Below are positions 1 to 64,000 of a stretch of 64,000 bases of DNA, piece by piece. Within the stretch, counting starts at the first letter, position 1. Every line of letters starts with the position of its first letter. The notes under the pieces were generated by a model. The model worked only from the letters and a program-made list of their open reading frames with translations, made no database searches and was not told the origin of the DNA. Origin of the DNA: Erythrobacter sp. KY5 (lineage in GTDB: Bacteria > Pseudomonadota > Alphaproteobacteria > Sphingomonadales > Sphingomonadaceae); assembly GCF_003264115.1 (NCBI RefSeq), contig NZ_CP021912.1, positions 62,001 through 126,000 of the forward strand. Direction: 5' to 3'. A program made the position numbers and the translations under genes.

Positions 1-592
1 AACCGAACCTTTCACCGTGGAAGATCGTGGATCCCAGTGTCGCAGGAAATTCGCCGAGCCTGCCCGATAGGATCAGATCGATCAGATCGCCATCGGGCTT
101 ATAGAAGGCACGGTCGGTGATCGCCTTTGCGTTCGCCAAGCCTTTGGCGGCGATCGTCTCGTCGGTCGCCACAAGAAACGAGCAATCGGTCTGTTCGCGG
201 CACCACTGCATCATGGCGATATGAGCTCGTCCGGGAACTGAGGCGCCTCCAGCCTCCACGATGCGGTCAGCCTCTCGACGTTCTTTGACCTCGACTATGT
301 AGCGATAGCGCCGCCCTTCCCGATCATTGATCTCGACGAGGTAATCGGGCGTGTACGTCCGCGTTTGTTCGTCTACGAGATCTATGAACTCTATCGAGAA
401 GGGCTCCCATGCGATGTGTTGCACCTCATTTGCGAAATCGCAAAGTTGGACGAATCCATGCTCGATCGACGACTGGAAGGCGACGGTTTTCCCGGTTTTT
501 CGCAGGCGATAGAGGCCAGTTTCCGCACTCACCCGGGCGGGAATTTCGCTTTTGCGCGAGGGAGTTAAGCGGACGTGGTCAACTAGTCTCAT
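1..592 (-). CDS. tnsA: TnsA-like endonuclease of a Tn7-like transposon (partial, runs off left edge)
   Basis: The open frame on the minus strand starts at an ATG (592-590) and stays open for 197 codons to the window edge; a TAG lies two codons upstream of that ATG in the same frame. The product carries a TnsA-type restriction-endonuclease core: E44 in SIEHGF, D83 in YTPDYLV and E101/K103 in IVEVKER, matching the E...D...K catalytic set known from TnsA. In Tn7, TnsA cuts the 5' ends of the element while TnsB joins the 3' ends. The gene starts about 110 bp from the broken comM gene and points away from it. This fits tnsA being the first gene inside the right end of a Tn7-like element. The C-terminal TnsC-binding part and tnsB/tnsC would lie left of the window. 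Function is inferred from motifs and context. Confidence 0.8.
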   Translation of the reverse strand, partial: MRLVDHVRLTPSRKSEIPARVSAETGLYRLRKTGKTVAFQSSIEHGFVQLCDFANEVQHIAWEPFSIEFIDLVDEQTRTYTPDYLVEINDREGRRYRYIVEVKERREADRIVEAGGASVPGRAHIAMMQWCREQTDCSFLVATDETIAAKGLANAKAITDRAFYKPDGDLIDLILSGRLGEFPATLGSTIFHGERFG

Positions 593-705
593 CGACTATG
601 TCCACGCCAATTCGGGCGAGCAAGAATTGCCACCCAGTCTCAAAACTGAGCCGATCTCTGGGCGAAAAACACCCGATTGAGTCGCACATGTTGAGGAAAT
701 TATCA
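593..705. mobile_element. Probable right end of a Tn7-like element inserted in comM
   Basis: This stretch separates the tnsA-like start codon from the first comM-homologous codon (706, GGLKVRPGEVS). It encodes nothing recognisable and shows no comM homology, so it should be the transposon terminus. The junction must fall between about 689 and 706. Read from comM inward, the minus strand begins TGATAATTTCCTCAAC. Three short related motifs (AGTCTC, AGTCTC, AGTCGC on the plus strand, at 585-590, 636-641 and 680-685) could be remnants of TnsB-binding repeats. The exact end and the target duplication cannot be fixed because the left end is outside the window. Confidence 0.5.
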
Positions 706-1362
706 GGGGGCCTGAAGGTGCGCCCCGGCGAAGTGAGCCTTGCGCATCTGGGCGTGCTCTTCCTTGACGAGCTTCCCGAATTCCAGCGCCCCGTGCTCGA
801 TTCGCTGCGCCAGCCGCTTGAGACGGGTCAAGTCGATGTGGCGCGCGCCAACGCGCATGTCACTTTCCCCGCGCAGGTGCAGCTTATTGCCGCAATGAAC
901 CCTTGCCGCTGCGGTTATGCGGGCGATCCGGTCCAGGGCTGCAATCGCTATCCGCGATGCGCAGGCGACTATCAGGGTCGGCTATCGGGACCCTTGCTCG
1001 ACCGGATCGACCTGCATGTCGAGGTGGCGGCTGTCAGCGCGATGGACATGGCACTTCCGCCTCCTGCCGAAGGCAGCGAGGAAGTTGCAAGAAGAGTGGC
1101 AGCAGCGCGCGCGCTCGCCACCAAGCGCGGCGTTCGCTCCAACGCAGAGCTTGAGGGCGATGCGCTGGAAACGCATGCCTCACCCGATGACAAAGGGCGC
1201 GCGCTGCTGATGCGGGCGGCAGAAAAGCTCAGGCTCTCAGCGCGAAGCTATACCCGCATGCTTCGGGTCGCGCGCACTGTCGCCGACCTTGCGGGATCGG
1301 GGCAGGTCGGACGGGTCCATATCGCGGAGGCGCTTTCCTATCGTCAAACGATAGGCCGCTGA
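706..1362 (+). pseudogene. comM: comM (yifB) Mg-chelatase-like AAA+ ATPase, 3' fragment
   Basis: From 706 the frame reads as the C-terminal half of ComM/YifB. It has the Walker B segment VLFLDELPEF, the AMNPCRCG segment, the sensor/arginine region GRLSGPLLDRIDLHVEV, and the Mg_chelatase_C domain ending in HIAEALSYRQTIGR. The Lon-like N-terminal domain and the Walker A loop are missing. The frame stays open upstream to about 409 but that part is not ComM-like and overlaps tnsA. ComM is a hexameric helicase that promotes branch migration in natural transformation. The remnant cannot hydrolyse ATP, so it is treated as a fragment produced by transposon insertion. The ATG at 688 could start a short product by chance. 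Confidence 0.9.
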
Positions 1363-1411
1363 TCGTTCCTCGCACGTGACTTTTGCGCGGCATATAGCCA
1401 ATGGCGAAGGC

Positions 1412-2125
1412 ATGGACTTTTTCGACCCCCAGTGGCTGATTTATCTCGGCGCAGCGCTGCTGCTCCTCGCCTATGGCATCCGCGACGAGTTGCGATTGCG
1501 CATGCTGATCGTCGTCTCGACCTTCGTATACATCGCCTATTACTGGCTGTTGCCCACAGGCCCGCTGTGGGACCCGATCATCACGAGCTTCCTGTTCGTG
1601 GCGGTCAACTTCTGGGTGCTCGGACAGATTGCCCTTGAACGCACGACCTTTCGACTGAGCGACGATGAAAAGCTCCTGTTCGACGCCTTCGACACGCTGA
1701 CGCCCGGCCAGTTTCGCCGTGTGCTCGGGCTCGCGCAATGGCACCGTGCCGACGATCCGGAAGGCACATTGCTGACCCGCGAGGACGAACCTTCGAATGC
1801 GCTTTTCTACATCTTTGAAGGTATCATCTCGGTCGAGAAGCATGGCCGCCGCTTTCGCCTGCCCGAGGACAATTTCGTGGGCGAGGTCGGCTATGTGCTC
1901 AATCGCAAGACCACGACCACCGCAGTTGCCCCCGAGGGTGTGCGATATGTCGAGTGGGATGCGGATGCATTGCGCAGGCTCTCTCGCAAGTACCCAACTC
2001 TTGGCAATGCGCTGAACGCGCTGCTCACCCGCGATCTCGCCAAGAAGCTCAACACTTCCTACCGCCCCGACGATGCCATGCCCGCGACCGAGGCGTCGGT
2101 CGAACTTCTCGAAGCTGTTGACTAA
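1412..2125 (+). CDS. Popeye-type membrane protein with a cyclic-nucleotide-binding domain
   Basis: The 237-residue product has three predicted membrane segments (about 7-22, 32-46 and 53-72) followed by a cytoplasmic cNMP-binding-like fold. The segment ALFYIFEGIISVEKHGRRF and the late segment VRYVEWDADALRRLSRKYP, then LLTRDLAKKLN, resemble the Popeye domain, a cAMP-binding family with three transmembrane helices. The start at 1412 (MDFFDPQWLIYLG) follows GGCGAAGG and is preferred over an upstream GTG at 1376. It is the first complete gene after the comM remnant. The ligand and partner are unknown; a sensor role is inferred from the fold only. Confidence 0.7.
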   Translation: MDFFDPQWLIYLGAALLLLAYGIRDELRLRMLIVVSTFVYIAYYWLLPTGPLWDPIITSFLFVAVNFWVLGQIALERTTFRLSDDEKLLFDAFDTLTPGQFRRVLGLAQWHRADDPEGTLLTREDEPSNALFYIFEGIISVEKHGRRFRLPEDNFVGEVGYVLNRKTTTTAVAPEGVRYVEWDADALRRLSRKYPTLGNALNALLTRDLAKKLNTSYRPDDAMPATEASVELLEAVD

Positions 2126-2174
2126 ATCCTTAGTTCCGCGACATATCATGCTAAATGATAGTGGGGACTGTTAA

Positions 2175-3212
2175 ATGGAACTTGAAGCTAGACTTGAGGC
2201 GTTGGGCGAGAAAATCCGTAAGCACGCTGAAATCCTCGAAACCGAAGAAGCTGCGAAGTTTGCTTTAGTAAATCCGTTTATAGAGGCTTTGGGTTTTGAT
2301 TTGTCCGATCCTAGCCAGGTCGTACCCGAATTCACATGCGATGTTGGTGGAAAGAAGGGCGAGAAGGTTGACTATGCGCTGAAGATCGCTGGGGAGGTTG
2401 CCATTCTTGTCGAATGCAAGGCGACCCGGTCTGACCTGAACCTGCGTCACGCGTCACAGTTGTATCGCTATTACGGTGCTTCAGATGCGAAGTTTGCGGT
2501 GCTCACAAACGGTGTGATCTACAAGTTCTTCAGTGACCTGAACGCCGCCAACAGAATGGACGATGAGCCTTTCCTGATGGTCGATCTTTGCAACCTGTCG
2601 AAAAGCGATGTGAGAGAGATCGCAAAATTCCAGCGCGAGGGGTTCGATGCAGAAGCGGCCGCAGAAGCAGCCGCCAACATGCAGATGCAGAGCGGCGTGC
2701 TGGAAGTTCTGACGCGCGAGTTAAACGAGCCATCGGACAAGATGATCCAGCTCGTCGCATCGCAGGTTGTCGAAGGCCGCCTTTCGCCTGGCATAAAGAG
2801 CGCAATCGCGCGCCACATCCCGAACGCCTTCAACGCAATGATCCGGGCAAAGTTGGACGCTAAATGGACCTCCGCGATGCGCGAAGAACCAGACGCCGAG
2901 CCGGCAAGCGCATCTGAAATCGAAACGACCCCCGAGGAAATAGAAGGGTTCAACATTGTACGCTCTATCGGATCCGAACTGGTTTCGCCCGACCGGATCG
3001 TGATGCGCGATTCAAAATCCTATTGCGCAATTCTGCTGGATGACAACAACCGTAAACCGATCGTCCGGCTTCGGTTCAATTCACCGACAACCAAGCACCT
3101 TGGAATCTTCGATGCAGACAAAAATGAAGAGTTTCTTCCGGTCGAAAGCCCGGTCGACATCTTCAGCGCTAAAGCTGCGATCCTCGACCGCATTAGGTTG
3201 ATGATGAATTAG
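2175..3212 (+). CDS. Orphan HsdR-N-like PD-(D/E)XK nuclease-domain protein
   Basis: This 345-residue protein matches the stand-alone type I restriction R-subunit N-terminal type (HSDR_N_2). After an N-terminal helix ([19 protein letters not shown]), the core shows D66 in KVDYALK and E80-x-K82 in ILVECKA, the complete PD-(D/E)XK set. These are followed by [11 protein letters not shown] and FAVLTNG, as in HsdR. No helicase motor and no hsdM or hsdS lie nearby. The C-terminal third (from about 250) is a separate small domain of unknown type. It meets recQ tail to tail with a 4-nt overlap. Nuclease activity is inferred from motifs; a role in defence or DNA repair is possible. Confidence 0.75.
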
Positions 3213-4993
3213 CTCGCTTCAAACTCGCGCACGACCTCAAGAAACGACCCGCCCCAGGTGTCGAGCTTCTTCGCTCCGACACCCTGTATCTCGCCCAATT
3301 GCGCAAGGGTGCCGGGCCTGCCCGCAGCCATGGCGCGCAGCACGCTGTCATGGAAGATGATGTAAGCGGGAACCCCATTCTCCTTCGCGAGCGAGGCGCG
3401 TTTTGCCCTCAGCGCATCGAACAGCGGATCGCCAACCGGGTTGGGTATGGCGCTGCCACGTCCACCGCGCGACTTTTTCGCAGGTGGCTCAGTCATGAGC
3501 ACGGCCTGCTCCCCTTTAAGAACGTCGCGCGCAGCAGGGCCCAGCGCCAGCCCGCCATGCTCGGTGGTTGTCAGCATGTCATGGGCCGTCAGGTTGCGCA
3601 GCACTGCGCGCAGCAGGGGAGCCTCGGCCTGATCGAGAATGCCGAACACCGAAAGCTTGTCGTGCCCGCGTTGCTGGACCCGCTCATCATCCCGGCCAAG
3701 AAGCACGCGCTCGACATGTCCGATGCCAAAGCTCTGCCCGGTGCGATAGACCGCGCTCAGCAATTTTTGCGCGGTGGTCGTCACGTCGAGGACTTTGGGA
3801 GGGTTAAGGCAGGTGTCGCAATTGCCGCAAGGCTCACGCAGCTCATCGCCAAAATGCTTGAGGAGGATCTGGCGGCGGCACTGCGCTGTCTCGACCAGCC
3901 CGGCCAGCGCATCAAGCCGCGCGCGCTCCGACTGCAAGCGCGCTTCGCCAACGTCGCCGAGCCATTGGCGCGCCTTGGCAAAATCGCTCGCAGACCAAAG
4001 CATGAGGGTTTGCGCCGGATCGCCGTCGCGGCCCGCGCGGCCGGTCTCTTGGTAATATGCCTCGATCGACTTGGGCAGCCCGGAATGGATGACGAAGCGC
4101 ACGTCCGGCTTGTCGATCCCCATGCCAAACGCGATGGTCGCGACCATCACCATGTCTTCCGATTCGACGAACCGCGCCTGTGTCGCCGCGCGCTCTTCGG
4201 GCGGGAGACCGGCGTGATAGACACCCACCGGGCGGCCTGTCTGCTCAAGCTTGGCGGCAAGGTCCTCGCACCCTTTCCGGCTGGTCGCATAGATGATGCC
4301 CGCACCCGGCGTGCGTTGGATGAAGTCGGAGATCTGTTTCGTGCCGCCCTGTCGCGGCTGGATCGCGTACCGGATGTTGGGCCTGTCGAAACCCGCCTTG
4401 ATAAGGCCCGCATTGGGGATGCCGAGCTGTTTGAGAATATCGGCGCGGGTCACCTCATCCGCTGTCGCGGTAAGGGCGAGGCGCGGGACATGCTCGAAAT
4501 GGTCGAGCATCCCGCGAAGCTCGCGATAATCGGGGCGGAAATCGTGCCCCCACTCGGACACGCAATGCGCCTCGTCGATTGCGAAAAGCGAGATGTTCGC
4601 TGCACTCACGAGCGACTGGAAAGCAGGCGTGTTGACCCGTTCGGGCGCGACATAAAGGAGGTCGAGCGCCCCATCGCGCAGGGCCTGTGCGGTTTCAACC
4701 TTGTCCCCATCCGCCGATGTCATCGACGCTGCGCGAATACCGACAGAGCGCGCGGAACGGATCTGATCGTGCATCAGGGCGATGAGCGGGGAAATGACAA
4801 TCGTGGTGCCATCGCGAATGAGCGCCGGTATCTGGTAGCACAGGGACTTTCCCGCCCCTGTCGGCATCAGCGCCAACGTGTGCTCCCCATTGAGGATGCG
4901 CGTGATCACCGCCTCCTGCTTCCCGCGGAAACCGGTGAAGCCGAACACGTCTTTCAGGATTTGGGCAGGATCGGTCCGTGCGGAGGGGGTCAC
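3209..4993 (-). CDS. recQ: ATP-dependent DNA helicase RecQ
   Basis: The 594-residue product is a full-length RecQ, a 3'-5' helicase acting in recombination and replication-fork repair. Walker A is PTGAGKS (44-50), the DEAH box is at 140-143 followed by [16 protein letters not shown], and the helicase C domain ends with [10 protein letters not shown]. The zinc-binding RQC region has the [12 protein letters not shown] ... CGNCDTC cysteine set, and an HRDC domain ([17 protein letters not shown] ... [16 protein letters not shown]) closes the protein. Start [19 protein letters not shown] is typical in length for the family. It converges on the orphan nuclease with a 4-nt overlap. Confidence 0.97.
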
Positions 4994-5002
4994 TGGCTTT
5001 CT

Positions 5003-5046
5003 CGGGAGTGAGGGACTCGGGGGTGAGGGGCTCGGGATGCGGGGCT
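5003..5046. repeat. Three imperfect 14-15 bp G-rich tandem repeats
   Basis: Units CGGGAGTGAGGGACT, CGGGGGTGAGGGGCT and CGGGATGCGGGGCT follow each other directly, between the start of recQ and the end of the next minus-strand gene. This could be replication slippage or a simple G-rich spacer. No function is evident. Confidence 0.6.
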
Positions 5047-5047
5047 C

Positions 5048-5389
5048 TTACTCCTCGCTAGAGGTACATGTCCTTGCCCACCAGTCGGCGTAGCTCGAAT
5101 TCCTCACCATTTTTCGGTTTTCATCAGGAGCGCCATCGCTCCACCATACCGGCCCGCGTTCTCCCAAGGCGAGTTTTGCCTCGTGAACCTTGGCCCGCGC
5201 GGCTTTTTCCGCATCGCTATCGCCGGCACGTTTGGCAGCGCCGACCGCGCGCCGCGCGTCCATCAGCGATGCGACCAGCCGCTCTCGCTCGCCTTCGGGG
5301 AGTTGGGGATTGGCCGCGCGCCACAGGCGACCGCGTACGATGATGTAGCGGCCATCGGGTGTGCGCGGCGGTCCTTCGGGATCAGCCAG
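5048..5389 (-). CDS. Conserved small hypothetical protein, probable CTG start
   Basis: The conserved body runs ADPEGPPRTPDGRYIIVRGRL through WRAANP, a basic/acidic helical middle, and LGERGPVWWSDGAPDENR near the C terminus. I recall similar short proteins from alphaproteobacteria, with no known function. No ATG, GTG or TTG lies close to the conserved start. A CTG at 5389-5387 overlaps the TGA (5384-5382) of the upstream HxlR gene and gives a 113-residue product. The only other start is a TTG at 5482, which would overlap the HxlR gene by about 100 bp in another frame. Translational coupling from a CTG is therefore my preferred reading. Confidence 0.6.
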   Translation of the reverse strand: MADPEGPPRTPDGRYIIVRGRLWRAANPQLPEGERERLVASLMDARRAVGAAKRAGDSDAEKAARAKVHEAKLALGERGPVWWSDGAPDENRKMVRNSSYADWWARTCTSSEE

Positions 5390-5936
5390 CGGCGGCCTTG
5401 CGCGCTGCCTCGATGTCGACGATATCGCCGCGCACCGTACCCTTGCCCGGAGTTGCGGTCGAACCGTCGGCGCGCTTGCCAAGGTCTTCTCGGCGGGTCA
5501 GCCACAGGTCTTCATGCGTGAGCACGCGGCCATCATGCGCGAGAATTGAGACCGGCCCGATCGGCAGGCGGTCCTTTTCATCGACCAGCACGGGGTCTTC
5601 GGTCACCATCTCAGCGCCGTATTTCTGGCCCCACTGACGCAGCGCGATCATCGCTGGCAGCAGATCGAAGCCCTTTTCAGTAAGGCGATATTCGATCTTG
5701 CGACGGTCATCGGCACACGGTTCGCGCTTGAGGATGCCGTGATCGACCAGCTTCGCCAGACGGTTGGAGAGAATGTTGCGCGCAATGCCGAGTTCGCTGA
5801 GAAATTCTTCGAAATGCTTGAGCCCGTTAAAGCTCGCTCGCAGAATCATGAACGACCAGCGTTCCCCCATCACTTCAAGCGCTTGCGGCAGACCACATTC
5901 GATCAGCTCGCGCAGCGGTTCTCTAATATCGCCCAT
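5382..5936 (-). CDS. HxlR-family winged-helix transcriptional regulator
   Basis: The 184-residue product has the HxlR signature: CGLPQALEVMGERWSFMILRA opens the winged helix, then HFEEFLSELGIARNILSNRL with LAKLVDHGILKREP, and EYRLTEKGFDLLPAMIAL. A longer-than-usual C-terminal tail (about 60 residues) follows. The start ATG has AAAGGA eight bases upstream. It is transcribed divergently from a small secreted-protein gene over a gap of about 230 bp, which may hold its operator. HxlR proteins usually answer to reactive electrophiles or oxidants; the effector here is unknown. Confidence 0.85.
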   Translation of the reverse strand: MGDIREPLRELIECGLPQALEVMGERWSFMILRASFNGLKHFEEFLSELGIARNILSNRLAKLVDHGILKREPCADDRRKIEYRLTEKGFDLLPAMIALRQWGQKYGAEMVTEDPVLVDEKDRLPIGPVSILAHDGRVLTHEDLWLTRREDLGKRADGSTATPGKGTVRGDIVDIEAARKAAAG

Positions 5937-6165
5937 ATCAGTCCTTTCCCTGCAACCTATTTAGCGCGATTTGCGCCAATGGCAAAATCGGGAGCGATTT
6001 GCCGCCCAGGGAGCGTGGAAAACCGGTGCCGAGAATAATTTGAGTTTCTAGTTGCAACCTGAAACCTAATCGCATAGGTATTGATTCGCAACTGGTTTCG
6101 AATCGAAACTGTGCACCGCAACAAAACACTATTTCAGGTCCCCACAACTGAAAAGGATTATCGTG

Positions 6166-6504
6166 ATGAACCTCTCCCTCCCCCGCGCAAGCCGCATCGC
6201 AGTTCTCGCTTCGGCCATCGCCTACACCTCGATGACCTTTGGCATGGCAATCGCCACCCCCGTGGCTGCACAGGGCGGCGCTTACTACACCGCTACCCTC
6301 GCCCAGCCGGCTGGCGACGACCGCGCTGTCGCTGGCGGCGTTGCATGGATTTGCGAAGGCAATACCTGCGTCGCGAACAAGGGCAGCTCGCGCCCGTCGC
6401 GTATCTGCCGTGGGCTTGTCCGTGAATTCGGTGAAGTCACCAGCTTCAAGGTCGAAGGCGAAGATCTCGACGAAGCGAAGCTCGCACGCTGCAACGGCAA
6501 CTAA
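6166..6504 (+). CDS. CC_3452-family small secreted protein
   Basis: The 112-residue product begins with a signal peptide (RIAVLASAIAYTSMTFGMAI, cleaved near PVAAQ-GG). Its mature part AYYTATLAQPAGDDRAVAG, then VAWICEGNTCVA and ICRGLVREFGEVTSF, ending LARCNGN, matches the pattern I know from the CC_3452 family. Paired cysteines suggest a disulfide in the periplasm. The ATG at 6166 has AAGGA at 6153-6157. A GTG directly before it is less likely. The function is unknown; the gene is monocistronic and ends at a strong terminator. Confidence 0.75.
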   Translation: MNLSLPRASRIAVLASAIAYTSMTFGMAIATPVAAQGGAYYTATLAQPAGDDRAVAGGVAWICEGNTCVANKGSSRPSRICRGLVREFGEVTSFKVEGEDLDEAKLARCNGN

Positions 6505-6628
6505 GCCGACCGCACACACATCCCCGATCGCCGGGCCGCTCCTCTCCTCTTCGTGAGGTATCCTCCCCTCGCGGCCCGTCGATCTCAATCCGACATGGCT
6601 CCAAACCTCCGGTCGGAAAACTCAAGAA

Positions 6629-6668
6629 CCCCGGCGATGCCTCCCCAACGGCTTCGTCGGGGCTTTTT
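6629..6668 (+). terminator. Rho-independent terminator after the CC_3452-type gene
   Basis: CCCCGGCGATGCC pairs with GGCTTCGTCGGGG around an 8-nt loop, with one wobble and one mismatch, and is followed by CTTTTTG. It lies between convergent genes and may also stop the HAD gene transcript. Confidence 0.8.
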
Positions 6669-6676
6669 GTTTGCTG

Positions 6677-7294
6677 TCAGAGAAAACCGGCGCTGACCAG
6701 TTGCTGCTCCAGCGCGTTCGCATCGGTGAATACGTAAGCATCCCAGCCACGCTTCCGGGCGGCTTCGACATTGGCGGGGTTGTCGTCGGTGAAGAAAAGC
6801 GCATCGCCCGACCGGCCCGCGCGCTGCTCGGTTATCTGGTAGATACGCGGGTCGGGCTTGGCGATCTGTTCGGCACCGGAGACGACGATATCTTCAAACA
6901 GGTCGAAGATGGCATGTTCGCGGCGGAACTGGTCGAACAGCTCAACTCCAAAATTGGTAAGGCTGTATAGCGGTACGCCAGCCGAATGCAGGCGCCTGAC
7001 AATCGCGTGCACGCCCTCGACCGCATCAGGAGCGCTTTCATTGAAACGCGCAGCATAGGCAGCGATGCGCAGCGCCTGATCGGGATATTCGGCCATGCGC
7101 GCCGGCAGCATCTCACCAAGGGGCACGCCGCGATCGTGCTGGAAGTGCCATTCTTCCGTTACGACATTGGCCAGGAACCAATTAAGTTCAGCCTCATCCT
7201 CGATGAGCTTTTCGAACAGGTTGCGAAGCTGCCAGTGGAACAGCACGCGGCCGATGTCGAAGACGACCGCCTTGCCTTGAATGTCTGCGCTCAA
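6677..7294 (-). CDS. HAD-superfamily hydrolase (subclass IA, YihX-like)
   Basis: The 205-residue product has HAD motif I as VVFDIGRVLF (nucleophile D13), a helical cap domain, motif II in LYSLTNFG, motif III lysine in AEQIAKPDPRIY and motif IV FFTDDNPANVEAA. Motif I is DIG and lacks the second aspartate of DxD, a form seen in the YihX/haloacid-dehalogenase-like group; this makes substrate prediction uncertain. The start is a TTG (7294-7292) giving MSADIQGKAVV; no better ATG lies nearby. Likely a soluble small-molecule phosphatase. Confidence 0.85.
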   Translation of the reverse strand: MSADIQGKAVVFDIGRVLFHWQLRNLFEKLIEDEAELNWFLANVVTEEWHFQHDRGVPLGEMLPARMAEYPDQALRIAAYAARFNESAPDAVEGVHAIVRRLHSAGVPLYSLTNFGVELFDQFRREHAIFDLFEDIVVSGAEQIAKPDPRIYQITEQRAGRSGDALFFTDDNPANVEAARKRGWDAYVFTDANALEQQLVSAGFL

Positions 7295-7331
7295 GTGTGA
7301 TGCCTCGTGTTACAGGAACCCACAAACGGCT

Positions 7332-7363
7332 GCGGCCCGCTCTCCTGTCGGAAGGCGGGCCGC
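7332..7363 (-). terminator. Strong hairpin downstream of rpmJ
   Basis: GCGGCCCGC (7332-7340) pairs perfectly with GCGGGCCGC (7355-7363) around 14 bases. No clear T-tract follows on the minus strand, so it may be a weak terminator or a transcript-end stabiliser for rpmJ. Confidence 0.5.
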
Positions 7364-7411
7364 TGCGTTTCTTCGACCATCCGTTATCGGACAGTCGGCC
7401 AATCCTATGGC

Positions 7412-7537
7412 TTAGCCCTGGCGGGCTTTAAAGCGGCGATTGGTCTTGTTGATGACATAGGTGCGCCCACGACGACGAATGACGCGGCAATCGCGGTGGC
7501 GGTTCTTCAGCGACTTGAGGCTGTTGCGGATCTTCAT
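7412..7537 (-). CDS. rpmJ: 50S ribosomal protein bL36 (zinc-free type)
   Basis: The 41-residue protein starts [20 protein letters not shown] and ends [13 protein letters not shown], as in the alphaproteobacterial bL36 type. Only one cysteine is present, so this is the zinc-free (C-minus) form rather than the CxxC...CxxxxH zinc ribbon form. bL36 packs on 23S rRNA near the GTPase-associated centre. An upstream TTG in frame would add a non-conserved extension, so the internal ATG at 7537 is chosen. Confidence 0.95.
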
Positions 7538-7627
7538 TTTCGGCTTCCCGGTAATAAAACAGGCACCGGAGATGGTCTCCGATACCGGAAATTCAAGGCG
7601 CGCCACTACCTGTGGCCCTGTGATTCG

Positions 7628-8653
7628 TCAACCTTCACCGCGCAATTGAGACAATTTCCTCTCCCAGGCGAGCGCGTGGGCGATAATCGTGTCGAGATCG
7701 TCGTGCCGGGGCTGCCACGGCAGGGTCGCACGAATTCGCGATGGATCAGAAATAAGCGAGCCGGGGTCGCCTGCACGGCGGCCTTGCATCCGGCGGTCGA
7801 TCGTCTTGTTGGTGACCCGGTCCACCGCATCCAGCACTTCGAGCACCGAAAAGCCTCGGCCATAGCCGCAATTCATCTTCAGCGAGCGCTCAGGCTCCGC
7901 CATCAGAGCCTCAAGCGCCAGCACATGCGCCGCCGCAAGATCGCTGACATGAATGTAATCGCGCACCCCCGTTCCATCAGGTGTGTCGAAATCAGTGCCG
8001 AAAACTGCAACGCTGTCACGTTTGCCAAGCGCAGCCTCAACCGCGACCTTGATGAGGTGCGTCGCGCCCGCGGTCGATTGGCCGGTGCGCGCCTCTGGAT
8101 CGGCGCCTGCCACGTTGAAATAGCGAAGCGCACAGAAATTGATCGGATGCGCAGATGCAGTGTCGGTCAGCATCTGCTCGGTCATCAATTTCGACCAGCC
8201 GTACGGATTGATCGGAACCTGCGGGGTGTCCTCGCGCACCGATGACACATCAGGCACGCCATATGTCGCAGCGGTTGATGAGAAGATGAAATGCGCAACA
8301 CCCGCTTTCACCGCAGCTTCGATCAGCGTGCGGCTTTTCGCCGTGTTGTTGTGGTAATATTTGAGCGGGTTCTCGACGCTTTCGGGCACGACAACCGAGC
8401 CTGCAAAATGCATGATCGCGCGCGTACCCTGCTCCGCGAATATCCGGGCGAGAAGCTCGGTGTCCTCGATATCGCCTTCGTAGAACGAAACCGTGTCGGG
8501 CACTGCGAAACGGAACCCGGTCGTGAGATTGTCGATCACTGCCACAGGCCAGCCGGCATCAATCAGTGCCAGAACAGCGTGGCTGCCGATATATCCTGCC
8601 CCGCCGGTTACCAAGACGGGAACACGACCCGCCACGTTTTCGTTTGTATTCAT
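7628..8653 (-). CDS. galE: UDP-glucose 4-epimerase GalE
   Basis: The 341-residue product is an extended short-chain dehydrogenase. It has the NAD-binding motif TGGAGYIG (16-23), FSSTAATYG with the catalytic Ser/Thr, and Y151-x3-K155 (YGWSK). The UDP-sugar-binding part follows with LRYFNVAGADP and VRDYIHVSDLAAAH. GalE interconverts UDP-glucose and UDP-galactose in the cytoplasm. It could feed the exopolysaccharide genes 24 kb downstream, though it stands alone here. Confidence 0.95.
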   Translation of the reverse strand: MNTNENVAGRVPVLVTGGAGYIGSHAVLALIDAGWPVAVIDNLTTGFRFAVPDTVSFYEGDIEDTELLARIFAEQGTRAIMHFAGSVVVPESVENPLKYYHNNTAKSRTLIEAAVKAGVAHFIFSSTAATYGVPDVSSVREDTPQVPINPYGWSKLMTEQMLTDTASAHPINFCALRYFNVAGADPEARTGQSTAGATHLIKVAVEAALGKRDSVAVFGTDFDTPDGTGVRDYIHVSDLAAAHVLALEALMAEPERSLKMNCGYGRGFSVLEVLDAVDRVTNKTIDRRMQGRRAGDPGSLISDPSRIRATLPWQPRHDDLDTIIAHALAWERKLSQLRGEG

Positions 8654-8696
8654 GTGCGCGCGCTTAACATGCGCTCTTTAACAGAGGAAGCTACTC

Positions 8697-9320
8697 ATGA
8701 TCGCCCTGCGCCATATGGCCCGACCCGCTCTAATTCTCGCACTCGCTGGTGCGCTTTCGGCCTGCGCGGGGGCGTATACCGGCCCCGTCGAGGTGACCCG
8801 TTTCGTGTCCGAGCAGCCCGCGATGCTGGGGCAAGGCACGATCACGCTTGAGTTTCCCGACGAGCTGCGAAACGCAGGCGCGCGCGATGCCTTTGCGTCC
8901 GCCGTGGCGAGCGAGCTGACCGCGCTCGGATATACGGTCGTGATGGACGCACAGTCCGCCCGCCAGACCGCGACGATCCGAACATCGCGCAATTCGATCG
9001 AAACGGCGGATAGGGGCGGCCCGGTCAGTGTGGGCGTCGGCGGCGGAACGGGAACTTTTGGCAGCGGGGTCGGCGTTGGCCTTGGCATCAACCTTGGCGG
9101 AGGTGAGCGTGGCCCGCGCGTCGTGACGGAGCTTGCGGTCCGCATCTCCGGACCGGACGGCGCAAGCCTTTGGGAAGGCCGCGCCGAGCAGCCGACTTCC
9201 ATGAAATCCCCCTATGCCGATGTGGATGCAAGCGCACGCACACTCGCTGCAGCCTTGTTCAAGGACTTTCCCGGTGGCAATGGCGAAACTGTAACCATCG
9301 ATGTCGACGAACTTCGCTAG
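8697..9320 (+). CDS. DUF4136-type outer-membrane lipoprotein
   Basis: The 207-residue product has a lipoprotein signal ([13 protein letters not shown], lipobox LSAC with the modified Cys near 22). A DUF4136-like domain follows, with a predicted strand-rich core ([28 protein letters not shown]). A glycine-rich stretch ([19 protein letters not shown]) occupies about 118-138. Start ATG 8697 follows AGAGGAAG. It is probably anchored in the outer membrane; its function is unknown. Confidence 0.75.
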
Positions 9321-9349
9321 GACTCGCTCGACCACAATCAGGGGCATTC

Positions 9350-10489
9350 ATGACCAATATCGCAATCGATGCTGCCTTCGACAGCGGCAATATCGAAGTT
9401 TTGTCAATTGAAGGGGCAAGCGCAAAGCTGGCCATCAAAAAAGACCACATGTCGGATTTTGCCCAGTGGTTCCATTTTCGCGTCACCGGCGCGGCTGGCG
9501 AGGAAGTGACGCTCAAGATCACGGGCCTTAACACCAGCGCATATCCCGGTGGGTGGCCGAATTACGACGCCTGCGTCTCCGAGGATCGGGAGTACTGGAC
9601 CCGCGCGGCCAGCACTTTCGACAAGGATGAGGAGGACGGCACGCTCACCATTCGTTACGTGCCGGCTTCGAACCTCAGCTGGTTTGCATATTTCGCGCCC
9701 TATTCGATGGAGCGCCATCACGACCTCGTGGCCGAAGCTGCCGCATGCGAAGGCGTCGATCTGGTGCGGCTTACCACCACGCTCGATGGCCAGCCGCTGG
9801 ACATGCTGGAGATGGGAGAAGGTGATACGCAGGTCTGGCTTTATGCGCGCCAGCATCCCGGCGAAACGCAGGCCGAATGGTGGATGGAAGGCGCTCTTGA
9901 ATGCCTGACCGATCCGACCGACCCGGTTGCGCGCGGGCTTCGCAGGCATGCGCGCATTCACGTCGTGCCCAACTGCAATCCCGATGGATCGCGTCGCGGC
10001 CATCTGCGCACGAACGCGGTTGGCACGAACCTTAACCGCGAATGGGCTGAACCCAGCGCCGACAAATCGCCCGAAGTGCTCGCGATCCGGGCGAAGATGG
10101 ACGAAACCGGCGTAGACTACGCGATGGACGTCCATGGCGACGAAGCTATCCCCGCTGTCTTCCTCGCAGGCTATGAAGGCATCCCGAGCTGGACCGACGA
10201 GCTGGGCGAGAAATTCTACCGCTATCAGCGCATCCTCGACCGTCGCACTCCCGATTTCCAGACCGAACTTGGCTATCCCAAAACGCCAGAGGGCAAGGCG
10301 AACCTTGGCATCTCAACCAATCAGGTCGCAGAGCGATACGGTGCCTGCGCGATGACGCTGGAGATGCCTTACAAGGATCTTGCCGACTTTCCCGAGCCTG
10401 AGCAGGGGTGGTCACCAGAACGCTGCAAGATGCTCGCGCGCGATTGTCTGGCTGCGCTTCTGGAATGGCTGGAGACGAGCGAGGGTTAA
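9350..10489 (+). CDS. M14-family zinc carboxypeptidase (cytosolic carboxypeptidase-like)
   Basis: The 379-residue protein has an N-terminal beta-rich domain (about 1-125) typical of cytosolic carboxypeptidases, then the M14 catalytic domain. Zinc ligands H169 and E172 lie in RQHPGETQ and H262 in DVHGDE. The substrate-binding [20 protein letters not shown] stretch and the general base E338 (TLEMPYKD) are all present. No signal peptide is seen, so it acts inside the cell. Start ATG 9350 follows AGGGGC. It converges with the DUF421 gene with a 4-nt overlap. Confidence 0.92.
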
Positions 10490-11034
10490 GTGCCTCGCAC
10501 GTCCTGAAGCAGAACCTCATCCAGCTCGACGTTTCCATGAAGCACCGAAACGTCACCGGTCGTCTCTAGGATCGCAGCGCGAACCTCTGACAGTTGAAGC
10601 ACGTTCGCCTCGCGCAGCTTGGCGATCATGTCCTCGCGCCTGATGCTGTTCGCCTTCAGCGCTTCATTGTCGAATTCGCCGTCCCGCATGATGAGGCATG
10701 GCTGATTGCCGATCATCGTTGCCGCAGTTTCGGAGCGTCGTCGCAGAAACGAAGTCGCCGCCTGAGCGAGCACGAGGCCAAGCATTGCGGCAAGTGTCTG
10801 CAGAAAGGCCGTCCATTCGCTCACCTGCGCCGCCCCTGCGAGAAGCGAGCCGAACGCGACTGTGGTGACGAAGTCGAAATTGGTCATCTTCGACAATGTG
10901 CGAAGCCCGTTGAGCCGGATGAGAAGGTTCATCCAGCCCAGCGCGATCACTGCAAGGATCGCACCGCGGATGAGGGCATCGACAAGGGGTGGCTCTACAA
11001 AAATGGTCGGTCTCCGATAACTACACCTGTTCAA
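10486..11034 (-). CDS. DUF421 (YetF/YcaP-like) membrane protein
   Basis: The 182-residue product has about three membrane helices (from [20 protein letters not shown] onward). The family's [17 protein letters not shown] segment and a soluble C-terminal domain with [20 protein letters not shown] and VSVL follow. This matches the DUF421 layout. The annotated start is TTG (11034); no ATG precedes the conserved helix. The role is unknown; relatives in spore formers affect envelope properties. Confidence 0.8.
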
Positions 11035-11131
11035 CGCAGAGCCTTCCTGATGGTGCCTACCCGATCAAGATAATCAGGCATTTTTCCACCTGATGTGCTA
11101 TTCTTCGTGTGGATCGAGAGGGAGAAAGATC

Positions 11132-11812
11132 TTGGATGTCAGCTACAAGCGCCGTCAGTTGCTCGCCGGGATGGGAGCGTTCGGGACATTGGCGATGTTG
11201 CCGTCACCGCTACATGCACAGGGGCTCGGCCTTTCTTCGATATTGGGGCGCGCGACCGACAACGCGCTCCACAAGCTGGCTCAGCCCGGTGCTTTTTACG
11301 ATGACGAGGACATCCGCATCGGCCTCCCGATTGTCGGAAATCTCGGAGGGCGAGCCGGTGGCCTGATGGGCTCGCTGCTCAACGCCGGCAATCGCCTGGG
11401 CGTTCTGGGTGGCATTACCCGCTCAATCAACGATGCAGCCGGAGTTGCGGCGGGCGAGGCCAAGCCGATTTTCCGCGAGGCGATCGACAACCTTTCCTTC
11501 AGCGACGCGCCGGGTATCGTTCGCCAAAACGATGGCGGGACACAGTATCTGCGCCGATCTTCCAATGATCGCCTCCATTCGCGCCTCGAACCACTGGTGG
11601 ACAGCGCACTGGCAAAGGCGGGTGTGTATGGCCAGTTCGACAAGCTCGCCGAAGATCACAGCTTCATTCGTGATGCCGGGCTCAGCCGTGAGCGGATTAA
11701 TCGCTCGGTGACCGATCAGGGGCTTGATGGGATTTTCGCCTATATCGGCACTGAAGAACGCGAGTTCCGCTCCAACCCGCTTGGCGGTCTGGGCAATCTG
11801 CTCGGCAATTAG
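11132..11812 (+). CDS. DUF4197-domain secreted protein
   Basis: The 226-residue product begins with a Tat-like signal (KRRQLLAGMGAFGTLAML, cleavage near LHAQ-GL). The DUF4197 body follows, including AAGVAAGEAKPIFREAIDNL, YLRRSSNDRL and the C-terminal TDQGLDGIFAYIGTEEREFR. The TTG at 11132 has GAGGGAGAAAG just upstream. A GTG/ATG-type start at 11093 would add a cysteine-rich leader and fits less well. It converges with cdd with a 4-nt overlap. Function unknown. Confidence 0.75.
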   Translation: MDVSYKRRQLLAGMGAFGTLAMLPSPLHAQGLGLSSILGRATDNALHKLAQPGAFYDDEDIRIGLPIVGNLGGRAGGLMGSLLNAGNRLGVLGGITRSINDAAGVAAGEAKPIFREAIDNLSFSDAPGIVRQNDGGTQYLRRSSNDRLHSRLEPLVDSALAKAGVYGQFDKLAEDHSFIRDAGLSRERINRSVTDQGLDGIFAYIGTEEREFRSNPLGGLGNLLGN

Positions 11813-12225
11813 GTCAGATTTGCCGGACCAAAAGCGTGAGGGAGCAGTTCTGACAGCTTCACCCGGCGCACCTCATCGTTGCCAACGCATAGAATCTCCG
11901 GATCGGTGCCGCCCAGCTGCGCGATTTCGTTAAGCACCTGGCGACAGCGACCGCATGGTGTGATCGGAGCGCCATCACCCTTATCGAGCGGCCCGACCAC
12001 AGCGACCGCCACCAGCCCTGCGCGCCGCCCATCGTTCATGGCCTTCGATACCGCGTTGGTCTCAGCACAAAGCGCAAGGCCATAGCTTGCATTCTCGACG
12101 TTGGAGCCGGTCACAACTGCGCCATCGTCGAACAGCAAGGCCGCTCCGACTTCATATTCCGAATAAGGTGCGTACGCGTTTGCCGCTGCCTCACGAGCGG
12201 CTGCGATCAGTTTTTCGTCGTTCAT
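11809..12225 (-). CDS. cdd: Cytidine deaminase
   Basis: The 138-residue protein is a typical homotetrameric-class Cdd. Zinc ligand C53 and catalytic E55 are in ALCAETNA, and C91/C94 in PCGRCRQ. It deaminates cytidine and deoxycytidine in pyrimidine salvage. The ATG at 12225 overlaps the stop of the upstream lysozyme-like gene (ATGA), indicating coupling; an upstream in-frame start would read into that gene. Confidence 0.94.
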   Translation of the reverse strand: MNDEKLIAAAREAAANAYAPYSEYEVGAALLFDDGAVVTGSNVENASYGLALCAETNAVSKAMNDGRRAGLVAVAVVGPLDKGDGAPITPCGRCRQVLNEIAQLGGTDPEILCVGNDEVRRVKLSELLPHAFGPANLT

Positions 12226-12935
12226 CTCTGCACCACCACCCACTCGATTGCGTCCTGCGAGGCTTCGCTTACCATCTGGCTGTTGGCACTCCATAGCAGC
12301 CAAGGCCGCCCGGCATAATCTGGCCGCGCCCGGTCACGCATCAGCCACAGGTCGCGCTCGGTCGAGCGAGCCGTGCCGTGGCGCGCTTCGAACTGGGGGC
12401 CGAGCTTGAGGATCACGGGCTTTCCGGCGTGCATCTCGATCTGGTTGACCAGCGTCATCAGCTCGCTTTCGACCGCCGCGTCGCTGACTGCGGGTTCGCA
12501 ACCACTTGCCGTGCGGGTCAGTGCGATTGCGGGGGGAAGCAATTCCGCGTCACGCGGCACCATGCGGGTATAACGCGAGGATTGCTCGTCAGCGCGCAGG
12601 CAGGGATCGAAAGGCTGGACGATCCCAACCTTGAGCCCCGCACTGCGTGCACGCGACAGCCGCGAGGCGAAACCGGGGTCTGGCACGCCGCCCGCTTCGG
12701 CCAGCTCAAGATAAGCGAATTGCGCGCCGATGGCTTTGAGCGTCTGGAACTTCGTGCCGGACGCTCCGCTCGCGACCACGGCGCCTTGCTCGGGGTATAG
12801 CGCCAGATCGGGTCGCCAGCTGCGCATGTCCCACCACAGCCAGGCCGCGAAGCCGACACCGACCAGCACGCCCAGCGCCAACAACCGAAACATCCAGCGG
12901 CCAAGCGAACCGCCCTTTTTTGCCCCTCGCGCCAC
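12222..12935 (-). CDS. GH25-type lysozyme-like membrane-anchored protein
   Basis: The 237-residue product has a basic N terminus and one membrane helix (LLALGVLVGVGFAAWLWW). The outer domain resembles GH25 lysozymes: the segment TLKAIGAQFAYLELAEAG matches the family's early beta strands, and AGKPVILKLGPQFEARHG its later core. GH25 enzymes cleave peptidoglycan. The match is partial, so activity is uncertain. It sits between the UPF0262 gene and cdd on the same strand. Confidence 0.65.
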   Translation of the reverse strand: MARGAKKGGSLGRWMFRLLALGVLVGVGFAAWLWWDMRSWRPDLALYPEQGAVVASGASGTKFQTLKAIGAQFAYLELAEAGGVPDPGFASRLSRARSAGLKVGIVQPFDPCLRADEQSSRYTRMVPRDAELLPPAIALTRTASGCEPAVSDAAVESELMTLVNQIEMHAGKPVILKLGPQFEARHGTARSTERDLWLMRDRARPDYAGRPWLLWSANSQMVSEASQDAIEWVVVQR

Positions 12936-12938
12936 TGG

Positions 12939-13475
12939 TCAGCCCTTGATGTGAAGGACGCAGATCAGCGTGAACAGACGCCGGGCAGTTGCAAAATCGG
13001 TCTCAACCTTGCCTTCAAGCCGCTCGACCAGGAGTTCGGCAGCGCTGTTGTGAATGCCGCGCCGGGCCATGTCGATCGTCTCGATCTCCGCCGGGGTCGC
13101 CTTGCGGATCGCCTGGTAATAGCTATCGCAAATGGCGAAATATTCGCGGATCGGGCGGCGGAACCTTGCAAGACCGATCAGCAAGGTTTCGAGAGGGTTT
13201 TCGTCCTCGTCGGCGATGTCCATCGCCAGCCGCCCGTCGCGAACGGCGAGGCTGAGGCGATAAGGCCCTTTGATCCCGCGTTCTGCGCTGCGGACGGGTT
13301 TGAAGGTGTTTTCCTCGATCAGGTCATAGATCGCGACGCGCCGTTCCTGTTCGACATCGGCATTGCGCCACAGGATCGTCTCTTCGTCGAGAGCGATGTG
13401 GGCGATGCGATGCAAGTTCGCGGAATCGGATGGGAGAGCGGACATCCGGCCTGCTTTCGCAGATGCATGGGTCAC
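12939..13475 (-). CDS. UPF0262 family protein
   Basis: The 178-residue product matches the UPF0262 family of alphaproteobacteria (HRIAHIALDEETILWRN, then AIYDLIEENTFKPV and YFAICDSYYQAIRKATPAEIE). The start is GTG at 13475: a strong AAGGAGGT sits eight bases upstream, while the ATG at 13445 has none. Function unknown. It leads a minus-strand run UPF0262 - GH25-like - cdd and is divergent from dnaB. Confidence 0.85.
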   Translation of the reverse strand: MTHASAKAGRMSALPSDSANLHRIAHIALDEETILWRNADVEQERRVAIYDLIEENTFKPVRSAERGIKGPYRLSLAVRDGRLAMDIADEDENPLETLLIGLARFRRPIREYFAICDSYYQAIRKATPAEIETIDMARRGIHNSAAELLVERLEGKVETDFATARRLFTLICVLHIKG

Positions 13476-13590
13476 ACTTCAAGACCTCCTTTTGCGAATC
13501 CCCGCTATCCACAAGGCAATAGGTGTGTGCGAAAATAATTCGCCGCTCATGGCTCTTGCAGTTGCGGGCCACTTCGCGGATTCTAGCGCC

Positions 13591-15117
13591 ATGGCAAATC
13601 CCGAACCGATCCGACCCGTGAACGACCAGAACGATGGCGTCGATGGCGCGCGCAAACTCCCCTCCAACCTCGAAGCGGAGGCGGCGTTTCTGGGCGCGGT
13701 CCTGATCGACAATCGGGTCCTTGAAGAATTGCAGACCCCGATCCGCCCCCATCACTTTTTCGAGCCGCTTCACGAACGGATTTTCGACCGAATCCTGAAG
13801 ATGATCGAGCGCAATGCCACCGCTTCGCCGGTGACCTTGCGTCCGCATTTCGAAGCGGACGAGGCGCTGAAGGAGCTTGGCGGGCCAAAGTATCTCGCGC
13901 AGCTGACAGCGAACGGTTCGGGTCTTCTCGCCCCGCGCGAACTGGCACAGCAAATCTACGATCTGGCGCTGCTTCGAGAGCTGGTCAGTGTAGGGCGCGG
14001 GCTGGTCGAAGGCGCGCTCGACACATCGGAAGAGACAGATCCGATGGACCGGATCAGCCAAGCCGAAGCCGATCTGTTCAAGGTCGCCGAAGGGGCAGCG
14101 ACCGGCAACGAAGCGTCAAGTTTCCGCGATGCCTCGCTCACCGCGATCAAGATGGTCGAGGCTGCAATGAATTCGGGCGGAGGCCTGTCGGGCAAGACCA
14201 CCGGCCTTGAGACCATCGACCAGAAAACCGCAGGTCTGCACGATTCCGACCTCATCATCCTTGCCGGACGACCGGGTATGGGCAAGACCTCGCTTGCGAC
14301 CAACATTGCCTTCAATTGCGCGGAGGAGCACCTCAACTGGCAGCGCGATGGCGGTGAGCACAATTACGGCGCGCCGACCGCGTTTTTTAGCTTGGAGATG
14401 AGCGCGGATCAGCTGGCGACGCGTATTCTTGCAGAACAGTCCGAGGTATCGTCCGAGGCGCTTCGGTCTGGCTCACTTACCCGCGACGATTTTCAGAAGC
14501 TGTCGTTCGCCAGCCAGCGCCTTGCCGAGCTGCCGCTTTACATCGACGATACGCCCGCGCTCACCATCGGGGGGCTGCGAACGCGTGCACGGCGATTGAA
14601 GCGGCGGCACGATATCGGGTTGATCGTCGTCGACTACCTCCAGCTGCTCCAGGGCTCGGGCCGGGCGAACGACAACCGCGTCAACGAGATTTCGGAGATC
14701 AGCCGAGGCCTGAAAACGCTCGCCAAGGAATTAAGTGTGCCGGTGATCGCACTCTCGCAGCTGAGCCGTGCGGTCGAGCAGCGCGATGACAAGAAGCCGA
14801 TGCTCTCGGATCTGCGCGAATCCGGCTCAATCGAGCAGGACGCAGACATGGTCTGGTTCATCTACCGCGCCGATTACTACAAGGAAGCCGTGCGCCCCGA
14901 CATGCCCAATCCCGACGGCTCATCCTCGCCTGAAGTGCAGGACAAATATGCGCAGTGGGAGGCAGAGTATCTCGAGGTCAAGAACAAGGCGACGTTGATC
15001 GTGGCGAAACAGCGCCACGGTTCGACCGGCAATGTCCCGCTTCACTTCCAGAGCGAGATCACCAAGTTCACCTCGCCCAATATGCGCGATTATTCGAGCT
15101 ATGGGATCGACGGTTAG
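13591..15117 (+). CDS. dnaB: Replicative DNA helicase DnaB
   Basis: The 508-residue product has the DnaB N-terminal domain (PSNLEAEAAFLGAVLID; LREL helices), a linker, and the RecA-like motor. Walker A is GRPGMGKT (226-233), Walker B IVVDYLQLL, and SLEMSADQLATRIL and the DLRESGSIEQDAD motif follow. A short insert (about residues 430-460, NPDGSSSPEVQDKYAQWEAE) precedes the KQRHGSTG end. DnaB unwinds the fork as a hexamer loaded at oriC. The start MANPEPIRP at 13591 is the first sensible ATG. Confidence 0.97.
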   Translation: MANPEPIRPVNDQNDGVDGARKLPSNLEAEAAFLGAVLIDNRVLEELQTPIRPHHFFEPLHERIFDRILKMIERNATASPVTLRPHFEADEALKELGGPKYLAQLTANGSGLLAPRELAQQIYDLALLRELVSVGRGLVEGALDTSEETDPMDRISQAEADLFKVAEGAATGNEASSFRDASLTAIKMVEAAMNSGGGLSGKTTGLETIDQKTAGLHDSDLIILAGRPGMGKTSLATNIAFNCAEEHLNWQRDGGEHNYGAPTAFFSLEMSADQLATRILAEQSEVSSEALRSGSLTRDDFQKLSFASQRLAELPLYIDDTPALTIGGLRTRARRLKRRHDIGLIVVDYLQLLQGSGRANDNRVNEISEISRGLKTLAKELSVPVIALSQLSRAVEQRDDKKPMLSDLRESGSIEQDADMVWFIYRADYYKEAVRPDMPNPDGSSSPEVQDKYAQWEAEYLEVKNKATLIVAKQRHGSTGNVPLHFQSEITKFTSPNMRDYSSYGIDG

Positions 15118-16307
15118 GCCGATGCTGCCGCGCGGGCGGCGCGGTAATCGGCGAGGCTAATCCAGTGGAACAGACGCCAGCGCAGCCGCTTGAGAAAGCT
15201 TGAATGCTGCTTGTACCACTGGCGATCGGCAGCGACGCTTTGCTCCTGTAACCCATCCATGAATTCTCGAAGCCGGGCGGCGAGCGCTTCATCCTCGACG
15301 CGAACCATGAGTTCAATATTGATCCGCACGGAACGGCGGTCGAGATTGGCGCTGCCAAAGTAACTCGCATCGTCGACAACAAGCAGCTTCATATGCAGTT
15401 TGCAGGGCTGAAATTCAAAAATCGCAGCACCCGCCTTGATCAGCCGCTTGTAAAACATTCGAGCGACTGCGATCGTACCGTCGAGGTCCGATTTGCCTGC
15501 CGCGATCAGCCGCACCTTCCCGCGCCTGGCAACCTTTGCGATTGCTCGCCGGAAGCTGCGGGGAGGACCGAAATAGGCGGTCACGACGTCGAGGCGGCGT
15601 GCCTTGCTTAGGTCCTTCTTGAACGCGTAGGACCAGTGTGAGCGCCGGATCAACGGCCCTCCCATTAACAGCTGCACGCCATCCTCTCCCGAGTCCCAGT
15701 CGCGGATCATTTGGCGTACACGGCGGAACTGCGAACCGTCGCTTTCGGTCCAGTCCTTGATAAGTTTGAACCATTCGGTGAATCGCTGCGCGACCGGACC
15801 TTCGATCAAGACTCCCAGGTCGCACCAGCCATTATCGGCAGGCACGGCGAAATAATGGTCGGAGACATTCGAGCCTCCGGTCATCACCCGCGTGTTATCG
15901 GCAATCGCAAACTTCTGATGATTGCGCACAAGATAGCGCACGTTCCAGTCAGCCGAGAAGATCGAAAAACGGCCGCCGGCCTCAACGATCGGCTCGAAGA
16001 ATGTCGGCGCTGCATCCGTGCCGAAATCATCCACGACGAGCGACACGTCGACGCCCCGGGACGCCGCCTCGGCCAACGCATCGCGCACCTTGGTTCCGGA
16101 CACATCGTCCTGAAACATGTAGTAGAACACATCGAGCGTCTCACGTGCATCCTGGATATGCTTCAGCAATGCCTCGAGGCGGTCCTTGCCGCGCGGGAAG
16201 AATTTGAAATGGTGCCGCTGGGCTGACACCTCAAACGGATCGGGATCGCAATAATCGACGCATTCTTTGTCCAGCGGGTCAGTGGGGTTCTCTCGTGCCA
16301 TATCCAA
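15114..16307 (-). CDS. Phospholipase D-like / cardiolipin synthase-family protein
   Basis: The 397-residue product carries two HKD motifs: H130-x-K132-x4-D137 (RNHQKFAIAD) and H305-x-K307-x4-D312 (LHMKLLVVDD), the latter followed by GSANLDRRS. This is the bacterial cardiolipin-synthase arrangement, but no N-terminal membrane helices are seen, as in the ClsB/ClsC types. It probably transfers phosphatidyl groups at the inner membrane. It converges with dnaB with a 4-nt overlap. Confidence 0.88.
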   Translation of the reverse strand: MDMARENPTDPLDKECVDYCDPDPFEVSAQRHHFKFFPRGKDRLEALLKHIQDARETLDVFYYMFQDDVSGTKVRDALAEAASRGVDVSLVVDDFGTDAAPTFFEPIVEAGGRFSIFSADWNVRYLVRNHQKFAIADNTRVMTGGSNVSDHYFAVPADNGWCDLGVLIEGPVAQRFTEWFKLIKDWTESDGSQFRRVRQMIRDWDSGEDGVQLLMGGPLIRRSHWSYAFKKDLSKARRLDVVTAYFGPPRSFRRAIAKVARRGKVRLIAAGKSDLDGTIAVARMFYKRLIKAGAAIFEFQPCKLHMKLLVVDDASYFGSANLDRRSVRINIELMVRVEDEALAARLREFMDGLQEQSVAADRQWYKQHSSFLKRLRWRLFHWISLADYRAARAAASA

Positions 16308-16340
16308 CCAACGCCCGAAGGTCCCGTAGGTTGCAAAATC

Positions 16341-16369
16341 TTGACTCTTGCGCCCGCGATGCCTAGGTG
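16341..16369 (+). promoter_or_regulatory. Candidate sigma-70-type promoter of rpoZ
   Basis: TTGACT (16341-16346) and TAGGTG (16364-16369) are separated by 17 bp and lie about 45 bp upstream of rpoZ. The -35 is good, the -10 only fair. Confidence 0.35.
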
Positions 16370-16414
16370 CGAGCCTCTTTCAGACAACCTGATTCTAGAT
16401 AAGGGCCCGCTCAG

Positions 16415-16759
16415 ATGGCACGCGTTACCGTTGAAGATTGTGTCGACAAGGTTCCCAACCGCTTCGACCTCGTCCTGCTCGCCGCACAGCGTGCGCGCGA
16501 AATTTCGGGCGGTAGCGAGCTTACGCTTGATCGCGACCGGGACAAGAATCCGGTCGTTGCCCTTCGCGAGATTGCCGAACAGACGATCAAGCCCAAGGAA
16601 CTGCACGAATCGCTCGTCACCGGCCTGCAGAAGATCCTGCCGGACGATGAAGACGATGCCGATGAGATCGGTTCGCTGAGCCAGTCGGCTGAAGCGCTGC
16701 GTATCACTGCAAGCGCTCCCACCCGTTCGACCTCGATCGGTGCCGATTACGACGGATAA
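16415..16759 (+). CDS. rpoZ: RNA polymerase omega subunit
   Basis: The 114-residue product starts [20 protein letters not shown] and continues [13 protein letters not shown] and [13 protein letters not shown], as in RpoZ. Omega folds around the beta-prime C terminus and helps RNA polymerase assembly and ppGpp response. spoT/rel, its usual neighbour, is not here. A strong terminator follows. Confidence 0.95.
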
Positions 16760-16802
16760 GAGCTTCGCTCATATCAGGGGCGAAGCTGTCCCGAAATGAA
16801 CA

Positions 16803-16827
16803 GGCCGCCGCAATTGGCGGCCTTTTT
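16803..16827 (+). terminator. Rho-independent terminator of rpoZ
   Basis: GGCCGCC pairs perfectly with GGCGGCC around GCAATT and is followed by five T residues. Confidence 0.9.
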
Positions 16828-17004
16828 CGTATCCGCAATGTAGACCAGCAGCACAAAGGGGCGATGACACGATTGCGACAGTCCCGACGCAGCCTTGCCA
16901 TTGCGTTAGTCCGGGGTAACAGCATATCATGTAATTGAAACGTCACATTCGAGCTGGTCAAAGCGTTGTTCAGGCCATCTCGTGAGGGAGAGCAAAGCGC
17001 GGTC

Positions 17005-17736
17005 ATGGCTTCGATAGCAGTCTATAGTGTCAAAGGAGGAGTTGGAAAAACGACCTTTGCGGTCAACCTCGCATGGTGTGCGGCCACTATCTCGCGTCGC
17101 GAAACTCTCCTCTGGGACCTCGACGCGTCCAACGGCTCTGGCTTTCTGTTGGGTATCGACCCCAAGAAAAAGCGCACGGCCGAAAGCGTTTTTGAGCAAG
17201 AGCGCAAGGCTGACAAGCTGATCCGCAAGACGGATTACGACAAGCTGCATCTCCTGCCTGCCGATGAAAGCATCCGGACTCTTGATCGCCAGCTGGATCG
17301 CATCGGCAAGAAAAAGCGGCTCGCCAAACTGGCAGAGGGCCTGCGCAAGGAGTATGACCGCATCATCTTCGACTGTCCGCCCGTCATGAGCGAGATCAGC
17401 GCACAGGTGATGCGCGCAGCCGACATCGTGATCGTGCCCCTGCCTCCCTCCCCGCTTTCTGCGAGGGCGCTCGACCAGGTGGTCGAGGAGGTGCGCGGGT
17501 CGGGCAAGGGACACCCGCCGATCCTTCCCGTGATGTCGATGGTCGACATGCGCAGGACACTTCACAGGGAAGCACGCGAAGCCAATCCAAAATGGCCGGT
17601 CGTGCCGCTTGCCAGCGCGATTGAGCAGTGTGCGGTCGAAAGAAAGCCTGTCGGTGCGTTTGCCCCGCGCTCTCCCGCAGCGCGCGCATTTGCGCAGCTG
17701 TGGACCGCCATTGAGCGCAAACTCGCCAAGGGCTGA
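17005..17736 (+). CDS. ParA/MinD-family ATPase (orphan)
   Basis: The 243-residue product has a deviant Walker A KGGVGKTT (10-17) with the signature lysine, LLWDLDASNG (switch I/Walker A-prime) and RIIFDCPPVMSE (Walker B). It then has the PLPPSPLSARALDQ segment. No parB, minC or minE lies next to it, so its cargo is unknown. It could position a protein or DNA element. The ATG at 17005 follows GAGGGAGAGC; a TTG 39 bp upstream is less likely. Confidence 0.85.
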   Translation: MASIAVYSVKGGVGKTTFAVNLAWCAATISRRETLLWDLDASNGSGFLLGIDPKKKRTAESVFEQERKADKLIRKTDYDKLHLLPADESIRTLDRQLDRIGKKKRLAKLAEGLRKEYDRIIFDCPPVMSEISAQVMRAADIVIVPLPPSPLSARALDQVVEEVRGSGKGHPPILPVMSMVDMRRTLHREAREANPKWPVVPLASAIEQCAVERKPVGAFAPRSPAARAFAQLWTAIERKLAKG

Positions 17737-17807
17737 GCCACCTAAGATTTGGCAATGGCGTTTCCTCGCCTATAGTGCAGCGCAGCACAGTCAGGGGTGG
17801 GTGCGCA

Positions 17808-18953
17808 ATGAGCGATGTTGCAGAAGGAATAGGCGGCGCAATCGAAGGGGCGCTTGCTGGCAAGGCGGTCGAGCCTGCGCGCGGTCAGGCCGATTATGCT
17901 GTTGCGACCGGTCAGGATGGAGCGTGCCCGAATTGCGGCACCGTCGCGCCGGACAATTTCTGTCCGGAATGCGGGCAGAAAACCCACATTCACCGCACCC
18001 TTTCCGCCATTGCTCACGACCTTGTGCATGGCGTCCTTCACCTTGACGGGAAGCTTTGGCGCACTCTGCCGCTTCTGACCTTGAGGCCGGGCGAGTTGAC
18101 CCGGCGCTATATCGAGGGAGAGCGCGCTTACTTCGTCAGTCCGATGTCGATGTTCCTGTTCAGCGTGTTTTCGATGTTTGCGATCTTCCAGATCGTCGGC
18201 ATCTCGACACCGAGCACGTTCGATGATCAGGTCGGCATGGAGCAGGTGGAAACCTCGTTATCGAATGCGATCGAGAACAATGAGCGCACGCTGCGCGATA
18301 TCGAAGCCGACCTTGCATCGGACACCTTGGACGAAAACGACCGGCAAGCTCTCGAGGCTCGAAAAGCGGAGGTGTTGGAGGAACTCGACGGTCTGGGCCG
18401 TGTGGCCGAACTCCCTTTCATCGACACGTCGAAGCCCGAAATCGAAGTCCAGCCCGACGGCACTCGGGTCATTCCGATGGACAGGGACGGCAATGCCCGG
18501 ATGAGCATGAGCGAGACAGGGATCACTTGGCTCGACGAAGGGTTGGCAAAGAAGTGGCAGGAAAACCCAGGCCTGATGCTCTACAAGCTTCAGGCGAATG
18601 CCTACAAGTTCAGCTGGTTGCTGATCCCGCTATCGATACCTTTCGTGTGGCTGATCTTTGCGTGGAAGCGCCGTTTCGGGGCCTATGACCATGCGATCTT
18701 CATCACCTATTCGCTCAGCTTCATGTCGCTGATGTTCATCGCCCTGTCGGTCCTCGGCGCGGCAGGCGTGGCACTGCCCCCGCTCGTTCTGGCCGGAATG
18801 ATCATCCCGCCGATCCATCTCTACAAGCACCTTCGTTACGCTTACGGGATTGGCCGCTTCTCGGCATTCTGGCGGCTGATGGTGCTCAGCATTTTTATCT
18901 GGGTGGTGATCGGACTTTTCCTCCAGACGCTGATCATGATCGGGGCATTTTGA
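17808..18953 (+). CDS. DUF3667 zinc-ribbon membrane protein
   Basis: The 381-residue product opens with a zinc ribbon C40-x2-C43 ... C52-x2-C55 (CPNCG, FCPECGQK). The DUF3667 signature (HDLVHGVLHLDGKLWRTLP and LTRRYIEGERAYFVSP) follows, then a first membrane helix. A long charged loop (about 140-260) comes next, and four C-terminal membrane helices close the protein. Membrane location is clear; function is unknown. The ATG at 17808 is preferred over a TTG 33 bp upstream. It converges with ftsH over a shared terminator. Confidence 0.85.
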   Translation: MSDVAEGIGGAIEGALAGKAVEPARGQADYAVATGQDGACPNCGTVAPDNFCPECGQKTHIHRTLSAIAHDLVHGVLHLDGKLWRTLPLLTLRPGELTRRYIEGERAYFVSPMSMFLFSVFSMFAIFQIVGISTPSTFDDQVGMEQVETSLSNAIENNERTLRDIEADLASDTLDENDRQALEARKAEVLEELDGLGRVAELPFIDTSKPEIEVQPDGTRVIPMDRDGNARMSMSETGITWLDEGLAKKWQENPGLMLYKLQANAYKFSWLLIPLSIPFVWLIFAWKRRFGAYDHAIFITYSLSFMSLMFIALSVLGAAGVALPPLVLAGMIIPPIHLYKHLRYAYGIGRFSAFWRLMVLSIFIWVVIGLFLQTLIMIGAF

Positions 18954-18963
18954 GATAGATATG

Positions 18964-19000
18964 AAAAAGGCGCTGGCGGTTTACCCGGCAGCGCCCTTTT
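18964..19000. terminator. Bidirectional terminator between the DUF3667 gene and ftsH
   Basis: GGCGCTG (18969-18975) pairs with CAGCGCC (18989-18995). An A-tract precedes it and a T-tract follows it, so it can serve both convergent genes. Confidence 0.8.
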
Positions 19001-19021
19001 CAATTCATTTCTTGAAAGGTG

Positions 19022-20998
<1,977 letters not shown>

Positions 20999-21083
20999 GG
21001 CAAGAGGAGTCCTTTCTCAGACCAAATATGTAGGTCAGGTCCCATGAATGGCAAGATAATGCTGACCTTCGAAGCTACGCCAT

Positions 21084-21716
21084 TTATCGCGGCGCGTATG
21101 CAGCCAGGAACACATCGACCGCACCAGCGATGCGAGCTGCGTTCTCTTCCTTGCTTGGAATGATGCCGAACCGGCGTTCAAGATCGCCCATTCCCTTGGA
21201 CATCGAGACGAATTGCTCAGCCGCAAGCGTCGGGTCCGGGATAACCAGTTCCCCGTTGCTCGCCGCATGTGCAAGCCATGCGCTGAAGGCTACTTTCATG
21301 CGCCACGGCCCTGCCTTGAGAAAGGCTTCGCCAATTGCGGGTTCATGCTCGGTCTCGGCTGCGATGCGGCGTTCGAACTGGATCATTTCAGGGCGCGAGA
21401 GAAATTCGAACATCCCCTGGGCGATAATTGACAAGCGCTCGCGAATCGGTCCGGTGGGCATCGCCTCGATGCTGAAATAGTCGCGCATCTTTTCGCACTC
21501 GCATTCGACAGCGGCAGCAAACAGGGCGCGCTTGTCGCCGAAGTGGTTGTAGATCGTGACCTTCGACACACCTGCATCGGCAGCGACCTGCTCAATCGAG
21601 GTGGCAGCAAAGCCTTCGTCGAAGAAGCGTCGGGATGCCGCCTCGATGATCGCCCGTCGCTTGGCGATATCGGACGGTCGGCCGAGCTTCTTCTTCTCTG
21701 TGAGCTGGTTGTTCAA
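21084..21716 (-). CDS. TetR-family repressor of the adjacent efflux operon
   Basis: The protein has a TetR N-terminal helix-turn-helix (RRAIIEAASRRFFDEGFAAT, then SIEQVAADAGVSKVTIYNHFGDKRALF) and an AcrR-like C-terminal domain. The reading frame is open to 21827, but starts at 21827 and 21773 fall beyond or inside the operator repeats at 21757-21790. The TTG at 21716 (MNNQLTEKKKLGRPSD, 210 residues) is the most sensible start. It is divergent from the efflux operon, so autoregulation and repression of the pump are likely; the inducer is unknown. Confidence 0.8.
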   Translation of the reverse strand: MNNQLTEKKKLGRPSDIAKRRAIIEAASRRFFDEGFAATSIEQVAADAGVSKVTIYNHFGDKRALFAAAVECECEKMRDYFSIEAMPTGPIRERLSIIAQGMFEFLSRPEMIQFERRIAAETEHEPAIGEAFLKAGPWRMKVAFSAWLAHAASNGELVIPDPTLAAEQFVSMSKGMGDLERRFGIIPSKEENAARIAGAVDVFLAAYAPR

Positions 21717-21747
21717 AGTGAGAAATTCTCTGATCTGAAAATGCGTA

Positions 21748-21790
21748 TTGACAAACTGAACGGTCGCGTTCATTTGAACGACACCGTTCA
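21748..21790. promoter_or_regulatory. Tandem TetR operators overlapping the efflux promoter region
   Basis: Two 16-bp inverted repeats of the form TGAACG-N4-CGTTCA occupy 21757-21772 and 21775-21790, exactly 18 bp apart. A TTGACA (-35 candidate for the plus strand) lies at 21748-21753, so a bound repressor would block polymerase. The matching -10 is weak. The two-site arrangement suggests two dimers binding side by side. Confidence 0.75.
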
Positions 21791-21870
21791 ATATCGTTCT
21801 TTCCTCTCGTTTATTCAAGTCCCCCACTCGGCCACCCTCTCCCTTCCCCCGAAAAGGCCCCGTTTGATCG

Positions 21871-23007
21871 ATGCTCTGGATCGCGATCCGAATGCTGACT
21901 GGCGATGCTCAGAAGTTCTACGGGCTTTTGTTCGGCATCGCCTTTTCGACACTGCTCATCACGCAGCAGCTGACCATTTTCATCAACCTGATCGAACGAG
22001 GTGCCAGCGGCGTCTACAATTCGCCCGAAGCGCAGGTCTGGGTCATGGACCCGGTTAGCCGGACGACCGACGTCAATTACGCGATGCCCTCCACCGCCCT
22101 CGACGAAGTGCGATCCGTGCCCGGCGTCGAATGGGCAGTACCGCATCTCAGGTCGGTCGCTTCTGTCCGCACACGCGAAGGCGACCTTGAGCAGGTGGCA
22201 ATAATCGGGGTCGATGATGCGACCTTGATCGGCCTGCCGAAAGACCTGCTGGAAGGTTCGAAAGAAGTCCTCTCGCGACCCGACTCGGTCATTATCGACG
22301 ACGGCGGCGTGGTGAACATGTTCGGGGCGGGCGTAAATCCGCTTGGAGAACGGCTTGAGCTTAACGATCAACGCGCGGTCATTCGCGGCGTCGCGGACAC
22401 GATCCCCGCTTTCACCAGCACCGCGGTACTCTACACAAAATACAGTCAGGCGCTGAACTACGTCCCCGGCACCCGCAATCGGCTAAGCTTCGTTCTCGCC
22501 GGCGTGAGCGAGGGCCTGACCGCGCAGGAAGTGGCTACCCGTATCGAGGAGCAGACCGGCCTCAAGGCCGTAACGCGTGACGATTTCGCGCAGGCCGGCG
22601 TCGATTTCATCATCCAGAACACGGGCATCCCGACCAATTTCGGCATCACGGTCATTCTGGGCTTCGTTGTCGGCGTCGCGATTGTGGGGCTGACCTTCAG
22701 CCTTTTCATCCGGGACAACATCAAACAGTTCGGGGCATTGAAGGCAATCGGAGTGACCAATTCCAAGATCATCCGCATGGTCGGCGCCCAAGCGGGCCTT
22801 GTCGGAGCGGTCGGCTATGCGCTCGGCGTTGTCGGCACGGCGGTGTTCATCTGGAGCTTCAGCGGCAACCCGTTCTTCAAGGGCTTCTACATCCCGTGGC
22901 AGATCCCGCTCATCAGCCTTGGTGCGGTGATCGTCATCCTCGCGATCACTGGCTGGCTTGCGCTGCGCAGCGTCCTCAACACCGAACCCGCTTCGGTCTT
23001 CCGGTGA
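21871..23007 (+). CDS. ABC transporter permease, FtsX/MacB-type (DevC-like)
   Basis: The 378-residue product has an N-terminal helix (LLFGIAFSTLLITQQLTIFI), a large periplasmic domain (about 45-255), and three C-terminal helices with the FtsX signature (FSLFIRDNIKQFGALKAIGV). This is the MacB/DevC arrangement of mechanotransmission permeases. With the downstream ATPase, HlyD adaptor and outer-membrane factor it should form a tripartite exporter. The gene order permease - ATPase - adaptor - OMF under TetR control suggests drug, lipid or glycolipid export; the substrate is unknown. Confidence 0.88.
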   Translation: MLWIAIRMLTGDAQKFYGLLFGIAFSTLLITQQLTIFINLIERGASGVYNSPEAQVWVMDPVSRTTDVNYAMPSTALDEVRSVPGVEWAVPHLRSVASVRTREGDLEQVAIIGVDDATLIGLPKDLLEGSKEVLSRPDSVIIDDGGVVNMFGAGVNPLGERLELNDQRAVIRGVADTIPAFTSTAVLYTKYSQALNYVPGTRNRLSFVLAGVSEGLTAQEVATRIEEQTGLKAVTRDDFAQAGVDFIIQNTGIPTNFGITVILGFVVGVAIVGLTFSLFIRDNIKQFGALKAIGVTNSKIIRMVGAQAGLVGAVGYALGVVGTAVFIWSFSGNPFFKGFYIPWQIPLISLGAVIVILAITGWLALRSVLNTEPASVFR

Positions 23008-23023
23008 AGCGAGGCTGACGCAA

Positions 23024-23779
23024 ATGAACGACATCGACGGCAAGCCCATGGACACGTCTGAAATTGGCGGTTGCTCTCCCGAAGCGGCGATCTGCGCGCG
23101 TGGCATCGTGCGCGACTTTCAGGCGGGCCAATCGACGATCCGCGTGCTTCACGGGATCGACACCGACATCAGGCCGGGCGAGATGACTTATGTCGTTGGC
23201 GAGAGCGGGTCGGGAAAGACAACGCTGATCTCGATCATGTGCGGAATTTTGTGGCCGACCGAAGGCGAGGTGAAGGTTTTCGGGACCGACATTTACAAGC
23301 TGTCAGACACGGAACTGGTCAACTTTCGCCTTCAAAACATCGGTTTCATCTTCCAGCAGTACAATCTCATCCCCTCGATCGATGCCGCCGCAAACGCTGC
23401 CGTTCCGTTGATTGCCAAGGGCATGGGAATCGAAGAAGCGCGCGAGAAGGCGACCGTGCTTCTCGAAAAGCTCAATATTGGCGACCAGGCTAACAAGCTT
23501 CCGAGCCAGCTCTCCGGTGGCCAGCAGCAGCGCGTCGCCATCGCCCGCGCACTGGTGCACGAGCCGCGCCTTGTCGTGTGTGACGAGCCGACGGCTGCGC
23601 TTGATGCATCTTCGGGACGACGGGTCATGGACCTGCTGCACGAGGTCGCGGTCGCCCCTGACCGCGCCTGCATCATCGTGACTCACGACAACCGTATTTT
23701 CGACCTCGCGGACCGCATCCTCGTGCTTGAGGACGGCCGGGTAACCCATGACGGCACTGAAATGCCGGAAGATCACTGA
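23024..23779 (+). CDS. ABC transporter ATP-binding protein (LolD/MacB type)
   Basis: The 251-residue ATPase has Walker A GESGSGKT (59-66), Q-loop [12 protein letters not shown], signature LSGGQ (163-167), Walker [13 protein letters not shown] and H-loop VTHDNR. It would energise the FtsX-type permease just upstream (16-bp gap). The ATG at 23024 is chosen because an earlier start would read into the permease gene. The HlyD gene begins 7 bp after its stop. Confidence 0.92.
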
Positions 23780-23786
23780 GGACATT

Positions 23787-24788
23787 ATGGCCCTGCTCCC
23801 CTCCAACATCAGCTTCTCACGCCAGATCCTGCCGGTGATCGCGGTCGTCGGGATCATATTCGCCGCGCTGTATATCTGGACCAGTCTGCCGGATCGCGAG
23901 CTTGCAGACCCCGCAAACGAACCGCCCAAGGCGACCGGCGAACTTGCCAACAGTCCACGCGTGGCGGGCGCTGGCATCGTCGAGCCCGCGAGCGAGGTGA
24001 TCAATATCGGCTCCGCGCTATCTGGCCTCGTGACCGATCTGCGCGTCAGCCCCGGAGAGCGGGTGGAAAAGGGCCAGCCGCTTTTCATCGTCGATGACCG
24101 TGCCATCCGCGCCAACCTGCGCGAGGCTGAGGCCGCCATTCGCGAAGCGCGCGCGGCGATCGGCGAGGCGGAAACCGCGCGCCGCATCGCCAATGAGCAA
24201 CTCGCGCTCTATGAAAGCCTCGATGACCCTGCGGCGGTCAGCCGAAGCGAAGTCATCCGCGTCGAAGGCGAAGCTGCTGCTGCCGGAAACCGACTTCAAC
24301 TCGCCCGTGCGCGTCTCGATCAGGCTCAGGCGCGTGCGTCGACCGCCAGAACCGAGCTTGGCCGCCTTACCGTGCGCGCGCCGATCGCAGGCGAGATTCT
24401 TGCGGTGAACATCCGCCCCGGCGAATTCGTCGCCACGCAAGGCGGCGGAAATGCCGAACCCTTCATCCAGATGGGCGAGACCAACCCTCTGCATGTGCGT
24501 GTCGACATCGACGAGAACGAGGCCGCGCGCGTGAAGCTTGGCGCTCCCGCCATCGTTTCCCCGCGCGGTGCCGCCCAGATCAGGGTCAAGGCCGAGTTCG
24601 TTCGCGCCGAGCCGCAAGTGGTGCCCAAACGCTCGTTGACGAACAGCGCTGCCGAGCGTGTCGATGTTCGCGTGCTGCAACTGATCTATGCTCTCCCCCA
24701 AAGCGCCGAGTCCGAAGCGTTCCGAGTCGGCCAGCAGATCGACGCTTTTATTCCCGCAAATGACAGCCAGCCGGCAGAGGAAGGGTAA
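23787..24788 (+). CDS. HlyD-family periplasmic adaptor (membrane fusion protein)
   Basis: The 333-residue product has an N-terminal membrane anchor (ILPVIAVVGIIFAALYIW) and a biotinyl-lipoyl half motif (INIGSALSGLVTDLRVSPGE, then RVEKGQPLFIVDDRAIRANL). A coiled-coil hairpin (about 105-195, rich in Ala/Glu/Arg) and the second lipoyl half (LTVRAPIAGEILAVNIRPGE) follow, then a beta-barrel. It should bridge the permease/ATPase to the outer-membrane factor encoded next. Confidence 0.9.
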   Translation: MALLPSNISFSRQILPVIAVVGIIFAALYIWTSLPDRELADPANEPPKATGELANSPRVAGAGIVEPASEVINIGSALSGLVTDLRVSPGERVEKGQPLFIVDDRAIRANLREAEAAIREARAAIGEAETARRIANEQLALYESLDDPAAVSRSEVIRVEGEAAAAGNRLQLARARLDQAQARASTARTELGRLTVRAPIAGEILAVNIRPGEFVATQGGGNAEPFIQMGETNPLHVRVDIDENEAARVKLGAPAIVSPRGAAQIRVKAEFVRAEPQVVPKRSLTNSAAERVDVRVLQLIYALPQSAESEAFRVGQQIDAFIPANDSQPAEEG

Positions 24789-24792
24789 GGCC

Positions 24793-26226
24793 ATGCGTCC
24801 GCTCTCTCCCCGCCTCCTATCGCTCGCGCTGGCCGCGCCATTGGCAGCATGCGTTGCAGGCCCTGCGCCCGAAATCGCGACACCGACGCCCGAATTACCT
24901 TCAGACTTCTTCTATTCGCCCGACGCTGCGTCACAAACGACCCTCGCATCGCTGCTTCCCAGCGAGGACCCTGCCTTCGCCGCGCTTTCGCAGGCGGCTG
25001 TCGAGAGAGCGCCCAGCCTTGGCGAGGCGCTGGCCCGCGTCGACGCTGCGCGTGCCGGAGCGCGCCGTGCGGGAGCAGAACGCCTTCCCAATGTCGGCGT
25101 CGATGGCAACGTCACCGGCAACCGGATCAATCCCGCCCAGTTCGGTGCCGACAACCCGTTTGCGCAGGCGATCGACACAGAGCAACTATCCTACGCCGCC
25201 AATCTGACAGCCAGCTGGGATGCCGACCTGTTCGGACGGCTTCGCGCACAGGAACGCGCCGCGATTGCACGGATCGATTCTGCCAGCGCTTCCGCTTCTG
25301 CCGTGCGCCTTGCCTTGCTGGCCGAAATCGCAGGCAGCGTGACCGACTGGCGCGTTCTCGAAGCGCGCCGTCAAGCGATCGAGAGCGACGTCGAAGCGGC
25401 CACCCAGCTCGCCTCTCTTGCACGCACCCGCGAGGACGCAGGGATTGCACCGGGCTTCGACCGCGTTCGCGCCGAAGCGGCGGCAAGCGCGTCAAGATCG
25501 CGGCTTGCAGCGCTCGAAAGCGAGCGCGTGCGGATCGTCGGGCGCCTCATCACGCTGACGGGATTGTCGGGATCTGATGTGAGCGCAGCGCTGGCGCTCG
25601 GCGGACCCGAATTGTCCCCACAGACCGCCCCGGCTGCCCTGCCTTCCGAACTTCTCGCGAACCGTCCCGATGTCGTTGCTGCTGCGGCCGAGCTTGCAGC
25701 GAGCGATGCGGACCTTGCCGCTGCTGCAAGAGCACGTTTCCCGCGCCTATCCCTGTCGGCGGTGATCGGCCTGCTTGCCTTTAACGCAGGCGATTTCTTC
25801 AGCGAGGATTCGGTTGTCGGCACCCTGACTGCGGGCATCGCAGCGCCGCTTCTGGATTTCGGGCGGATCGAGGCTGAGATCGACGGTGCAGCGGCAAACA
25901 AGCGTGTCGCATTCCAGGCCTATCGCGGCGCAGTTTTTCAGGCGCTGGGCGATGCTGAGGCTGCCTATGGCCTCATCGCGGCGAGCGACGAGGAAGCGGC
26001 GCTTGCGGTGCAGGAACGCGACGAATTGCAACGAGCGGCGAATCTTGCAAACGATCGGTACCGCGCAGGGCTTGCAAGTTTCCTCGAAGTTCTTGAGGCG
26101 CGCCGCGCAGCCGATGCGAGCGGTGAGCGGGCAGCAGCAGCGTTGGGCCGGGCAGAGCGCGCGCGCATTCTGCTTTGGCAGGCGCTGGGCGGCGAGCGCG
26201 CAGGTGAGCGCGCCGCCGAAAGCTAA
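24793..26226 (+). CDS. Outer-membrane efflux lipoprotein (NodT/TolC type)
   Basis: The 477-residue product has a lipoprotein signal (SLALAAPLAACVAG, lipobox LAAC), then two OEP repeats of long alpha hairpins rich in Ala, Arg and Glu. It has the usual ADLFGRLRAQERAAIARIDS and LLDFGRIEAEIDGAAANKRV segments. This is the NodT-like outer-membrane factor that completes the tripartite pump. The start at 24793 lies 4 bp after the adaptor stop. Confidence 0.92.
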   Translation: MRPLSPRLLSLALAAPLAACVAGPAPEIATPTPELPSDFFYSPDAASQTTLASLLPSEDPAFAALSQAAVERAPSLGEALARVDAARAGARRAGAERLPNVGVDGNVTGNRINPAQFGADNPFAQAIDTEQLSYAANLTASWDADLFGRLRAQERAAIARIDSASASASAVRLALLAEIAGSVTDWRVLEARRQAIESDVEAATQLASLARTREDAGIAPGFDRVRAEAAASASRSRLAALESERVRIVGRLITLTGLSGSDVSAALALGGPELSPQTAPAALPSELLANRPDVVAAAAELAASDADLAAAARARFPRLSLSAVIGLLAFNAGDFFSEDSVVGTLTAGIAAPLLDFGRIEAEIDGAAANKRVAFQAYRGAVFQALGDAEAAYGLIAASDEEAALAVQERDELQRAANLANDRYRAGLASFLEVLEARRAADASGERAAAALGRAERARILLWQALGGERAGERAAES

Positions 26227-27215
26227 CCTATCACACGCTCGATCAGCCAGAAGCTTCCTGTTGCGCCGATCAGATAGGTTGCGACTTTCATCGTTGGCAT
26301 TTCGAAGCGCGGTGCAGCCCGGATCAGCGCGGCCAAACCTACAAGCAGGAAGGCGATGACAAGCAACTGGCCTGCCTCCACTCCCAGATTGAATGCGAGC
26401 AAAGCGGTCGCGATTTCACCCTGTGGCAAGCCGATGTCCGCAAGCGCTCCTGCAAATCCGAAGCCATGCAACAGCCCGAAAGCGAAGGCCACCGCCCAAG
26501 GATAGCGCCGGGTGATCGTCATCCGGTCGGGATCTCGCAAGACCAGCGCGACCTCGACCGCGAGGAACACGATCGATAATGCGATGAGTGCCTCTACCGG
26601 GCGACTGGGCAGGCCGGTATAGCCGAACGTCGTTGCGACCAGCGTGATCGAATGCGCCACGGTGAACGCAGTTGCAGCCTTGACCACCGGCCAGGGTGCG
26701 CGGACCAACAGGACGAGCGCGATGACGAACAGCAGGTGGTCCCAGCCGAGCAGGATATGCTCGGCCCCGATCACGAAGTAATCGCGAAGAACCTGCCAGG
26801 CATCCGGCTCGGCAAGGATGATCGCCGCTGGCTCCTGCGAAGTCAGGCGGAAGGTTTGAACAGGACGATCAAGCGGCTCGACCCGTGCGATCGCATCTGC
26901 ATTTCCGATAAGCTGCGTCAGACCGAAACTTTCTCCGGCAAGCGTCCCCTGACACTTGAGGTTCGCTCGGCCAAGAAGAGCAAGAGGAGCGGCGCGCCGC
27001 GCAGGCTCGCCTAGCAATTCGCAGCTCTCAGGGATCACCGGCTGAGCGACAGGCGCTGCGTTCGCTGCGCGTGTCGCTGCGACCGGAAGCCGCCATTCAA
27101 GCGCCCATTGACCCTGCTCGCGCTCGGTCAGTTCGATAACGGCCGGGCGAAGCTCATCGGCCGAAGCCGGCGCTGCGACAAGCGCCATCAGGATCAGCAG
27201 CAGGACACGGATCAC
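26223..27215 (-). CDS. HupE/UreJ_2-family membrane protein
   Basis: The 330-residue product has a signal peptide (MIRVLLLILMALVAAPASA), an outer domain of about 130 residues and a C-terminal membrane region with about six helices. Family motifs are GAEHILLGWDHLLFV, FTVAHSITLVATTFG, FGLLHGFGFAGAL and FNLGVEAGQL. The conserved histidines suggest metal handling. It is last in an operon with a parvulin and a DUF3604 protein (4-nt overlaps throughout), a grouping I have met before in marine bacteria. It also overlaps the efflux lipoprotein stop by 4 nt on the other strand. Confidence 0.85.
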   Translation of the reverse strand: MIRVLLLILMALVAAPASADELRPAVIELTEREQGQWALEWRLPVAATRAANAAPVAQPVIPESCELLGEPARRAAPLALLGRANLKCQGTLAGESFGLTQLIGNADAIARVEPLDRPVQTFRLTSQEPAAIILAEPDAWQVLRDYFVIGAEHILLGWDHLLFVIALVLLVRAPWPVVKAATAFTVAHSITLVATTFGYTGLPSRPVEALIALSIVFLAVEVALVLRDPDRMTITRRYPWAVAFAFGLLHGFGFAGALADIGLPQGEIATALLAFNLGVEAGQLLVIAFLLVGLAALIRAAPRFEMPTMKVATYLIGATGSFWLIERVIG

Positions 27216-28000
27216 CGGTCGATCTCTATCCGGTAGGCGCCTTGAAGCACTTCGAAGGCGCGCTCTTTTCGCGCGGCGGTTTCGGCGCTTCGCCAGTCAT
27301 TGACGACTTGCTCGCGAACCGCCTCGAACTTTGGGTCCTGAGCGGTTCGCTGCGTAAACCGGACGAGATGCCAGCCAAAGCCGGACGGGATCGGCCCCTG
27401 CCACGCATCGTCGGTTTCCAACTCGGCGAGATTGCGCCCGAACTGTTCGCCAAAGCGAGCCTGCACTTCCGATGCGCTCATGGCGGTGACAGTTTTGGGC
27501 AGGCTCGTCGCACTGCCTTCGACAGATCCAGCGGCGAGCGCCCGTCGCGCGTCGCGCTCGGTGGCGAACAGCGCTTGCTCGAATGTCAGGCGAGGCTCGC
27601 CCGCATATTGGGCAGCATTCTCTTCGAAATAGGACCGCAGCAGGGCCTCGCTCGGATCGGCCAGTTCTGCGGCGAGGCTGGCCGACATGTCCATCTTCGA
27701 CACCATGCGCTGACGCACCACTGCGTCGCCCTGATCCAGACCCAGCCGCAAGGCCTCGCGGTACAAAACCTCGTCGCGAACATACCGATCTATCGCTGCG
27801 TCAAGTTCGGCATCGGTGGGAGCGCGTCCCATCATGCGCTCAAAACCGAATGCCAGTTGCGCTTGCCTCTCCGGACCAACCGTAATTATGCGCGAGGCGG
27901 GATCGACAGGCGTGCCGCCCCATGTGAGTGCCACATAGATGATAGCACCAAGCGCCAGGAAATGGATCAGCGGCTCGCGCGCCCAACCCGGAAGCGTCAT
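27212..28000 (-). CDS. Membrane-anchored parvulin-type peptidyl-prolyl isomerase
   Basis: The 262-residue product has one N-terminal helix (PLIHFLALGAIIYVALTWGG), a SurA/PpiD-like helical part (APTDAELDAAIDRYVRDEVL, YREALRLGLDQGDAVVRQRM) and a degenerate PpiC-like domain near residues 135-225 (WQGPIPSGFGWHLVRFTQ). It probably acts as a periplasmic chaperone for its operon partners. It overlaps both neighbours by 4 nt. Confidence 0.8.
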   Translation of the reverse strand: MTLPGWAREPLIHFLALGAIIYVALTWGGTPVDPASRIITVGPERQAQLAFGFERMMGRAPTDAELDAAIDRYVRDEVLYREALRLGLDQGDAVVRQRMVSKMDMSASLAAELADPSEALLRSYFEENAAQYAGEPRLTFEQALFATERDARRALAAGSVEGSATSLPKTVTAMSASEVQARFGEQFGRNLAELETDDAWQGPIPSGFGWHLVRFTQRTAQDPKFEAVREQVVNDWRSAETAARKERAFEVLQGAYRIEIDR

Positions 28001-29928
28001 GGCGCCTCCGACGAGGCAGGCTTCAGCCAGATCGGCGAAGTGTAGGCGCGCTCCTGTGCGACCGCATCTTCCATCGCTTCTTCTGAAAGCGTGATCCCGA
28101 AGCGCAACGCATCGAACAAGGTCCAGCGCGGTGTCGGAATCTCGAGCACGCGCACGTAGTAGAAAGCTCGCTGCCCCGGGCTGTAATCAGGGTCGACCCA
28201 GGTGGTGCGAAGTTCGCCTGCGCCGATGTCGTTGGTGTAGGTTGCCCTGGCCCTGTCGACCGTATCGCCCACCGCCGGAACCCTGCCCCCGCGCCGGATG
28301 CGGCTCGCCATGTCACTCCAGACGACATCGTAGACCCGCTCCTGCGCATTGCCCGATGCATCCAGCCAGCCTTTGACCACCTGAACCCGGTCGAGGTTTG
28401 CCCCGTCAGGGTCTTTCATCGCGCTGATCAGGAAGCTTGGCGATGATCCACGATCTTCAAGCTCACCGCCCATCGGAACGCCGCGCGTATAGCCAGCGCG
28501 CACCCAGTCGCCGTCCCAATCCTGCGCAGTGAAGTCGAAGCCGCCAAAGACGCGCACCGTCATTCGCGGCCCTGTCGTCGCGTAAACCTCGCGCCGGGCA
28601 AAGGCATCGAAGATTTCAGCGCGCGTGTTTCCGCGCGCCCAGGCGGCTGCATATCCGCCCGCCAGATATTGCCAACCGTAACGACCCTCGCGCGTGCCGA
28701 GGTTCTGCGGCTCGGCAGCGCGGTTTTCGTTGGCCGGTTCGTTACCGGTGTGTTTCCCGTAGAAATTGTCTTCATCGCCGGTTGCGAACGCGGTGTGGCT
28801 GTCGGTCGCCCCGATCATGCCAAATGCGTAAGGGTTCACGCCAAGCTGCGCTTCGAGTGAAAGTCCGCGCAAAAGCGCTGACCGGACGTAGGACCCTTCA
28901 TACATGTCAGGCGTCGCACGCTGCGTGAGCGGCAAGTTGCCAAGCTCCCACCCCTTCACCCCGAAACCCGCCATCTCATCATTGGGCGACAGGAAGGGGT
29001 GCGTTTCGCTGTCACCCTTGATCTGTGTTGCCTCGACGACCGGCTCCATCCGGGCGCGCATCGCAGCATATTGCGCTGTCATTGGCGAACCGTCGGTTGT
29101 CGTCGTTTCGAACATCATGCCGTTCGAAAGGTTCGAATTGTGCGGGATCGCCAGCACGCGTCCCCCGGTCTGCTCCTCATAAGCAGTCATGTAGTCCCAC
29201 AATTCCTCCGCCGTGGTGTTGAGGCCGGGGAACGGAAGCGTCTGGCGGGTCCGGTCGCTGCCATCGCGAAACATCACGACGCGGTGCAGATTGTTGCCGT
29301 CTGGCATGAGCGTCCACTCAAACCCTGCCAGAGCGGTGAAGACGCCCGGCTCGTTATAGCGATCGAGCAGGCCGAGCTGGGTGTTCCAGATGTCCATCGC
29401 TCCCTCGCGCGCTCTTTCGGGATCGGCGAAGGCTTCGGGGATGTCATCGTTGGCGGCGGCAGTGATGAGTTCAGCGATGGCAAGCTGCGATTGCTCCGGG
29501 CCTTCGTGCATCATGTCGTACCAACGCAGTACGGTCTCGTCGCGGATCACCCATTTCACGTACCAGCGCGGAGCATCGTAGAGCCTGCGTGTCGCACCCA
29601 GTGCGTCGGAGTGATCGGAGATGACAAGAAAATCGAGTGGGCGCGCCAAGCGGGCCTCAGATCCCGTCGTTGCCGTGACGGTCTCGCCTCTCGCAAAGCG
29701 CAGCGCCGCCTCCGGTCCAAGACGTACCCCGAACCCGAAAGCATCGACCGAATTGTCGGTGTGAAGGTGCGTATCGCCCCAATAGGGACGATCAGGATAT
29801 TCAGCGAGCTCGATAGTGTCTTCGCCCGTTCCCGTCTGGGAGGGGTCAAGTTCCGCCTCACCGCTACATCCGGCCATCGCCATGGCAACCAGACTGGTCG
29901 CACAAAGCCTTGTCACGAATCCTCGCAT
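27997..29928 (-). CDS. DUF3604 (PHP-like) lipoprotein
   Basis: The 643-residue product has a lipoprotein signal (CATSLVAMAMAGC). A DUF3604 domain follows, with YWGDTHLHTDNSVDAFGFG near the N terminus and FLVISDHSDALG, then the late DSHTAFATGDEDNFYG segment. The His/Asp clusters resemble PHP-type metal sites, so a metal-dependent hydrolase is plausible. The ATG at 29928 (MRGFVTRL) gives a proper signal peptide; the frame is open another 200 bp but without it. It heads the DUF3604 - parvulin - HupE operon. Confidence 0.85.
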   Translation of the reverse strand: MRGFVTRLCATSLVAMAMAGCSGEAELDPSQTGTGEDTIELAEYPDRPYWGDTHLHTDNSVDAFGFGVRLGPEAALRFARGETVTATTGSEARLARPLDFLVISDHSDALGATRRLYDAPRWYVKWVIRDETVLRWYDMMHEGPEQSQLAIAELITAAANDDIPEAFADPERAREGAMDIWNTQLGLLDRYNEPGVFTALAGFEWTLMPDGNNLHRVVMFRDGSDRTRQTLPFPGLNTTAEELWDYMTAYEEQTGGRVLAIPHNSNLSNGMMFETTTTDGSPMTAQYAAMRARMEPVVEATQIKGDSETHPFLSPNDEMAGFGVKGWELGNLPLTQRATPDMYEGSYVRSALLRGLSLEAQLGVNPYAFGMIGATDSHTAFATGDEDNFYGKHTGNEPANENRAAEPQNLGTREGRYGWQYLAGGYAAAWARGNTRAEIFDAFARREVYATTGPRMTVRVFGGFDFTAQDWDGDWVRAGYTRGVPMGGELEDRGSSPSFLISAMKDPDGANLDRVQVVKGWLDASGNAQERVYDVVWSDMASRIRRGGRVPAVGDTVDRARATYTNDIGAGELRTTWVDPDYSPGQRAFYYVRVLEIPTPRWTLFDALRFGITLSEEAMEDAVAQERAYTSPIWLKPASSEAP

Positions 29929-30007
29929 GGCTCTCTCCCCGCATGCGCCTACCGAACGGTAATGTGCACACTGCACCGGACGCTCGTCAAGTTTGTGAGA
30001 ATGCTGT

Positions 30008-30649
30008 TTAGAAGGGCAGGAAACCGCTGCCGGCGGCATCGGAACCGAGATACCACGTGGCCAAACCGCCAACAGCGCCAAATGCCAGCATCCAGGCGAT
30101 GAGCATTGCCAGACCGTCTCGCACCATGAGTGCAAGACAGATTATGCTGATCGCCAGCATCGGGCCGGCGCTCGCCCACGGGAGTACTTCGAGCGGGGGA
30201 ACAAGGAAACAAAGCAGGATGATGATCGCAGCGGCAACCCTGATTGCAGGCCCCTGCGCAAGAACCTCGAGCCGCTCCTTGGCAACCCCGTCGAGTGTTT
30301 CGGCAGGCCCTTCGAGTTTCGTGGTTGCCTTGTCCATCTTGGAAGAAGCTACCGATCGCTGCGCAACCCATTTGGGAACCCAGATGTGCTCGCGACCTGC
30401 CAGCAGCTGCGCCGCGATCAGCGCGATACAAAGTGCAAGGAAGCTTGGCACGCCGGGAATGATCCCGACGGGGCTGATCTCCAGAAGCGCGAGCACCAGC
30501 ATGACAGGCGCAAAACTGCGTGACCCGAACTTGTCGAGTACATCGGCGACCTTGACCTCTTCCTCGCTGCTGGCGAGTTCATCGAGACCGTCGATAACGT
30601 CGGCGATCGAGTTCGGGGCTTTGGTGTCTTGCGTGGCCATGGTGTCCAT
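30008..30649 (-). CDS. exoD: ExoD-family exopolysaccharide synthesis membrane protein
   Basis: The 213-residue protein has a charged N-terminal part and ExoD motifs (LLEISPVGIIPGVPSFLALC, ALIAAQLLAGREHIWVP, then FLVPPLEVLPWASAGPML). It has about four membrane helices. ExoD was named in Sinorhizobium for altered exopolysaccharide and alkali sensitivity, but its biochemical role is unclear. It lies 33 bp after the MaoC gene and may be cotranscribed. Confidence 0.82.
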   Translation of the reverse strand: MDTMATQDTKAPNSIADVIDGLDELASSEEEVKVADVLDKFGSRSFAPVMLVLALLEISPVGIIPGVPSFLALCIALIAAQLLAGREHIWVPKWVAQRSVASSKMDKATTKLEGPAETLDGVAKERLEVLAQGPAIRVAAAIIILLCFLVPPLEVLPWASAGPMLAISIICLALMVRDGLAMLIAWMLAFGAVGGLATWYLGSDAAGSGFLPF

Positions 30650-30682
30650 TCAACACACAGGCGACGCAAGAGGTTTCCAAAT

Positions 30683-31132
30683 TTATTGCTTTTTCTGCAA
30701 CAGCGCGGTGCGTTCGCAGCGACAGACAACCTCGTCGCGCTGGTTGAGCAGCTCATGCGTGAACGTCACAATACCCGCATTCGGGCGCGATTTGCTCTCG
30801 CGCAGTTCCTTGATCGAGCTGCGCGCACGAAGCGTGTCACCGATGAAGACCGGGTTGGGTGTGACCACCTTGTCAAAGCCCAAGTTGGCGACGAGCGTTC
30901 CGAGCGTCGTATCGCCAACGGACAATCCGACCAGCAACGAAAAAGTGAAGGTCGAATTGACCAGTATCTGCCCGAACCCACTCGCTTTCGCGGCCTCTAC
31001 ATCAAGGTGAAGCGGCTGCGGATTGTGGGTCATGGTCGAGAACAACAGGTTGTCGGTCTCGGTCACCGTTCGGCGGATGTCGTGCTCCAGTTCGTCGCCG
31101 ACCTGCCACTCATCGAAGAATTTGCCTGCCAT
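30683..31132 (-). CDS. MaoC-family dehydratase (hotdog fold)
   Basis: The 149-residue single-hotdog protein shows the R-hydratase-like signature: [21 protein letters not shown] carries the Asp-x4-His-type catalytic pair, then [20 protein letters not shown], and [15 protein letters not shown]. Such enzymes hydrate enoyl-CoAs, for example mesaconyl- or methylmalyl-type intermediates. It is 8 bp downstream of a CaiB-type gene, suggesting a shared acyl-CoA pathway. Confidence 0.87.
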
Positions 31133-31140
31133 TGCGCGAT

Positions 31141-32220
31141 TTATCCCTTGGTCCAGCGAGCGACCACATCAGCGCCGTCATCGGCGCTTGATCGCACCGC
31201 TCCCGGTGTGCGGTCGAAGCGAGGCGCAGGCGCGGGATGCCAGTCACCGTCATGCTTGATATAGGCCTTGCGTGCTTTCATGTGCGGATGTTCGCGCACG
31301 TCATCGAGCCCGACGACGGGGCCATAACATGCGTCAGTCCCCTCAAGCAGCTCGTTCCATTCAGCCTGCGTCTTCGTCTTGAAAAGCGCGGCTAGTTTTT
31401 CGGAGTATTCGCCCCAATTGGCCGGGTTCATCTGGCCCTGCGCAAGCTCTTGCGGCGCGCCTGCGCGGGCCAGCATTTCGGCATAGAATTGCGGTTCGAT
31501 AGAGCCGAGCGAGATTTCCTTGCCGTCCGCGCATTCGTAGCACCGGTAGAAATGCGCTGCGCCGCTGAGCAGGCCCTTGCCGCGTTCGGTCGTGCGCACA
31601 GCGCCCTTGGCCTGCCCGAAGAAGAAACTCATCAGGCTGGTGACACCATCGACAATTGCCGCATCGACCACCTGTCCCTTGCCCGAGCGTTCGCGCTCAT
31701 ACAGCGCGGCCATGATCCCGAAAGCGCAATACATCGAACCGCCCCCGAAATCGCCGACGAGGTTCTGCGGCGGCACCGGCGGCTTGCCATTCTCGCCCAT
31801 CGCATCGAGCGCGCCTGTGATCGCGATATAATTGATGTCGTGTCCTGCGGCGCTCGCCAGAGGTCCGTCCTGACCCCAGCCGGTCATCCGCGCATAAACC
31901 AGCCGCGGGTTTTCGGCGATAAGCTCATCGGGCCCAAGTCCCAGCCGCTCCATCACGCCAGGTCGCAGGCCTTCAATGAGGACATCGGCCTTGCTCGCCG
32001 CGTCGCGGCAAAACGCCTTGCCCTCATCGGTCTTGAGATCGACGGTCACGCGGTTGCGCGCGCGCTCGACAACAGGGTTGAGGCTCATCGCGCCGGGACG
32101 GTCGATCCGCACCACTTCTGCGCCAAGGTCGGCCAGCAGCATCGCAACATGCGGCCCCGGCCCGATCCCGGCAAACTCGATCACTTTCAGTCCGACCAGA
32201 GGTCCGGCGGCGTTGCTCAT
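31141..32220 (-). CDS. CaiB/BaiF family protein, alpha-methylacyl-CoA racemase type
   Basis: The 359-residue product has family III CoA-transferase features: [53 protein letters not shown] and [21 protein letters not shown]. The IGPGPH and GHDINY segments, and Asp/Glu pairs, fit alpha-methylacyl-CoA racemase (Amacr/MCR), which epimerises 2-methyl-branched acyl-CoAs. It probably works with the MaoC hydratase in branched acyl-CoA breakdown. Confidence 0.88.
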
Positions 32221-32336
32221 TCGAAAAGTCTCCCAATGTCTCTCGGCGGCTTCCTTGCCGCGTCACCTTGCCAAGAGCAAGACCGCGCCATAGGAGCGCC
32301 GAAGGGATCAGCGCTCGAAAGGGACACTCAGACACA

Positions 32337-32795
32337 GTGACACAGTCCAGCGTGAAAGTGTTGGCGGCAGCTTCGGGTGGCGGCCACTGGGAGCAATTGA
32401 TGCTTCTGCGCGATTGCCTGGAAGCATACGATCTGCGCTTTGCGACAACCGATCCCGCGGTCGCAAAACAGCATGGCATCGAAACCGTCGACACACTGCC
32501 CGATTGCAACCAGAACAAGCCGCTTCAGTCGCTTTTGTGTGCCTTTAGGGCGCTCTTGATCGTTCTCAAACACCGCCCGCAAGTTGTCCTGTCGACGGGG
32601 GCTGCGCCGGGGTATTTCTGCCTTCTTGCCGGACGCCTATTGGGCGCTCGCACACTCTGGATCGACAGCGTTGCCAATGCTGAACAATTGTCCATGTGCG
32701 GGAAGCTGTCGCGGCGCACAGCGCATGAATGTATCACGCAGTGGGAGCACCTCGCTGACGGCAGCGCAGTCAAGTATCGCGGAGCGGTACTGTGA
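32337..32795 (+). CDS. PssD/Alg14-like glycosyltransferase subunit
   Basis: The 152-residue product matches Alg14/PssD proteins: VLAAASGGGHWEQLMLLRDC, RPQVVLSTGAAPGYFCLLAG and ARTLWIDSVANAEQLSMCGK. Alg14-type proteins recruit the catalytic partner to the membrane and bind the lipid acceptor. The GTG at 32337 is chosen; upstream sequence in frame is not conserved. The stop overlaps the next gene by 4 nt, so the two halves are made together. It opens the exopolysaccharide locus. Confidence 0.82.
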   Translation: MTQSSVKVLAAASGGGHWEQLMLLRDCLEAYDLRFATTDPAVAKQHGIETVDTLPDCNQNKPLQSLLCAFRALLIVLKHRPQVVLSTGAAPGYFCLLAGRLLGARTLWIDSVANAEQLSMCGKLSRRTAHECITQWEHLADGSAVKYRGAVL

Positions 32796-33274
32796 TCCTG
32801 GTCACGGTCGGAATGCAGCTGGGCTTCGATCGACTGATCAAGGCGATGGACGCGCTCACGCCGAGCCTTGGCATGCCCGTCATCGCGCAAACCGGGCGCA
32901 GTTCCTATCAGCCCGCCAATATGGAAGCGCGCGAGAAAATCGCCCCCTCCGAATTCGAACGGCTGGTGGACGAGAGCCGCGTCATCGTCAGCCATGCCGG
33001 GATCGGCACCGTGCTTACCGCGCAGCGGCTTTCAACTCCGATAGTTCTGTTCCCCAGACGATTTGATTTCGCAGAGCATCGCAACGATCATCAGGTCGCA
33101 ACCGTCCGCAATCTTGAGGGTCGACCGGGTGTCCTGATCGCTCTGGAGGAAAAGCACCTCGCCAGTCGCATTGCCCAGGGCCTGGAAATGGCGAATACCG
33201 GCACGGCGCTTTCTCCGACCAAGGCCAGGCTTCAGTCGGCAATCGTAAGCTTCATAGAAACCGGTAATATCTAA
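32792..33274 (+). CDS. PssE/Alg13-like glycosyltransferase subunit
   Basis: The 160-residue protein is a GT28 C-terminal domain: MILVTVGMQLGFDRLIKAMD, then VIVSHAGIGTVLTAQRLSTP (nucleotide-sugar site) and RFDFAEHRNDHQ. With the upstream PssD/Alg14-like half it should form a two-part transferase, in rhizobia a glucuronosyltransferase adding the second sugar of the repeat unit. The sugar here is not determined by sequence. Confidence 0.83.
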   Translation: MILVTVGMQLGFDRLIKAMDALTPSLGMPVIAQTGRSSYQPANMEAREKIAPSEFERLVDESRVIVSHAGIGTVLTAQRLSTPIVLFPRRFDFAEHRNDHQVATVRNLEGRPGVLIALEEKHLASRIAQGLEMANTGTALSPTKARLQSAIVSFIETGNI

Positions 33275-33383
33275 CGCCCGCTTGCGGCGTTCGGCTTGCG
33301 CTCGGCCAATCAAGCCTAACGCGATATTTACCCCTTTGCGTCCATGGTCACCGCGCGAATTCGCCGCGAGGAAACCGACACTC

Positions 33384-34688
33384 ATGAACGCCCCTTTCGA
33401 TACCGCCAGTGCCATAGGCCCTAATGCGGCAACCCAGCCTGCACCCGACCATCAGGTCGTGGTCGTCGGACTGGGCTATATTGGTCTGCCGACTGCCGCT
33501 GTTCTTGCAAGCCATGGCTGGAATGTGTGCGGGGTCGATGTATCTGAAAAGGTTGTCGAAACTGTCAATGCCGGAGGCGTCCATATCGAGGAACGCGATC
33601 TCGACCGGCTGGTGCGTGAAGCCATCGAATCCCAGCGCCTCACCGCCTCAACCGAAGTGCCTACCGCGCATTTCTACATGATTGCGGTGCCGACCCCTCT
33701 CAGTGACGAAAACACGCCCGACATCAGCTATGTCGAAGCCGCAGCCCGCGCGATTGCGCCCAAAATACTGCCCGGGGCCTGCGTGATCGTTGAAAGCACA
33801 TCGCCGGTCGGTACGACGGAAAGAGTCGGGCAGATCATTGCCGAGGCGCGTCCCGATCTGCAGGTCCCGGTCTACGGATCTCAGCAGGGCGGCGATATTG
33901 CGCTCGCTTACTGTCCCGAACGCGTTCTGCCGGGCAAGATCGTGCGCGAACTCGTTCACAATGACCGCGTAATCGGTGGCATCACACCTGATTGCGCCAA
34001 ACGTGCAGCCGCCCTTTATTCGAGCTTTGTCGAAGGCGATTGCCTTATCACCAATGCCCGCGTTGCCGAGACGGTCAAACTCACCGAAAACAGCTACCGC
34101 GACGTAAATATCGCATTTGCCAATGAACTCAGCGTGATTGCCGATGATCTGGGGGTCGATGTCTGGGATGTCATTGCGCTCGCAAACCGGCACCCGCGAG
34201 TCAACATTCTACAGCCCGGCCCAGGGGTCGGGGGGCATTGCATCGCGGTCGATCCGTGGTTTCTTGTTTCTAGCTCTCCGAAGGCTGCGCGGCTCATCCG
34301 CACAGCGCGCGAAGTGAACGACTTCAAGGCAACCTATACCGAGCGGCGGATCCGCGGTCTGCTGGATGCTGTTCCCGGCGGAAAGGTTGCCCTGCTTGGC
34401 TTGGCATTCAAGCCGGATATCGACGACTTCCGCGAAAGCCCTGCCCTCGAAATCGCCCTGAGCCTTGCCAAGACACGCGGTCAGCGCATTCTGGTGGTTG
34501 AGCCATTTGCAGATGATCTGCCAAAGGGCTTTGCCGGGACCGGGGCGCAACTGGTGCAACTTGACGAAGCGCTCGCCACCGCTGAAGTCATCGTTGTGCT
34601 TGTCGATCATACAGCCTTCAAACACCTGCTCCCGGCGGACCTCGCGGGCAAGTTGGTCTTCGACACGCGCGGAATGCTCAAGGAATGA
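33384..34688 (+). CDS. wecC: UDP-N-acetyl-D-mannosamine dehydrogenase
   Basis: The 434-residue product has the NAD site VVGLGYIGLPTAAV (27-40), the middle domain with TSPVGTTERV and AYCPERVLPGK, and the catalytic Cys286 in GVGGHCIAVDPWF. These are features of WecC-type UDP-sugar 6-dehydrogenases. It oxidises UDP-ManNAc to UDP-ManNAcA. The next gene, wecB, makes its substrate, and the stop overlaps the wecB start (ATGA). Confidence 0.93.
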   Translation: MNAPFDTASAIGPNAATQPAPDHQVVVVGLGYIGLPTAAVLASHGWNVCGVDVSEKVVETVNAGGVHIEERDLDRLVREAIESQRLTASTEVPTAHFYMIAVPTPLSDENTPDISYVEAAARAIAPKILPGACVIVESTSPVGTTERVGQIIAEARPDLQVPVYGSQQGGDIALAYCPERVLPGKIVRELVHNDRVIGGITPDCAKRAAALYSSFVEGDCLITNARVAETVKLTENSYRDVNIAFANELSVIADDLGVDVWDVIALANRHPRVNILQPGPGVGGHCIAVDPWFLVSSSPKAARLIRTAREVNDFKATYTERRIRGLLDAVPGGKVALLGLAFKPDIDDFRESPALEIALSLAKTRGQRILVVEPFADDLPKGFAGTGAQLVQLDEALATAEVIVVLVDHTAFKHLLPADLAGKLVFDTRGMLKE

Positions 34689-35830
34689 GCCCGCCGGGCG
34701 GGAAACCGCGTATTCTTGTGACCTTCGGGACCAGACCTGAAGCGATCAAGATGTCCCCGGTCGTCGCGGCCCTTCGCGCCTCGAACGCATTCGATGTGAA
34801 AGTCGCCGTTACGGCCCAACACAGGGAAATGCTCGATCAGGTGCTTGAACTTGCGGATATCACGCCGGATATCGACCTCGACCTGATGGAGCCGGGACAG
34901 AGCCTGGATGCCCTTTCCTCAAGGATCATCACGCGATTTGGGCAAGCGCTCGATACAGCGCAGCCCGACCGAGTTCTGGTACATGGCGACACTCTGACCA
35001 CCATGATGGCGACGCTCGCCTGTTACTTCCGCCGCATCCCCGTCGGCCATGTCGAGGCAGGGCTTCGCAGCGGCAACATCTACTCGCCATGGCCAGAGGA
35101 AGTGAACCGCAAGGTAACGGGCGCGGTGGCCGATCTGCACTTTGCTCCGACCAGTTCGGCAGCCGACGCGCTTCGTGCAGAAAATGTCGCTGAGAGCACA
35201 ATTCACGTTACCGGAAACACTGTTATCGACGCGCTGTTGGAAACCAGAGCCAAGATCAGGGTCAACCCCGCACTCGCCCCGATCGTCGGGCATCTCGCAG
35301 CAAGGTTCGAGGGCCGCCGGATCATCTGCGTCACGGCCCACCGGCGGGAGAACTTTGGCGATGGCATGAAGCAGATCGCAGCAGCGCTAACCAAGTTGGC
35401 ATCACGCGGCGACGTAGCGATCATTTATCCGGTCCACCCTAACCCCAACGTGGCTGACGTGATGAAATCGAGCCTCGGTGATATTCCTAACATCGCTCTG
35501 ATCGATCCGCTCGACTATCCGAATTTCGTCGCGATGATGGAGCTAAGCGAGATTGTGCTCACCGATTCCGGGGGCATTCAGGAAGAAGCCCCAAGCCTCG
35601 GGAAACCTGTGCTGGTTATGCGGGACACGACAGAGCGCCCGGAAGGTGTAGAGGCAGGGACTGCAAAGCTTGTCGGCGCAAACACGCAGCGCATCGTCGC
35701 GGAAGCTTCAGCCCTGCTTGACGATGGCGCGCAATACAACGCCATGGCGCAGGCCCATAACCCCTATGGTGACGGCCTCGCCAGCAAGAAGATTGCCGAC
35801 ATCGTCGCGGACCGCCACGCACACGGCTAG
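34685..35830 (+). CDS. wecB: UDP-N-acetylglucosamine 2-epimerase (non-hydrolysing)
   Basis: The 381-residue product has WecB features: FGTRPEAIKMSPVV, VHGDTLTTMMATLACYF, HVEAGLRSGN, VTAHRRENFGDGM and LTDSGGIQEEAP with VMRDTTERPEG. It converts UDP-GlcNAc to UDP-ManNAc in the cytoplasm for the dehydrogenase encoded just upstream. The pair points to ManNAcA in the exported polysaccharide. Confidence 0.95.
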   Translation: MSPPGGKPRILVTFGTRPEAIKMSPVVAALRASNAFDVKVAVTAQHREMLDQVLELADITPDIDLDLMEPGQSLDALSSRIITRFGQALDTAQPDRVLVHGDTLTTMMATLACYFRRIPVGHVEAGLRSGNIYSPWPEEVNRKVTGAVADLHFAPTSSAADALRAENVAESTIHVTGNTVIDALLETRAKIRVNPALAPIVGHLAARFEGRRIICVTAHRRENFGDGMKQIAAALTKLASRGDVAIIYPVHPNPNVADVMKSSLGDIPNIALIDPLDYPNFVAMMELSEIVLTDSGGIQEEAPSLGKPVLVMRDTTERPEGVEAGTAKLVGANTQRIVAEASALLDDGAQYNAMAQAHNPYGDGLASKKIADIVADRHAHG

Positions 35831-36411
35831 CGCGCCTTTGGCATTAACCGGCCGCGCAAGAGCAATACGTAGAAGGTGGCGGCAGCAATGATCGCTGCAC
35901 TCGCGCCCAAATCTCCGACCCAGTTCAACTTGAGCGGGCCATAGAGCAATGCATCCATCGCATGCAGCGAGATTATCCGCATCGCGACAATCACCAACAT
36001 CACCGCACAACTGGTGGCTGCGATCGCCACCGCGCGGTCGCGTCGTCCGACGATTTTGCGCATCGTGAGATAGGCTCCGCCAAAAGCTACAAGGAGGCAA
36101 ATGACCAAAGCGGCTGCAATGAACGGGCCCTGCATCTCGCGTCTCGCGGCGAAGATTTGGCTGGCCTTGAGCAATTCGCGCAGATCCGCTCTGATCGCGT
36201 CTTCAAGCAGCAGCAGACGTGAGAGGATCAGCAATGCAAAGATCACCGCGATCGCGATCCAGATGCGACCGTGCAGCGGATTTTGACGCGCCTTGCGTGC
36301 TTCGATGTACGAAAGAACACAAGCGCTGATCACCACGGCATACAGGCAAGCGGCGAGCATGCTCAGGATCGACGGCGTTTCAGCCACGCTTACCACCCAC
36401 ATTCGAGGCAT
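35827..36411 (-). CDS. Hypothetical membrane protein with about five helices
   Basis: The 194-residue product shows predicted helices near 10-32 (SILSMLAACLYAVVISACVL), 48-68, 94-115, 126-146 and 168-190. Arginine-rich linkers lie between them. I do not recognise the family. It is convergent with wecB (4-nt overlap) and divergent from the wza operon. A regulatory or accessory envelope role is possible but unsupported. Confidence 0.6.
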   Translation of the reverse strand: MPRMWVVSVAETPSILSMLAACLYAVVISACVLSYIEARKARQNPLHGRIWIAIAVIFALLILSRLLLLEDAIRADLRELLKASQIFAARREMQGPFIAAALVICLLVAFGGAYLTMRKIVGRRDRAVAIAATSCAVMLVIVAMRIISLHAMDALLYGPLKLNWVGDLGASAAIIAAATFYVLLLRGRLMPKAR

Positions 36412-36669
36412 CGGCGATCACAGGTATCGTGGGCTTCATATTCCGGTCTCGCGAAACTTCTACGATTGGCGTCACGCGATAGAGGGTCTGCCTCAATGCG
36501 CAAGCGCACCATGGATTTCGATCGCCAATCTTGCCGACGCGCTGATGCCGGTCCGGTGGTCATTTCTTCGCATTATTTATGGTTTTTGCCGTCTCGATTC
36601 GAGACATTCGGCTTACGGATCACCGCCTTCGCCCCGCGGCAAAGCGGTTGCACATCCCAAGGCCGCGGT

Positions 36670-36687
36670 CTAAGGGGAAGACCTTAG
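36670..36687 (+). promoter_or_regulatory. Hairpin just before the wza ribosome-binding site
   Basis: CTAAGG (36670-36675) and CCTTAG (36682-36687) form a 6-bp stem around GGAAGA. The likely Shine-Dalgarno AGGGGG follows at 36690-36695. It may be an operator or influence translation; no experimental counterpart is known to me. Confidence 0.3.
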
Positions 36688-36700
36688 TTAGGGGGAATTT

Positions 36701-37426
36701 GTGACTTTGCAAAAATCATTCAGCAAACGCCTCGGAGCAGTCACCGTCGTGGCTTCTGTCGCTCTTGCGGGCTGTGCATCCACGCCTGAGCCGATCATTG
36801 GACCGGCTTCGACACAGGCGCGCACCGATCTTGGTCAGGCTGGTTACTCTTACACTCGCGCAACCACGTATATGCTGCGCCCCTCGGACAAGATTTCGGT
36901 GAACGTTTTCCGCGAACCGGACCTGTCGATTGAGAATGTGCGCCTTGGCGTCGATGGGGCGGTTTCACTGCCCATGCTCGGCACGATCCCGGCTTCCGGC
37001 ATGACCGCAAAACAGTTCGAGGAAGACGTCTCTCGCCGTCTTCTCGCTGCGGGCCTCCGTTCACCGATGGTCAGTGTGAATATCGCTGAATACGCATCGC
37101 ACCTCGTGACGGTCGAAGGCGCGGTCGAAGAACCCGGCGTTTTCGCGTTCCAGCCCGGCTCGCGTCTCTCCGCCGCGATTGCGATGGCCAAGGGACCGAC
37201 CAACGTCGCGAAGAAAGAACAAGTGGCTGTTTTCCGTGAAAGCCCGGAAGGCATCATGATCGCCAAGTTCGATTACGAACAGGTGAGCCAGGGCACCATG
37301 CTTGACCCCGTGCTCCAGCCGGGCGACCGCGTGGTTATGGGCACGAACGGCCTGTCCGTATTCTACCAAAACCTGCTGCAGGCACTGCCCGCATTTGGCG
37401 TCTTCGGTGTCGCTGCAGTCCGGTAA
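36701..37426 (+). CDS. wza: Polysaccharide export lipoprotein, Wza type
   Basis: The 241-residue product has a lipoprotein signal (VVASVALAGCAS), the poly-export domain (YMLRPSDKISVNVFREPDLS, then ENVRLGVDGAVSLPMLG) and SLBB-like repeats (HLVTVEGAVEEPGVFAFQPG). It ends in a hydrophobic helix-like segment. It would form the outer-membrane channel for exopolysaccharide. It is shorter than E. coli Wza. The start is GTG at 36701 with AGGGGG upstream; wzc follows after 12 bp. Confidence 0.9.
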   Translation: MTLQKSFSKRLGAVTVVASVALAGCASTPEPIIGPASTQARTDLGQAGYSYTRATTYMLRPSDKISVNVFREPDLSIENVRLGVDGAVSLPMLGTIPASGMTAKQFEEDVSRRLLAAGLRSPMVSVNIAEYASHLVTVEGAVEEPGVFAFQPGSRLSAAIAMAKGPTNVAKKEQVAVFRESPEGIMIAKFDYEQVSQGTMLDPVLQPGDRVVMGTNGLSVFYQNLLQALPAFGVFGVAAVR

Positions 37427-37438
37427 TTGATGTAAGAA

Positions 37439-39649
37439 ATGAACGACCGCTCTATTATCGACCCGTCCGAACCGGATGGCCGTGGCACTTGGCTTGAGAC
37501 CTATCTGCCTGAACACCAGATGGTCCCGGCTGAGCCGCGTCAGCAGCTTATCAGCCTGGCGACGGTGCGTGGCATCCTTTTCCGGCAACGGTGGCTTCTG
37601 GTCGGTGTGATCCTGTCGGCGTTGACCGTCGGCCTGATCATGACACTGCTGTCAACGCCGATGTATCAAGCCACCGCCAAGGTCAGCGTCGAGCCATATG
37701 GCGCCTTCATTCTTGAAGGTCAGGATGTCGAGCAGGGGATCGCCAGCAACCAGGTCGGCGAATTCCTCGCAACGCAAGTCGAGCTGATCAAGAGCCGCAG
37801 CATCGCAGAGGTGGTCGTTAAGGAGCGGAACCTCGGCGAGCGCTACGACCTGCTTGGACAGGATATCGACCAGCGCCGCTCACCTGACATGACCGATGAG
37901 CAATGGCTCGAGGCCAAGGAAGCGATAGCGACGTCCATTCTTGTCCGGGGCGTTACATCGGAAATTCCTGCGACGAGCTGGGTCATCCCGATCGGATTTC
38001 GCTCGGACAATCCAACTCTCGCGGCAGAGATGGCCAACGCCTATGCAGATGCGTTCATTTCGTCCGAAACCCGCGAAACTATCGAGGGTAATGAATACGC
38101 GATCGAATATCTGCGCGACCAGATCGAAATCGTTCGTGGCCGACTGGAAGAAGCAGAGCGTAGCGCTAACACCTACGCAAGAAACACCGGCATCGTGGTG
38201 CAGCCGGTCACTTCTGCTGACGGTTTGACTCAGTCGAATTCCACACTCACCAACGTCAATCTCGCAAGCATCAACCAGCGTTTCGCCGATGCGCGCGCAG
38301 CCCGTATCGCTGCTGAGCAGAAATGGCGTTCGATGGAAGGCCTGCCCGCAGCGCAGCTTCCCGAGGTTCAAAACAACCCTGTCCTGCAGGGCCTCATCAC
38401 GAACCGTACCGGCAAGCTCGCGGAATTGGCCGAATTGCGTCAGCGTTACAGTGACGAATTCCCTCAGATCCAGAACCTGATCGCGCAGATCGAAATCCTC
38501 GACGCGCAGATTGAGCGCAGCAGTGCGGATATTAAATCGACCGTACGCAACGCCTACATAGTCGCGCGCAATCAGGAGCAAGCGCTTCAAGCTGAACTGG
38601 GATCGCTTTCGAGCAGTTCGATGGCTGAGCAGGACGAGATGGTTCAGCTGGGCGCGCTTGAACGTGAAGCGAACGCGCTGCGTGAACAGCTTCAATCGCT
38701 GCTTGCACGTTTTAACCAGATCAGCAGTGCGGCAACTGCCAATAGCGGCACGATGACCAAGATCGAAAGTGCGCTCGTACCCGGCAGACCGTATGCGCCC
38801 AGCCTGATCCAGAACCTCGGGCTTTCGCTCGTTCTGGGTATTGGCCTTGCTGCCGGTCTCGCGGTACTTCGCGAGATGTTCGACGACCGCGTCCGGTCGC
38901 TTGATGAGGTAGAGCAGAAAATCGACCTGCCGCTTATCGGGCATACCCCGCACGTGGATGAGCGAGACATCGATTCCGAAAGTTCGAACAACTTCACTTC
39001 GCTGATGGAGGCCTATGCGTCGATCAAGGCAGCGATCGAGTTCTCCCTTCCTCGCAGTCGTAACGTCCTCCAGCTGACATCGACACACGAGTCCGAGGGT
39101 AAGTCGACCACCGCGGTTGTGCTTGCCGAACTGTTTGCCCGCTCAGGGCGCCGGACGCTTCTCATTGATGCCGATCTTCGCCGCCCATCGGTTGCGACCC
39201 TGCTTGAGCTTGAACGGCCCAAGGTAGGCCTCGTCGAAGTGCTCATGGGCCACGCCACTCTCGAGGAGACAGTCGTCAAAGGCGTACATGACAATCTCGA
39301 AGTTCTGCCCATCGGGGCGATCCCGCCCAATCCGGCCGAGATCCTTTCCTCGGACGAAATGGTCCAGTTCATCGAGAAGGTCCGCCACGAATATTCGCTG
39401 GTCCTGTTCGATTCATGCCCGGTTCTGGGGCTCGCTGACGCTCCAACGCTGGCGCGCAACGTCGACGGCACGATCTTCGTTCTCGAAGCGAACAAGGTAC
39501 CGTTCGCGCAGGCTCGCAACGCGGTGAAGCGCTTGCGCTCAGCGGGAGCAAATGTGCTCGGTCTGATCCTGACCAAGTACCGCGCGCTCGAGGCTGGCCA
39601 AGGCTACGGTTACCAGTACAACTATTACGAGTACGGTTCGGACAAGTAG
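37439..39649 (+). CDS. wzc: Polysaccharide co-polymerase with BY-kinase domain, Wzc type
   Basis: The 736-residue product has a Wzz domain with helices near 52-72 and 455-475 and a long coiled-coil periplasmic part. The cytoplasmic tyrosine kinase follows, with Walker A THESEGKSTT near 550, Walker A-prime LLIDADLRRPSV and Walker B VLFDSCPVLGLADAP. The tail GQGYGYQYNYYEYGSDK is a tyrosine cluster for autophosphorylation. It controls chain length and assembly with Wza. The matching Wzb phosphatase is not in the window. Confidence 0.94.
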   Translation: MNDRSIIDPSEPDGRGTWLETYLPEHQMVPAEPRQQLISLATVRGILFRQRWLLVGVILSALTVGLIMTLLSTPMYQATAKVSVEPYGAFILEGQDVEQGIASNQVGEFLATQVELIKSRSIAEVVVKERNLGERYDLLGQDIDQRRSPDMTDEQWLEAKEAIATSILVRGVTSEIPATSWVIPIGFRSDNPTLAAEMANAYADAFISSETRETIEGNEYAIEYLRDQIEIVRGRLEEAERSANTYARNTGIVVQPVTSADGLTQSNSTLTNVNLASINQRFADARAARIAAEQKWRSMEGLPAAQLPEVQNNPVLQGLITNRTGKLAELAELRQRYSDEFPQIQNLIAQIEILDAQIERSSADIKSTVRNAYIVARNQEQALQAELGSLSSSSMAEQDEMVQLGALEREANALREQLQSLLARFNQISSAATANSGTMTKIESALVPGRPYAPSLIQNLGLSLVLGIGLAAGLAVLREMFDDRVRSLDEVEQKIDLPLIGHTPHVDERDIDSESSNNFTSLMEAYASIKAAIEFSLPRSRNVLQLTSTHESEGKSTTAVVLAELFARSGRRTLLIDADLRRPSVATLLELERPKVGLVEVLMGHATLEETVVKGVHDNLEVLPIGAIPPNPAEILSSDEMVQFIEKVRHEYSLVLFDSCPVLGLADAPTLARNVDGTIFVLEANKVPFAQARNAVKRLRSAGANVLGLILTKYRALEAGQGYGYQYNYYEYGSDK

Positions 39650-39741
39650 AGCTTGCCTCGTGATGGTTGCGGCTGGCCAAGCCCCCTCCGTTCGCCATCC
39701 AAGCAAAGCATTTGCGCCAGAGGTCTTGGAAGATTGATCCC

Positions 39742-40617
39742 GTGACCCAAGTCAGGCCCTTCACGCTGATAATTCCGGCGCATAACGAAGAAGCTGTCAT
39801 CGCCCGTTGCCTTGCAACAGCGACTGACAGCATGGCGCCCGGCGACCCAATGGAGGTTATCGTCGCGGCCAATGGCTGCACCGACGGCACAGTTGCAATT
39901 GCCAAGGCGAGCGCTCCCTCTGCGCAGGTTCTGGCTCTTCCGGAGGGCTCCAAGACAGGCGCGATCAACGCCGCTCTTCGCATCGCCAGCCATGCGCCGG
40001 TTATCATTCTCGATGCTGACGTTGAATGCAATCACACGTCTCTGGCTGCGCTTGCCGACGCGCTGCATGCCCCAGGGGTGATGACTGCGGCTCCCGCCAT
40101 CAGGCTCAACCTCGATCGATGCAACTGGTTCGTGAAAGCCTATTATCGGGCGTGGGCGCAGCAGCCCTACGCCAAGGCCGGCAAGGGCGGCGCAGGTTGT
40201 TATGGCCTTTCCCGGGCTGCGATTGATCAGATTGGCGAGTTTCCGCCGATAATCGGTGACGATATCTGGATCCACACCCGATTTGCCGATGACACCAAGC
40301 GCATGATTACCCAAACGCCTCTAGGCGATCCGGTGTTTTCAATCGTCCGCCCTCCGCGCACCGCCTCTCAACAAATCAAGGTCGAGGCGCGCAGGCAGAT
40401 CGGCAACAGCGAGGTCCGGCAAAACCATCCAAGTTCATTCATGACCAGTCTCGCAGGTCAGCAGGGATTGAGCGTGGCGCTTCGTTCGGGAGCATCGCCG
40501 ATTGACCTAGCTGTCTTCTACTCGATGAAAGTGCTCGCGCGGCTTCAGGCCCGCCTTGATGCGTGGCGGGGCCGGGGCGCCTCATGGACCCGCGACCTCA
40601 CTTCCAGGCAAGCATGA
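39742..40617 (+). CDS. Glycosyltransferase family 2
   Basis: The 291-residue product is a GT2 (GT-A fold): FTLIIPAHNEEAVIARCLAT, then EVIVAANGCTDGTV, and the DxD-type site IILDADVECN, with late GDDIWIHTRFAD. It probably adds a sugar to the lipid-linked repeat unit on the inner face of the inner membrane. The GTG at 39742 has TTGGAAGA upstream and gives a compact N terminus. The next GT gene starts at the adjacent base. Confidence 0.88.
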   Translation: MTQVRPFTLIIPAHNEEAVIARCLATATDSMAPGDPMEVIVAANGCTDGTVAIAKASAPSAQVLALPEGSKTGAINAALRIASHAPVIILDADVECNHTSLAALADALHAPGVMTAAPAIRLNLDRCNWFVKAYYRAWAQQPYAKAGKGGAGCYGLSRAAIDQIGEFPPIIGDDIWIHTRFADDTKRMITQTPLGDPVFSIVRPPRTASQQIKVEARRQIGNSEVRQNHPSSFMTSLAGQQGLSVALRSGASPIDLAVFYSMKVLARLQARLDAWRGRGASWTRDLTSRQA

Positions 40618-41610
40618 GTGACGCAGCATATGGCCCCCTCATCTCACTCAAAATCTGCCAGCGAAGAACCGTCGATCAGCGTTCTGGTTGTCGCCTACAA
40701 TTCTACCGACGTGATCGACGCTTGCCTCCGATCAATTGAACCTGCCAGCATCAACCAAAGTTTCGAAGTCCTGTTCGTAGACAATGGCGACGGGTCGACC
40801 GAAGCTCAGGTGAAAGACACATTTCCCTGGGTTCGCATCGTGCCCAGTCAGGGCAATGTCGGCTTTGCTGCGGGAAACAACCTGCTCGCATCGCAGGCAA
40901 GGGGCGAATATCTGCTCCTACTCAATCCGGATGCCGAACTTGAGGCAGGCGCGCTCGACGCGCTCATGGAGGGCGCCCGCAAGCACAATGAGGCAGCTGC
41001 ATGGGGTGGGGTTACTCTCAACCGGGATGCGCAGCCCGATCTCAGCAACACCGTTTGCCTGCCCTCCCTTGGCGAGATGGCAAGCCGCGTCATCGGTCGA
41101 TCAAGTGCTGCTGGCGCGATCCATCAGGACTTTACGCGCGACACCCGTGTCGAGGTCCTAAGCGGCAGCTTTGTCATGTTCTCGCGCAGCGCTTGGGACG
41201 AGGTCGCTGGCCTCGATGCGAGCTACTTCCTCTACAGCGAGGAAGTCGACCTGTTCTATCGGCTTGGCCAGAGAGGCTACAGCTTCTGGCGAATTGGCAA
41301 AGCGCGAGGCTATCATGACCTTGGTCATGGCGAACCGCTTTCCGAGATGCGGTTGCTCTATCGCGCTGCGGGAACCATGCAGTTTGCGCGTTTGCACTGG
41401 AGAAAGCTGGACCAGGTGCTTGCATTTCTTCTGCTGTGGGCTGGAGCCTGGCAGCGTTACCTCGTTGGGCTGCTGATTGGCCGATGGAAACCACACTATC
41501 GTCTTGTTGGGACGAGCCATCGCTCTATCGCATTGCGACCTTGGCTTTGGCGGCATGGCTATCACCCTGAAAAAGGCCTTCTCGCCCGAACTCGTATCCA
41601 TAGAGACTGA
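40618..41610 (+). CDS. Glycosyltransferase family 2, rhamnosyltransferase-like
   Basis: The 330-residue product shows SVLVVAYNSTDVIDACLRSI, FVDNGDGST, NVGFAAGNNLLAS, LLLNPDAELEAG and late SGSFVMFSRSAWDEVAGLDA with YSEEVDLFYRL. This pattern is typical of WbbL-like GT2 rhamnosyltransferases. The GTG start at 40618 directly follows the previous stop codon. The donor sugar is inferred from similarity only; no rml genes are in the window. Confidence 0.88.
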   Translation: MTQHMAPSSHSKSASEEPSISVLVVAYNSTDVIDACLRSIEPASINQSFEVLFVDNGDGSTEAQVKDTFPWVRIVPSQGNVGFAAGNNLLASQARGEYLLLLNPDAELEAGALDALMEGARKHNEAAAWGGVTLNRDAQPDLSNTVCLPSLGEMASRVIGRSSAAGAIHQDFTRDTRVEVLSGSFVMFSRSAWDEVAGLDASYFLYSEEVDLFYRLGQRGYSFWRIGKARGYHDLGHGEPLSEMRLLYRAAGTMQFARLHWRKLDQVLAFLLLWAGAWQRYLVGLLIGRWKPHYRLVGTSHRSIALRPWLWRHGYHPEKGLLARTRIHRD

Positions 41611-41635
41611 GCGCCGAACTACCGACGATCTCAAG

Positions 41636-43012
41636 CTAGGCTCTCGCGGGGGGTCTTCGTGCAGGAGGCGCGCCTTCTGCCGGATGCGGCTTCCAAATCA
41701 TTACACGGCGTCCCGCTGGCCGCGCCTGTCGCTGAGTGTACGTGCCAAGCGAGACTGCTATCCCGACCAGCATGAAGTACCATGCAAGAGTGGTGAGCCA
41801 GAGCGAAACCGAGTTCAAGCCAAGTGAAAATACGCCGAGAGATATTGCGACGCCCCGGAGCAGGCGCGCATCTGCGGCCGCCATCTGCCGTGACTTCCAG
41901 GCGACCGTCCCGATCGCCAGCATGGCTGCCCCAAGGATAAAAACGGTTGCAGGAATGCCGAAGCGCAGCGCCACGATAAGCCAGAACCAGTCGAATGAAT
42001 CAGAGTGCATCCAGTCGGGTCGGTCCCAATCCGCATAACCGATGCCGAACCACGGATTTTCGGCAACGTTCTGAGAACCGTACTTCCAGATCAGGACACG
42101 GTTGTACGCCGACACCGAATTCAGCGAGGCGTAACGAACAAGGAGACCATAAAAGCCCGTGTTGCTTGAAAGCTCGATGACCACATAAGCGAGTCCAGTA
42201 AAGGACAGAAACAATCGCCAAGTAAGATTGAAAAACCGTTCCGTCAGCCAGTCATATCCATACATAGCCAGGCCGACGACAAGCCCCAAAAGCGCAGCAG
42301 AGCTCATCGTAAATGCTGCGAACATCGATCCAACCCAGCCGAGAAACTTTGGCAGGCCTCGAAGGCCGGAAAGCATGTAAATCGGGACAAAGCTTGCAAG
42401 GAAAATACCTGCAAGGATCGGGTGCGGGAATGACGCCATTCCTCGCATGAAGCCTAACCGCACGTCGGCACGCACCGGGCCCGGATTGCCCGTCACAGCA
42501 GAAGCAATAGACTGAACAATATGCTGGTGGGTGACCGCCTCTGCAAAAACCATCACGCCCGTAAATGCCACACCCGGCGCGGCAAGGATCAGGAAACGGC
42601 GAAGATCGGTCGGGGATTGAATTGTCGCCCTGGCAAGGAAATAGGCTAGACCGATATCGACAAGGTGAGAGCCCCCCTGAACCATCGCGGTCGTTAGCAG
42701 TCCACTGGTCATATAGGAGGCGAGTGTGATCCAAATGATGGAAAGGATCAAAAACACGTCGGGCCACACAAAGCGCAGATTCTTGCTGAGGGCGCTCGTC
42801 ATCAGGTAGATCGTCGCACCGAGCAGAAAAATGCGGTATGGCGAGAGGTAGAAGCTGCCTAGTGTGATGTTGAATTGCTGAGGCACGAGAATGAGATAGA
42901 GGAGCACCGTCGCCAGGCCGACTCTGACCACGCTGCTGCGATCCGGCTTTTGCGCAAAGGCAACTTGCCGGCGAACCGGCAACGGCTGGCGAATTCTTTG
43001 AGTGTTGTTCAT
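41636..43012 (-). CDS. O-antigen ligase/polymerase-family membrane protein (Wzy-like)
   Basis: The 458-residue product has ten or more membrane helices and a periplasmic loop containing NRVLIWKYGSQNVAENPWFGIGY, the Wzy_C/ligase signature. It most likely polymerises repeat units made by this locus. A basic, proline-rich C-terminal tail extends into the cytoplasm. It runs opposite to the main gene direction and is divergent from the spike-like pair. Confidence 0.85.
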   Translation of the reverse strand: MNNTQRIRQPLPVRRQVAFAQKPDRSSVVRVGLATVLLYLILVPQQFNITLGSFYLSPYRIFLLGATIYLMTSALSKNLRFVWPDVFLILSIIWITLASYMTSGLLTTAMVQGGSHLVDIGLAYFLARATIQSPTDLRRFLILAAPGVAFTGVMVFAEAVTHQHIVQSIASAVTGNPGPVRADVRLGFMRGMASFPHPILAGIFLASFVPIYMLSGLRGLPKFLGWVGSMFAAFTMSSAALLGLVVGLAMYGYDWLTERFFNLTWRLFLSFTGLAYVVIELSSNTGFYGLLVRYASLNSVSAYNRVLIWKYGSQNVAENPWFGIGYADWDRPDWMHSDSFDWFWLIVALRFGIPATVFILGAAMLAIGTVAWKSRQMAAADARLLRGVAISLGVFSLGLNSVSLWLTTLAWYFMLVGIAVSLGTYTQRQARPAGRRVMIWKPHPAEGAPPARRPPARA

Positions 43013-43263
43013 ACGTCTTTGCGGATGAGCCCGCCCCGGTTTCCCTCAAACCTCAACAACATGCTAGACGACCAAGACATTGCCGTAAGCCGTTAGTCCG
43101 ACTGGCTAGCACCGTTAGCGAAGCCATTCCACTCCAAGATGTGCGAGCGTTTCTTCAGGGGACATGCAATCCCTGTGAATTTAACTGCAAGTCAAGAAAC
43201 AACTTTCCTACATGTAACCTATTTGGTTATCAATCAGACTTCTGATCAATGGAAAGGTTCGCA

Positions 43264-43530
43264 ATGTCCGACGAATTTGAGTCCGCCGCCCAAACCGCCC
43301 TTACTCCAAGCGAGAATGCTTTCCCCGTTATTCCAAACGACACGACACCGCTCGCCAGCGTACCGAAGTACCTCTATGTAGGCAGCGCAGGAAACGTAAC
43401 CCTCCGGGCAATGGATGCGGCGACCGATGTGGTGTTCGAGAACGTTCCGGCAGGGGGATACATTTACGTAAGAGCCAGCCATGTCCGGGCCTCCGGTACG
43501 ACTGCCACGTCTATCGTGGCCTGCGCCTAA
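43264..43530 (+). CDS. GTA/phage head-spike base-like protein (Rcc01079/GhsA type)
   Basis: The 88-residue product reads FPVIPNDTTPLASVPKYLYV, GSAGNVTLRAMD, VVFENVPAGGYIYVRASHVR, ASGTTATSIVACA. This is the pattern of the spike base proteins known from gene transfer agents (RCAP_Rcc01079 family). The family has an N-terminal acidic stretch, a LPxxLYVGxxGxVTV strand and a C-terminal R-x-V-xASGTTAT motif. The ATG at 43264 has GGAAAGG just upstream. The next, much larger gene starts in its stop codon (TAATG). No other phage genes are present. The assignment is by motif recall and should be searched. Confidence 0.62.
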   Translation: MSDEFESAAQTALTPSENAFPVIPNDTTPLASVPKYLYVGSAGNVTLRAMDAATDVVFENVPAGGYIYVRASHVRASGTTATSIVACA

Positions 43531-46067
43531 TGCTCGCGCGAATGATTGCGGCTGGCCAAGTCCAGCTCGGTGGCGGCTCAAATCCGACACCCCCGCCGCC
43601 GCCTCCGCCACCTCCTCCACCGCCAACAAACGCCGATTTCGTGGTGGCTTCAGATGCGGAGTGGGACGCCGTTTTCGCAAATGACGCGCTGACCCTCTCG
43701 GGAAAAACAGTGGAGGTGAGCGGAAGCAATTTTACCCAGCGCATCATATCTGATCTCGACATGGAGGCTGCTGGTGCCCCGCTCGTGATACGAGGCGCCG
43801 ATGGGTCCGCCAGCATTCCCTCAATCCTTTTGAACGGGACCGTACGCGGGATCGATTTTTCCTCGCTGAACTTTCAGATGACGGGATGGCCGAGCGACCA
43901 CAGTGCCTGCTTGATGCTTGGGACCGGCAGGTTCGGGAAGCTTCGATTTCTCAACGGCACCACTTTCCGCCACGGCTACGGTCCGGATCAGAACGATTTT
44001 GAGACGGCCGCTGAGCTCCCTGAATATGAGCGGATCGATAACGTCACCACTGCTACGTCCGAGAGCACAACCCATCCACTCATCTGGCAGGATCCAAGTG
44101 CTCCGACAGGGTGGATCGAGTTTTTCAACCGAGGCAACGGGGCCGTGCATGTGAAAGTGGGCGCATCCAACGTCACCGCGAGTACCTTCGACATCGAATG
44201 TGCGCCTGGCGCCCGTATACGCCTCAACTCACTTGACCCCGACGTAGACACTCACTTCGCGATTATTGCGCCATCAGGTGCGAGCGAGGTGAATGCCCGA
44301 ACCGAAATCGGACTGTCGGAATATCTGGCCAATGCACTGCGCCAAACGGGCGGGGCAGTGCTAGAAGACATCGAATTTCGCAACTGCCTGTTTAGGGATC
44401 TCAGCAATGCAGCAAAGGGCCTTCGGCCAACGGTAGGCTGCATCATGATGGATTGTGATTTCGATCGCATTTATCAGGACATCATCGCGCTCGCTCCAGA
44501 GCCTGATGTGCCAATCCATATCCTGAGGAACATCGAAAGCCTGCCCTTCGCCCGGACTGGCATTGCAGAAGAATTGAACGGCGATGCCCGCGACCCGCAT
44601 GGCGACCAGTTCCAGATGTTCGAGAACAGCGCATCTGGCACCGTGGGACCCGTCTACTACGCTGGCAATCGCATCCGCCTTACGCCGCGCCGCCAAGGCA
44701 TCCGGAGCCAGGGCATCTTCGTATCCGATAATGACTTTGACCCAAGCTTCACCGACCTATTCTTCATCTCGACGATGCAGATCGGCGGTTCCGGTCGCGC
44801 ACTCTCGCTTGGCGAAGAGGGAACAAGCTTCAAGGTTCGCGATGCCTTCATCTATGGGGTAACGGCATTCGACGGATCGAATCCCAGCTCCGACCTTCCC
44901 TTCATCTCGGTCGATCATGACGGCGACGGCACGGTCTACGTTGCCAATTGCATTGCGACCGAGCTGCGCGTCACCGATGCCGACTGGCAGAGACAGGATA
45001 ACCTCATTTTGTCCGATGCTCAGCTGCGTGACGCCGTGTTCCCGAACCTTGATAGCTTGCCCCTCGCCTATGAACGAGCAGAGATCGAGGCTGCAATGGT
45101 CTCCGCCGCAGAAGGAGAAGGGTTAGGCGCAATCGCCACTTCTGATGCCATCGACTGGACCACGAGCGACCATGTCTCCGTAATCAGGTGGGAAAATTTG
45201 CCGAGCGGAGCGCACTGGAGTGCCGTTGAAAACCAGCAGGCCGATAGCCTCATCGCGCTTCCTCTACGCAAGATCCTCAATCGCCGCGCGTCGCAAAGCG
45301 TGGTCATTGCCAGCGGAACAGAGTGGCGTTCCGTTTCAAGCGACGGCACGACCGAGATTCAGGCTTGGACCAACAGTAATGGCACAATCGAGCCGGATCA
45401 GTACATTCAAGTGCGCGGTCGAAGCGCAACTATGGACGGAGGCAAGGTCACCGTCTCGGTCGCCATCAATGGCTTTACACAGGAGGCGAGCATAACGTCC
45501 GCCTCCGTCCCCTCCGAATTTCTGACACAAGGAGATCCTATCGGATACTTTCAAGATCCAGCGGGCGTGCCGGCTGGTACCTCAAGAATCACTGCTCGCG
45601 GTCAGTTCAATGTTCCGTTTGATTTCGTACAAGGGGTCAAGCTGTTCGCTCAGGTCAGCACCGGATGCGACCTCACACTTCAGCCTGATGGCTCGCTCAA
45701 AGCCACAATCGAGGATGGGGCAGGAGCCAAGACGCTAACCAACTTCGAAGTTGTGCCAGCAGGTTTCTTCACTCCCGACACGTGGCACACGGTCGAGTTT
45801 GATGTCGACCAGGCCGCGCGCGAAGTGAGGGTCGTCCTCAATGGCTCTGTCTTCACCACCGCGTTTGCTTTCTCTGGCAACAGCGTTTTCCAGTCCACTC
45901 GTGCGTTCTTGTTTGCGGCAAGCGCGAATGGCAACACGCCGCTCCCGACCGGCACCCGAATGGCAAACCTGTCCGTCGACATGGACGGAGCTCGACACAA
46001 GACGATTGGTAACACTGCGAATGAAGCAAATGCCGACCCGTGGAAACGGGCCGGAAATTTCGCGTGA
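43530..46067 (+). CDS. Large beta-helix spike-fibre-like protein with polyproline linker
   Basis: The 845-residue product begins MLARMIAAGQVQLGGGSNPT. A run of twelve prolines follows, then a long segment with beta-helix style repeats (VLEDIEFRNCLFRDLSNAAK, then MMDCDFDRIYQDII). The C-terminal domain near 620-830 looks like a concanavalin/LamG-type jelly roll (DTWHTVEFDVDQAAREVRVV). It has no signal peptide, so it is not secreted by Sec. Its start overlaps the stop of the spike-base-like gene (TAATG). Together they resemble the base and fibre of GTA head spikes; the alternative is a cell-surface polysaccharide-binding or -cleaving protein. Confidence 0.6.
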   Translation: MLARMIAAGQVQLGGGSNPTPPPPPPPPPPPPTNADFVVASDAEWDAVFANDALTLSGKTVEVSGSNFTQRIISDLDMEAAGAPLVIRGADGSASIPSILLNGTVRGIDFSSLNFQMTGWPSDHSACLMLGTGRFGKLRFLNGTTFRHGYGPDQNDFETAAELPEYERIDNVTTATSESTTHPLIWQDPSAPTGWIEFFNRGNGAVHVKVGASNVTASTFDIECAPGARIRLNSLDPDVDTHFAIIAPSGASEVNARTEIGLSEYLANALRQTGGAVLEDIEFRNCLFRDLSNAAKGLRPTVGCIMMDCDFDRIYQDIIALAPEPDVPIHILRNIESLPFARTGIAEELNGDARDPHGDQFQMFENSASGTVGPVYYAGNRIRLTPRRQGIRSQGIFVSDNDFDPSFTDLFFISTMQIGGSGRALSLGEEGTSFKVRDAFIYGVTAFDGSNPSSDLPFISVDHDGDGTVYVANCIATELRVTDADWQRQDNLILSDAQLRDAVFPNLDSLPLAYERAEIEAAMVSAAEGEGLGAIATSDAIDWTTSDHVSVIRWENLPSGAHWSAVENQQADSLIALPLRKILNRRASQSVVIASGTEWRSVSSDGTTEIQAWTNSNGTIEPDQYIQVRGRSATMDGGKVTVSVAINGFTQEASITSASVPSEFLTQGDPIGYFQDPAGVPAGTSRITARGQFNVPFDFVQGVKLFAQVSTGCDLTLQPDGSLKATIEDGAGAKTLTNFEVVPAGFFTPDTWHTVEFDVDQAAREVRVVLNGSVFTTAFAFSGNSVFQSTRAFLFAASANGNTPLPTGTRMANLSVDMDGARHKTIGNTANEANADPWKRAGNFA

Positions 46068-46223
46068 TCGGCGAACCGTAGCTGCGATCGGAGGGCCTCA
46101 GGAAAAGAAGACTGGACAATCGAATCGCCAAGCGACACTCCGCAATTTTTGGCCAAACATGTTCCAGGCCGATGACTGCCGAAGGACAATTTCACCGAAC
46201 ATGAACGCACTCATGCGACACGA

Positions 46224-47534
46224 ATGGGGCGGTTGATGCAGGCGGTGCTTCGCAAACTGGAGCAACACTCGGCTGCCCTTTCCTCGCTTGCAATCCGCGG
46301 CGCGTCAGTCTTGGCTGGTTTTGCGGTGACAATTATGATCGGCAGCTCAATGGGAGCCGCCGCAACCGGGCAGTTCGCTCTTACCGCTCAGACTGCGATC
46401 TTCCTTGCCGTAATCGGACTATTGGGCCTCGACGTAGGCGTGGTGCGTCATTTCGCGAAAACGCTCGCGTCTGGCGCACCACTGGCACTCGCTACAGTTT
46501 TGAGAGTTTGTACGCTCGGGTTCACGTTCATGGCTGCGATTGGCCTTATCCTGTTGCTGGCGGGCGATCTTGTCTGGCTGCCTCTATTCGGTGACGTCGT
46601 CCCACGTGAATTCCTGATCGTCCTTTGCGCCCTGCTCGTCGCGCGAGGTGGCGTCCAGCTTCTAGGGGCCTTGCTGCGCTCACAACATCGCTTCACTAGT
46701 GGGCAATTCGTCGCCGCCTTAGCAATCCCCGCGTCCACAGCGTTTGCGCTGGTCACTGGAATTGCAGATTCAGTCGAGGACGCGTTGTGGGCGGCGTCTG
46801 CGGGTGGGTTTGTCGCGATGGTATTTGCCGCAATCACCTTTCGTCGCCACGTCAGGCGCAGCGTAGAAGCGCTGGACATATCGCTAAAAACTGTACTGAC
46901 GTCTTCGATCCCGCTCTGGGGCGTCGCAATGGCGACCAATATTGGCGACTGGTATGGACTGGCTGTCGCAGCAAGCATGCTGGGGGCAGCGGAAGCGGGG
47001 TACTATCGTGTCGCGGCTCAGATCGCAGCTGTGCTCCAGATCATCTCAGTTGCGCTTTTCGCGGTCTATTCGGCCAAAATCAGCACCGCCTATCACGCAG
47101 ACGATACCGAGCTTGTTGCGCGCCTCGCGCGTTCTGCGGTTCGGCTTAGCACAGCCGCCGCCTTACCTGCCTCGATCATCTTGCTGATAGCCAGCGAACC
47201 CTTGCTACAACTGATTGGCGATGAGTTCATTGCAGCAAGGTCGCTCGTTTACATTCTGGTCGTAGGGCAACTTGCTTTCACCTTGACCGGTCCGTGCGGT
47301 CTCGTGCTTGCAATGTCCGGCCACGAGAAGATAAATCTCATCATCACGGTCGCCGGCACCTTGCTCCTGCTCGCCTGCGTTCCAGCCGCTGCAGCCTATG
47401 CCGGATTAGAAGGTATCGCGGTGTGTATTTCCGCGATCATGCTGTTACGCAACATCCTGGCTTACATGATCGTGCGCTACAAACTCGGTATCGGCATTTG
47501 GACAGGCACCGTGCGCGCTAGCTCAATGGACTGA
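46224..47534 (+). CDS. Polysaccharide flippase, Wzx/MATE-like
   Basis: The 436-residue protein has about twelve to fourteen membrane helices and the Wzx pattern (SLAIRGASVLAGFAVTIMIG, GQFALTAQTAIFLAVIG, then GLDVGVVRHFAKTLA). It would move the lipid-linked repeat unit to the periplasm. It is encoded among glycan genes, opposite in strand to the Wzy-like gene. An alternative ATG lies 12 bp in. Confidence 0.85.
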   Translation: MGRLMQAVLRKLEQHSAALSSLAIRGASVLAGFAVTIMIGSSMGAAATGQFALTAQTAIFLAVIGLLGLDVGVVRHFAKTLASGAPLALATVLRVCTLGFTFMAAIGLILLLAGDLVWLPLFGDVVPREFLIVLCALLVARGGVQLLGALLRSQHRFTSGQFVAALAIPASTAFALVTGIADSVEDALWAASAGGFVAMVFAAITFRRHVRRSVEALDISLKTVLTSSIPLWGVAMATNIGDWYGLAVAASMLGAAEAGYYRVAAQIAAVLQIISVALFAVYSAKISTAYHADDTELVARLARSAVRLSTAAALPASIILLIASEPLLQLIGDEFIAARSLVYILVVGQLAFTLTGPCGLVLAMSGHEKINLIITVAGTLLLLACVPAAAAYAGLEGIAVCISAIMLLRNILAYMIVRYKLGIGIWTGTVRASSMD

Positions 47535-47539
47535 ATTCG

Positions 47540-48448
47540 ATGACGCTACTGCTCCACCCAGGGTTTCACAAAACCGCGACGAGTTGGCTCCAGAGTACTG
47601 TCTTCGCCGAGAAGCGGCTGTTCCGCTCACTAATGACACATGAGGAAATTGATGATCTCCTAGTGCGGCCGCACGATTTTTGGTTCGACGCCAAGCAAGC
47701 AAGCGCCAAGATCTCCGCATTGAGAAGCGATCCTAAGCCTGGCGTCGTGGATGTGATCTCGTCTGAGATCCTTTCGGGAAATATCCTCCTAGGCTCCAGA
47801 GATAGCGCGCAATTGGCAGCAAGGCTTGCGGCGACATGCGGTGAGGCAAAGGTTGTTCTGACCGTACGCGCTCAGAAACCGATGGCCCGTTCGGTTTATC
47901 AGCAATACGTCAAGCGCGGCGGACGCTTGAAAATTGAGGAATTCCTGAGGTTTGCGCCGGAGCCTGGCTATTTCTGGTTCGACCCGGCTACGCTCGAATT
48001 CCACAAGGTTGCCGAGGCGTATGCGGCGTATTTCGGGCGAGAGAACGTGATGGTCCTCCCGCAGGAATTATTGATCAGTAATCGTCCTCAGTATCTCAGA
48101 CTGATGTTTGATTATGTCGGACTTGAAGAATCAGTGGCTGAGCACGAGCTGGCGAAAGCTCCGGCAAGCAGCATCAGTCCTCCGCTCAGCGGCGCCCCTC
48201 TGCTGCGCATTGCCAATTCGATCGGTCAGAGCCCTTTCAACCCGCGATCGCGAAGCCGCATAGCACCTCTCGGAAAGTTGATCGAAAGGGTGGGCTATCG
48301 CTGGACCTTGGGCGAAGCCAAAGCAAAGCAAAGAGCCGACGCCGCATTGGACGCGGAACTCTCTAACCGGTTCGGAAAATCAAATGCGATCCTCCAGCGA
48401 TTTTGCCCTGTCGATCTGAAAAAATTGCGGTACGAAATGGACGACTGA
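47540..48448 (+). CDS. Sulfotransferase-like protein
   Basis: The 302-residue product starts LLLHPGFHKTATSWLQSTVF, which matches the 5'-phosphosulfate-binding loop (normally HxPKTGTT-like, here HPGFHKTAT). It later has VVLTVRAQKPMARSVYQQYV, with the Arg/Ser of the 3'-phosphate-binding motif. It probably transfers sulfate from PAPS to a sugar of the polysaccharide. It begins 5 bp after the flippase gene. Confidence 0.8.
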   Translation: MTLLLHPGFHKTATSWLQSTVFAEKRLFRSLMTHEEIDDLLVRPHDFWFDAKQASAKISALRSDPKPGVVDVISSEILSGNILLGSRDSAQLAARLAATCGEAKVVLTVRAQKPMARSVYQQYVKRGGRLKIEEFLRFAPEPGYFWFDPATLEFHKVAEAYAAYFGRENVMVLPQELLISNRPQYLRLMFDYVGLEESVAEHELAKAPASSISPPLSGAPLLRIANSIGQSPFNPRSRSRIAPLGKLIERVGYRWTLGEAKAKQRADAALDAELSNRFGKSNAILQRFCPVDLKKLRYEMDD

Positions 48449-48552
48449 CCCCCGGGTCAGCACAGCATCTGCAGCGCCAAATAGAGGTTGATGTTGCACC
48501 GCAGAAATGCAAGACGATCCGCAGCCATTCAGGGGCTGGCTAGGGATTTGGG

Positions 48553-49389
48553 ATGACCTTTTTGACTGCAATGGACCCGCAGACGGGCTTCGTCGATCGG
48601 TCAGCAGCGCACAAGATCGGTCTCGAGCATAGAGAGGCCTATAATGCTGGTGAGCCCTTCCCGCACATCATGATCGATGATTTTCTCCCGCCGGAGATCA
48701 TCGCGAAATGCCTCGAACACTTTCATCACGGCGGCGGCGAAGCTGCGAGCTACAGTCGCCCGCAGGAAAAACAGAAGCACGAGTATCGCCCGGACGAAAT
48801 GCATCCGGAGCTTCGTCAGCTATTCTATTCATTCAATTCTCTGCCCTTCATCAAAGTGCTTGAGAACATCACCGGTATCGAAGGTCTGATCCCCGATCCC
48901 TATTTCAGGGGTGCCGGTTTTCATGAGATCCGCAATGGCGGGCATTTATCGGTTCATGCCGACTTCAACCACCATGTAAGTATGAATTTGGAGCGGCGGA
49001 TAAATCTCTTGATTTACCTCAACGCCGACTGGAAGCCGGAATATGGCGGCCAGCTGGAGTTGTGGGCAAACGACATGTCCAGGTGCCACCATTCGATCGT
49101 CCCGATGATCAACCGCGCGGTCATTTTCAACACGACCTCGTTCAGCAATCACGGCAATCCGAACCCGGTCAATCACCCGGACGGCATCTCGCGCAAATCG
49201 ATAGCGCTCTATTACTATACGTCCACTTGGGACGAGACTAAGCGCTCCCACACAACTCAGTTTCGCGCGCGCCCCAAAACTGAAGACAAGATCGACTGGG
49301 CGGTCAAAGGCCGCGAGCTTGCCGCCGACCTAATACCGCCCATCATTCAGCGTGGACTGCGCTCGCTAAAGGCGAAAAAATCAAACTGA
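48553..49389 (+). CDS. 2-oxoglutarate-Fe(II) oxygenase
   Basis: The 278-residue product has a prolyl-hydroxylase-like fold: FPHIMIDDFLPPEIIAKC, then the metal motif H-x-D in LSVHADFNHH, the distal H in FSNHGNPNPV and the 2OG-binding R in SRKSIALYYY. Such enzymes hydroxylate sugars, lipids or proteins. Its place in the EPS locus suggests glycan or lipid modification; the substrate is unknown. Confidence 0.85.
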   Translation: MTFLTAMDPQTGFVDRSAAHKIGLEHREAYNAGEPFPHIMIDDFLPPEIIAKCLEHFHHGGGEAASYSRPQEKQKHEYRPDEMHPELRQLFYSFNSLPFIKVLENITGIEGLIPDPYFRGAGFHEIRNGGHLSVHADFNHHVSMNLERRINLLIYLNADWKPEYGGQLELWANDMSRCHHSIVPMINRAVIFNTTSFSNHGNPNPVNHPDGISRKSIALYYYTSTWDETKRSHTTQFRARPKTEDKIDWAVKGRELAADLIPPIIQRGLRSLKAKKSN

Positions 49390-49428
49390 TCGGGCTCGCA
49401 CCCTCAACGAAAACGGAAACTAGACATC

Positions 49429-50283
49429 ATGTTGGGAAGAATCGGCACCTCGCGCGATATCCAGGCCTCTGTGCTTGGCCCGATCGTCCGCAAGGCGATC
49501 AAGATCACAGACAAATTCTCCAAGCATTCGGCCGATTACCTCGTTCGCAGCGAGGCGACCGAGCGACCGAACTATGCCTATTGCATGCTGGTCGCCGCGC
49601 GGCTTGCCAAGAGCCTCGGTATGGACCGCATCTCCGCAATCGAGATTGGCGTTGCTGGCGGAAATGGCCTGGCCTTCATGGTCGAGTTTGCCGAGCGCGT
49701 TAAGGCTGACACCGGCGTTACGATCGAATGTATCGGCTTCGACACCGGCGAGGGCATGCCGCCTCCGGAATCCGAAAAGGACCTTCCTTACTGGTTTCAA
49801 GCAAGCCAATATCGGATGGATGTCGACGCGCTCAAAAAGCGCTTGCCCGAAGCGCGATTGGTGCTGGGTAATGTGAAAGAGACGATCCCGGCCTTCTTCG
49901 AAGATTTCGACGCCGCTCCGATTGGTGCAATCTTCAATGACACCGACTATTTCTCATCGACCCGCGATTCACTCTCGATGTTCGATCACGCTGTGTCGCA
50001 CCCGGAACGGTTTCTCCCGCGCATTCCGATGTACTTTGACGACATCCTTGGTTCGACCATCGAAATGTACGGCCCGTTCAACGGACAGCTGGCTGCCATC
50101 ACCGAGTACAATGAGCGCTCCGAGAATGTGAAGGTTCACCTCAACCAGAACCTCCTCTCGCTCAATCACGTCAAGTATCGCTACCAGATCTATTACGCTC
50201 ACCTGTTCGCTCACCCGCGCTACAATGAGTATATCGGGAATGACGAGCAGCTAGTCCTCGAGGACAAGCTGAAGCTGCGCTAA
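49429..50283 (+). CDS. Methyltransferase-like protein of the EPS locus
   Basis: The 284-residue product has AIEIGVAGGNGLAFMVEF, a motif-I-like SAM loop, and IECIGFDTGEGMPPPESEKD in the position of motif II. AIFNDTDYFSSTRDSLSMFD appears in the motif IV region. It looks like a class I methyltransferase of the sugar O-methylation kind, but the match is partial. It is convergent with the F420-type gene (4-nt overlap). Confidence 0.6.
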   Translation: MLGRIGTSRDIQASVLGPIVRKAIKITDKFSKHSADYLVRSEATERPNYAYCMLVAARLAKSLGMDRISAIEIGVAGGNGLAFMVEFAERVKADTGVTIECIGFDTGEGMPPPESEKDLPYWFQASQYRMDVDALKKRLPEARLVLGNVKETIPAFFEDFDAAPIGAIFNDTDYFSSTRDSLSMFDHAVSHPERFLPRIPMYFDDILGSTIEMYGPFNGQLAAITEYNERSENVKVHLNQNLLSLNHVKYRYQIYYAHLFAHPRYNEYIGNDEQLVLEDKLKLR

Positions 50284-51509
50284 TTCAGTTGTCCGCCACG
50301 AGCGAGGCGGACAACCATCCCGGCCATGCTCTTGAAGCTGCGCGCCAGACCGAACCGGCGTGAATTGCGTGCGAGCTCTAGATTGCGAAAACGCGGCGTT
50401 CGCTTGCCCAACGCCATCATCGCAAAGAGCCGGGACCAGACGAAACCTTTGCGCTGGGCCTGATAGGGCTGCATCACTTTCATCGCTTCGGTGGTAGTGG
50501 GCTCGGTTTCGATGGCTCCGGCATCGACCAGCGTATTGATCAGCCTTTCGCCTTTTGCCGTTCGAGTAAGGATAAGGCTGCGTCCTGGGCGCTCCTCGAA
50601 ATGCGCCTTTCCGCTTTCGTCGGAGTGCCAACCGTCGGCGCACACTATGTCTGCAAACTCGCCGATCCCGTCAGGACAGATCTTGCAGCGGAACTGCAGA
50701 TGCTTGTTCAGGATCCCGCCCCAGCTGCTGTCATAATCCATCTTCAGCTTGCGCCCATCGGAGAGCTCGGCGGTCGCATAGCCTGGCCAGCCATCACCGC
50801 GGTATCGGAAGGCGACCACATCCGTCTCATCTTCAACACCCAGCGCACCCAACAGCGCCGAAGTTCCGCGATAGCTCGGCACGCCGGCGCACATGAAGGC
50901 GATCATGTAAGGCACCCTCTCATTTACGCGAGGATCGTGTCGCGCGAGCTGGCGAAGCCCTGCGACATCGCATGGCTTGCCAACGAAGGCGAAACGCTCA
51001 CTGCCGTCCAGTCGCTTGCCAATATCCTCAAGTGGTGAAGAGGGCGCGTAGCGTGAACCGGCCGACTGAAACACGTCTTCTCGCCCCGTACTGATTTTCA
51101 GGGCGTTGCGAATTGGCGAACTTTCCGAAACCGAGGTTTGCACCACGTAGTCGATCTGCCGGGTTTCCAGCAGGTATTTCAGAACTGCCGAAAGTCCGCC
51201 CCCTGAAGAAGCGTTTTGTCGAAGCGCAACATCAGTGCTCCAACCGAGGCGCACCTTGATAAGCGGCCCCCAAATCTCGTGATACTCTGCCTCATGCGCG
51301 GTCTTATCGTGCCTGATGTTGGCACCAGGACAAGCCTGATCGATCCGGCGTTTCTGGTCTTCGCTCGGTTCATGTTGAAGAACGGGGCGTCGAAAGCCCT
51401 CCAGCGAGTTTTCCATCACAATTGCGGGATCGTTGGGATCGCTGATGCCAGCGCAAAGGCCGCAACCCGCGCAAAGCCCGTTCGCCTTAATCGTATCGAT
51501 ATCAAACAC
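50280..51509 (-). CDS. Coenzyme F420 hydrogenase/dehydrogenase beta-subunit family protein
   Basis: The 409-residue product has an N-terminal FeS motif (NGLCAGCGLCAGI), a FrhB-like core (VRLGWSTDVALRQNASSGGG, FVGKPCDVAGLRQLARHD) and further cysteines (FRCKICPDGIGEFADIVCAD). FrhB-type flavoproteins handle flavin/F420 electron transfer. Many bacterial members lie in polysaccharide loci beside a pyruvyltransferase, as here. The GTG start at 51509 overlaps the upstream stop (51504-51502), so the earlier open frame within the pyruvyltransferase gene is not used. Confidence 0.82.
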   Translation of the reverse strand: MFDIDTIKANGLCAGCGLCAGISDPNDPAIVMENSLEGFRRPVLQHEPSEDQKRRIDQACPGANIRHDKTAHEAEYHEIWGPLIKVRLGWSTDVALRQNASSGGGLSAVLKYLLETRQIDYVVQTSVSESSPIRNALKISTGREDVFQSAGSRYAPSSPLEDIGKRLDGSERFAFVGKPCDVAGLRQLARHDPRVNERVPYMIAFMCAGVPSYRGTSALLGALGVEDETDVVAFRYRGDGWPGYATAELSDGRKLKMDYDSSWGGILNKHLQFRCKICPDGIGEFADIVCADGWHSDESGKAHFEERPGRSLILTRTAKGERLINTLVDAGAIETEPTTTEAMKVMQPYQAQRKGFVWSRLFAMMALGKRTPRFRNLELARNSRRFGLARSFKSMAGMVVRLARGGQLN

Positions 51510-52752
51510 GGTTCGCGACCAGCTCCGAAATGCGAGTGTCGAGATAGTCACGATACACGCCGAGCCGCTTCTGCGCCTCTGCGTTGGCTGCAACGGCCTC
51601 TGCGCGGACGCGCGGTAGATCTGCCAACGCCGCCTCGAGCTTGCCGAGCACTTCTTCGTTGCTCTGCTTGGTGAGGTCGGCATTCCACCTGTAATTCAAT
51701 GATCCATAAAGCCCATTGAACTTACGGCTAAAAGCGAGCGGAATGACGGCCGTATTCGAAGAGATCGCTGCAATCGTCGCATGCATTCGGCTGCCCAACA
51801 GCAGGTCCAGCGCAGCAATGTACGACTTCGCATCCGAAGGTCCGTTGAAACGGGGTGGGACGATCGCTTCTGGGAAACGACGCTGAAGTTCCAGCGCCAT
51901 ATCGTAGTCGTCGTCATATGCCCGCGATTGGATCAAAACATGCGGGACGAGATGGACCTCGTAGCGCTCGTCGCTCGAGAGTCTTTGCAGGATACTGTCG
52001 ACCAATTCCTTGTAGTTTGCGGCCAGCCTGATGTTGTCGGTCGGCACATCGCCATGACGGTAAAGATAGGCCGAGACATTGAGGCCAACCTTGATGTTGC
52101 CGCCGGATAGGTCGCGGGATTCCTTGTCAGCCGGCGTTTCGAACGGAAGCGCGAATGCGACATCGGTTGTGAGCGAAGATTTGCCAGCGACGTCCATTTC
52201 CTCAAGCAATGCATAAGACATCTCGTCACGCGCCCAAACATGGTTGGAAATTTGCATGACCGCTTTCGCCCCCACGCGAGCGCGTTTGGAAAAAAAGGGT
52301 CCGATGGTTTGGGGGCTAAGAACAAGTGGAACGCCCGCCATCTTGGTAGCAACCTTGATTCCAAGGATCAGGTTGTAGCGAGCCCACGGATAGATATCCG
52401 AAAAGCTGTCGCCTGCACCAATATCGAATGCAATGTCACAGCTTCGGATGGCGCGGTGCAGATCAGAAAATGGATTAGCGAGGGCTTTATAGCCGATATT
52501 GGTGAAGTCGTGCTCATGCGCGCATTCAGAGCCGTAATCGAGCTCTCCGCGCGGGCCAATGACACGGAAGACAGGGCGATAGCCAGCCTTCTCCACGGCC
52601 TGGGCAATGAGACTTGAATTGGCAATCGTGAGCGCACCGACCCCGAGATTTTCGGAGAAGAAGGTGTGCCACAGCAGGCCGATAGTCAGGGTGGGCCTGT
52701 CATCTGAACCCTCAGCCGGGTCGCCGCCCGTTAGTGTCTGTCGGTTGTTCAC
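51502..52752 (-). CDS. Polysaccharide pyruvyltransferase-family protein
   Basis: The 416-residue product matches the CsaB/WcaK family: NLGVGALTIANSSLIAQAVE, DIAFDIGAGDSFSDIYPWA, PLVLSPQTIGPFFSKRARVG and late LLLGSRMHATIAAISSNTAVI. The family transfers a ketal pyruvate from PEP to a sugar. Here it overlaps the F420-type gene, a coupling that suggests the two work together on one modification. Confidence 0.85.
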   Translation of the reverse strand: MNNRQTLTGGDPAEGSDDRPTLTIGLLWHTFFSENLGVGALTIANSSLIAQAVEKAGYRPVFRVIGPRGELDYGSECAHEHDFTNIGYKALANPFSDLHRAIRSCDIAFDIGAGDSFSDIYPWARYNLILGIKVATKMAGVPLVLSPQTIGPFFSKRARVGAKAVMQISNHVWARDEMSYALLEEMDVAGKSSLTTDVAFALPFETPADKESRDLSGGNIKVGLNVSAYLYRHGDVPTDNIRLAANYKELVDSILQRLSSDERYEVHLVPHVLIQSRAYDDDYDMALELQRRFPEAIVPPRFNGPSDAKSYIAALDLLLGSRMHATIAAISSNTAVIPLAFSRKFNGLYGSLNYRWNADLTKQSNEEVLGKLEAALADLPRVRAEAVAANAEAQKRLGVYRDYLDTRISELVANRV

Positions 52753-52797
52753 TATGCAGATTGGCCTTTGAAAGATTAGGCTGATGCTATCCGATGC

Positions 52798-53373
52798 TCA
52801 GCGCGCCAAGCGGCTTGGCAAATCGGCAGCGGAAGGGTCGGTATCGCGGATCTGGCGCTCGGTTTCGTCAGCGTCGAGGAAGCGGCCATAGGGGCCAACT
52901 TCGATACCTTCGCGGATAATCTGTGCCGGATTTCCAGCCACGATTGAACGTGCGGGCACATCCCTTGTCACCACGCTGCCTGCACCGATCACGCAATTGT
53001 CGCCGATGGTCACGCCCGGCATGATCAAGCTCTCGCCACCAAGAAAACAATTCTTGCCGACGTGAGTATGCACGTAGAGCCCTCGAGTTCTGTCATGCGT
53101 CAGAATTCGCGCGTTGAAGGCGACGTATGTGCACTCACCGATATGCACGCCCTTGGGGAAGGTCATGTCCATTTTCGCACTGAGAGACATCTCCACCGTG
53201 GGGTGGATGTCCATCTTCATCACGCCGCGGAAGAAACGAAGCCGGGCCTTGGTGAGGACGTTTCTTAGCGCTGAAAGCCTGAGGATGCTCACCCAAGGGT
53301 CTCCCTTTTGCCTGCTGATGCCTTGAAGTTGCGGCTTGTCCCATAACCCTCTTAGGTGCAATCCCGCCACCAT
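52798..53373 (-). CDS. Hexapeptide-repeat acyltransferase (WcaF/maa-like)
   Basis: The 191-residue protein has left-handed beta-helix hexapeptide repeats (MDMTFPKGVHIGECTYVAFN, then the catalytic H in ILTHDRTRG and the LGGESLIMPGVTIGDNCVIG turn) and ends in VVTRDVPARSIVAGNPAQII. It should O-acetylate a sugar. The ATG at 53373 is used; an earlier open frame overlaps the divergent SGNH gene. Confidence 0.82.
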   Translation of the reverse strand: MVAGLHLRGLWDKPQLQGISRQKGDPWVSILRLSALRNVLTKARLRFFRGVMKMDIHPTVEMSLSAKMDMTFPKGVHIGECTYVAFNARILTHDRTRGLYVHTHVGKNCFLGGESLIMPGVTIGDNCVIGAGSVVTRDVPARSIVAGNPAQIIREGIEVGPYGRFLDADETERQIRDTDPSAADLPSRLAR

Positions 53374-53392
53374 CAATTTTCGGGCGTTTTCA

Positions 53393-54136
53393 TTGAACAG
53401 CACACGCACAATAGCGCTGGCTTGCACCATCCTCGCTTTAGCAGCGGTGGCGCTCCTTTGGGCAGAGATACCTGCGTGGAGATTTGGCGGGACCGAGCCA
53501 CTTGCTACAGGGTCTGTTGCGTATTCACAGGATGCACTGACATGCCCCGGCGGGGGCGAACACATCGCGATCTACGGTGACAGCCATGTTGTCGGTGGGC
53601 GCATGGCGCAATTTGGCGGAGAGAGTGGCCCAGCATATGGACGGGTACTTGAAGCAGAACTAAGAGGTGGAGCCACGGTTTCTCTTCACGGGGTCGGGGG
53701 GCACACCGCGCCAATGGGCGAGAGCCGGTGGAACATCGGCGATAGCAAGGCGGACCTCGTACTGATCGCCTACGGCACAAACGACGCTGCTCCACGCGGC
53801 TGGCTTCGGTCGAAAAAGCCTGTCGCTCTGTCCGATTTCACGGCTGCGATGGAACGGCTGGCATCGACCGCGAGTGAGACTGAACGCCAGGTCGTATTTC
53901 TCGCGCCTCCCCCAGCGGGGAGCTCCGCGATTATGCAGCGACTACAACCCTATCGCGAAGCACTGCGCGATCTTGGCCGGCAGCTTGATTCTCCTGTCCT
54001 CGATCCCGCCGATGCGTTTGCCGCTTGCGAAAGTTCACAGCCGCTCCTGATATATGATGCCCTGCACATGACCGCTTCGGGACATCGCTGCCTGGGTGAA
54101 TGGCTCGCAGCCCGGCTTTGCAATGCCCCAAATTGA
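53393..54136 (+). CDS. SGNH/GDSL-type hydrolase, membrane-anchored
   Basis: The 247-residue product has an N-terminal helix (TIALACTILALAAVALLWAEI) and the SGNH blocks: block I IYGDSHVVGG (Ser), block III AYGTNDA (Asn) and block V YDALHMTASGH (Asp/His). It is probably a periplasmic esterase, such as a glycan O-deacetylase. Only TTG starts are available (53393, or 53336 for a longer form overlapping the acyltransferase gene), so the start is uncertain. It is the last EPS-like gene before the lasso cluster. Confidence 0.8.
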   Translation: MNSTRTIALACTILALAAVALLWAEIPAWRFGGTEPLATGSVAYSQDALTCPGGGEHIAIYGDSHVVGGRMAQFGGESGPAYGRVLEAELRGGATVSLHGVGGHTAPMGESRWNIGDSKADLVLIAYGTNDAAPRGWLRSKKPVALSDFTAAMERLASTASETERQVVFLAPPPAGSSAIMQRLQPYREALRDLGRQLDSPVLDPADAFAACESSQPLLIYDALHMTASGHRCLGEWLAARLCNAPN

Positions 54137-54270
54137 AACTGTGCTGACGGGGTAGAGAGTGAGAGCTGCACTGGTCAAAGTGACGCAATTCGCGCATGAA
54201 CGGGCAAGGAAGCGGCAATCACACTCAGCCGGTCAGTTAGCATGAGAGACGCACGGCAATCGCGACACAC

Positions 54271-55428
54271 ATGACCGATACCGCATCAGTCGACCTTTTT
54301 CTGACCCGTACAGTGCGCGCTGTCCGACAGTGCGAGCAAGCAGCATGGGTCTTCACGGACCAGATCGATTGGCACGATGTTTGGCTGCGGATCGAGTATC
54401 ACGGGATCGCGTTCTTGCTCCACGACACCTTGGCGCAACTGGTCGATTGGCCGAGCGCGCTGATCGAGCGGATCGCCGAAGAAGCACGCTTGATCACGCT
54501 CTGGGAGGCGACCCATCACAAGCTCGTTTCGAGAGCGGTTCGCGAATTGGCAGAGCAAGACGTGGTCTCCGTCATGCTGAAAGGCACCGCGCTCGCCTAT
54601 TCCCTGCATGCTGAACCAGCAATCCGCAGGCGCGGAGACACCGATTTGCTGGTCCGCCCCGAAGATCTCGGCCAAACGCGCGAGGTGCTTGCAAGGCTCG
54701 GCTGGGAACGCAGGGTAGAACCGCATGGACTTTATTTTCAAGAGGGTTGGACGCACGAAGCAGCGGGCTTTTTCGTCCATTCGATCGACCTTCACTGGAA
54801 ACCCGTTGACCGCCCGGTCCTTCACGATGTGCTGCCGCTGGAGATGGTCTTCCAGGGCAAAATACCTCTGCCGCGATTTGATGAGACAGCCTTCCGGCCA
54901 GACACCGTCACCATGCTCTTGAACGCAGTCATCAATCAGAAATGGCACGCTGAAAATGGCTACTTTTCCGAGGACGGCAGGGTTTCGAGCCAGCGGCGCT
55001 TGATCTGGTCGATCGACTTCGACCTGATGGCGCGGTCGATGCAGGACGCCGACTGGGCCACCCTGACCGATCATTGCGTGGCTGAAGGAATTGCCCCGCT
55101 GGTGGCAGAGGCACTGATCGGAGTGAGCCGGGATTTGGGGACACCTCTCCCGCGATTGGTGGAGACGAGACTGAAAGCTGCGAAGCTCGCGCCCGATCTG
55201 GAGGCTTACTTCAATGACCATGACACGTTGGCGCAATTCAGACTCGATCTCAGTCATACCAGAGGCGCAGGTTCGAAGGCGAAGCTGCTGCTGTCTCGCG
55301 CCTTCCCGCCACGCAGGCATCTTATGGAAAGATACCCTGAGGCGCGAGGCTGGCCGACCATCGCCTTGCAAGGGCGCATGCTAATTGAGACCGCGGCGCG
55401 CCTTGTTCGCCAGAGACCGTCGCGATGA
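54271..55428 (+). CDS. Nucleotidyltransferase-family protein of the lasso cluster
   Basis: The 385-residue product matches the NTP_transf_5 family: VVSVMLKGTALAYSLHAEPA with K104/G105 and RRRGDTDLLVRPEDL with D123 and D125 of a nucleotidyltransferase active site. Members are recurrent partners of lasso-peptide clusters, where they have been linked to peptide tailoring. Its stop overlaps the start of the exporter gene (ATGA), which ties it to this cluster. The exact reaction cannot be read from the sequence. Confidence 0.8.
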   Translation: MTDTASVDLFLTRTVRAVRQCEQAAWVFTDQIDWHDVWLRIEYHGIAFLLHDTLAQLVDWPSALIERIAEEARLITLWEATHHKLVSRAVRELAEQDVVSVMLKGTALAYSLHAEPAIRRRGDTDLLVRPEDLGQTREVLARLGWERRVEPHGLYFQEGWTHEAAGFFVHSIDLHWKPVDRPVLHDVLPLEMVFQGKIPLPRFDETAFRPDTVTMLLNAVINQKWHAENGYFSEDGRVSSQRRLIWSIDFDLMARSMQDADWATLTDHCVAEGIAPLVAEALIGVSRDLGTPLPRLVETRLKAAKLAPDLEAYFNDHDTLAQFRLDLSHTRGAGSKAKLLLSRAFPPRRHLMERYPEARGWPTIALQGRMLIETAARLVRQRPSR

Positions 55429-57086
55429 GTTTCGGATTCTGGCTCCAGTGGGCACGAAGATTTCGAGGGCAGCTGACGCTGATCAGCGTTCTCACGTTGC
55501 TCAGTTCCGGGGCAACCCTCGCCGTTCCGTGGCTTGCCGCGCGAGTCCTTGGCGGGGTGATCTCGGCCGAACAAGTCTCCGACATCGATGTGGGGCAAGT
55601 CCTCACCTTGCTGGTAGCCGCCCTGGTTGCCCTCACCGCGCTCAACGTTGCGGCAGCTATTCTGTCAGAGCGCGCATCGACGCGGATCCTTACCGAGCTT
55701 CGCATCAAGATTTACAACCACGTCCAGATGCTGCGGCTTGGCTTTCATGATGATGCACGCCGGGGCGATGTGCTCGCACTTACATCCTACGAGGTTGGCA
55801 ACCTTAGCGACTTTCTGGCGGGCACCATCGCAAATGCGCCTGCCATGATCCTCACGGCTGCGGGTGCGATCATCATCCTGTTCGCAATCGACCCGGTGAT
55901 GGCCGCGATTGTTCCCCTACTCATTCCGGCATTCTACATCCTTGTCAGGCTGTCAGGCAGGCGTCTGCGCCGATTGTCGAGCGAGGTGCGTGCAGCAGAG
56001 GTCGAACTCATTACGCTTGCGGAGCGCGACCTTGAGATGCTTCCCGCAATCAAAGCATTCGCGACGGAAGAACAGCACCAAACCGAATTCGCTGCTGCAG
56101 CTGACAGGTCTCGGCGTCTCGCAGTCCGGCAGGCGCAATGGAGCGTCGCAATTGGGCCCGTCATGGCACTGGTCGCGGCGCTCGCGGCGATTGCTGTTCT
56201 CGTGTTCGGCAGTGAACAACTCCTCGAAGCAGATCGCTCTCCCAGCGATCTGTTCGCCTTTCTGTTTTATGCGGCGCTTCTCACGCAACCCGCTGGCGCG
56301 CTCGCCAAGATGTATGGCTCCTATCAAATGGCCCGCGGAACGTTGGCTCGGCTGGAGGCGGTGCTCGATCATGAGCCTGAGCCGGGTTATCAGGGCGGGA
56401 AAGGGTTAGAGCGGGCCAGGGGCGCCATTCAGTTCCATCAAGTCGGCTTCGGCTATTCGGGTCGTCCGAGACTTTTCAGCGAATTCAATTTCGAAGTGAA
56501 GCCGGGCGAAATCGTGGCTCTTACGGGCGAGAACGGCGTTGGGAAGTCTACCTTGATCCGCCTGCTGCTGCGTTTCTACGAACCGCTATCAGGGTCAATT
56601 ACGCTCGATGGGATTCCCATCAGCGACTATCAGGTTCAAGACTTGCGACGCCAGTTCGGTTACGTGCCACAGCGCGCCTTTCTCTTTAACGGCACGATTG
56701 CCGAGAACATCGTCTTCGGCCAGCCCGACCCAAACCCGAAAGAGGCCATCGATCGCGCAGCCAAACTCGCACAGGCGAGCGATTTCATCGCGTCGCTTCC
56801 TGATGGGGTTGAAACCGTTATCGGCGACAACGGCGTGCGCCTGTCGGGAGGGCAGCGCCAAAGGATCGCCCTTGCCCGCGCCCTCTACAGCCAACCGCCA
56901 ATCCACATCCTCGATGAGGCGACGAGCATGTATGACATTGATGGCGAAGCGGCTTTCGTCGAGGAGTGCATAGGCTCACTGAAGGGGCGTACCGTCATCA
57001 TCATTACTCATCGCCCGGCCAGCCTTGCGCTTGCCGACAGAGTTTTGAAGTTGGGAACGGACGGCCGCTTCGAGGTGGATCACTGA
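55425..57086 (+). CDS. lasD: ABC exporter of the lasso cluster
   Basis: The 553-residue half-transporter has a six-helix membrane domain and an ATPase domain with Walker A GENGVGKST (about 367-375), LSGGQRQR near 471, Walker B ILDEATSMYDIDGEAAF and H-loop ITHRPA. Such exporters pump the mature lasso peptide out and give self-immunity. It overlaps the nucleotidyltransferase gene by 4 nt and converges on the PqqD-like gene. Confidence 0.88.
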   Translation: MSFGFWLQWARRFRGQLTLISVLTLLSSGATLAVPWLAARVLGGVISAEQVSDIDVGQVLTLLVAALVALTALNVAAAILSERASTRILTELRIKIYNHVQMLRLGFHDDARRGDVLALTSYEVGNLSDFLAGTIANAPAMILTAAGAIIILFAIDPVMAAIVPLLIPAFYILVRLSGRRLRRLSSEVRAAEVELITLAERDLEMLPAIKAFATEEQHQTEFAAAADRSRRLAVRQAQWSVAIGPVMALVAALAAIAVLVFGSEQLLEADRSPSDLFAFLFYAALLTQPAGALAKMYGSYQMARGTLARLEAVLDHEPEPGYQGGKGLERARGAIQFHQVGFGYSGRPRLFSEFNFEVKPGEIVALTGENGVGKSTLIRLLLRFYEPLSGSITLDGIPISDYQVQDLRRQFGYVPQRAFLFNGTIAENIVFGQPDPNPKEAIDRAAKLAQASDFIASLPDGVETVIGDNGVRLSGGQRQRIALARALYSQPPIHILDEATSMYDIDGEAAFVEECIGSLKGRTVIIITHRPASLALADRVLKLGTDGRFEVDH

Positions 57087-57105
57087 GCGACTTCAGGCGC
57101 CGCGC

Positions 57106-57381
57106 CTAAGCGGCGACAATCAGATCCTGATCTTTCAACTGCTTTGCGAGAGACAAGAGATCGGCTTCGATGCGGTCGCGGGGTGCATCGAATTCGGCCT
57201 CTACGCTATCGCACAATTGCGCAAGCTCGCGCGGACCTTCGGCAAGCAGTTCCCAGATGCGACCTCCAACTGGATCAAGCCCGAAATACTGTCCGCTCGA
57301 TAGGTCGAGAAGAACCAATTCCCCGCCGACTTCGCGTGCAACCACGTCGGCAGAAACAGCAAAACGGTCGCTGAGTTGCAT
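57106..57381 (-). CDS. lasB1: PqqD-like RiPP recognition element (lasso B1)
   Basis: The 91-residue protein reads SADVVAREVGGELVLLDLSS, GQYFGLDPVGGRIWELLAEG, then a helical end. This is the PqqD winged-helix fold used as a RiPP recognition element. In lasso systems the B1 protein binds the precursor leader and hands it to the separate B2 peptidase. The ATG at 57381 (MQLSDRFAVSADVV) matches relatives in length. It lies 44 bp after the kinase gene on the same strand. Confidence 0.88.
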   Translation of the reverse strand: MQLSDRFAVSADVVAREVGGELVLLDLSSGQYFGLDPVGGRIWELLAEGPRELAQLCDSVEAEFDAPRDRIEADLLSLAKQLKDQDLIVAA

Positions 57382-57425
57382 AAGCAATTCCAGTATCCCC
57401 CAAAGCATGAGCGCGAAGGCTCCAG

Positions 57426-58304
57426 CTACCTCTTCGTCAGGTTGTCCAGCACCGCTTTCCTGACACGCGGCAATTCCGAGTAGTCGCGCGTAAAGTCAAG
57501 CGTGTAGCAGGGGATGTCCTGAGACAGGTCAGCAAGCCGGCTGAAATGCGCGCGCAGGTTCGGTTTGTCTTCAACATCGAGGATGAAGGCGTTGGGCAAA
57601 AGCGCCGCGAGTGCTTCCTGCAAGCTGAACTGTCGAATGGAGAGATCAGCGCGCAAATCGGTACCAAGCACATAAATCTGTCGCAGCGGATGGGCGGCAT
57701 CGGCAAAGGGCAAGCCTGCACCGGCGTCGACGTCCTGCTTGGTGTCGTCATTGTCGAACTGCGTATCGCTGCCCAAAAGGTGCCGCGCGCTATCGGCAAA
57801 CAGCCGCAGCTTTGATCGCTTGGGCTGCAGCCAGTAACGGCCGTTTTCGTTCACCAGATCGATGACGTCTTCGGTCAGGAAAGGGTGTCCGGCCTGAGCG
57901 AACGAGCCTGCCAGCGTCGTTTTCCCGCTGCGAGAAAGGCCGAGAAAGGCGATCGCGCCGTCCTGAGCGCCCGATTGGTCTTCTGCGCGGGCAAAAACAG
58001 CGCTGCCGTGAAGGAACAGCCCGCCTGAATGATTGCCGAGAATTGGCTGAATCGCATTGTGGTACAGGTTGATCGTCGTCTTCGCTTCACATTGCGGTGC
58101 GGGCCACCCGGTCACGCGAAATCCGCTATCGACGCTTGGGCCTTGCTCAATCAGAAAATCGGCCTGCGAGGGGAAACGGATCAAATAGCCGCGCTCATCG
58201 CGATAGAACTCAGCCTGACAATGTCCGGTAGGAGACACCCAACGATCATATGGGTCTACAGGCAGTTCAACCTGCTCACGCGGACTTGCTGGCTCCCATT
58301 CCAT
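57426..58304 (-). CDS. HPr-kinase-like lasso-peptide tailoring kinase
   Basis: The 292-residue product has a poorly conserved N-terminal half, then an HprK-like kinase core: H99 in LFLHGSAVF, P-loop GLSRSGKTT (122-130) and acidic residues in FLTEDVIDLV (D146, D149). Kinases of this type occur in paeninodin-like lasso clusters, where they phosphorylate a C-terminal serine. The precursor here ends in Phe, so the target must differ or the enzyme has another role. Gene order and strand put it downstream of the precursor, after a terminator. Confidence 0.8.
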   Translation of the reverse strand: MEWEPASPREQVELPVDPYDRWVSPTGHCQAEFYRDERGYLIRFPSQADFLIEQGPSVDSGFRVTGWPAPQCEAKTTINLYHNAIQPILGNHSGGLFLHGSAVFARAEDQSGAQDGAIAFLGLSRSGKTTLAGSFAQAGHPFLTEDVIDLVNENGRYWLQPKRSKLRLFADSARHLLGSDTQFDNDDTKQDVDAGAGLPFADAAHPLRQIYVLGTDLRADLSIRQFSLQEALAALLPNAFILDVEDKPNLRAHFSRLADLSQDIPCYTLDFTRDYSELPRVRKAVLDNLTKR

Positions 58305-58645
58305 TGCAATTAGCCTTTAGACACAAGTTCCACCCGTCGCCAACATCTGTGAGATTGTGTCGGTGTGGTGATTCGATTCGCAAATGACCGGAATCGCAGA
58401 CGCCTGCTCGTTCGTACCCGTGTTTGGCGGCTTGCCATGATTGGCGCGCGCAACGTGCCGTTAGAAGAACCAACTTACGCTGGTAAAGCCTGCATGTGCC
58501 CGATTACGAACCGTGAAACGGGGCAGTCTAGATGCGATGGAGATGACCTTCCCTGAAGCAATCTCAAAGCCTCGCGATCGCTCGACAGTCATCGGACAAA
58601 AGGAACCCGATCCACTTGAGAAATCACAGTTTTCCGGGCTTCAGG
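58305..58645. other. Non-coding gap between the lasso kinase and the precursor terminator
   Basis: I see no conserved coding sequence in these 341 bp. A plus-strand 49-codon frame (58543-58692) has no ribosome-binding site match to a lasso leader and crosses the terminator. The gap probably carries the promoter for the kinase and B1 genes, but I could not identify it. Confidence 0.5.
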
Positions 58646-58677
58646 CAAAACAAAAGGCACCCCGGATCGGAGCGCCT
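58646..58677 (-). terminator. Rho-independent terminator of the lasso precursor gene
   Basis: On the minus strand AGGCGCTCCG pairs with CGGGGTGCCT around ATC (10-bp stem with two G-U pairs). It is followed by TTTGTTTT. It lies about 50 bp after the precursor stop. Confidence 0.85.
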
Positions 58678-58697
58678 GATGTTACGCAATAAGCATC

Positions 58698-58713
58698 TCC
58701 GCCGATCGGCGGA
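58698..58713. repeat. Perfect 16-bp palindrome after the lasso precursor
   Basis: TCCGCCGATCGGCGGA is fully palindromic and lies 13 bp after the precursor stop, upstream of the terminator hairpin. It may protect the short precursor mRNA from 3' decay or bind a dimeric regulator. Confidence 0.6.
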
Positions 58714-58726
58714 ACGCCCGAATTGC

Positions 58727-58855
58727 TTAGAAGCGGGTGTTGGTTACCGCACCGTCGCGGAAGCTCGTACCGCTGCCGCCGGTGAGGTTACGTACCGAGC
58801 CGAAAACAGTCAGCTTCGGAGCCTCATACTTCACTTTTTCAGTCACTTTGGTCAT
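58727..58855 (-). CDS. lasA: Lasso-peptide precursor
   Basis: The 42-residue product has a leader with Y10-x2-P13-x-L15-x3-G19-x5-T25 (KYEAPKLTVFGSVRNLT), the pattern bound by lasso B1 proteins. Cleavage after G26, which leaves Thr25 at the conserved -2 position, gives a 16-residue core GSGTSFRDGAVTNTRF. Its only acidic residue, Asp34 (core position 8), can form the ring with Gly27. Cleavage before G26 would give a 9-residue ring instead. AGGACAGG lies eight bases upstream of the ATG. It follows the cyclase gene by 56 bp and is followed by a palindrome and terminator. Confidence 0.93.
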   Translation of the reverse strand: MTKVTEKVKYEAPKLTVFGSVRNLTGGSGTSFRDGAVTNTRF

Positions 58856-58911
58856 TGCAAAATCCTGTCCTGTTGCACCGCAGAGGCAGGGTTAATCCCC
58901 CTTACGTAAAA

Positions 58912-60780
58912 TTACTGATACAAAAATGCTGCGGATGCGTAAAGGCCCCAAATCTCCCAAGCCCAATAATCTCCCTCCGGCGCACTGAAATCGACGTTCA
59001 GAATCGTCTCGAGCCCTCCGAGATCACACATTTCAGAGAGTTGCTCAGCGGCGTTGGCGCGCACGTATTGCGCGAACTGCTGGTCAATTCCGGTGTTAGT
59101 GAAGTTAGCCTTATTAGTCCGCCACACCACCTCGTCGGGAAGGATCCCAGCCATGGCCTTGCGGTGAATGACCTTGGTTAGCGCCCCTCTCAATTTGATG
59201 TCGATCGGAGTGCGCAGCGAAAACTCGATGAAGGCTCGGCTCATCATGGGGTGACGCGATTCGACGCCGATCAAAGACCGCTGGCGACGCATCAGCTGGT
59301 GCGACAGATCGCTAAATGGCGAAGTCGCGGTATTATGCTTCGTCCAATCGACAGCGTTGTGGGGCAACTCGGCCTCATATCGCTCCTCGGCATCGGCCAA
59401 GGCCTCGCGCAGCTCAGGCGAAAGCCAGTTCATCGCGGAGTCTTTTGCTCTACGCGATGCGCGCAAGCGGCGCCTTATTCGGTCCCTCAACCATCGAGGC
59501 GCCAATTCCGCACTTGTGAAACGCATTGATCGCTTTAGGGCGCGCTCCCAACCAAACGCGTCGGCGTCGCGGCGCAAAGCTTGCCAGTACTTTACCCAAT
59601 CACCTCTGGCGGCATATTCGGAATAATAGAGCTCGTTGCCCTGCAACCACTCATCCCCGCCGCCGCCATTGATGAGAACGCGCGCGCCATCTGCGACAGC
59701 ACGTTCTTCAAGCCCCCACATCATCGCGCCGTTGGATGGCGTCGGTATGTCCATGTGCCGAGCACCATCGGCGGTGTACCACTCGATATCGGGATCGAAC
59801 AAAGGCACTTCGACGAGTTCGCGCCCCACATGTGCGGCGACGGCCCTCGCATAAGGCAGTTCAAATGCATTGCCGCCTTCTTCAGCAGCAAGCGAATAGG
59901 CAGCGATGCCGGGCGCGAGGGTTTGGCCCGAAGTTTCAAGTCGATGAGCGATCGCGAACAGAGCAGATGAATCGAGCCCTCCGCTAACGGCAACGCCCAC
60001 CTCGCGATTCGACCGCAAGACGCGACGAACGCAATCGAACAGCATCTCGCGATAATGTTCCACGTAATCTTCGTCGCGCTTGTAACGGATCGTCACCTCG
60101 GTTGGCGGCGTCCAGTACCTCTGCGCCGTGATATTTGATCCATCGAAACGCAATGTATGAGCCCGTACGATCCGCTTGATCTCAGCCCACGGTGTCGCAT
60201 CGCGCAGATACCAGCGATTGGCCATGATCTGCGCGAGATAAAGGCGGTCCGGTGTCATTGCCGGCAACCCGAGCAATTCGCCAAGCGCGGCGAGCGTTGC
60301 AAAATCGGAAGCCACGATAAGTCGCCCTGCTTCGCAACGGTAGTAAAGCGGAACTGTCCCCATATGGTCGCGGGCCGCAAACAGATGCCCTCGACCCAAG
60401 TCTGCGACGATCATCGCAAACTCGCCGTGCATCCTGTTCGCGCACTCATCACCCCATGCCTCGTATGCGCGCAGGGCGATCTCGACCTCCGATCGACCCG
60501 AGAATTTTACTCCTCTCGCTTCGAGGTCCAAGATCAATTCGTCCGGGTTAAGCAGATAGCCATCGAAAACAGCAGAGAGCTTGCCGCTGTCGCAAACAAA
60601 TGGCTGGGCCTGCGTCGCTGATTCACCGGTCGTGTGCCTGGTCGCGGACGCTAATGCTATGCGTCCGCCTCGCCACGCACCGCTCTCGTCATGCGGAATG
60701 CGCGACAGCGAGCGGCCGAGCACAGCAAGCTGATCGGCCTGCACGTCCTCGTCTGAAAAGATCCCACCGATCGCCGACAC
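58912..60780 (-). CDS. lasC: Lasso-peptide cyclase (asparagine synthase-like)
   Basis: The 622-residue product has a glutaminase-like N-terminal domain that starts MSAIGGIF, without the catalytic Cys2 of true AsnB, as usual in lasso cyclases. The synthase domain has the ATP PP-loop AVSGGLDSSALF (about 264-275) and later INGGGGDEWLQGNE. It should adenylate Asp34 and close the macrolactam with the core N terminus. The start is GTG at 60780. The divergent leader-peptidase gene begins about 110 bp away. Confidence 0.93.
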   Translation of the reverse strand: MSAIGGIFSDEDVQADQLAVLGRSLSRIPHDESGAWRGGRIALASATRHTTGESATQAQPFVCDSGKLSAVFDGYLLNPDELILDLEARGVKFSGRSEVEIALRAYEAWGDECANRMHGEFAMIVADLGRGHLFAARDHMGTVPLYYRCEAGRLIVASDFATLAALGELLGLPAMTPDRLYLAQIMANRWYLRDATPWAEIKRIVRAHTLRFDGSNITAQRYWTPPTEVTIRYKRDEDYVEHYREMLFDCVRRVLRSNREVGVAVSGGLDSSALFAIAHRLETSGQTLAPGIAAYSLAAEEGGNAFELPYARAVAAHVGRELVEVPLFDPDIEWYTADGARHMDIPTPSNGAMMWGLEERAVADGARVLINGGGGDEWLQGNELYYSEYAARGDWVKYWQALRRDADAFGWERALKRSMRFTSAELAPRWLRDRIRRRLRASRRAKDSAMNWLSPELREALADAEERYEAELPHNAVDWTKHNTATSPFSDLSHQLMRRQRSLIGVESRHPMMSRAFIEFSLRTPIDIKLRGALTKVIHRKAMAGILPDEVVWRTNKANFTNTGIDQQFAQYVRANAAEQLSEMCDLGGLETILNVDFSAPEGDYWAWEIWGLYASAAFLYQ

Positions 60781-60836
60781 AGCCTTGCGCTCTCACCTCT
60801 TATCGCCCTGGATACCGCAGCGCTTTTGCCGCAGTG

Positions 60837-60865
60837 CTTGGCAGGGCCAGCAAGCCTGTGCCAAG
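60837..60865. promoter_or_regulatory. Inverted repeat between lasC and lasB2
   Basis: CTTGGCA (60837-60843) and TGCCAAG (60859-60865) are perfect 7-bp arms separated by 15 bp in the divergent lasC/lasB2 intergenic region. It may be a regulator site controlling both transcripts. No regulator gene is found next to the cluster. Confidence 0.35.
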
Positions 60866-60888
60866 AGGAGCGCGGACATAGGCACTTC

Positions 60889-61389
60889 ATGGAAACCGCG
60901 CAATCATCACCGGTCCCGGCCAAGGGGCAAAAGCCATCTTTGACCGATATCGTCTGGCTCGCGAGCTATTCGGCACGCGGACTGAGCGAATTGGTGCGAG
61001 CGCGGCTCATTTTCCAGAAGCTCAAGGCGAGTGACATTCCGGTGAGAAACCACGTGGTGGGCAAGGTCGGAAGCCAAATCGCCGATCAAAGCCGCGAGGA
61101 GCATTCCGCAACGCTCGCTCGAATCCGGTACGTGATCCCGCGCCTGTCCGACCGCCTGCCTTGGCGCAGCGACTGCCTGATCCAGGCAATTGCAGCTCAG
61201 AACTGGTTGGCAGCGTTAGGCGCTCAAAGCGAAATCCAGATAGGCGTCGAGAAACCAGAGGACGGTCAATTCGGCGCTCACGCATGGCTTGTTTCAGGCG
61301 GCGAAATCGTGACCGGGGGGGATATCGCGCAATACGATGTTATCCTGTCCGAGTCGCGCCTCAGCAGCGACTCGGGAACCAAAAGCTGA
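60889..61389 (+). CDS. lasB2: Lasso leader peptidase B2 (transglutaminase-like)
   Basis: The 166-residue product has a helical N-terminal part and the transglutaminase-like protease core: C96 in LPWRSDCLIQAIAAQNWL, H131 in FGAHAWLVSGG and D145 in TGGDIAQYD. These form the Cys-His-Asp triad that cuts the leader from the core. It is on the opposite strand to the precursor, B1 and cyclase genes. The ATG at 60889 is used; a TTG 63 bp upstream would add a non-conserved extension. Confidence 0.9.
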   Translation: METAQSSPVPAKGQKPSLTDIVWLASYSARGLSELVRARLIFQKLKASDIPVRNHVVGKVGSQIADQSREEHSATLARIRYVIPRLSDRLPWRSDCLIQAIAAQNWLAALGAQSEIQIGVEKPEDGQFGAHAWLVSGGEIVTGGDIAQYDVILSESRLSSDSGTKS

Positions 61390-61549
61390 TTATTAGTGTT
61401 GACCGATTAACCATGCCACTTGACCCGCAAGCCGGTTTCCTACCTTTGAGAAGGGCACATTTACCCTTTTTTCCTAGAAGGTGTTGTCAATCGTGCTGCA
61501 CTGCACTAGTGGTAAATACGTAATGGATTCCCAAGGGGGGTTAACTTCG

Positions 61550-61825
61550 ATGAAAAAGACGATTTCTCGCGTGATGGTATCGGCTGCTGCTGCTGGCTTG
61601 GTGTTCGCACCGATCGCTGCTCAGGCTAACACCCGCGCTGCTGACAACGCTCCGGTCTATTCGGCTGAGCCTGCTTCCCAGCCGGGCCTCGCTCGCGAAG
61701 CTGAAGGCGAAAACGCACGCGGCGGAACCAGCGTTGTTCTCCTGCTTCTCGCTGCTGCTGCTGCGGTTGCGGGCATTGTTGCGGTTGTCGACAATGACGA
61801 CGACGGTCAGTCGCCCGGCACCTGA
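61550..61825 (+). CDS. Small exported membrane protein with an acidic tail
   Basis: The 91-residue product has a signal peptide (ISRVMVSAAAAGLVFAPIAA, then QANT), a charged Ala/Glu-rich middle and a C-terminal helix (SVVLLLLAAAAAVAGIVAVV) ended by DNDDDGQSPGT. After cleavage it would sit in the inner membrane with a short acidic tail. I recognise no family. The ATG at 61550 follows AAGGGGGG. Its GC-rich, Ala-coding codons (repeated GCTGCTGCT) differ in style from its neighbours. Confidence 0.65.
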   Translation: MKKTISRVMVSAAAAGLVFAPIAAQANTRAADNAPVYSAEPASQPGLAREAEGENARGGTSVVLLLLAAAAAVAGIVAVVDNDDDGQSPGT

Positions 61826-61840
61826 GCCTTCAGGAGCCTG

Positions 61841-61901
61841 ACCAACTCTTGTTGGTTTTGACTAAGAATGAGCGCGCGGAGTTTTCCGGGCGCTTTTTCT
61901 T
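61841..61901 (+). terminator. Two successive terminator hairpins
   Basis: ACCAAC/GTTGGT with a TTTT tail (61841-61859) is followed by AGCGC..CGGA/TCCG..GCGCT with CTTTTTC (61871-61898). They close the small-protein gene before the ligase gene. Confidence 0.75.
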
Positions 61902-61964
61902 TGTCTGGATTGCGTGCAAGCATTCGTGCGGCATTTGCCAGTGATCGGGCGGGACCCATTGACG

Positions 61965-63323
61965 ATGACGAATCAAACAATCGCTGAGCGAAAGCTCTTC
62001 TGGGCGGGCCTCGCGATCCTTGTCGCGGCATTTGCGTTCGGCGGCGGCGGATCGAAATACGGCTCGGCGAACTTGATTGTTCAGCTGGTCGCGCTGGTGG
62101 CGCTGTCGTTTCATCGCGCTGCGTTCTTCGAATTCTGGAGGTCGGCGCCGCTCGCGCTCAAAGCGCTTATCGGACTGACATTCCTCCTGCCGATCCTTCA
62201 CATCGTGCCGCTGCCACCGTCAGTGTGGAATGCCTTCCCGGGTCGCCTGCTGATGGTGCAGGCGCTCGAACTGGTGGATGCGAACGATTGGGCAACGCTA
62301 AGCGTTGATCCGATCCGCACTCTTCTGGCCCTGAGCGCAGTTATCGCGCCGCTTGCTCTCCTCACGATTGGATGGAGTGCCCCCCGAGACAGGCTCATCA
62401 CCCTTGGCTGGTGCGCAGTCGCAATTGGGCTCGTCAACTTTGGGCTCGGCATTCCTCAGGTTCTTTCGAACAGCGACGTCGGTGTCTTGTATCCGGAAAA
62501 TCCGATGCCGGGCGTGCTGTTCGGCACCTTTGCGAACCGAAACTCTACCGGCGTTTTTCTCGTCGGTGCGCTTGCTCTGGCCGCGTTGCTGCCTATGCCA
62601 GCGCGGTTCCAGCAGCTCGGCGTGTGGGCGCGTCCGGCGATTTGCCTTCTTCTCCTGCTCGCCATTCTTCTGACACGTTCGCGCACCGCCATCGTTCTGG
62701 CAGCGATCCCGATGGGCCTTGTGGCGATGAGATTCCTGTTCGCGAGGCTCGGATCGACCGCCTCGGTCAGGGCAGGCTGGTTGGCAATCGTGCCGGTGGT
62801 GCTCGTTATTGGTGCTCTCGGCACGCTTGCGATCACGTCTCCCGGACGCGTTGCAGAAGTGGTCGACAGATTCGAAGGGTCGGGAACCGATGCGCGCGCT
62901 TTTATCTGGGAAGACGCCGCATACTCCGCAGAAAGGTACTTTCCGGTCGGCTCTGGCATGGGCACCTTCGACGACGTTTTCCAGATCGACGAATCGCTCG
63001 AAAACATGACCCTGCGACGGGCGGGCCGGGCGCATAACGACTATCTCGAAATCGCAATCGAGGCCGGCTTGCCTGGCCTGATCCTCACCGCCGCCTGGCT
63101 TGGCCTCCTTGCGTGGCTGGCATGGCGGGCACGCAAGGCGCACGATCGATGGATCGCCTGGAGTGGAGGCGCATTTCTGCTTGCAGCAGCGCTTCAGTCG
63201 ATAACCGACTATCCATTGCGCAACCAATCGCTCCTCGTATTCGGCGCGTTTGCGCTGGTGCTTTTGGTCCGGTTCGGGACCGATGAAGCGGAACGATCAG
63301 GCAGGACGGAGAAGCGGCCATGA
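61965..63323 (+). CDS. O-antigen ligase/polymerase-family membrane protein
   Basis: The 452-residue product has about twelve membrane helices and a Wzy_C/ligase periplasmic loop with the typical ALFIW-like element (DARAFIWEDAAYSAERYFPV, then GSGMGTFDDVFQ). This is a second protein of this class, besides the one at 41636-43012. It may be the true polymerase or a ligase for another glycan. The ATG at 61965 (MTNQTIAERKLFWAG) is preferred over a TTG 51 bp upstream. The next gene overlaps its stop (ATGA). Confidence 0.82.
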   Translation: MTNQTIAERKLFWAGLAILVAAFAFGGGGSKYGSANLIVQLVALVALSFHRAAFFEFWRSAPLALKALIGLTFLLPILHIVPLPPSVWNAFPGRLLMVQALELVDANDWATLSVDPIRTLLALSAVIAPLALLTIGWSAPRDRLITLGWCAVAIGLVNFGLGIPQVLSNSDVGVLYPENPMPGVLFGTFANRNSTGVFLVGALALAALLPMPARFQQLGVWARPAICLLLLLAILLTRSRTAIVLAAIPMGLVAMRFLFARLGSTASVRAGWLAIVPVVLVIGALGTLAITSPGRVAEVVDRFEGSGTDARAFIWEDAAYSAERYFPVGSGMGTFDDVFQIDESLENMTLRRAGRAHNDYLEIAIEAGLPGLILTAAWLGLLAWLAWRARKAHDRWIAWSGGAFLLAAALQSITDYPLRNQSLLVFGAFALVLLVRFGTDEAERSGRTEKRP

Positions 63324-64000
63324 TCGCAGGGACCATCTGGCGCATCGCACTGCTCGCTGTCGCAATGCTTGCAATTGGCCTTCAGCTCGACCGGCAAACC
63401 CGGCGTACTCCCGAACTGTCGCCAAGTGTGCCCGAACTGATGAGATCTTCGGCACAAACAGGCGTAGCTGCTTTCGCGGTTGCGGGTGACGATCCAGAAT
63501 ATGGGCTTCAGGAAGCGGAGAGGCTGATCAGACGTCGCCCCCTGCCAGCCGAGCACCTGCGGATCCTGGCTCAGGCCCAGTTTGATGCAGGACTGCTAAG
63601 CGAAAGCACTCTCACCATCCAATATGCCGCGCAACGTGGTTGGCGCGAACCGTTGGCTCAGGAAACCATGCTTCGACTTGCCCTTCAGGCTGGAGACGAA
63701 GCTGAGGCAGCGCGACGATTTGTTGCCCTGTTCGTGCGCCGCGACACCGCGGACGGCTTGCTGCAAGAGCTCGGCTCTCAGGTGCTCGCAGAACCCGGCG
63801 GCGTAGGCCGCCAGACTTTCGTCAGCATTCTGAGCGGTGCAGAACGCTGGCACAGCCAGTTTTTCACGCGGGGTGTAAGAGTGCTTTCATCCGAAGCCTT
63901 CTCCGAGATTTTGATCGATGCGATGGAAGGCGGCACGGAGTTCGAGTGTTCGGACCTGCGCTCGGCGGTTGAACGCCTCGCACCGCGAGACGTCGCCGCA
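63320..64000 (+). CDS. Membrane-anchored helical-repeat protein (partial, runs off right edge)
   Basis: The frame opens at an ATG overlapping the ligase stop (ATGA) and stays open for 227 codons to the window edge. It starts with one membrane helix (IWRIALLAVAMLAIGLQL). A long helical part then resembles TPR-like repeats (LPAEHLRILAQAQFDAGLL, LAQETMLRLALQAGDEAEAA, RRFVALFVRRDTADGLL). Such proteins accompany Wzy-like ligases in EPS loci, possibly as assembly scaffolds. No family is assigned. Confidence 0.7.
   Translation, partial: MIAGTIWRIALLAVAMLAIGLQLDRQTRRTPELSPSVPELMRSSAQTGVAAFAVAGDDPEYGLQEAERLIRRRPLPAEHLRILAQAQFDAGLLSESTLTIQYAAQRGWREPLAQETMLRLALQAGDEAEAARRFVALFVRRDTADGLLQELGSQVLAEPGGVGRQTFVSILSGAERWHSQFFTRGVRVLSSEAFSEILIDAMEGGTEFECSDLRSAVERLAPRDVAA

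Follow-up and report, generated by a model that had tools for sequence, protein, structure and literature searches.

The stretch of Erythrobacter sp. KY5 DNA analyzed here (64,000 nucleotides; the window) contains a seven-gene set that, judging by its sequence, very likely makes a lasso peptide of the kinase-plus-nucleotidyltransferase type (probability roughly 0.85). All seven genes were found as open reading frames at the positions in Table 1, and these frames, together with matches to Pfam and NCBIfam families, bear out the first-pass annotation, which had called a complete lasso cluster. The kind of cluster is already known, since the published bsf cluster contains the same set of genes, and the window cluster is itself one more member of it.

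Table 1. Features of the cluster and its surroundings, with the distant precursor of the same genome (window positions unless a contig is named)
Feature	Position	Strand	Basis
Lasso cluster, Erythrobacter sp. KY5	54271-61389		NTP_transf_5 nucleotidyltransferase, ABC exporter, B1, HPr-kinase/PEPCK-fold kinase, 42-aa precursor, cyclase, B2
N, NTP_transf_5 nucleotidyltransferase-like protein	54271..55428	+	PF14907, 93.1 bits (cut-off 31.2), 2.7e-26
D, ABC exporter, fused membrane and ATPase domains	55425..57086	+	PF00664 (ABC_membrane) and PF00005 (ABC_tran) over cut-off
B1, PqqD-like RiPP recognition element	57106..57408	-	PF05402 over cut-off; best PDB match TbiB1, E 2.9e-14
K, HPr-kinase/PEPCK-fold peptide kinase	57426..58304	-	Motif H..GxSxxGKT..ED
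Predicted intrinsic terminator, 3' of precursor	58655..58677	-	10-pair stem, then T-rich tail
A, lasso precursor, 42 aa	58727..58855	-	NF033521, 26.8 bits (cut-off 19); 0 amino-acid changes vs G320
Leader of A, residues 1-26	58778..58855	-	YxxPxL, T at -2; alignment; boundary placed by the T(-2) rule
Predicted core GSGTSFRDGAVTNTRF	58730..58777	-	Predicted ring Gly1 to Asp8; Asp codon 58756-58754
C, lasso cyclase, Asn-synthetase family	58912..60780	-	PF00733 and PF13537 over cut-off; SGGLDSS
B2, leader peptidase, transglutaminase-like	60889..61389	+	Start ATG 60889 or TTG 60826; NF033537 and PF13471 over cut-off
Small conserved protein	61550..61825	+	Adjoins the cluster in 30/36 layout-sharing loci
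Second precursor, predicted core GSFTRARDGAIQRSRF	G000 C1:3206794-3206931	-	About 0.2 Mb from the cluster, same genome; flanked by symporter and dioxygenase genes

The enzymes of the cluster are those expected for lasso peptide biosynthesis. The cyclase starts with MSAIGG, in agreement with the earlier reading that it has SGGLDSS and lacks the N-terminal cysteine, and it scored 150.9 bits against the Pfam Asn_synthase model (cut-off 21); against the NCBIfam lasso cyclase model NF033535 it gave a match of 263.9 bits, under the cut-off of 525. The PqqD-like assignment of B1 was likewise upheld (PF05402, 73.1 bits, cut-off 23.4), lasso B1 structures being its best PDB matches with TbiB1 the closest, while its match to the lasso PqqD model NF033536 reached 51 bits, under the cut-off of 80. 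These two shortfalls from lasso-specific cut-offs were counted against our best explanation. B2 passed NF033537 (63.4 bits, cut-off 33) and Transglut_core3 (PF13471, 73.3 bits, cut-off 26) and is the sole PF13471 match in the genome. The ABC exporter and nucleotidyltransferase calls hold as well, all three of their Pfam families scoring over cut-off. The genes for D and N overlap by 4 bases; N, which belongs by annotation to the class of PsmN/BsfN, lies beside the cluster in all 36 layout-sharing loci, and no exporter was found in loci L032 and L033. The small protein next to B2 is perhaps outside the cluster. That the product might be an unthreaded macrolactam RiPP, a lariat without lasso topology, appears very improbable: threading cannot be shown by sequence, and lassomycin was described at first as unthreaded and corrected later (PMC9266682), but the leader, both B proteins and the cyclase each belong to the lasso type.

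The precursor itself supports a lasso product. Its leader has the pattern reported previously (Y10-x2-P13-x-L15-x3-G19-x5-T25) and passes the curated lasso-leader model NF033521; the core boundary was also upheld, as placed by the T(-2) rule, and recalculation reproduced both earlier masses, 1653.786 Da and, for a core starting at Gly26, 1710.807 Da. The product predicted from GSGTSFRDGAVTNTRF, with a Gly1-Asp8 ring and a mass of 1653.79 Da, is the same in a sister genome. In the closest genome, G320, whose cyclase is 86% identical, the precursor gene differs by 1 synonymous change and no amino-acid change, which argues against a chance finding. Core position 8 is acidic in 29 of 30 listed unfused cores from clusters, a set that includes the window core. 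The window core ends in Arg-Phe and is not isolated, as a further 12 cores of the RF type were identified within the genus.

The description of the gene arrangement as unusual in the first-pass annotation was not supported: the arrangement recurred in 36 of 38 further cyclase loci inspected in the family, in 35 of which the precursor gene sits between those for cyclase and kinase, and is thus not peculiar to this genome. Loci with fused precursors, for the most part more distant ones, also have the cyclase-precursor order in 15 of 18 cases. Precursor counterparts beside lasso cyclases, whose absence from related genomes had been named as grounds for rejecting the product prediction, were found in 9/9 other genomes with a true precursor match, in a sample of 298 genomes of the family from which one chance match (G269) was excluded. 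At two loci (L168 and L169), cyclase and precursor are present with no other cluster gene within 20 kb, a further point against our best explanation. The terminator noted after the precursor recurs as a stem-loop with a T run in 12/15 RF-type clusters, window included; terminator-like sites in the region numbered 4 against a shuffle mean of 5.1, that is, no excess.

From the gene families we propose that cyclase and precursor are cotranscribed and that the terminator just 3' of the precursor would yield more precursor message than message for the downstream kinase and B1. B1 would bind the YxxPxL leader and help the kinase to phosphorylate a core hydroxyl, most likely that of ring Ser2 or Thr4; B2 would then cut the leader after Thr-Gly, the cyclase would join Gly1 to Asp8 around the tail, and the exporter would release the product, whose phosphate may be decorated by N. 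In the bsf cluster of Bradymonas sediminis, BsfK phosphorylates core Ser3 with the help of BsfB1, and BsfB2 removes the leader; its authors could not detect a mature lasso peptide from a cluster carrying these same genes, which also counts against our best explanation (PMC10368454). The window cluster shares with bsf the A, B1, B2, C, D, K and N families and, as predicted, a Gly1-Asp8 ring, but has Thr rather than Ile at leader position -2, Gly in place of the phosphorylated core Ser3 and Glu-Asp rather than Asp-Asp in the kinase, and is accompanied by another precursor at a distant site of the same genome (PMC10368454).

The assignment of K as an HPr-kinase-like protein was upheld by a profile search and a structural comparison. 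No Pfam family scored over cut-off for K; a 17-sequence profile searched against the PDB placed HPr kinase 1jb1 first (E 6.6e-5), and the AlphaFold model (pLDDT 91.9) matched structures of PEPCK and HPr kinase 3tqf. The K motif is present in 13/13 loci caught by the search pattern, in all of which the catalytic His, Lys and second Asp are kept and the first Asp is Glu, whereas 13 kinases outside the Erythrobacteraceae keep Asp-Asp, as do the characterized lasso kinases (PMC10368454, PMC9266682). This departure from the characterized enzymes was also counted against our best explanation. Like the paeninodin, ThcoA, SyanA and pseudomycoidin clusters, the window has an HPrK-like kinase predicted to act on the precursor, and pseudomycoidin also has a nucleotidyltransferase homolog; PsmK phosphorylates, and PsmN is required for the hexose on phosphoserine (PMC9266682). 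In those four the phosphorylated residue is a C-terminal Ser, absent from the window core (PMC9266682). That K acts on the C-terminal portion of the core, in the manner of PadeK, ThcoK and SyanK, is distinctly unlikely: SyanK, of sphingomonad origin, does target a C-terminal Ser (PMC9266682), and position 14 is Ser or Thr in most RF-type cores, but no RF-type core read has a C-terminal Ser, Val occupies position 14 in G331, G389 and G390, all of which keep the kinase (L153, L155 and L158), Ser2 is present in 30/30 listed unfused cluster cores, and the BsfK target lies within the ring (PMC10368454). With no C-terminal Ser in the core and Val at position 14 in three kinase-keeping clusters, simple carry-over of C-terminal phosphorylation to the window core seems doubtful. 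The cluster also resembles sphingomonad lasso clusters of the same bacterial order, such as that of sphingocin, in its lasso cyclase and B2; those clusters have an isopeptidase and a TonB receptor, neither of which is among the seven window genes, which include a kinase and a nucleotidyltransferase instead (PMC11006600).

The same genome holds a second precursor, invisible from the window and missed by the first-pass annotation. It scored 19.4 bits against leader model NF033521 (cut-off 19), and its core, GSFTRARDGAIQRSRF, would have a mass of 1805.94 Da if cyclized. This precursor is probably served by the window cluster, in which case two related peptides would come from a single cluster. 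Among genomes with the symporter-dioxygenase locus, the locus holds a precursor in 12/24 that bear the cyclase (cyclase match at E<=1e-50) and in 0/19 without it (Fisher p 3e-4, genomes counted as independent). It is unlikely that the cluster makes only its own peptide and that the distant copy is a dead duplicate: no cyclase was found beside the copy at that locus, and 12 of the 24 cyclase-bearing genomes having the locus lack a copy, but in G320 the core is identical at the amino-acid level, with three silent changes in its codons, and the leader has diverged. The type of distant precursor also tracks that of the resident cluster in 12/12 genomes, counted as independent though they share ancestry: 8 RF-type clusters are paired with unfused RD-type copies and 4 methyltransferase clusters with S74-fused ND-type copies. 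G307 has a precursor although no cyclase matched there at E<=1e-30, which means that some distant precursors are not substrates of this cyclase. Such precursors would escape searches confined to the neighborhood of a cyclase.

Among relatives in several proteobacterial groups, the precursor is fused to a Peptidase_S74 domain, a phage-type chaperone; these fusions, too, lie outside the window and had been missed. The domain begins about where unfused precursors end, PF13884 matched 16/16 and 3/3 fused precursors, and a Ser-Lys pair is kept in 22/22; the start point and the conserved pair suggest that the S74 domain may release itself by self-cleavage. The fused precursors resemble, in the PF13884 match and the Ser-Lys pair, the autocleaving intramolecular chaperone domains of phages and MyRF, from which they differ in that the domain is joined to a lasso core and appears to end before the C-terminal trimerizing helix (PMC8326128); in all 16 aligned members the sequence stops soon after a VDY..LGI stretch. 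We found no description of a lasso precursor fused to an S74 domain. We tentatively propose, at slightly less than even odds, that the shortened S74 domain in these groups holds the tail while the ring closes, prevents unthreading and is then removed by its own cut at Ser, leaving a lasso peptide whose C-terminus is correct, so that cyclization would occur on a tail capped by a folded domain, and that within this genus a single cluster also serves precursors scattered over the chromosome, fused or unfused. If S74 is still attached at ring closure, the tail cannot pass through the finished ring, which must therefore close around a prefolded tail; the fusion thus offers a direct test of how threading works, and a self-cleaving domain, if real, would be an unfamiliar route to a RiPP C-terminus. 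At 118-141 aa, fused precursors may slip past length filters; the model of the S74 domain aligned to MyRF residues 606-677.

All seven genes of the lasso cluster lie where the first-pass annotation placed them in the single-contig, 3.31-Mb genome (window, C1:62001-126000), and their families were confirmed with Pfam and NCBIfam models. Curated lasso models scored above cut-off for the leader of the precursor (A) and for the leader peptidase (B2), while the lasso-specific models for the cyclase (C) and B1 matched below cut-off, so the naming of these two leans also on the neighborhood, with matches to solved lasso B1 structures as further support for B1. The cluster is a fresh member of an already known kind of lasso cluster, that with a kinase (K) and a nucleotidyltransferase (N); the wider system counts as a new version of it on account of the distant precursor and of precursors that carry a fused Peptidase_S74 domain. 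Neither was found in the open-licence PMC literature, among the matches listed; a search of a 2026 review (PMC13352647) for chaperone, C-terminal domain, and similar terms returned no such fused domain, and the follower-peptide and autoproteolysis passages of a RiPP protease review (PMC10885120) name none.

The layout, previously called unusual, is inherited rather than odd, since the order N> D> <B1 <K (<MT) <A <C B2> (D, ABC exporter; MT, methyltransferase) was seen, with gaps, in 36 of 38 cyclase loci beyond the window. Of these 38, the genus supplied 33, two of them in genome G359, and the family's other genera supplied 5. The precursor was not found in locus L167, carries a TAG in genome G300, and was seen in one of two readings of L028; no exporter was found in L032 or L033, and that of L173 is on the opposite side; no B2 was seen in L033, L165, L167, or L173, and L174 stops inside the cyclase. 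The downstream gene, which we take to be O-antigen-ligase-like, has a match following the cluster in 35 of these 36 loci. A small conserved protein adjoins the cluster in 30/36. A methyltransferase gene occupies the place between A and K in 17/36 and is absent from the window and from every examined cluster of the window's class (RF-type). The two exceptions, L168 and L169, hold only a cyclase and Cys-containing precursors, with no further cluster gene within the 20 kb examined; judged from their cores, these precursors could possibly give disulfide-bearing lassos.

The cyclase was detected at E<=1e-60 in 10 of 298 family-sample genomes and at E<=1e-50 in 33 of 114 genus genomes, the window's own being counted in both. 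Precursor matches numbered 11/298, one of which was a chance match and was dropped, leaving the true precursor in nine other genomes; RF-type cores other than the window's number 12. Between the window and the closest genome (cyclase identity, 86%), the precursor gene differs by one silent change and no amino acid changes. The TAG in the G300 cluster precursor is in frame, perhaps marking a lost precursor. The stem-loop after the precursor, read in the first pass as a terminator, recurs in 12 of 15 RF-type clusters, a count that takes in the window's own; across all 28 clusters examined it is present in 15. Its stem bases differ among clusters.

Features at and beyond the window cluster
Feature	Position	Strand	Remarks
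Kinase gene	window 57426-58304		
Small conserved protein	window 61550-61825		
Downstream gene	window 61914-63323		
Second lasso precursor	L023:1498-1635	minus	45 aa, core GSFTRARDGAIQRSRF
TAG-bearing cluster precursor	G300 C1:82629-82757 (L073, L111)		
Cys-pair core precursors	L168:11684 and 12121 (tandem); L169:10002		beside cyclase
PRMT-like methyltransferase gene	L026:6644-7783, L029:9423-10553, others		between precursor and kinase
S74-fused precursors	L030:7512-7898; L033:9428-9787; L024:1489-1881; L037-L054		Ser-Lys pair kept; L045 broken

The same genome carries a second precursor, about 0.22 Mb from the window round the chromosome, if circular. It scores above the curated leader-model cut-off and lies between a sodium:solute symporter gene (PF00474) and a TauD-family dioxygenase gene (PF02668), with no cyclase beside it within the 18 kb examined. 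The dioxygenase occurs in 43 of 114 genus genomes, and a precursor adjoins it in 12 of 24 genomes with the cyclase versus 0 of 19 without (Fisher p 3e-4, ignoring shared ancestry). No leader was seen in the dioxygenase flanks read from the other 12 cyclase-bearing genomes and 18 of the 19 cyclase-less ones, two stretches being short at contig ends and five having a neighbor other than the symporter; the remaining cyclase-less genome, G352, was judged by profile search only. The type of the distant copy matches that of the resident cluster in 12/12 genomes. These sequence patterns suggest that the cluster may serve the distant precursor in trans, although that precursor is missing from half of the possible genomes and although G307 (L104; listed as 100% complete) holds a lasso precursor and no cyclase of the window type at E<=1e-30. 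At two further loci, L095 and L098, a precursor adjoins a methyltransferase gene, with no cyclase within the 8 kb examined; their genomes (G401 and G385) have their own cluster without a methyltransferase.

A C-terminal Peptidase_S74 domain is present on the precursor in 2 of 9 other family-sample clusters (L030, L033) and in 4 of 12 distant copies; the window precursor has none, and no remnant was found there. Two strict patterns drawn from the S74 part, run against 84,980 species genomes, yielded 18 loci, for example in Aurantiacibacter, Novosphingobium, Mesorhizobium, Burkholderiales, Thiobacillaceae, Competibacter, and Contendobacter, lineages that presumably fall in the Alpha-, Beta-, and Gammaproteobacteria. 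In 15 of these loci the fused precursor sits just downstream of the cyclase; of the remaining three, two lie where a contig ends and the third (L051) is a distant copy. A kinase is present in 16 and a methyltransferase in 13. Among 22 fused precursors (the broken L045 excluded, L044 kept despite having no start codon), all have an acid at core position 8 or 9 and all keep the Ser and Lys of S[DC]xxxK, a stretch outside the scan patterns, so that its conservation is no artefact of the search. The stretch before this Ser has a median of 17 residues (range, 16 to 30); the median length of 30 unfused cluster cores is 16 (range, 15 to 34). Release by self-cleavage would be an attractive putative role for the domain, by analogy with MyRF, which has the same Ser-Lys pair; according to passages of PMC8326128, however, MyRF self-cleavage, for which the pair is required, is confined to trimers that a C-terminal helix holds together, and the lasso fusions stop short of that helix.

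No Pfam family reaches cut-off for the window kinase. A profile of 17 relatives has HPr kinase as its top PDB match, and a confident structure model has the PEPCK/HPr-kinase fold. Its Glu-Asp motif, present in 13/13 family loci caught by the motif pattern, differs from the Asp-Asp described for characterized lasso kinases in passages of PMC10368454 and PMC9266682 and calls for caution; Asp-Asp is kept in all 13 kinases examined from outside the Erythrobacteraceae. The bsf cluster (PMC10368454) has the same gene set as the window cluster, and in it BsfK phosphorylates core Ser3, BsfB1 speeds both phosphorylation and leader removal, and BsfB2 cuts the leader; for pseudomycoidin, sections of PMC9266682 report that adding a hexose to phosphorylated Ser needs the N homologue, directly or indirectly. 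The leader would be cut off after Thr25-Gly26, and a Gly1-Asp8 ring would give a 16-residue product with a computed mass of 1653.79 Da. Whereas the PadeK class targets a C-terminal Ser, the window core has none; since, in addition, Ser2 occurs in 30/30 unfused cluster cores listed and three genomes with Val at position 14 retain the kinase, comparison of the cores favors a phosphate site in the ring.
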